Position numbers and translations under genes: made by a program. This document shows positions 1 to 20,113 of a stretch of 20,113 nucleotides of DNA, in pieces. The notes beneath the pieces were generated by a model. That model worked only from the letters and a program-made list of their open reading frames with translations. It was not told the origin of the DNA and did no database searches. Position 1 is the stretch's first letter, and each line of letters starts with the position of its first letter. Source of the stretch: a virus; IMG/VR virus record IMGVR_UViG_3300036851_000290, positions 1 to 20,113 of that record; one strand, written 5' to 3'.

Positions 1-383
1 TGGCTACCCCTCTCCGCGTCATCGCCAGCAAAGACCTCGTCCTCGAGCTCACCGTCCCCGGCGAGCCTGTTCCGAAGGCGCGGGTTCGGGTGACAAGACG
101 AGGCACGTACACGCCCCGCAAGACCCTGCTGCATGAGTCGCAGATCGAGATTCTGGCGCGGCAAATCGTCAAAGTGCCCGTGCGCGGCGACCTCTGCCTC
201 GACGTCGACTTCTTCCTCGGCAACCACAGACGCGTCGACTGGGACAACCTCGCCAAAACCGTGGCCGATGCTTTGAACGGGATCATCTGGGACGACGACT
301 CGCAGATCGTTCAGGCGTACATCGGCAAGTGGGTGGATAAGGAGAACCCCCGGACTGAGCTTCGTGTTTGGAGGGTGGCATGA
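1..383 (+). CDS. rusA: RusA-family Holliday junction resolvase (5' end cut by one base)
   Basis: The frame is open from base 3 (ATPLRVIASKDLVLEL), and the window begins with tgg, so the ATG very probably starts one base before the window. RusA-type enzymes are homodimeric, metal-dependent endonucleases that resolve four-way DNA junctions formed during phage recombination and replication. Family hallmarks are visible: an N-terminal PVPKARVR segment, then RRVDWDNLAKTVADALNGI followed by WDDDSQI, which holds the conserved acidic cluster (D in VDWDN and the DDD). The length of about 127 residues fits the family. The stop overlaps the next start as ATGA at 380-383. The gene opens the replication block of this phage. 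The name is used in the family sense only. Confidence 0.85.
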   Translation, partial: ATPLRVIASKDLVLELTVPGEPVPKARVRVTRRGTYTPRKTLLHESQIEILARQIVKVPVRGDLCLDVDFFLGNHRRVDWDNLAKTVADALNGIIWDDDSQIVQAYIGKWVDKENPRTELRVWRVA

Positions 384-409
384 CGGCGGGGAGGCCGATG
401 GAGCAGTGA
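380..409 (+). CDS. 9-codon coupling mini-ORF
   Basis: ATG at 380 overlaps the resolvase stop (ATGA). Nine codons later the stop TGA at 407-409 overlaps the GTG start at 406 (GTGA). The peptide would be MTAGRPMEQ. It fills the gap between two genes so that ribosomes could pass from stop to start without release. I infer a coupling role; no peptide function is implied. It could be chance, but the same arrangement recurs at 1273, 3374, 5578 and 7142. Confidence 0.4.
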   Translation: MTAGRPMEQ

Positions 410-633
410 CAGAGCGGATTCCGATTTCCAAGCTGCGCGAACTTCGCAACCAGGACTTGTTCGACCTCATCGAGGTTGAGGAGTTCGATGCGATCCTGGA
501 AGTGCTGGAAGCGGCGCAGGTGTTCCCCGAGTTCGTCTTGGAGTACGGCTTCTCGCCACCTGTCGATAACCGCGTGTGGGCGCGGCTCCTCAACGCACTC
601 GCCCGCTTCGACTTTGAGAAGGCAGCCGCATGA
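406..633 (+). CDS. Small acidic protein of unknown function
   Basis: GTG at 406 is chosen because it overlaps the preceding TGA (GTGA) and has a GGGGAGG purine tract upstream at about 388-394. A start at 364 would instead lie inside the resolvase gene. The product is 75 residues, begins VTERIPISKLREL and is rich in Glu, Asp and Leu (LFDLIEVEEFDAILEVLEAA), so it is probably helical and acidic. No catalytic or metal-binding motif is visible. The stop overlaps the next ATG (ATGA, 630-633). I do not recognise a family. Position suggests an accessory gene of the early operon. Confidence 0.7.
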   Translation: MTERIPISKLRELRNQDLFDLIEVEEFDAILEVLEAAQVFPEFVLEYGFSPPVDNRVWARLLNALARFDFEKAAA

Positions 634-830
634 CCCCCCGCGAAACCCGCCTCCGCACCCGCATCGACCAACTCACAGACGAAAGGGACTACTACAAAGA
701 CCGCTTCGAGAGGGCGCAGCAGCGACGAAGGTACTACCGCGAGCTCGCCCGCGACCGGGGTGAGGCGGCGTTGAAGTGGCGGCAGCGGTACTTCGATCTG
801 CGGCGCGGCAACGGACTGAGGGTCGCGTGA
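630..830 (+). CDS. Small Arg-rich helical protein, unknown
   Basis: ATG at 630 overlaps the upstream stop (ATGA), and the stop overlaps the next GTG (GTGA, 827-830). The product has 66 residues and is strongly basic, with closely spaced Arg, Tyr and Glu (RIDQLTDERDYYKDRFERAQ, then RRRYYRELARDRG). This pattern is typical of a single amphipathic or coiled-coil helix. A nucleic-acid-binding or oligomerising role is possible, but nothing specific is visible. I do not recognise the family. Confidence 0.7.
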   Translation: MTPRETRLRTRIDQLTDERDYYKDRFERAQQRRRYYRELARDRGEAALKWRQRYFDLRRGNGLRVA

Positions 831-997
831 AAGAGGAGCGCGACATGCTGCGGCGGATCGTCAAAGCCATTCTCGCGGAGCGCGGCCGGCCACTCCTGAG
901 TCGCTGCGCCTACTGCGGAGAGCCCTGCTACGGGCGGGCCTGCAAAGAGCACCGCGACCTCATCCAGCTTGACCCGGGGATGGGCGCATCGCGTTGA
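827..997 (+). CDS. Small zinc-ribbon-like protein
   Basis: GTG at 827 overlaps the previous TGA (GTGA); an in-frame ATG at 845 is the alternative start. The product has 56 residues with a basic N-terminal helix (LRRIVKAILAERGRP) and then CAYCGEPCYGRACKEH. That segment has four Cys and a His spaced CxxCxxxCxxxxCxxH, consistent with one small zinc-binding knuckle. Such knuckle proteins are common in phage early regions and often bind DNA or proteins; the function here is unknown. A 45-bp gap follows before the next gene, the only clear break in the stop-start chain of this region. Confidence 0.65.
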   Translation: MKEERDMLRRIVKAILAERGRPLLSRCAYCGEPCYGRACKEHRDLIQLDPGMGASR

Positions 998-1042
998 GTC
1001 TGCGGCACACACAACCCCCGGCAACGGGAGAAAGGGGCGCCT

Positions 1043-1270
1043 ATGCCTCAAGTGCTGGATCGAGTCTCGGAGCAGTACGCCGAGACGTATCGCATTTTCG
1101 TCGCGGACGAGGACGAGATGCGGAAGGAGTGGAACGTGACGGTGGAGGGCTTGAAGTCCATCGACCCGACCAACCCCTCCGATCTCGTCTCAGGGCACTC
1201 GGGCGTGATGAATCTGCTCGCGATCTTGTTCCCGGCAACGGCAATCAACGGGAAACAGATCGAGTTCTAA
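1043..1270 (+). CDS. Hypothetical protein, 75 aa
   Basis: ATG at 1043 has a good Shine-Dalgarno-like tract (GGGAGAAAGGGG, from about 1026) and starts MPQVLDRVSEQYAETYRIF. It is one of the few genes here that does not rely on stop-start overlap. The product is small and mixed in charge, with a Leu/Ile-rich C-terminal part (GVMNLLAILFPATAI) that may be buried or membrane-prone. No known motif is visible. It sits just upstream of the replication protein, with only a 19-codon mini-ORF between them. Function unknown. Confidence 0.7.
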   Translation: MPQVLDRVSEQYAETYRIFVADEDEMRKEWNVTVEGLKSIDPTNPSDLVSGHSGVMNLLAILFPATAINGKQIEF

Positions 1271-1272
1271 GG

Positions 1273-1332
1273 ATGGTGGGGGCGTCGGACGAGGACACGG
1301 CGTCCCCATCTTCCCAGGCGGCCGATGCGTGA
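1273..1332 (+). CDS. 19-codon coupling mini-ORF
   Basis: ATG at 1273 lies two bases after the previous TAA, and its TGA at 1330-1332 overlaps the GTG start of the replication protein (GTGA, 1329-1332). The peptide is 19 residues, begins MVGASDEDTA and is rich in Ser, Asp and Ala. It bridges the gap between the two genes in the same way as the mini-ORFs at 380, 3374, 5578 and 7142. A coupling role is inferred. Confidence 0.35.
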   Translation: MVGASDEDTASPSSQAADA

Positions 1333-1751
1333 CGTGGGTAGCCATCGATGATGGTTTTGTCGAGCATCGCAAGGTGGACGGGCTCAGTGACCGATCCTTT
1401 CGCCTACACATCGCCGCGCTCTGCTACTGCGGACGCAACCTCACCGATGGAGTCCTCACGGAGCGGGCGGTCAAAGTCGTGAGGGCGATCGTCTCAGGTT
1501 CGCCCCGTCATGTCCGCGAGCTTGCGGCTGTTGGCCTCTGGCTGGACACGGACGATGGCTATCAAGTGAAGGATTACCTGGAATACAACCCCTCGGCTGA
1601 GCAGGTAATCGAGCGGCGCGAGAAGGCGAAGGAAAGGATGCGTCGTTCGCGCGAACGTGCGAGCGAACATGCGGGAGAAGTTCGCAAGCCCCCTCCCCTC
1701 CCCTCCCCTAAAAGTCTAAAACCAAAGGCCTTTCGCGGCGAGGCGGCCTGA
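1329..1751 (+). CDS. Phage replication initiation / replisome-organiser-like protein
   Basis: GTG at 1329 overlaps the stop of the upstream mini-ORF. The product has 140 residues. Its first ~90 residues (MTWVAIDDGFVEHRKVDGLS, AALCYCGRNLTDGVL, VGLWLDTDDGYQVKDYLEYN) match the winged-helix-like replication protein I know from many actinobacterial phages and prophages, which is taken to bind the phage origin and recruit helicase. After the conserved DYLEYNPS comes a basic helix (REKAKERMRRSRERA) and a Pro/Lys-rich low-complexity tail. That tail DNA carries origin-like repeats (1645-1726), as in lambda O. The stop shares one base with the next ATG (TGATG). The family call is confident; the mechanism is inferred. 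Confidence 0.75.
   Translation: MTWVAIDDGFVEHRKVDGLSDRSFRLHIAALCYCGRNLTDGVLTERAVKVVRAIVSGSPRHVRELAAVGLWLDTDDGYQVKDYLEYNPSAEQVIERREKAKERMRRSRERASEHAGEVRKPPPLPSPKSLKPKAFRGEAA
1645..1726 (+). other. Candidate replication origin inside the replication gene
   Basis: Four copies of the hexamer GCGAAC lie within 41 bases. They are at 1645-1650 (inverted), 1651-1656, 1663-1668 and 1680-1685 (inverted). The first two form a perfect 12-bp palindrome GTTCGCGCGAAC. The two direct copies extend to tandem 12-mers (GCGAACGTGCGA, GCGAACATGCGG). Next come four tandem CCCCT units (1690-1709), which put AGGGG repeats able to form a G-quadruplex on the other strand, and then an AT-rich stretch (1709-1726, TAAAAGTCTAAAACCAAA). 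Iterons followed by an unwinding element inside the initiator gene is the layout of lambdoid origins. The function is inferred. Confidence 0.5.
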
Positions 1752-2107
1752 TGAGCGACCGCGCAGGCCCAGGCAAACGGCCCAGATATGTCAAAGAGGA
1801 CTTCAAAACCGTTGCCTCCAAGATCCGCTACGACCTCACGGCGGCGCAGGCGAAGCTGACCGAACTGATGAGGATGCTCGCCTCGATAGAGCTTCCGACG
1901 AAGGAAACACCCTTCAACGAGGAACGGGCGCTCGCGTTCGTTCGGCGCACGGCCCCGTACTACACGGACTCGTCGCTCGGCGAGGAGCTGACCGACATGG
2001 GAGCCGATGAGGATTTCGTGAGGCGGGCACTTCTCGTTGCGGCGGATGTTCGGATCGTGGACCGGGCTCAGGCCGAGGTGGAGGGGTACGGGGGGGCCGA
2101 GCGGTGA
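1751..2107 (+). CDS. Hypothetical protein between replication gene and integrase
   Basis: ATG at 1751 shares its A with the upstream TGA, and the stop overlaps the integrase GTG (GTGA, 2104-2107). The product has 118 residues: a basic N-terminus (MSDRAGPGKRPRYVKEDFKT), a helical middle (AAQAKLTELMRMLASIE) and an acidic C-terminal half (LGEELTDMGADEDFVRRALL). No enzymatic motif is visible. Its place right after the replication initiator would suit a helicase-loader or accessory replication role, but the sequence does not show this. Confidence 0.7.
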   Translation: MSDRAGPGKRPRYVKEDFKTVASKIRYDLTAAQAKLTELMRMLASIELPTKETPFNEERALAFVRRTAPYYTDSSLGEELTDMGADEDFVRRALLVAADVRIVDRAQAEVEGYGGAER

Positions 2108-3054
2108 GCGTCGCCGTAGACTACGACCCCCTGCGCGACAAGAACTACCAGTCCACCGGGCTGGGTGAGCCGATCGTCAACTACCTGGCCCGGAAGACGA
2201 ATCAGGGACGGCGGCCAAGAACCCTTGACGACAAGGAGCGCTACCTCGCGTCTCTGGCACAGACGTTTCCGTCGAAGCGGCTCGAGGACATCACCTGGGC
2301 CGACATCGACCATTGGATCGCGTTGCAACCGGAGCGGTCACGCCGGCATCGCGCATCGCATGTTCGGGACTTCTTCCGCTGGGCTACTCGCTTCGAGCTC
2401 ATCGACAAGAACCCGATGGACAAACTCGACCCGATCGCGCGTCCGAGCCAGAAGGTCTACGACATCTTCAACGACGCCGAGGTCAAGGCGCTCTGCGATC
2501 TGCCCTCGGTCGACGGTGTGCTGATGCAGATTCTCTTCGACGCCGGCCTGCGGAAGTCCGAGGCGATAGCGCTCCAACTGGCCCGGTTCCGGTTCGTCTC
2601 GACCCTCACGGCCCCGAACGGGGAGATCGTCATCCTCGGCGGCAAGGGGGCGAAGGACCGGGTCGTGCCGATGACCGCGACGCTTGAGCAGCGGGTCGCG
2701 GAGTTCCAACTTACGGAGGGATTGCAGACCAGCGACTATCTCTGGTATCGGGTGCGCTCCTCCGGGCGGGTGTGGCGGCACACCTATCGCGACAAGCCCG
2801 TTCAGGAGACGACGTTCGTACGCTGGTGGCAGCGCTGTATCGAGGACAGCGGAGTCAGGGCGCGGAACCCGCACATGACCCGCCACACGTTTGCTACGCG
2901 GTGGCTCAGGCGGGGTGGCCGGCTGGAAACCCTCTCGATGGTGATGGGCCACTCCTCGATCAAGACGACCTTCGACATGTACGGGCACCTGGACAACCGG
3001 GACGTCGCCCGCGACCTCGCCCTCGTGGAGCAAAGCGTCCTCGCCCAACAGTGA
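2104..3054 (+). CDS. int: Tyrosine recombinase / phage integrase
   Basis: GTG at 2104 overlaps the previous stop. The 316-residue product has the two-domain build of XerC/D-type tyrosine recombinases. A SAM-like core-binding domain spans about residues 20-108 (YLARKTNQGRRPRTLDDKER through FFRWATRFELIDKNPMDKL). The catalytic domain follows, with all key residues visible: R150 (DAGLRKSE), K181 or K184 (GGKGAKDR), H257 and R260 (HMTRH), H283 (MGHSS) and the nucleophile Y293 (FDMYGH). It would integrate and excise the phage at att sites. No AP2-like arm-binding domain is seen, so it is of the simple type. A tRNA 3'-end mimic, the expected attP core, begins 23 bases after the stop. Confidence 0.95.
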   Translation: MSVAVDYDPLRDKNYQSTGLGEPIVNYLARKTNQGRRPRTLDDKERYLASLAQTFPSKRLEDITWADIDHWIALQPERSRRHRASHVRDFFRWATRFELIDKNPMDKLDPIARPSQKVYDIFNDAEVKALCDLPSVDGVLMQILFDAGLRKSEAIALQLARFRFVSTLTAPNGEIVILGGKGAKDRVVPMTATLEQRVAEFQLTEGLQTSDYLWYRVRSSGRVWRHTYRDKPVQETTFVRWWQRCIEDSGVRARNPHMTRHTFATRWLRRGGRLETLSMVMGHSSIKTTFDMYGHLDNRDVARDLALVEQSVLAQQ

Positions 3055-3377
3055 AAACTCCCTGCATATCCGCTATAGGAGGCGCCGAGCGGATTCGAAC
3101 CGCTGTAAGCGTCCCCGCCGACGTTCGCGTTGTAGCTCCGGTCGGCGTTCATCAGACGAAGCATTGGCGGAGTCTTCGTCTTGAAGCGATTGAGCGCGCG
3201 GATTTCCGGTGTGAGCGTTGTAACTGGGCCTCAGACGACTGGTGGGGCCATGGGCTCAAGGTTCATCACCTGACGTACGAGCGGGCGTTCGCGGAACTCT
3301 TGGAGGACGTGGAGGTTCTTTGTTCGGGCTGCCACGCGGCGGCTCACGTCGAACCGTGCGAGGACGATCTCGCGTGA
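3051..3377 (+). CDS. HNH endonuclease whose start overlaps the candidate attP
   Basis: GTG at 3051 overlaps the integrase stop (GTGA) and is the only plausible start; no ATG, GTG or TTG occurs in frame between it and the nuclease domain. The 108-residue product has an odd N-terminus in which residues about 9-18 (IGGAERIRTA) are the translation of a tRNA-like stretch. The HNH domain fills residues 38-100: C54xxC57 (CERC), HH at 72-73 (KVHHLTYERAF), then C91xxC94-H95 (CSGCH) and H99. HNH proteins nick or cut DNA and in phages often assist packaging or act as homing enzymes. Integration at the attP would separate the start from the body. Residues 1-35 may not be part of the folded enzyme. Confidence 0.7.
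   Translation: MKTPCISAIGGAERIRTAVSVPADVRVVAPVGVHQTKHWRSLRLEAIERADFRCERCNWASDDWWGHGLKVHHLTYERAFAELLEDVEVLCSGCHAAAHVEPCEDDLA
3077..3104 (-). other. attP: Candidate attP core: tRNA T-arm and acceptor 3' end
   Basis: Read on the - strand, this stretch is a tRNA 3' end. A 5-bp T-stem AGCGG/CCGCT (3100-3104 with 3088-3092) encloses the loop TTCGAAT. Then follow a seven-base acceptor strand CGGCGCC (3087-3081), discriminator T (3080) and CC. The last base is T where CCA would have A. No D-arm or anticodon arm precedes it, so this is not a tRNA gene. A tRNA 3' end next to an integrase gene is the classic attP core of phages that integrate into tRNA genes. U73 and a CGGCGCC acceptor suit tRNA-Cys or tRNA-Gly as host target (inference). 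Confidence 0.7.
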
Positions 3378-3415
3378 CCCGCTCCCGCCAACTCTTCCCC
3401 GGAGACCACCGATGA
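3374..3415 (+). CDS. 13-codon coupling mini-ORF, repeats a later gene's N-terminus
   Basis: GTG at 3374 overlaps the HNH stop (GTGA) and its TGA overlaps the next ATG (ATGA, 3412-3415). The peptide is VTRSRQLFPGDHR. Its first eight residues are identical to the first eight of the transglycosylase-like gene that starts at 3864, and the DNA is similar too. It may be a remnant left by a duplication or deletion, or a coupling leader. A GGAG motif inside it (3400-3403) could also serve the next gene directly. Confidence 0.4.
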   Translation: MTRSRQLFPGDHR

Positions 3416-3867
3416 GCCTGGATGTCTACCTCACCGTGCCGGGAGAAGTTGAGGAGGCACCAACCGCAGGCCGGATCTTCATTCGTCGCAACGGCCAGAC
3501 AGTCGAGATCACCCGCGATGAGTGGGACGAACTCTACCCCGGCCGCGAGCCAACGGTTGCGACCGAAGATCTCTGGGGCGGGTACGTCTACGAGGCGAAC
3601 ATCACGCACAACCTCGTCCGCATGGCGGATGCGGCTGGCGTGTACGAAGCGCTCTGGCAACCCGAAGAGATCGGGGTAAAGCGCGCGGCACAACTGATCG
3701 ACCCGCTGCGCGATGGTCTCGCCACGCTGAACGCCGATCCAGATCACTTCAAGCAGTTCAACCCGGAGAACGGCTGGGGCGACTACGACGGCCTCGTTCG
3801 GTTCGTTGCTGGCTACCTCACCGCTTGTGAGCGATGGCCTCAGGCGGAAGTGAGGGTTTCGCGGTGA
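3412..3867 (+). CDS. Conserved phage protein of unknown function
   Basis: ATG at 3412 follows a GGAG motif by eight bases and overlaps the mini-ORF stop. The product has 151 residues and starts MSLDVYLTVPGEV. It contains NITHNLVRMADAAGVYEALW, NPENGWGDYDGLVRFVAGY and a C-terminal ACERWPQAEVRVSR. I recognise this set as a conserved hypothetical family found in many phages and prophages, with invariant NITHNL and NPENGWG segments, but I know of no assigned function. The first and last strands (SLDVYLT, AEVRVSR) suggest one compact alpha/beta domain. The stop overlaps the next GTG (3864-3867). Confidence 0.85.
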   Translation: MSLDVYLTVPGEVEEAPTAGRIFIRRNGQTVEITRDEWDELYPGREPTVATEDLWGGYVYEANITHNLVRMADAAGVYEALWQPEEIGVKRAAQLIDPLRDGLATLNADPDHFKQFNPENGWGDYDGLVRFVAGYLTACERWPQAEVRVSR

Positions 3868-4439
3868 CGAGATCGCGCCAACTCTTCCTCCTCCTCGCCC
3901 TTGCCTTGATGTTCCTGATCGGACGCCTGGCCGGCATCTCCGACGCCTCACCGCACCGTCTCAGCGGGCATCCGAAGACGGTGGAGGGAAAGCTCGTCCA
4001 GGCAAAGAAGCAGCTAGCCCACGATAGACGGGAGGCCAATGTAAGAAAAGGGCTGTTTGTCTTGCTTAGCCCGGTGCCGATGCAAGCTTTCTTGCATTCG
4101 GCCTGGGTTGCGCGGGACCTTGCCTACATCGCCAGGATGCGGCGGCAGCTGTTCGTGTCGTCGTGGCTCGTGCGCGCGTTCGGCTGCATCCACTCCCACG
4201 AGGGCGACTGGGAAGACGGCGGCGATCCCTACTGGGGCGGGCTTCAGATGAATCGCCAGTTCATGCGGACGTACGGCGCGGACATGCTCCGCAAGTACGG
4301 AGAACCGCAGGGCTTCGTAGGGCCGAACGGCTGGCTCAATCCCTGGTCGAAGACAGAGCAGATCACCGTTGCGATCCGCGCATATCGAAGTGGTCGCGGC
4401 TTCTACCCGTGGCCGACTCGAAGGTATTGCGGCCTGTGA
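3864..4439 (+). CDS. Membrane-anchored transglycosylase-like (lysozyme-fold) protein
   Basis: GTG at 3864 overlaps the upstream TGA; an ATG at 3834 would lie inside that gene. The product has 191 residues. Residues 6-24 form a hydrophobic segment after a basic start (VTRSRQLFLLLALALMFLIG), which is a signal anchor or signal peptide. The C-terminal domain (about 104-191) resembles Rpf/transglycosylase-like domains: CIHSHEGDW with E113 as the likely catalytic acid, then YWGGLQMNRQFM, TEQITVAIRAY and a final GFYPWPTRRYCGL. C108 and C189 could form a disulfide. It would cut peptidoglycan glycan strands outside the membrane, as an endolysin (SAR-like export is conceivable) or to remodel the wall. 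The fold call is good; the exact lysis role is inferred. No holin is recognised nearby with confidence. Confidence 0.8.
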   Translation: MTRSRQLFLLLALALMFLIGRLAGISDASPHRLSGHPKTVEGKLVQAKKQLAHDRREANVRKGLFVLLSPVPMQAFLHSAWVARDLAYIARMRRQLFVSSWLVRAFGCIHSHEGDWEDGGDPYWGGLQMNRQFMRTYGADMLRKYGEPQGFVGPNGWLNPWSKTEQITVAIRAYRSGRGFYPWPTRRYCGL

Positions 4440-4741
4440 CACTCACGAGGTCAGAGGTAGAGCGCCTGCGCGACGAAGCGGAAACGCGAAAGCTGGCGGC
4501 GCATACGCAGATGAACACGACGCGGGACGCGCGGGCGTGGGACTCGTATCGCAAGGATGGCATCTACTTCGAGTCGGTCGCGGCTCTCGCCTCCTCATGG
4601 CTGGCGCAACAACGAGTAGCGGAAGCGGCGCGGTGCGTTCTCGAATCTGACGAGCTAATCATCGACGTAAACAGAGTCGGAGCTGTAGACGAGTTGCGCG
4701 AAGCTCTCGCCGCCCTTGATTCGCAGGAGAAGGCGGAATGA
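4436..4741 (+). CDS. Hypothetical helical protein, 101 aa
   Basis: GTG at 4436 overlaps the upstream stop (GTGA), and the stop overlaps the next ATG (ATGA, 4738-4741). The protein starts VTLTRSEVERLRDEAETRKL and is mainly helical and charged. A middle part (AWDSYRKDGIYFESVAALAS) and a tail rich in Ala, Leu and Glu (VDELREALAALDSQEKAE) follow. No known motif is visible. Starts further upstream lie inside the transglycosylase gene. Unknown function. Confidence 0.65.
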   Translation: MTLTRSEVERLRDEAETRKLAAHTQMNTTRDARAWDSYRKDGIYFESVAALASSWLAQQRVAEAARCVLESDELIIDVNRVGAVDELREALAALDSQEKAE

Positions 4742-4881
4742 GCGCCGGGGTCAAATTCGCTTGGTACGACTTTTGGATCGGTGCATTCATCGAACGCAAT
4801 CACCCGGACTACCGGCTCGTCGTCTACGTCTGCCCGCTACCGATGCTGCTGTTCGTCTTTCGCTTTGGGAGGCGGGCGTGA
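4738..4881 (+). CDS. 47-aa protein with hydrophobic C-terminal segment
   Basis: ATG at 4738 overlaps the upstream stop (ATGA) and the stop overlaps the next GTG (GTGA, 4878-4881). The protein starts MSAGVKFAWYDFWIGAFIER and ends in a hydrophobic stretch (RLVVYVCPLPMLLFVF) followed by RFGRRA. That is consistent with one membrane-spanning or membrane-attached helix and a basic inside tail. Lying two genes after the transglycosylase, it could be a small membrane protein of the lysis region, for instance holin-like. A single segment is too little to claim that. Confidence 0.55.
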   Translation: MSAGVKFAWYDFWIGAFIERNHPDYRLVVYVCPLPMLLFVFRFGRRA

Positions 4882-5144
4882 GCGGGGGTGGTGGGGTGAC
4901 CGAGGACGCAATCGAAATCCCCGAGAAGATCGCCGAGAGCGAACTGTCGATGGAGCAGAAGGTGAAGCTCGCCGAGGGGAATCACATCTGGCTCAACGCG
5001 ATGGCCTGCGTGCGTCCGTCTGACGACTTCCTGCGCGGCGTCGGGCAGGAGATCGTGGACATGCTGAACCAAAGCCCGGTGCGCGGCGACATGCTCGGCG
5101 TTGAGATCGGCCGCGTCCTCTACGTGCGGATCAACAAGTCATGA
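4878..5144 (+). CDS. Hypothetical protein with SGGGGV leader
   Basis: GTG at 4878 overlaps the preceding stop. A second in-frame GTG at 4896 (VTEDAIEIPEKIAE) lies after a G-rich tract and is an equally good start. The longer product has 88 residues: a glycine leader VSGGGG, an acidic helix (IPEKIAESELSMEQKVKLAE), NHIWLNAMACVRPSDDFLRG, and a C-terminal MLGVEIGRVLYVRINKS. No known domain is recognised. Its first 22 bases are nearly repeated at the start of the following gene. The stop overlaps the next ATG (5141-5144). Confidence 0.6.
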   Translation: MSGGGGVTEDAIEIPEKIAESELSMEQKVKLAEGNHIWLNAMACVRPSDDFLRGVGQEIVDMLNQSPVRGDMLGVEIGRVLYVRINKS

Positions 5145-5581
5145 GCGGCGGGGGTGGTGGGGTGAAGGACACAGCGCTGCCTGCGTCGAAACGGATGCGC
5201 CTCTCGCATGCGGGCGAACTCCGCGCGCTTGGGCGCCTGCTGCCTGAACTTGACCCCGAAATCAAGCATCGACTGAGAGGAGTGATTGTTATGACGCAGA
5301 CCCAAGACGTCGAGATTCTGGATGCCTACGTGAAGGTTGAGGGCGCGGATCTCCCCATCTACGTCAGTGAAGAGACGAGCCATGCGATCTACGCCGATGC
5401 ATGGGCGGGCTTGGAAGCGCGACTCGTGGACGCAAACGCGGCCTACAACGCGACGAGAGACGAACCGCATGCGCGGGCGCTGGCCCTATTGGAAGCGTTG
5501 CGCGAGGCGGCACGGTTCGCTGATGTCGTCTACTCGCTGACGCCGATTCCGGACGAGGAAATCGAGGATAAAGCCTCGTGA
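5141..5581 (+). CDS. Hypothetical protein with an internal second start
   Basis: ATG at 5141 overlaps the previous stop and gives 146 residues beginning MSGGGGGVKDTALP. An internal in-frame ATG at 5291 has a much better Shine-Dalgarno (AGGAG at 5278-5282, eight-base spacer). It would yield 96 residues starting MTQTQDVEILDAYVKVEG. The C-terminal part is acidic and helical (AWAGLEARLVDANAAYNATR, ALALLEALREAARFADVVYS). The frame may therefore hold two genes fused without a stop, or one gene with two starts. No family is recognised. Confidence 0.6.
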   Translation: MSGGGGGVKDTALPASKRMRLSHAGELRALGRLLPELDPEIKHRLRGVIVMTQTQDVEILDAYVKVEGADLPIYVSEETSHAIYADAWAGLEARLVDANAAYNATRDEPHARALALLEALREAARFADVVYSLTPIPDEEIEDKAS

Positions 5582-5613
5582 CTGCTGCGGCTCTGGCGGT
5601 GTTTACCCGATGA
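5578..5613 (+). CDS. 11-codon coupling mini-ORF
   Basis: GTG at 5578 overlaps the preceding TGA (GTGA), and its TGA at 5611-5613 overlaps the ATG at 5610 (ATGA). The peptide is VTAAALAVFTR. It closes the gap between two genes in the same manner as the mini-ORFs at 380, 1273, 3374 and 7142. Coupling is inferred; a chance origin cannot be excluded. Confidence 0.35.
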   Translation: MTAAALAVFTR

Positions 5614-5890
5614 GCGTCTACGACCCGGACTTGATTTCGGCAGAGACAGCCAAAACTCGACGCGGCGCTGCGCGCGATTGGTGATGAGGTCATGCGCGCC
5701 CAAGATCGCTGTGCGCCGTTCAACTCGCCGCACGAAGGCTACGCGGTCATCGCGGAGGAGCTGGACGAGCTTTGGGAAGAAGTGAAAGGCAACCGGGGCC
5801 GCGAGTTGGCCTGCATACGTCGAGGCGAAGCAGACCGCGGCGATGGCCGTGCGGTACATGCTCGAATTGCGGGAGTCAAAACAGCCATGA
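5610..5890 (+). pseudogene. Conserved phage HEGYAV/EELDELW protein with two +1 frame breaks
   Basis: The gene reads in three pieces. ATG 5610 gives MSVYDPDLISAETAK in one frame. After the AAAA run at 5652-5655 the frame moves +1 to LDAALRAIGDEVMRAQ, NSPHEGYAVIAEELDELWEE and VKGNRGRELAC. At 5815 it moves +1 again to YVEAKQTAAMAVRYMLELRE and the stop at 5888-5890. Skipping one base at each point restores a full protein of about 93 residues. It belongs to a conserved phage family marked by NSxHEGYAV, EELDELW and EAxQxAAMAxR, all present. In all three frames read as they stand, the product is broken. Base-call errors, true decay or programmed frameshifting are possible. The restored ends fit perfectly with ATGA overlaps on both sides, which favours a recent or technical change. 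Confidence 0.75.
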
Positions 5891-6277
5891 GCGCGGGTAT
5901 AAGCGTCTCCGCGAGAGTTTACGGCGAAGCTCTTGACCGCATCTCCAAAAGCCGAGTCTCGTCTAGCAGAGGTCGAAGCCGAACGGGACGCACTCGCAAT
6001 GCAGGAGGAAGCGGCGCGCAACTCGTTCGATGAGGCTCGCGGCTACATCACAGCAATCCTCGAAGCCCTCGAAGCCCAGAAAGCCGAGACAGGGAAGCTG
6101 GTTGGAGAGCGGGCAGAACTTCGGGCGGCGCTGCAAGAAGCACGGCCGTACGTTTTCAACCGGGCCCATAGCGGGCGGCGAACAGCGACATGGCGGGAAG
6201 AGACTGCGCGCGATGTTCTGGCTCGCGTGGACGACGCTCTCTCTACGTCTGCTGTTGCTGAGGAGGGGAAGCGGTGA
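5887..6277 (+). pseudogene. Coiled-coil protein with one +1 frame break
   Basis: ATG at 5887 overlaps the previous stop (ATGA) and reads MSAGISVSARVYGEALDRIS. After an AAAA run at 5947-5950 the sensible frame moves +1 and continues AESRLAEVEAERDALAMQEE through a long Glu/Ala/Leu coiled coil (AILEALEAQKAETGKLVGER) to the stop at 6275-6277. Without the shift the reading is Arg/Ser-rich and ends at 6033. An independent TTG start at 5933 would give 114 residues and avoid the break, so the gene may still be expressed. The C-terminal TARDVLARVDDAL resembles the end of the coiled-coil gene at 8944. Such coiled-coil proteins are common in phage accessory regions and have no known function. Confidence 0.6.
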
Positions 6278-6495
6278 GGGTTTATCACGTCAGAACTTCG
6301 GACGGACGGTTGTGGCGCAAGGAAATTGACGGACAGCTTCGGAACGAGTTGAAGTGGGGCTGGATCACTGTCACCGACGATGCCTTCAAGGAAGAGGACA
6401 GGGTGGAGTGGATCGTCCAAACGAGCACGATCACGGCGTATCGGGAGGTGCTGGCCACCGCCCTATCCCCCGCTAACGAAATGGAGAGCAAGTGA
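6274..6495 (+). CDS. Hypothetical protein, 73 aa
   Basis: GTG at 6274 overlaps the upstream stop (GTGA) and has a strong AGGAGGGG tract just upstream (about 6260-6267). The protein (MRVYHVRTSDGRLWRKEIDG, then WGWITVTDDAFKEEDRVEWI) looks like a small beta-rich domain with many Trp residues. The stop overlaps the next GTG (6492-6495). No family is recognised. The good ribosome site supports real expression. Confidence 0.7.
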   Translation: MRVYHVRTSDGRLWRKEIDGQLRNELKWGWITVTDDAFKEEDRVEWIVQTSTITAYREVLATALSPANEMESK

Positions 6496-7145
6496 TTCGC
6501 GCAACCTGGATTCTCTCCACCGGCAACGGTGTCGTCAGAAAACGCCTGTATGAGCGCGGCATCAACTTCATCGGCTACGACCCGCACGACCCCGGAGCGG
6601 CAGAGCACATGAACGCGGTCCGCAAAGAGGGCCGGACGCCGTTCTTCTTCTCCGACCCGCGCTGGTACGGCCTGCACGCGGACGGCTCGGCGTTGAAGTA
6701 CCGCCAGCAGCTCGACTCCGACTGCGCGCGGCTCCTGAAAGCGGGTGAGCCGCTGATGGTGGACTTGGAGCAGGTGTCGATGGAGTACGTGCGCCGCCTC
6801 TTGAACGGTTCGGCGGGAAACCGGGGCTTGGTCGGCTCCAACAACCCCTCAAATTCGACCGGGACGCAGGCGGACAAGCAACTCTGGTACTCGAACGAGC
6901 CCTTTCAGGACGGGACGGTGGTGCCCATCCCCGAACTCGTTGCGGCGGGGGCGCACTGGTTCCCGCAGCTCTACTACGGGCCGATGACCCCGGCGGACTC
7001 TGCGGCGGTCGTGCTCGAGATCGCGCGCTGGGGCTTCCCCGCCGACCGCATCCACCCCTTCTACGACGGCATGTTGATCGCCTCGGACCAGCGCGACGGC
7101 GCCTACTTCACAGCCGAGCGAATCCCCGGAGTGTTTACGGCGTGA
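6492..7145 (+). CDS. 217-aa protein, possibly a TIM-barrel hydrolase-like domain
   Basis: GTG at 6492 overlaps the preceding stop. The protein has features of a single alpha/beta barrel-like domain. GINFIGYDPHDPG is near the N-terminus, LMVDLEQVSMEYVRRL follows a strand, LVGSNNPSN comes next, and then WFPQLYYGPMTPAD and WGFPADRIHPFYDGM. Regularly spaced acidic and aromatic residues at strand ends (YDP, DLEQ, QLYYG, FYDG) recall GH25-type or related glycoside hydrolases. I cannot assign a family or catalytic pair with confidence, and there is no signal peptide. Its neighbours are small unknown genes; a wall- or sugar-directed role is only a guess. Confidence 0.7.
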   Translation: MIRATWILSTGNGVVRKRLYERGINFIGYDPHDPGAAEHMNAVRKEGRTPFFFSDPRWYGLHADGSALKYRQQLDSDCARLLKAGEPLMVDLEQVSMEYVRRLLNGSAGNRGLVGSNNPSNSTGTQADKQLWYSNEPFQDGTVVPIPELVAAGAHWFPQLYYGPMTPADSAAVVLEIARWGFPADRIHPFYDGMLIASDQRDGAYFTAERIPGVFTA

Positions 7146-7180
7146 CCCCCTACACGCAGATTGCAGAGGGGGCGGGGTGA
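7142..7180 (+). CDS. 12-codon coupling mini-ORF
   Basis: GTG at 7142 overlaps the upstream TGA (GTGA) and its TGA at 7178-7180 overlaps the next GTG at 7177 (GTGA). The peptide is VTPYTQIAEGAG. It fills the gap between two genes exactly, like the other mini-ORFs of this region. It also contains the G-rich tract that would serve as ribosome site for the next gene, so it may simply be a spacer. Confidence 0.35.
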   Translation: MTPYTQIAEGAG

Positions 7181-7383
7181 GCGACCTTACACAAGCAACG
7201 AACCGAGAACTGGCCGAGGCGGCGGCAGAAGCGATGTATTACCCCGACCACGACACGGCGCTGGTGTTCGTCATCGAGAGGTTTGTTCTGCCGCCGCAAC
7301 GGGACTCTTACACCGCTGAGGAAATGGCCGACTACATCGAAGCTGCCTTGGGGGCGGCTCAGCGGCGGTCGTGGAGTATCTGA
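7177..7383 (+). CDS. Small acidic protein, last gene of the + strand run
   Basis: GTG at 7177 follows a GGGGGCGG tract and overlaps the mini-ORF stop. The 68-residue product starts MSDLTQATNRELAEAAAEAM and contains HDTALVFVIERFVLPPQRDS and YTAEEMADYIEAALGAAQ. It is acidic and largely helical, and no motif is recognised. Its 3' end overlaps by 25 bases, tail to tail, the last gene of the - strand cassette. It marks the end of the long co-directional chain. Confidence 0.65.
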   Translation: MSDLTQATNRELAEAAAEAMYYPDHDTALVFVIERFVLPPQRDSYTAEEMADYIEAALGAAQRRSWSI

Positions 7384-7532
7384 TGCACGCGCCCGTGGCT
7401 CAGCCCGGCGGCGGCGGCGATGGCTCGGATGGAGTGGCCGGCCTCGTGCGCGCGGCGAATCTCTTGGTTGCGCCGCTGACTCGCCGCACTTGCGGCAGTG
7501 GTCGCGCGGCGCACGCTCGCCAACGAACTCAT
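7359..7532 (-). CDS. Small helix-turn-helix DNA-binding protein
   Basis: On the - strand, ATG at 7532 overlaps the stop of its upstream partner (ATGA, 7532-7529), so the two are translated together. The product has 57 residues: an Ala/Ser-rich N-terminus (MSSLASVRRATTAASAASQR) and then a clear helix-turn-helix, residues about 34-53 (SIRAIAAAAGLSHGRVHQIL), preceded by NQEIRRAHEAGH. Small HTH proteins of this kind usually act as repressors or excision/control factors. It is encoded against all neighbours and next to a promoter with inverted repeats, so it could be the phage's own regulator (inference). It would need to dimerise to bind those repeats. Confidence 0.75.
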   Translation of the reverse strand: MSSLASVRRATTAASAASQRRNQEIRRAHEAGHSIRAIAAAAGLSHGRVHQILHDRR

Positions 7533-7726
7533 TTGGATGCGAGCCGTCGCAGAAGCTGGGCGTCCCGCAGCCACCCCGCCCTGGACTCGGGCGTCCGGCG
7601 CGCGGCTGGCATCAGCTTCGAGTCGTCCCGACGCGCGTTGCGCTCGAGATCATCGGCGAAGCGCAGCATCTCCTCGCGGTCGCCTCGCGCGATCACTCTG
7701 GATGTGGCGGCGCTCCAAACCTCCAT
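7529..7726 (-). CDS. 65-aa basic/acidic protein, first gene of the reverse cassette
   Basis: ATG at 7726 on the - strand lies seven bases after a consensus -10 box, so the transcript probably starts at or next to the start codon and has no leader. A longer reading to 7762 would run through the promoter and is rejected. The product has 65 residues: MEVWSAATSRVIARGDREEM, then LRFADDLERNARRDDSKLMP and a tail with RAGWLRDAQLLRRLASK. It is helical, highly charged and without a known motif. Pairing with an HTH gene could mean a regulator pair or a toxin-antitoxin-like pair, but nothing in the sequence proves either. Confidence 0.7.
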   Translation of the reverse strand: MEVWSAATSRVIARGDREEMLRFADDLERNARRDDSKLMPAARRTPESRAGWLRDAQLLRRLASK

Positions 7727-7733
7727 GCCAACC

Positions 7734-7762
7734 AGTATAGCAGACTGGACAGCCGTTGTCAA
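7734..7762 (-). promoter_or_regulatory. Sigma-70-type promoter for a leaderless reverse transcript
   Basis: On the - strand the sequence holds a perfect -35 box TTGACA (7762-7757), a 17-base spacer, and a -10 box TATACT (7739-7734). The ATG of the first cassette gene follows after seven bases (7726). The start of transcription is therefore expected within a base or two of the ATG. No Shine-Dalgarno lies between. This is the best promoter match I found in the window. Confidence 0.85.
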
Positions 7763-7773
7763 GTCCAGTGGAC
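7746..7773. promoter_or_regulatory. Operator-like inverted repeats over the reverse promoter
   Basis: Three copies of the half-site TGGAC/GTCCA occur within 28 bases. TGGAC at 7746-7750 and GTCCA at 7763-7767 flank the -35 box. GTCCA at 7763-7767 and TGGAC at 7769-7773 make the 11-bp palindrome GTCCAGTGGAC, touching the -35 box on its upstream side. A dimeric repressor bound here would block the promoter and could also touch transcription toward the methyltransferase gene starting at 7790. The binding protein is inferred to be the cassette's HTH protein. Confidence 0.55.
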
Positions 7774-7789
7774 AAGCCGGGGCCGCTGC

Positions 7790-8947
7790 GTGACGGGCGT
7801 CACTCCCCCGAGAGAGCCGTATGTGCAGGATGCGGATTTCACGCTCTACGTAGGCGATGTGCGGGAAGTGCTGGCCGGGTTGCCGGATGAGAGCGTGCAG
7901 TGTGTCGTGACGAGCCCGCCGTACTGGGGCTTGCGCGACTACGGCACCGAGGGACAGCTCGGCCTCGAGCCGACGCCTGAGCTTTACGTCGAGAACATGG
8001 TCGCCGTCTTCCGCGAGGTGCGGCGGGTGCTGCGGCGGGACGGGACCTGCTGGTTGAACATCGGGGACAGTTACGTGGCTCAGCCCTCCGGCTCAAAGAC
8101 GATCGAATCAAAGCTTGCTAAGAGTGGCCTGCACTTCTCAAGGGAGACACTAAATGACGCGCACACAAGGGCAAGACTTGAACAGGCAAATGCAGTTCGT
8201 GGTCAATGGGCTCCACCTCCTGGTCTCCTTCCCAAGAACCTTGTCGGCATCCCCTGGCGTCTCGCCTTCGCCCTGCAAGCAGACGGCTGGTATCTCCGCT
8301 CGGAGATCATCTGGGCGAAGCCGAATCCGATGCCGGAGTCGGTGACGGACCGGCCGACCAAGAGCCATGAGCAGGTGTTTCTGCTGACGCGGAGCAAGTC
8401 GTATTTCTATGACGCCGAGGCGGTGCGGGAGGCGTTCGCGCCCGCGAGCGAGGAGCGCTACCGCTACGCCTTCGGTGGCAAGAAAGCCGAAGATCTCCAC
8501 CGGCAAGATGCGGCCGGACCGGGCGGGAACCGCACTGCCCCGATCGGCAAGCGCACGTTTCCCGGTATGCCGCCCGAGGCCGACCGCGGTCCGGATGGTC
8601 GGCGCGTCACAACCGTTCAGGGCGGCGAAGGATCACTGCAGCACCGCGACGGCGAACGCTGGCCCAACGCCGGCCGCAACCTCCGCTCCGTCTGGGAGCT
8701 CCCCACCGAGCCGTTTCCCGAAGCGCATTTCGCCACCTATCCACAGGCGTTGGTGGAGCGGTGTATCAAGGCGGGGACGAGGCTCGGCGACGTTGTGATG
8801 GACCCCTTCGGCGGGAGTGGAACGACAGCCCTGGTCGCGCGCCGCCTCGGCCGCAAGTCACTTCTCATCGAGCTCAACCCGGACTACGCCGAAATGTCGG
8901 CGCGGCGGTTGTCGCAGTTGTCGTTGCTTGCGGAGCCTGCGGCTTGA
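7790..8947 (+). CDS. Site-specific DNA methyltransferase (amino-methyltransferase, N4-C or N6-A)
   Basis: GTG at 7790 is the likely start; the frame is open further upstream, but that stretch is occupied by the reverse cassette. The 385-residue product has catalytic motif IV early (TSPPYWGLRDYG, residues 41-52) and the AdoMet-binding motif I late (DPFGGSGTTALVARR, 338-352), followed by LLIELNPDYAEMSARRL. This circularly permuted order is that of the beta class. Between them lie KPNPMPESVTDRPTKSHEQV and a variable region (about 215-300) that could recognise the target. SPPYW alone does not separate N4-cytosine from N6-adenine activity. No nuclease partner is present, so it is an orphan enzyme that could shield phage DNA from host restriction or affect regulation. 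Confidence 0.92.
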   Translation: MTGVTPPREPYVQDADFTLYVGDVREVLAGLPDESVQCVVTSPPYWGLRDYGTEGQLGLEPTPELYVENMVAVFREVRRVLRRDGTCWLNIGDSYVAQPSGSKTIESKLAKSGLHFSRETLNDAHTRARLEQANAVRGQWAPPPGLLPKNLVGIPWRLAFALQADGWYLRSEIIWAKPNPMPESVTDRPTKSHEQVFLLTRSKSYFYDAEAVREAFAPASEERYRYAFGGKKAEDLHRQDAAGPGGNRTAPIGKRTFPGMPPEADRGPDGRRVTTVQGGEGSLQHRDGERWPNAGRNLRSVWELPTEPFPEAHFATYPQALVERCIKAGTRLGDVVMDPFGGSGTTALVARRLGRKSLLIELNPDYAEMSARRLSQLSLLAEPAA

Positions 8948-9753
8948 GCGGGGAGAGAGCAGAGGTAGCGGCGCCGCAAGACGTGATCCGCGATTTCATC
9001 AAGCGCGCAGAATCAGCGTTGACGTTGGCGCTCGAATACTCGGACGGCTACCGCGAAGGCGAAGTGCAGCGGCGCGTCAATGAGGCATACGAAGCTGTGG
9101 CTGCCCTTCTAGCCGAGCGACAGGCCCTACAGGAACGAGCAAAGCAGCTTCAGCTCGACAAAGACGCTCTGAGCGGCGCGCGGACGTGGGCCGAGGAAGC
9201 CTTCGACAAGTCGCAGCGTGAGAACGCCGAACTCCGCACTCTCCTCGACGAGATAGGACTTGACCGCGCCGGGCTCGCCGGAACATTGAGCGCCGAAAAG
9301 AAGCTACGGGTGGCTGCCGAGGCACGGGTAGCGGCCCTCGAAGAGGCGTTGTGCGAAATCGTCCGACGCGAGGCCCGGTCTGAATACAGCAGCATCTACG
9401 CCGCGCCTGGAGAGTTTGCTGAGGTGGCCCGTGCTGCTCTTCGAAACAGAAGGAGAGGAAGGGTGAGCGTCGAGCGGGCCAACATCGAAGACGTACTCGC
9501 GGTCATTGCGCCAGGAGAGACTGTTGCTTACGCCGATCTCATTCGTCACATGAAGTCCGCCGCCTATTCAACTGTCGGCGTCGGGTTTGTGCTGAAGGAC
9601 TACGTGTTTCGCACAAGTCGGCGCGGCGAGATCATCTACTGGGAGGAGCCGTACTGGGACGACGAGGTGGAGGGTGGCTGGGCGCCTGGAACTCTCTGGA
9701 TAAAGCGGCGGGCTGTGGCCACAGAAGCGGAAGGGGAGACGGATGAATCTTGA
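8944..9753 (+). CDS. Coiled-coil protein fused in frame to a second small domain
   Basis: TTG at 8944 overlaps the methyltransferase stop (TTGA); GTG at 8983 is an alternative start. The first ~170 residues are a long coiled coil (VNEAYEAVAALLAERQALQE, ALSGARTWAEEAFDKSQREN, AEARVAALEEALCEIVRREA) ending in EFAEVARAALRN, like the end of the coiled-coil gene at 5887. Then an in-frame GTG at 9463 sits right after a strong AAGGAGAGGAAGG tract and begins VSVERANIEDVLAVIAPGET. That 96-residue part has a different character, with YADLIRHMKSAAYSTVGVGF and IIYWEEPYWDDEVEGGW. This could be a true fusion, or two genes sharing a frame because no stop lies between them. No function is recognised. Confidence 0.65.
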   Translation: MSGERAEVAAPQDVIRDFIKRAESALTLALEYSDGYREGEVQRRVNEAYEAVAALLAERQALQERAKQLQLDKDALSGARTWAEEAFDKSQRENAELRTLLDEIGLDRAGLAGTLSAEKKLRVAAEARVAALEEALCEIVRREARSEYSSIYAAPGEFAEVARAALRNRRRGRVSVERANIEDVLAVIAPGETVAYADLIRHMKSAAYSTVGVGFVLKDYVFRTSRRGEIIYWEEPYWDDEVEGGWAPGTLWIKRRAVATEAEGETDES

Positions 9754-9952
9754 TTTCTCGCGCGGGATCACCTACGCCTGCTGTTTTTGCGGCGAGACGT
9801 GCGAGTGGGACTTCCAGGTCTACCTCACCCGCGCCGAAGAGGAGCAGATGTGGCCATGCCACTTTGAGTGCTTCTCGGACGCGATAGTCGAGCAGGCGCG
9901 CGAGTTCAGGGAAGAGTGGGAAGCGGAAGGGGGAGATACCGCGCGTGAGTAG
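9743..9952 (+). CDS. Small zinc-ribbon-like protein
   Basis: ATG at 9743 follows AAGGGGAG and overlaps the end of the previous frame by 11 bases. The 69-residue product starts MNLDFSRGITYACCFCGETC and contains a second Cys/His cluster (MWPCHFECF). The CxxCxxxC plus CHxxC arrangement suggests one bound zinc. Its C-terminal third is an acidic helix (EEWEAEGGDTARE). Small proteins with this FCGE...CHxECF pattern occur in many phage and bacterial genomes; the function is unknown. Confidence 0.7.
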   Translation: MNLDFSRGITYACCFCGETCEWDFQVYLTRAEEEQMWPCHFECFSDAIVEQAREFREEWEAEGGDTARE

Positions 9953-10145
9953 CAAGCGTTTCTTTGCAGGCAGCGACATCGCGGGGCAGCCGTCGGTGAG
10001 ATTTCGCGGCCACCCGGAGCATTGGCAGACCGTCATAACCTGGCCCGGCGCGTATCTCGGTGCGTTCTGGCGAAATTTGCTCGGGCGCTTCTACATGCCG
10101 TGGGGTCCCGAGAAGCGTCGAATTCTAGGTCGGGGCATCGAATGA
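9945..10145 (+). CDS. Hypothetical basic, Trp-rich protein
   Basis: GTG at 9945 has a GGGGGAG tract upstream (about 9929-9935) and overlaps the previous gene by eight bases. The 66-residue product is basic and aromatic (HPEHWQTVITWPGAYLGAFW, then RNLLGRFYMPWGPEKRR). The ITWPGAYLGAFW stretch is moderately hydrophobic and could be an amphipathic membrane-contact segment. The stop overlaps the next ATG (10142-10145). No family is recognised. Confidence 0.6.
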   Translation: MSSKRFFAGSDIAGQPSVRFRGHPEHWQTVITWPGAYLGAFWRNLLGRFYMPWGPEKRRILGRGIE

Positions 10146-10963
10146 GTGAGCGCCGCCAAACCGACCGTGAGCGCGAGGAAGCGACGAAGCTGCTGCTGCG
10201 GTCGCGTTTCGATTGGGTGCCAGTCCCGGCGGCCAAGTACATGCAACTGGCCAAGCGCGGCGAGGCCAAGGAAACCTGGGAAGTTTGCGCCCGCTGCGTC
10301 GGCAAGAAGCGCATTGGAAGCGGCAAGGCCGTCCGGGAGTGCGACCGCTGCGAGGGGGCGGGCCGGATCAAGATCGACCCGTACACGCATGGGGAGAAGT
10401 CGCGGCAGGCGCTCGAGTTCGAGCGGACGACGGGGGTCGAGGAGTCGGTGGCGTTGAAGCGTCGCCGCATCGCGTCTGAACTGCGGAAGCTCGAACTGGC
10501 GGACAAACACCGCAAAGGCGAGATCGACCCGCGCGAGAAAGAGGCATGGGAGGCCGCGAAGGACAGTCTCTACCGCACCGGCTCATTCAGGGAGCTGGAT
10601 ATCGCCCTCACGGTTCTGCATCTTGAGAGCCCCTACGACCGCGCCGCCCTCGAGGTCGTGTACGGGTATGACTCGCCACTCAGAACCGTCGGCCCGGACC
10701 TTCAGAAGCGAGCTGATGCTGCGGTCTCAGACGTGGCGCGGCTGATGCCGGACCCGATCCTAGTGCCCACAGAGTCCACAAAGTCCACAGCGAAAGGCTC
10801 AGGACGGTGGGCGAACGGCGCGGCACAACAGAAACGCGACCGCGAGATTCTGAGACTGCACTTCGAGGACGGGCTGAACGTGGCGCAGATCTCCCGCAGG
10901 TTGGGGATGCCCCGGATGACGGTTAGTGACGTGCTCAAACCAACGAGAGTGCGAGCGGCGTGA
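10142..10963 (+). CDS. Zinc-finger and helix-turn-helix protein, possible late-gene regulator
   Basis: ATG at 10142 overlaps the upstream stop (ATGA). The 273-residue product has a DnaJ-like zinc module near residues 49-75: C49xxC52 (CARCVGKKR) and C67xxC70 (CDRCEGAGR). A long charged helical middle follows (KRRRIASELRKLELADKHRK). The C-terminal helix-turn-helix (about 244-263, NVAQISRRLGMPRMTVSDVL) follows REILRLHFEDGL. It sits just before a 450-bp non-coding region and the packaging genes. That is the place of ArpU/RinA-type late regulators in other phages, so such a role is plausible. The middle segment before the HTH is rich in Thr, Ser and Lys (TESTKSTAKGSG) and looks like a linker. Confidence 0.75.
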   Translation: MSERRQTDREREEATKLLLRSRFDWVPVPAAKYMQLAKRGEAKETWEVCARCVGKKRIGSGKAVRECDRCEGAGRIKIDPYTHGEKSRQALEFERTTGVEESVALKRRRIASELRKLELADKHRKGEIDPREKEAWEAAKDSLYRTGSFRELDIALTVLHLESPYDRAALEVVYGYDSPLRTVGPDLQKRADAAVSDVARLMPDPILVPTESTKSTAKGSGRWANGAAQQKRDREILRLHFEDGLNVAQISRRLGMPRMTVSDVLKPTRVRAA

Positions 10964-10985
10964 CGACAGCGCCGCGACGCGACCC

Positions 10986-11068
10986 AGGAGCGGCGATACC
11001 AAGAACAGGTTGTCTAGCCGATGCTCCTGCTAATGAGTGACGGTAGCGGAACCCTGTTGTCTAACCGA
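10986..11068 (+). repeat. Nested inverted repeats and a repeated GTTGTCTARCCGA box
   Basis: AGGAGC (10986-10991) pairs with GCTCCT (11023-11028), with GGC/GCC (10992-10994, 11017-11019) nested inside. GTTGTCTARCCGA occurs at 11009-11021 and 11056-11068 with one difference. It begins the 450-bp gap between the regulator and the packaging genes. It could be a terminator-like fold, a protein-binding site or part of a packaging site; no T-run follows the hairpin. Confidence 0.45.
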
Positions 11069-11072
11069 CCCC

Positions 11073-11127
11073 TGGCTCACCTACCGAACGGTCGTTAGCT
11101 TGGCTCACCTACCGAACGGTCGTTAGC
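11073..11127 (+). repeat. Two tandem identical 27-bp repeats with a palindromic core
   Basis: The 27 bases at 11073-11099 recur without change at 11101-11127, one base apart. Each unit begins TGGCTCACCTACCG and ends CGGTCGTTAGC. Each contains ACCGAACGGT, an inverted repeat ACCG/CGGT around AA, so the pair looks like two operator sites one 28-bp period (about 2.7 helix turns) apart. The position upstream of the terminase cluster suits a late-promoter operator or a packaging (pac/cos) recognition element. Confidence 0.75.
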
Positions 11128-11388
11128 CTCCGCGCCCGCCCGTGTACTAGAAACAGGCGCACCAAAGGACTCGAAACACCGTAGTAGTCCCCCCTGCTTC
11201 GCATGGTTGAGCCGTTAAAGGCTTTTCATGGGTTACAAGCAATAGAGCAGGGAGCTTGTGACATTCTGAGGGGGTCGGTGCAGTGCCTCCAGGCACTCCC
11301 CTCCCCCTCGCCGGCTTGGAGTCGCGCGGGTCCCTCTCCTGGGGCCCTTCGCCACATGACCGTGTCAACTTCGGGGACTTCAGGCTCC
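11128..11388 (+). other. Non-coding stretch with two further hairpins
   Basis: No convincing gene is seen on either strand. CCCTGCT (11192-11198) can pair with AGCAGGG (11246-11252) around a 47-base loop. That loop itself holds AGCC/GGCT followed by TTTT (about 11210-11226), a weak terminator-like fold. A tight hairpin AGTGCC-TCCA-GGCACT lies at 11282-11297, followed by C-rich rather than T-rich sequence. No clear promoter was found. Together with 10964-11127 this makes a regulatory or packaging region. Confidence 0.45.
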
Positions 11389-11418
11389 GTCATGTCATGG
11401 CAGTAGGGTCATGTCATG
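11389..11418 (+). promoter_or_regulatory. Direct repeats at the start of the RHH gene, candidate operator
   Basis: GTCATGTCATG occurs at 11389-11399 and again at 11408-11418, 19 bases apart. The second copy runs into the ATG at 11416. Ribbon-helix-helix proteins commonly bind tandem short repeats and control their own genes, and the gene that starts here encodes one. Autoregulation is inferred. Confidence 0.45.
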
Positions 11419-11667
11419 ACTAAGACCACGCAATTCCAGCTTCGCCTCACGCCGGAAGAACTCGACCGCTGGAAGCAAGTTGCCGGGGAGGAGGGTGTGA
11501 GCGCGTTCGTTCGCCGCGTTGTGAACGGTTACGTCGATGCGCCGAAGGTGCCCCCCCAGAAAGATGTCGAGGTCTTTTCGCCTCGCGTGTTTACGGTCGC
11601 CGACGCTCAGCCCCGCGACATTCCAGCCCGAACTGTGAAGCGCACTTTCAAACCCGATTTCAAGTAG
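11416..11667 (+). CDS. Ribbon-helix-helix (Arc/MetJ-like) DNA-binding protein
   Basis: ATG at 11416 has a modest ribosome site (TAGGG, 11403-11407). The 83-residue product begins with the typical RHH pattern: a short strand TQFQLRLT, helix PEELDRWKQVAGEEG and helix VSAFVRRVVNGYV. A Pro/Val-rich tail follows (DAPKVPPQKDVEVFSPRVFT) and ends basic. RHH proteins bind DNA as dimers through the N-terminal strand and act as repressors or partition/copy-control factors. As first gene of the packaging block, it may regulate that operon. The stop TAG is followed by a small GC hairpin (GCCGGG/CCCGGC, 11667-11683). Confidence 0.7.
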   Translation: MTKTTQFQLRLTPEELDRWKQVAGEEGVSAFVRRVVNGYVDAPKVPPQKDVEVFSPRVFTVADAQPRDIPARTVKRTFKPDFK

Positions 11668-11683
11668 CCGGGTCCCTCCCGGC
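11667..11683 (+). other. Short GC hairpin before a ribosome site
   Basis: GCCGGG pairs with CCCGGC around TCCCT. It begins at the last base of the RHH stop codon and ends directly before AGGGAGG (11684-11690), the ribosome site of the next gene. No T-run follows, so termination is unlikely; an effect on mRNA processing or translation is possible. Confidence 0.4.
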
Positions 11684-11694
11684 AGGGAGGTCGA

Positions 11695-11817
11695 ATGCCC
11701 GCGAAGTCTCGGAAGCAGCAGCGCTACCTCTACGCGACCAAGGGTGAGGCATGGGTGAAGGCCCATCACTTCGACAGGGTGAAGCCGAAGAAGCGGTCGT
11801 CGAAGAAGAAGAAGTGA
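11695..11817 (+). CDS. 40-aa highly basic phage protein
   Basis: ATG at 11695 follows AGGGAGG with a four-base spacer. The product is only 40 residues, starts MPAKSRKQQRYLYATKGEAW and ends in a Lys/Arg tail (KPKKRSSKKKK). The MPAKSxxQxR opening is shared with small phage and bacterial proteins of the DUF3008-like type that I know only as unknown-function proteins. The strong basic charge suggests nucleic-acid or capsid-interior contact. The stop overlaps the next GTG (GTGA, 11814-11817). Confidence 0.7.
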   Translation: MPAKSRKQQRYLYATKGEAWVKAHHFDRVKPKKRSSKKKK

Positions 11818-12026
11818 CAATCGCGACCCATACGACTTGCGACAACTGCGAGTCGCTGATCTACCTCACCGGGGCCGACGGGGAGGAGTGCCGGGAGGAG
11901 ATCCAGGGGGAGGGCTGGTACGTCGTCGACTGGGGTGAGGATGAGGAGACGCACTTCTGCGGCAAGAAGTGTCTCGCGGTTTGGGCGTGCGTCCATGCCG
12001 GTACTGAGATCGGGTTGCCGCAGTGA
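11814..12026 (+). CDS. Small acidic zinc-ribbon protein
   Basis: GTG at 11814 overlaps the upstream stop. The 70-residue product starts VTIATHTTCDNCESLIYLTG and has a first CxxC (CDNC), a second Cys group (HFCGKKCLAVWAC) and many acidic residues between (EEIQGEGWYVVDWGEDEETH). The pattern fits a single zinc ribbon. Function unknown; its position between a basic protein and the probable small terminase suggests a packaging-operon accessory. The stop overlaps the next GTG (12023-12026). Confidence 0.7.
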   Translation: MTIATHTTCDNCESLIYLTGADGEECREEIQGEGWYVVDWGEDEETHFCGKKCLAVWACVHAGTEIGLPQ

Positions 12027-12370
12027 GCGCCCAGCGGTTTCTGGCGGAGTTGATCTCCGAGAACGACTACCAGCGGCTACGGGACATCTGGGATGACGCC
12101 ACCACCAGACGGAAACGACGGGTGACGTCGATCGAGTGCCCTCGCTGCCGGTCGATGAAGAAGCTGGACATCGAGGTCGACACCTACGAGTTGAAGGACG
12201 TGAACACGTTTTTGCGGATGGCGCTGGAGTTCGGGGTCGGGAAACCGGCGGAGAAGAAGCAGGTGGACGTGAACGTGCGGGCGCTCCATGCGATTGCGGA
12301 TCTGGAGAAGCTGTCGGACGCGGAACTTCTGGAGATCGCCGAGGGTCCCGAGCTTGAACCGGCAGCTTGA
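12023..12370 (+). CDS. Probable terminase small subunit or packaging accessory
   Basis: GTG at 12023 overlaps the previous stop. The 115-residue product has a helical N-terminus (FLAELISENDYQRLRDIWDD), a zinc-like CPRC in VTSIECPRCRSMKKLDIEVD, and a C-terminal helix DLEKLSDAELLEIAEG. The gene directly precedes and overlaps the large terminase gene, the normal place of TerS, and the LSDAELLEIAEG ending resembles small terminases I know. TerS proteins bind the packaging site and hand DNA to TerL. The length is short and no clear HTH is visible, so the call rests mostly on position. Confidence 0.5.
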   Translation: MSAQRFLAELISENDYQRLRDIWDDATTRRKRRVTSIECPRCRSMKKLDIEVDTYELKDVNTFLRMALEFGVGKPAEKKQVDVNVRALHAIADLEKLSDAELLEIAEGPELEPAA

Positions 12371-14024
12371 GGCACGGCGGGTCCTAGCCCGGCGGGTCCT
12401 CGAACGCAGACGATGTGCGGAGCATCCGGCGAACCTCGCCAGTCACATGTCGGCGCCGGATGAGCGGACGGCCGAGACCTTCACCTTCCCCCTCGACGAC
12501 AAAGAATCGGGCTGGTTCTGGCAGCGAGGGGTCCTCGACTGGTGGCTCGGTGAACAGCGGACGATCGCGCTCAAGGCCCGGCAGTTGGGGATTACATGGC
12601 TGGGCTGCGCCTTCGTACTCTGGACGGCTCTTTACAAGCCCGGGTCGTTGTGTCTCGTGTATCGGCAGAAGGAAGAAGAGGCGCACGAGAACATCGGGCG
12701 CTGCTGGTCGCTGCTTCAGAGTCTCCCACGTTGGTTGTGGAACGGCGCCGAGGTCGTAACTCCCGCTAAAGGTGCCTTTGCAAAAGGCGAGATAGCCCTC
12801 CTCTTTCCCGACGGGTCCCGCTCGCGGATTGTGGCGATGACGAGTGCAAGCGCATCAGGCCACGGCAAGACGGCGGCGGTCGTCCTCCTCGACGAGTTCT
12901 CGCGGATCGAGAGAGCCGGGGAGATCATGAAGGCCGTTCAGCCGGCGGCCGGTTCGAAGGGGAAGATCATCGTCATCTCCACCGCCAACGGCCGCGCCAA
13001 CATGGATACCGGCGAGGGCAACCAGTTCCACTGGCTGTGGGAGAAGGCGGAGGAAGCGGGGTTCTCGAAGCGGTTCCTGCCCTGGAACCTCCATCCCGAC
13101 CGGGACCAGTGGTGGTACGACCACGATCCCGAAGTGCGGGGGATGAAGTCGCACGAAAGAGCGGAGCAGTACCCGGCGAACGAGCACGAGGCGTTCACGC
13201 TCACGAACCGGGTGTTCTTCGACCCCGAAGACCTCGCGGCCTATCGGGAGCGAATCGCGAAGCCACGGAGGAAGTATGACTTTGTTCTGGGTTCCGACCC
13301 GCGTGTCGCAACGGTCAAAGAGGATGAAAGAGGCCGTGTTTGGGTCTACCGCGAACCGCAGAAAGACCACGGCTACGCGATCGGTGCCGACGTTGCGACT
13401 GGTCGTGGGCGAGACTACTCCGCAGCCTACGTGGTTGACCTCGCAACGATGGAGCTCGCAGCCGAGTTCCACGCGCACATCGACGCGGACCAGTACGCCA
13501 CCCAACTCCACTTCCTCGGCAAGAAATACAACGACGCCCTCATCGCAGTAGAAACCGGAGGCGGTTACGGCGAGGCCGTCATCATCCCGCTTCGGGATGG
13601 TAGAGAGGGTCGTCCTCCCTATCGCCGACTGTACCGCCACGTTCTTTCCTCCCGGCCCGACCTACCTGTGTCGAAGCCGTTCGGTTTTCCCACGAACTCG
13701 AAAACCCGTCCGTTGATCCTCAACCAGTTCGAGAAAGCCGTAAGAGAACGGGTCCTGCCGTTTGTCACCGACAAGCTGTTGTGGGAGATGGAGTCGTTCG
13801 TCTACCACGAGACTGGTACCTCACCGAGGGCGCAGGAAGGTTCTCACGACGACTGCGTGCTGGCCTGCGCGATCACGCTGGAGATGTACCGGCTCAAGGG
13901 CGAGCATCCGAATCGCCACCGGCCGAAGCGACCGCGTAAGCCGAAGCCGAACTATCCCTGGCAGCCTGATCCGGGCGGAACTTACGAAGACCCGTACGCC
14001 TGGCAATACCAAGAAACCGCTTAG
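12354..14024 (+). CDS. terL: Terminase large subunit (ATPase and nuclease)
   Basis: TTG at 12354 (LNRQLEARRVLARRVLERRR) is chosen because this N-terminal Arg-rich helix is typical of TerL and overlaps TerS by 17 bases; ATG 12447 is a shorter alternative. The 556-residue product has a Walker A-like adenine/phosphate loop (KARQLGITWLG, around 74-84), Walker B VVLLDE (176-181) and an SAT-like coupling motif ISTANGR (208-214). The RNase H-like nuclease shows D346 (GADVATGRGRD), E400 (AVETGGGYG) and D499-D500 (SHDDCVLACAITLEM). It pumps DNA into the prohead and cuts concatemers. All key residues are present. The Lys/Arg/Pro-rich tail (HRPKRPRKPKPNYPW) may contact the portal or DNA. Confidence 0.96.
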   Translation: MNRQLEARRVLARRVLERRRCAEHPANLASHMSAPDERTAETFTFPLDDKESGWFWQRGVLDWWLGEQRTIALKARQLGITWLGCAFVLWTALYKPGSLCLVYRQKEEEAHENIGRCWSLLQSLPRWLWNGAEVVTPAKGAFAKGEIALLFPDGSRSRIVAMTSASASGHGKTAAVVLLDEFSRIERAGEIMKAVQPAAGSKGKIIVISTANGRANMDTGEGNQFHWLWEKAEEAGFSKRFLPWNLHPDRDQWWYDHDPEVRGMKSHERAEQYPANEHEAFTLTNRVFFDPEDLAAYRERIAKPRRKYDFVLGSDPRVATVKEDERGRVWVYREPQKDHGYAIGADVATGRGRDYSAAYVVDLATMELAAEFHAHIDADQYATQLHFLGKKYNDALIAVETGGGYGEAVIIPLRDGREGRPPYRRLYRHVLSSRPDLPVSKPFGFPTNSKTRPLILNQFEKAVRERVLPFVTDKLLWEMESFVYHETGTSPRAQEGSHDDCVLACAITLEMYRLKGEHPNRHRPKRPRKPKPNYPWQPDPGGTYEDPYAWQYQETA

Positions 14025-14037
14025 GAGTCAGACATTT

Positions 14038-14268
14038 ATGCCACCCCTCGTCGGTTATCCCGGCCCGGACACGCCTGAGTCCGCAGAGTTCGTCCGCACT
14101 GCGATCAATGCACTGATGCAAGCAGTTCCGCTTGAGCAGGACGATGAAGACTCCGCCGTGCTCGCGAAGTGTCTGGCTGATCTTCAGAAGTTTCTCGGCC
14201 AAAGGCAGGCCGAGGAGCGGAAGACCCTCGGCGACCCGACGCTTCAGCGGGTCCTAGCGCGTGGCTAA
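14038..14268 (+). CDS. Small acidic protein between terminase and portal
   Basis: ATG at 14038 has AGGAG (14023-14027) ten bases upstream. The 76-residue product starts MPPLVGYPGPDTPESAEFVR and is helical (TAINALMQAVPLEQDDEDSA, LAKCLADLQKFLGQRQAEER). The last bases overlap the portal start (14261-14268). I do not recognise a family. Genes in this slot are often small head-assembly factors, which is only positional inference. Its ribosome-site region (GGAGTCAGAC) resembles that of the capsid gene at 17651. Confidence 0.75.
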   Translation: MPPLVGYPGPDTPESAEFVRTAINALMQAVPLEQDDEDSAVLAKCLADLQKFLGQRQAEERKTLGDPTLQRVLARG

Positions 14269-16114
14269 GAAGGAAGGTCTCTCCCCGGCAGTTTCAAAGG
14301 TGCTGAAGGGGTTCGACGAAGACAAGTCCGCACACGAACGCTTCGTCGAGAAAGCAGAAAGTCGTTACCGCGCCTTCCGCGGGATTCTGGAGCGACGTTC
14401 CGACGCGGCGCAGTGGACGAACAAACTCCACCCTCCCTACATCGCGCAGGTGTTGGAGACGATGGTCGCGTCCCTGCTCGATCCAAGACCTATCTGGCGG
14501 TTGCGGGCGAACGCGCGGCTGGAACCCGACCCGGAAAGACTGAAGCAGGGCGCGAGAGGGTTGGAGATCCTACTGGCGGCGCAAAGACGCAGAACGTGGC
14601 CTCTCGTCGCGCAGAGAAACCACCGGCTGCAAGCGCTGATTACCGGACTCACGGCGGTCAAGACGTTCTGGGCCTACGAGGAACGAGAAAAGCCGCGCTG
14701 GACCACATTCGAGGAACCGCTCTACAACGACTTCGGGGACGTGTACGCGACCGTCCCCCGGCTCACCCAGACGGACTCCGTAGACGTCGTCAAGGACGAC
14801 CCTGTCTGCGAGGTCGTCGACATGCGCGACTTCATCTGGCACGAAGCCGCTGTCTCACTCGACAGGGCGAAACGAGTCACGCACCGACTGTGGATGAGTT
14901 TCGACGAGTTGAAGCGACTCGAAAAGACGGAGGACAATCCGCGAGGCATTTACTCCAATGTCGACCAGCTAAAGGAATCAAGAGACTTCTCGGAAGAACT
15001 CGCAAACCGTGAGAAGGACCTCTTCGATTCCGACCGCACCAAGGACCAGATCGAGCTTCTGGAGCAATGGCACTTTGAGAAGGGGAAACTCCGCGCTACG
15101 ACAGTCGGGAACAGACGTGTTGAGCTGAGGGATCGAGGCACGCCGTTTTGGCACGGCCATCACCCGTTCATTGCCTGCTCGGGGATGCCGGATCTGTTCC
15201 GGGTGCCGGGTATCTCCGAGGTCGAACTCATCTCCGAACTTCAGGAGATGATGTGGACGCTCACCAACCAGCAGCTCGACAACCTCCAACTCCTCAACAA
15301 CGCGATCATCCTCATCGCCGGGGACGTGGACGATCCGGATGCGTTCGAGTTCGCGCCGGGCGAGAAGTGGCTCATCGACAGACCGGATCAGGTGGTGTTC
15401 AACCGCCCCGAGCCGATCACCGCGGAACTCGCAACCAACACGATCGAACGACTGAAGGGCGACCTACAGGCAATTTCGGGCGGGATGCCGTGGCTGGCCG
15501 GCGACAACCGTCAGGCCAACACCGACACCGCAACCGAAGCGTCGATCCTCACCAACCTCGCTCAGAGACGGGTTGCGGCGAAGCGGCAGTTCTTCCTCGA
15601 AGCCGACGCCGAGGTCGGGAACCACTTCATCGAGCTGAACGACCAGTTTTTGACCGACACCCGTTACGAGCAGATCGTCGGCCCGGACGGGCAGGCGGGG
15701 TGGGAGCTGATCGACCCGCAGCATTTCCGCGACTACCAGTTCCGTATCTCCCTCGATTCGATGGACGAATCTTTGATGCGGCAGGAGAAACGCGCGGAGG
15801 CGATGGCGAAGCTGAAAACGGCGTTGGAGTCGGCGCAGTACTTCGCAGCACTTCCAGGCCAGCCAGGATTGAACGTGAAGGCGTTCATGGACGACTTCCT
15901 CGAGGCGTACGGAACACAGGATTTGGAGCGCTACTACTCCGCCGTCCCGCAGAACGTCGGTATGGCGACTCAGCAACAGGCGCAGCCGGGACAACCCGAG
16001 CAGACGGCGCCGCAGGCAACCGACGTGAACTCACCTTCCAACGCAACCAGCCAGTCCCCCGTCGCGATGCTGCAACGCATGGGCGCGATGGCGGGCGGCT
16101 CCAACAACCAATAG
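14261..16114 (+). CDS. Portal (head-tail connector) protein
   Basis: GTG at 14261 (MAKKEGLSPAVSKVLKGFDE) overlaps the upstream gene by eight bases. The 617-residue product is in the size range of portal proteins of podovirus-like and SU10-like phages. Supporting features are an early EKAESRYRAFRGILERR, YIAQVLETMVASLLDPRP, the mid-protein VVDMRDFIWHEAAVSLDRAK, a long helical region (ELQEMMWTLTNQQLDNLQLL) and a Gln/Pro/Ser-rich C-terminal tail (QQQAQPGQPEQTAPQATDVN). Portals form a dodecameric ring at one capsid vertex and are the docking site of terminase. Order between TerL and scaffold agrees fully. I did not see a protease or MuF fusion. Confidence 0.9.
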   Translation: MAKKEGLSPAVSKVLKGFDEDKSAHERFVEKAESRYRAFRGILERRSDAAQWTNKLHPPYIAQVLETMVASLLDPRPIWRLRANARLEPDPERLKQGARGLEILLAAQRRRTWPLVAQRNHRLQALITGLTAVKTFWAYEEREKPRWTTFEEPLYNDFGDVYATVPRLTQTDSVDVVKDDPVCEVVDMRDFIWHEAAVSLDRAKRVTHRLWMSFDELKRLEKTEDNPRGIYSNVDQLKESRDFSEELANREKDLFDSDRTKDQIELLEQWHFEKGKLRATTVGNRRVELRDRGTPFWHGHHPFIACSGMPDLFRVPGISEVELISELQEMMWTLTNQQLDNLQLLNNAIILIAGDVDDPDAFEFAPGEKWLIDRPDQVVFNRPEPITAELATNTIERLKGDLQAISGGMPWLAGDNRQANTDTATEASILTNLAQRRVAAKRQFFLEADAEVGNHFIELNDQFLTDTRYEQIVGPDGQAGWELIDPQHFRDYQFRISLDSMDESLMRQEKRAEAMAKLKTALESAQYFAALPGQPGLNVKAFMDDFLEAYGTQDLERYYSAVPQNVGMATQQQAQPGQPEQTAPQATDVNSPSNATSQSPVAMLQRMGAMAGGSNNQ

Positions 16115-16122
16115 GAGTTCAT

Positions 16123-16284
16123 ATGGCAGACGCAAGCTTCAACCCGCCGCAGGAAACAACTGAGTGCTACTGCGACGCACCCGCGAAGAACACGCGGGAG
16201 ATCTCGACCGACAGCGTCGCGGTCGGTCCGCAGCTTCCGGTTCCCGTTCCCAAGGGCCGGGACAACATCTACGAATCCGACTGA
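16123..16284 (+). CDS. 53-aa hypothetical protein after the portal gene
   Basis: ATG at 16123 has TAGGAG (16111-16116) six bases upstream. The product starts MADASFNPPQETTECYCDAP and ends with VPKGRDNIYESD. It is acidic and Pro-rich, with a CYC pair, and probably lacks a large fold. No family is recognised. The stop shares a base with the next ATG (TGATG, 16282-16286). The clear ribosome site argues that it is a real gene in the head operon. Confidence 0.65.
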   Translation: MADASFNPPQETTECYCDAPAKNTREISTDSVAVGPQLPVPVPKGRDNIYESD

Positions 16285-16433
16285 TGATGCTCACACCGTG
16301 GGGAAGACGGGCGAGGGATAGAAACTTTGCCCTCCTTTACATCGGACACCTCCAGCGCCTCCGCTTTGAGTCCCCCGGTCCAGTTCGGAGTTTCCAGCGC
16401 AAGTTCATCAGGATGATGCTGCTTGGACGCTGA
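16284..16433 (+). CDS. 49-aa basic hypothetical protein
   Basis: ATG at 16284 shares its A with the previous stop; ATG at 16287 is an alternative. The product starts MMLTPWGRRARDRNFALLYI and is basic and aromatic (RLRFESPGPVRSFQRKFIRM). There is no ribosome site apart from coupling. No family is recognised. It overlaps the next gene by 11 bases, so the whole stretch 16123-16728 is packed with short coupled genes. Confidence 0.5.
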   Translation: MMLTPWGRRARDRNFALLYIGHLQRLRFESPGPVRSFQRKFIRMMLLGR

Positions 16434-16728
16434 GCGGCTGAAGGTCCTCGGCGCCCGCGCACAAGAACTCGGGAAACTGAAAGAACACGAATCCTGGTCG
16501 GCCCTTCGTACCGAGTTCGACAGGAAGAAGGACAAGCACACTCGTCGCCTCGTCAAGTTGGTTATGGCGCGCGAGACAGCCGCTATTACCCAACGCGAGA
16601 TCGACTACGTGAGTGGTTTTTGGGCCGGGGCCGAGTGGATTCTCGATAACCCCGATTGCGCCGAAGACGCGCTAGTAGCAGCTCTTAAGAAAGCATCCAA
16701 CTTGGAAGAGGTGAAACAGCTTGTCTGA
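16423..16728 (+). CDS. 101-aa helical head-region protein
   Basis: TTG at 16423 starts MDAERLKVLGARAQELGKLK; the frame has no better start. The protein is helical and charged, with a WSALRTEFDRKKDKHTRRLV segment and VSGFWAGAEWILDNPDCAED, and ends ALKKASNLEEVKQLV. The stop lies eight bases into the scaffold gene. Small helical proteins in this position are seen in other podovirus-like head clusters, but no function is known to me. The GFWAGAEWIL core looks like the conserved part. Confidence 0.7.
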   Translation: MDAERLKVLGARAQELGKLKEHESWSALRTEFDRKKDKHTRRLVKLVMARETAAITQREIDYVSGFWAGAEWILDNPDCAEDALVAALKKASNLEEVKQLV

Positions 16729-17593
16729 TACAGCGTTTGAGGACTCGCTCCGCGAAGCATTCGAGGAGCGAGGACTCGCCGAAGCCCCGGAAGGGACAAC
16801 TTCGGAAGAGGAGTCGGAGGCTGAGACTCCAGAACAGCCCCGCGACGAGCAGGGCCGATTCGCGCCGAAGGAGAAGATCCTCGGCAAGTTCGACTCGCAG
16901 GAAGACCTCGTCAAGTCCTACCAGGAGCTCGAGCGAAAGCTCGGCGAGCGTGGGAACGAAGAGGTCCAGCGTCTAGCGCAGGAAGTCGCGCAACTGCGGC
17001 AGCAGCAGGTTCCGATCAACAGCGACGACCCGATGCAAGCGACGATCGCTGCCTACGAACGCGGTGACCAGATCGCGCTTCAGTCCCATTTCGCGGAGTG
17101 GCGAGAGGAAGACCCCTTCGCCGCCGCCGCCTGGTACTCGGACACACGAAACCAGGCACGCATCGACCAACTGCAACAGCAGTACGAGCAGCGCTTCCGG
17201 CAGGTCGAGCCGGTGCTGTCACGCACCACGAACGAGACGGCGCTCCAAGCCGTTGCGTCAAGACACTCGGATTTCGCACAGTTCGCGGGCAACGTTTCCG
17301 AGATCATCGCGAACGACCCGTATCTCGTAGAGGCGTACAGCTCCGACGACCCCTCAAGGAAAGAGTGGGCGTTCGAGACCGCCTACGAGAAAGCGAAGCT
17401 GCGAGCAGGAGACAACCTCACCGAGGCCTCCACACAGGCGCAGCATGAGCAGCAAGAAGCAGCACGCGCAGCCAAGGCAGACGCCGTGGTCGCGTCCGCA
17501 TCCACCTCACCCCAAACCAGGGAGACGGGGGATGCAAAGGACCGCTTCAAGGAGAGCATCTTGAACGCGGACCTCGGGCCTTTCGGGGCCTAG
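16721..17593 (+). CDS. Capsid assembly scaffolding protein
   Basis: TTG at 16721 overlaps the upstream gene by eight bases. The 290-residue product is strongly acidic and Gln/Glu-rich. It has a disordered start (EGTTSEEESEAETPEQPRDE), then the conserved RFAPKEKILGKFDSQEDLVK and SYQELERKLGERG helix, coiled-coil stretches (VQRLAQEVAQLRQQQ) and a short C-terminal LGPFGA. The KFDSQEDLVKSYQELERKLG segment is typical of phage scaffolds that lie just before the major capsid gene. Scaffolds guide coat protein into proheads and leave before or during packaging. Position, composition and motif agree. Confidence 0.85.
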   Translation: MSDTAFEDSLREAFEERGLAEAPEGTTSEEESEAETPEQPRDEQGRFAPKEKILGKFDSQEDLVKSYQELERKLGERGNEEVQRLAQEVAQLRQQQVPINSDDPMQATIAAYERGDQIALQSHFAEWREEDPFAAAAWYSDTRNQARIDQLQQQYEQRFRQVEPVLSRTTNETALQAVASRHSDFAQFAGNVSEIIANDPYLVEAYSSDDPSRKEWAFETAYEKAKLRAGDNLTEASTQAQHEQQEAARAAKADAVVASASTSPQTRETGDAKDRFKESILNADLGPFGA

Positions 17594-17616
17594 GGCCTTA
17601 CATCCGTAAGACAACC

Positions 17617-17638
17617 CCGAAGTCACTTCTAACTTCGG
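17617..17638 (+). promoter_or_regulatory. Hairpin overlapping the capsid gene's ribosome site
   Basis: CCGAAGT (17617-17623) pairs with ACTTCGG (17632-17638) around an eight-base loop. The last two stem bases belong to the GGAG ribosome site (17637-17640) of the capsid gene starting at GTG 17651. The hairpin may tune translation or mark an mRNA processing end. It has no T-run, so it is not an obvious terminator. Confidence 0.5.
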
Positions 17639-17650
17639 AGTCAGATCCTT

Positions 17651-18838
17651 GTGCCAGCAGTAACGGTCAACAAGGGTGTCGTCGACGACTCAGACATTCT
17701 CTCGAATGAACGAGTCGTGGACATGGACCGCGAAATCGCGATGCTCCATGACGACACCACGCAGTTCGTGACGGCGCTCCAGCGGGTGGCAACCAAGGAA
17801 TGTCACTCGTCCAAGATCGAGTGGCTGGAGGACCAGCTCTTCCCGCGCCTCTCGACCCTGGCAGCGTCGATCACTTCAGGCGCCGGCACGATGACAGTCG
17901 CGTCCGGCGAAGGTCCCTACTTCCGGCAGGGCGACGTCGTTCGTATCGCGACGACGGGCGAGGCGGTTGGTGTCTCGGCCGCACCGTCAACCGACACGGT
18001 CGGAATCGTCCGCTCGGTCGGCGCCACCGCCGCAGCCTCGGCTGCGTCCGGCGTCGACGTCGTGATCGTCGGCAACGCATCCGCGCAGGGTGCGTCTCTG
18101 GGTGTGCGGTCAGTGACCGAGAGGGTCGCGGCCTACAACTACACCCAGATCTTCCGCCACCCGTACGGCTTCACCAACACGCTGACCGCGTCGGAGCTGT
18201 ACGGCGGCAACGAGCCGATGAAGGAGCGGAAGAAGAAGGGGATCGAGCACAAGCGCGCGATCGAGCACGCCCTCTTCCTGGGTGCTCGGGACTTCATTGC
18301 CGCTGGTCTCGGCGGCTCGGACAACGAGCCCACGACGTTTGTGGGCGGACTGTTCGAGTACATCTCCACCAACGTCAAGGACCCGTCCGGCGCGATGGAC
18401 AAGGCCGAGTTCGAGACGTTCATGCAGGCGCTCCTCCAGTACGGGACGAAGAACAAGCTCCTCTTTGTCTCCCCGCTCATCTCCTCGATCATCTCGGGGT
18501 ACGCGCGGGACAACTGGGTCCGGTCGCGTCCTGACGACACTCGCTGGGGAATCAACGTCGACGCGTTCATCTCGGGCGCGTTCGGCTTCGAGGTCCCGGT
18601 CGTCGTCAAGCGGGACTGGGGCGAGTTCCAGACCACGTCCTCCCAGTACGGTTCGTGGGCGTTCCTGGTCGACATGGGCTCGGTCCTGCTCCGCCCGCTC
18701 AGGGGCCGCAACACGAAGCTCCTGCTCAACCGGCAAGGCAACTCTGAAGACCAGACGGTGGAAGAATATTTGACCGAAACTTCCCTGCAAATTGAGCAGG
18801 AAAAGAAACACGGTCTTATAAAGAATGCGACCTCGTAA
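17651..18838 (+). CDS. Major capsid protein, SU10 / DUF5309 type
   Basis: GTG at 17651 follows GGAG with a ten-base spacer. The 395-residue product starts MPAVTVNKGVVDDSDILSNE. It carries the segment SVTERVAAYNYTQIFRHPYG (154-173) followed by FTNTLTASELYGG, which I recognise from SU10-like capsid proteins, an HK97-fold branch. Then come KKGIEHKRAIEHALFLGARD (the spine-helix region) and a beta-rich C-terminal half ending in EEYLTETSLQIEQEKKHGLI. Residues about 75-148 form a Gly/Ala/Ser/Val-rich insertion between N-arm and core. From about residue 365 to the end, codon use turns AT-rich, unlike the rest of the gene. It forms the icosahedral shell on the scaffold. Confidence 0.93.
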   Translation: MPAVTVNKGVVDDSDILSNERVVDMDREIAMLHDDTTQFVTALQRVATKECHSSKIEWLEDQLFPRLSTLAASITSGAGTMTVASGEGPYFRQGDVVRIATTGEAVGVSAAPSTDTVGIVRSVGATAAASAASGVDVVIVGNASAQGASLGVRSVTERVAAYNYTQIFRHPYGFTNTLTASELYGGNEPMKERKKKGIEHKRAIEHALFLGARDFIAAGLGGSDNEPTTFVGGLFEYISTNVKDPSGAMDKAEFETFMQALLQYGTKNKLLFVSPLISSIISGYARDNWVRSRPDDTRWGINVDAFISGAFGFEVPVVVKRDWGEFQTTSSQYGSWAFLVDMGSVLLRPLRGRNTKLLLNRQGNSEDQTVEEYLTETSLQIEQEKKHGLIKNATS

Positions 18839-18870
18839 TTAGGTCGTAAATTCTTCTCCGTCTTTTCTTC
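18828..18870 (+). terminator. Possible rho-independent terminator at the capsid gene end
   Basis: CGACCT (18828-18833) pairs with AGGTCG (18841-18846) around seven bases that include the capsid stop codon (18836-18838). A T-rich tract follows (TAAATTCTTCTCCGTCTTTT). The stem is short and the T-run is interrupted, so the strength is uncertain. It would part the capsid transcript from the HNH gene, which seems to have its own promoter. Confidence 0.45.
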
Positions 18871-18871
18871 G

Positions 18872-18880
18872 TGTTATTCT
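18872..18880 (+). promoter_or_regulatory. Extended -10 promoter for the HNH gene, probably leaderless
   Basis: TGTTATTCT is an extended -10 element (TGn plus TATTCT, 18875-18880). The ATG of the HNH gene follows after seven bases (18888), the same spacing as at the reverse cassette promoter (7734 to 7726). No Shine-Dalgarno precedes the ATG. The -35 region (around 18852-18857, TCTTCT) is weak. Confidence 0.5.
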
Positions 18881-18887
18881 TTACCTC

Positions 18888-19550
18888 ATGGTGAAGGGCT
18901 CGAGGAAGTACTCGGTAGACACTGGGTTGGCGGGACGACTGTACGCCGAAGGCGCGAGCCTGACCGAGCTAGCAGAGAGATTTCACGTCTCAATGGCCAG
19001 CTTGCGAAGGTATCTCATTGCTGATGGCGTACAGATGCGTCCCGCCGCCCAGAGTGTGAGGCTCCGAGGCGGTTACAGCCATCCCCCGGCGGTTCGCGCC
19101 AGAATCTCCGCAGCAAGAAAAGAGGCGTTGCGTCATGCTCCTATGCCTTCCACGAAGGGTAGGACATGGGACCCCGAGCAACGGCGCAAGCAGATGCAGA
19201 TTCGACGCTCAGCCGAATTCGGCCGAAAGATGGCCGACCAGAAGCGTGGTGCGAAGTCCCATTTCTGGCGCGGTGGCGTTTCTGGCGAAGAAGACTTGCG
19301 TATGCACGGCCGTGCCTGGAAGCAGCGCCGCCGCGAGTGTTACCAGCGCGACAGTTGGGCGTGCCAGGATTGCGGAGTCAACTGTGTTAACGGTGCTCGC
19401 GCCAAAGAGCATCCAAGGCGAAAGATCCAAGCGCACCACGTCATCCCTCGTCGGCTTGGTGGCACCGACGAACTGGACAATCTTGTGACGCTCTGTGCGT
19501 CCTGTCACCGAAGTCGTGAGTATCGGTTCGCCGATGCTCTGATTGCGTAA
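18888..19550 (+). CDS. Free-standing HNH homing-type endonuclease with HTH
   Basis: ATG at 18888 has no ribosome site and seems to begin a leaderless transcript. The 220-residue product has an N-terminal helix-turn-helix (about 24-43, SLTELAERFHVSMASLRRYL) and a basic linker with TKGRTWDPEQRRKQMQIRRS, like nuclease-associated DNA-binding modules. A KSHFWRGG segment follows, typical of phage HNH homing enzymes, and then the HNH domain (about 144-210). This shows C159xxC162, HH at 183-184 (QAHHVIPRRLGGTDELDNLV) and C203xxC206-H207. Such enzymes cut cognate DNA lacking the insert and spread by repair. It separates the capsid gene from the next head gene, a typical invasion site. No intron core was recognised around it. 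Confidence 0.85.
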   Translation: MVKGSRKYSVDTGLAGRLYAEGASLTELAERFHVSMASLRRYLIADGVQMRPAAQSVRLRGGYSHPPAVRARISAARKEALRHAPMPSTKGRTWDPEQRRKQMQIRRSAEFGRKMADQKRGAKSHFWRGGVSGEEDLRMHGRAWKQRRRECYQRDSWACQDCGVNCVNGARAKEHPRRKIQAHHVIPRRLGGTDELDNLVTLCASCHRSREYRFADALIA

Positions 19551-19557
19551 TCAAGAA

Positions 19558-19653
19558 CTGTCGCGGGATAACCCAAGCCCCCCGACAGAAGGCCGAAGCT
19601 TGGGTCGCGGCGGGAGTTGCAGGATTCTTTGTCCTCGCCCGCCGCCTTCGGCC
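19558..19653 (+). other. Structured RNA region with interleaved stems before a head gene
   Basis: Four perfect stems can form. CTGTCG/CGACAG (19558-19563, 19583-19588). ACCCAAGC/GCTTGGGT (19571-19578, 19598-19605). GGCCGAAG/CTTCGGCC (19591-19598, 19646-19653). CGGCGGG/CCCGCCG (19608-19614, 19638-19644). The 5' arm of the second lies in the loop of the first, and the second and third are interleaved, so the fold is a pseudoknot or a set of alternative structures. It ends eight bases before the strong ribosome site of the next gene. A translational switch or attenuator is inferred. Confidence 0.5.
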
Positions 19654-19676
19654 AAACCTAAAAGGAGGCGATCCAC

Positions 19677-20113
19677 ATCCGCTTCATCGCGAAGTACCGC
19701 AACTACTCCACGGTCGGACGCAAGAGCATCGACCCCGAGAAGGCCTACCAGACCGGCAGAAAGGCACAGGCGGGGATCATCTGCGACTTCCAGCACGCCG
19801 GCCGAGGTCTTTCACCGTGGGAAATCGACGAGGCCAACAAGCGCTTCGAGTTCAAGATGCTCGGCTTCGGTGAGGACCCCAAGAACAGGCTTTCCTTCTA
19901 CGACACCGAACTCGCGCAGATGCAGCAGAAGTGGGACGACGCGACGCGCGAGGAGGTCGAGAAGGCTTTGCTCGGCCACGCCAACTTCGGCAACGACTTC
20001 ATCCAGGTCGAGAAGCCGCGACTGGAAGCTCCGTGGGCGAAGTACGACGAACTGACCGTCCAGGGCCGCAGGAACGCCGAGATGGTCGGCGAGAAGGTCG
20101 CCGAGATCGTCGC
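19677..20113 (+). CDS. Head-region protein, start codon reads ATC, 3' end outside window
   Basis: An excellent Shine-Dalgarno AAAGGAGG (19661-19668) is followed after eight bases by ATC CGC TTC (IRFIAKYRNYSTVGRKSIDP), exactly where a start codon should be. The frame has a TAA at 19659-19661 and no ATG, GTG or TTG before the segment. The first in-frame ATG is at about 19857, inside conserved-looking sequence. Related phage proteins next to the capsid gene start MRF(I/V)AKYRNYS, from memory, so the ATC is probably a changed ATG. The visible 145 residues include GLSPWEIDEANKRFEFKM, DPKNRLSFYDTELAQMQQKW, NDFIQVEKPRLEAPWAKYDE and no stop. A head or head-completion role is inferred from position. 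Confidence 0.7.
   Translation, partial: MRFIAKYRNYSTVGRKSIDPEKAYQTGRKAQAGIICDFQHAGRGLSPWEIDEANKRFEFKMLGFGEDPKNRLSFYDTELAQMQQKWDDATREEVEKALLGHANFGNDFIQVEKPRLEAPWAKYDELTVQGRRNAEMVGEKVAEIV

Follow-up and report, generated by a model that had tools for sequence, protein, structure and literature searches.

A likely attachment site of 31 nt, corresponding to the 3′ end of a bacterial tRNA-Cys gene, lies where the integrase gene of a soil-type phage meets an open reading frame (ORF) for an HNH nuclease. The window, i.e., the whole stretch of DNA analysed, is 20,113 bases long. We put at roughly even odds the reading that a temperate phage here has its integration module, with an ordinary tRNA-Cys attP at the integrase-HNH junction, and that integration would passively detach the HNH frame from the rep-int operon. 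Nothing indicates selection for a switch.

The junction belongs to a run of overlapping genes, rep - orf1751 - int - HNH, joined by GTGA and TGATG overlaps, in which the HNH ORF is the last member and the stop codon of rep (TGA) overlaps ATG 1751 (Table 1). Genes for terL, portal and major capsid proteins occur further along the window. A scan for sigma-70 promoters and terminators gave nothing exceeding chance, and the RNA fold around the junction is ordinary (z -0.98).

Table 1. Coordinates of the features discussed, numbered from the first base of the window.
Feature	Position	Strand	Basis or remark
Window	20,113 bases		IMG/VR virus record
Replication initiation-like (Rep-like) gene, opens the overlapping run	1329..1751	+	phrog_2447, E 2.7e-28
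118-aa gene of no assigned function	1751..2107	+	ORF list; stop overlaps integrase start (GTGA)
Tyrosine integrase, XerC/D-like	2104..3054	+	PF00589, E 5.3e-20; TIGR02224 XerC over residues 38-302, E 1.4e-29; XerA alignment
GTG, candidate HNH start	3051..3053	+	Sequence and in-frame start scan; overlaps integrase stop TGA 3052-3054
ORF holding the HNH domain, 108 aa	3051..3377	+	phrog_119, E 5.7e-9 over residues 35-100; homologue alignments; codon scores
attP core, 31 nt, AGGAGGCGCCGAGCGGATTCGAACCGCTGTA	3077-3107	- (tRNA sense)	3′ part of tRNA-Cys(GCA) gene
T-stem inverted repeat AGCGG-ATTCGAA-CCGCT	3088..3104		Sequence
HNH nuclease domain	3153..3350	+	Alignments to eight plasmid/phage HNH proteins, residues 34-99
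Second HNH gene, immediately following that for the major capsid protein	18888-19547		phrog_8446, E 2.4e-22; weak N-terminal resolvase-like HTH match

The core contains a T-arm, an acceptor strand and the discriminator T, followed by CCT. When 84,980 species genomes were scanned, its 27-mer at 3078-3104 was found without mismatch in 39 contigs from bacterial or archaeal genomes. ARAGORN places a tRNA-Cys(GCA) ending at the core in 38 of these, and the remaining contig ends inside the gene. There is no tRNA within the window itself, and the bases to the right of the core lack the anticodon arm present in the genomes. They are not the rest of a tRNA, which identifies the site as an unrecombined attP rather than attL or attR. 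A preliminary description of this DNA had recognised a tRNA-like core at 3077-3104, covering codons 9-18 of the HNH frame. The element is real and somewhat longer, at 3077-3107 (codons 9-19), and its 31 nt are present in full in a second viral contig. Rfam returned only tRNA-like matches on the minus strand, all under the gathering score, and a search of plasmids and phages for DNA resembling the core surroundings gave only partial matches, several of them to other tRNAs.

Judging from sequence, AGCGG and CCGCT are likely the core-binding arms of the integrase around a 7-nt crossover region, ATTCGAA. For tRNA genes, crossover in the T-loop and at the T/acceptor junction has been described (PMC4383910). 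Most matching genomes, which encode CCA, have T ahead of GGAGG, whereas the phage studied here and the second contig have A at that position; the true host may therefore lack an encoded CCA. A V-loop end of TAC and no encoded CCA may point to an actinobacterial host.

The sole other viral contig with the core (L002; IMGVR_UViG_3300005529_000071) has exactly these 31 nt in common with the phage, and the two are only 49%, 37% and 39% identical in terL, portal and capsid proteins, respectively. Preservation of the site letter for letter despite this genome divergence is strong evidence that it is functional. A short ORF, truncated at the contig end, stops 37 nt before the L002 core and resembles the C-terminus of an integrase; no integrase is detectable in the L002 record, as expected if only the last codons are present. 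The gene after the L002 core is not an HNH gene; it is unrelated and has its own ATG 53 nt past the core.

Searches of viral contigs for lysogens or close relatives, using the integrase, the HNH protein and the portal protein, found none. The capsid search found a further contig (L043; IMGVR_UViG_3300036851_000320), a fragment without an integrase or HNH match, and a terL profile search recovered both L002 and L043 and, beyond them, a single remote contig. These two are the only clear relatives found in IMG/VR, with 37-70% identity in terL, portal and capsid proteins, and together with the phage studied here they make up a small group of phages, apparently undescribed. Among Acidobacteria (the phylum of L030), none of 396 genomes has the core plus GTA, and in Armatimonadota (the phylum of L038) all matches to the terL profile were remote and partial, none stronger than E 2e-41. 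In all, no host or lysogen was found across the viral contigs, the 84,980-genome core scan, and the Acidobacteria and Armatimonadota searches.

The integrase is intact and XerC/D-like throughout, its catalytic residues (R, K, HxxR, H and Y) are recognisable, and its stop codon lies 22 nt before the attP core. As the XerC match begins at residue 38 and the XerA alignment at residue 33, there is no room for a separate N-terminal arm-binding domain, which makes a compact site of ~30 bp between two genes plausible. Arms are dispensable for a XerC/D-like enzyme. We find the identification of 3077-3107 as an attP core beside an intact XerC/D-like integrase convincing, and homology and position suggest that recombination occurs there. 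A direct repeat, AAGCGTCC(T/C)CGCC, flanks the core at 3033-3045 and 3107-3119, with agreement at 12 of 13 positions. It is not claimed here as a site for integrase arm binding, since an equal score was reached at 5 of 300 random window positions.

The HNH domain in the frame is genuine, as alignments with the eight plasmid and phage proteins recover its CxxC, HH, CxxCH and final H motifs. The Pfam HNH profile did not reach its cut-off on this ORF (E 0.015). Residues 1-33 have no counterpart in the homologues. The short stand-alone homologues start 9-22 residues ahead of the aligned domain, and several do so with a K/REYL-type lead-in that is missing here. By codon score, the segment 3153-3374 is clearly coding and 3108-3152 falls at the 4th percentile of coding stretches. 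The score of 3051-3107 is lower than that of any stretch of 19 codons in the well-supported genes of the phage, i.e., non-coding-like, although this low score is no proof of non-translation, as the letters of the core are fixed by the tRNA. Single-sequence AlphaFold2 prediction for the 108-aa ORF yielded no usable model (pLDDT 37). An antisense ORF at 2802-3164 (peptide NADRSYNANVGG) has no family match. Read on the minus strand, 3108-3164 gives MLRLMNADRSYNANVGGDAYSG, which has a protein-like look and matches no PHROGs family.

Where might translation of the HNH frame begin? The preliminary description held that it could only be at GTG 3051. The overlap of this codon with the integrase stop (GTGA) is as described, and it is the sole ATG, GTG or TTG between that stop and the domain. 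The exclusivity is too strong a claim: the frame extends without a stop as far upstream as 2772 and has additional GTG codons at 2772, 2826 and 2901, inside the integrase gene. Between the core and the nuclease domain, however, the in-frame scan of 3054-3270 encountered no ATG, GTG or TTG, and only ATA or ATT codons (3066, 3075, 3093 and 3189) stand ahead of the domain. GTG 3051 has no Shine-Dalgarno (SD) motif ahead of it, and its GTGA overlap resembles that at the integrase start. We regard it as a candidate start.

Chance could readily leave a frame open through the core. None of the three sense frames of the core contains a stop, and when random spacers of the phage's composition were substituted the HNH frame remained open as far as the integrase stop in 48% of trials. 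In 26% the frame was open with no ATG, GTG or TTG after the core. At a chance of this size, passive disconnection of the HNH frame needs no selection.

Recombination at 3077-3107 would rebuild the tRNA-Cys gene on the integrase side. On the HNH side it would put host DNA ahead of the core, eliminate GTG 3051 and uncouple the frame from the integrase, and in this respect the crossover geometry given in the preliminary description is right. In excised or replicating DNA the HNH ORF, if read at all, would be the tail of the operon, and the simplest route to its product would be for translation to re-initiate at GTG 3051, giving the protein a leader of ~19 codons derived from att. After integration the ORF would stand behind host DNA, and the geometry suggests that operon coupling is lost as a passive by-product of attP position. 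Counting against this explanation are the non-coding-like codons from 3051 to 3107, the missing SD motif at GTG 3051, and the L002 integrase end, a short ORF without a detectable integrase match.

So, is integration an off-switch? The preliminary description proposed that it would be. As an evolved switch, attP inside the HNH gene would serve to confine synthesis of the nuclease to excised or replicating DNA. We think this improbable, and give as little credence to the narrower proposition that the core of attP also encodes the N-terminal leader of the HNH protein, with integration as a genetic off-switch. The geometry is in its favour, as integration would take away GTG 3051 and the integrase coupling, and there are precedents in BPs-type systems, whose repressor gene contains attP (PMC4557955), and in the conjugation genes of Tn916, which are expressed only after circularisation (PMC11658703). 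However, host DNA could bring a new start. Downstream of the real tRNA-Cys genes, 23 of the 39 flanks present an in-frame ATG, GTG or TTG before a stop (eight with an SD-like motif), a count that serves as a null model, as these 39 genomes are not known hosts. Random sequences of 60-65% GC do so in about 57-60% of cases. With the geometry within chance, translation from 3051 no more than putative, and L002 arranged differently, the claim that integration acts as an off-switch finds no support.

The main rival to passive detachment is that the HNH ORF is a 5′-truncated remnant, from which recombination near attP removed the start and N-terminal residues, and which is hardly or not translated. 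This we consider rather unlikely, yet clearly better placed than a switch. The single ATG/GTG/TTG codon before the domain fits such a loss, as do the absent lead-in of 9-22 residues, the non-homologous residues 1-33, and the codon scores of 3051-3107 and 3108-3152. Against it, the reading frame of the domain is uninterrupted, the residues of the metal-binding and HNH motifs are retained and codon usage is still coding-like; the GTGA overlap also offers a ready start. A start at the rare ATT 3093 would have a different consequence: this codon and the AGGAGG at 3077-3082 upstream of it are both within the core, and such a start would be retained on integration. ATT 3093 is codon 15, and the plasmid homologues from Nostoc and C. 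difficile, which begin 20 residues ahead of the aligned domain, start close to that point. We nevertheless find this the least probable of the readings, and highly improbable, as ATT starts are very rare, the spacing of 10 nt is long, and AGGAGG is merely the complement of the tRNA end. Passive detachment by an ordinary attP remains our preferred, and the most economical, account.

The attP described here has counterparts among the tRNA-gene integration modules of phages and genomic islands. In Islander class J modules, with crossover in the T-loop or at the T/acceptor junction, the core is likewise the 3′ part of a tRNA gene beside an intact tyrosine integrase, and integration restores the tRNA, as it would here (PMC4383910). 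The present case differs from these modules in that the open frame of the next gene crosses the core and the integrase stop is so close to it. In mycobacteriophage BPs, attP also lies within an open frame beside the integrase, that of repressor gene 33, and the phage and prophage versions of the gene differ (PMC4557955). There the repressor loses its 3′ end, as proven experimentally, whereas here integration would alter the 5′ end of a nuclease ORF, with no sign of conservation. A BPs-type switch would be expected to have the lysogeny repressor as the affected gene, attP within a translated gene, and an arrangement conserved among relatives that share the att site. Here the gene encodes an HNH nuclease, the frame is open through the core with non-coding-like codons, and L002 has a different arrangement. 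The case is not of the BPs type, as the gene is no repressor and the arrangement is not conserved.

Among integrative elements, Tn916 similarly has genes past the joined ends that are transcribed only in the circular form; its effect is transcriptional and proven, whereas the one suggested here would act through translational coupling (PMC11658703). Integration of ICEKp1 at tRNA-Asn likewise alters what lies upstream of an element gene (PMC13023037). In ICEKp1, int is affected via host tRNA transcription, whereas in the present phage integration would re-form the tRNA gene on the opposite side, reading convergently with int. Integration-state-dependent expression is already known for repressors (BPs) and for ICEs (Tn916), and the present case would at most work like these.

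An attP inside an operon or gene can make expression follow the integration state without any regulator. If true here, the idea would extend to a nuclease that harms a lysogen or is of no use to it. Because this tRNA-end core is stop-free in all three sense frames, the case shows that chance readily produces overlaps of this kind in phages rich in GC. The analysis supplies a null model for them, in which just under half of frames are open by chance and 59% of real flanks re-supply a start.

Elsewhere in the window, 7283-8944 encodes an N6/N4 DNA methyltransferase (PF01555, E 1.2e-46). Its domain begins only around residue 205, and translation therefore probably starts well inside the frame, downstream of TTG 7283.
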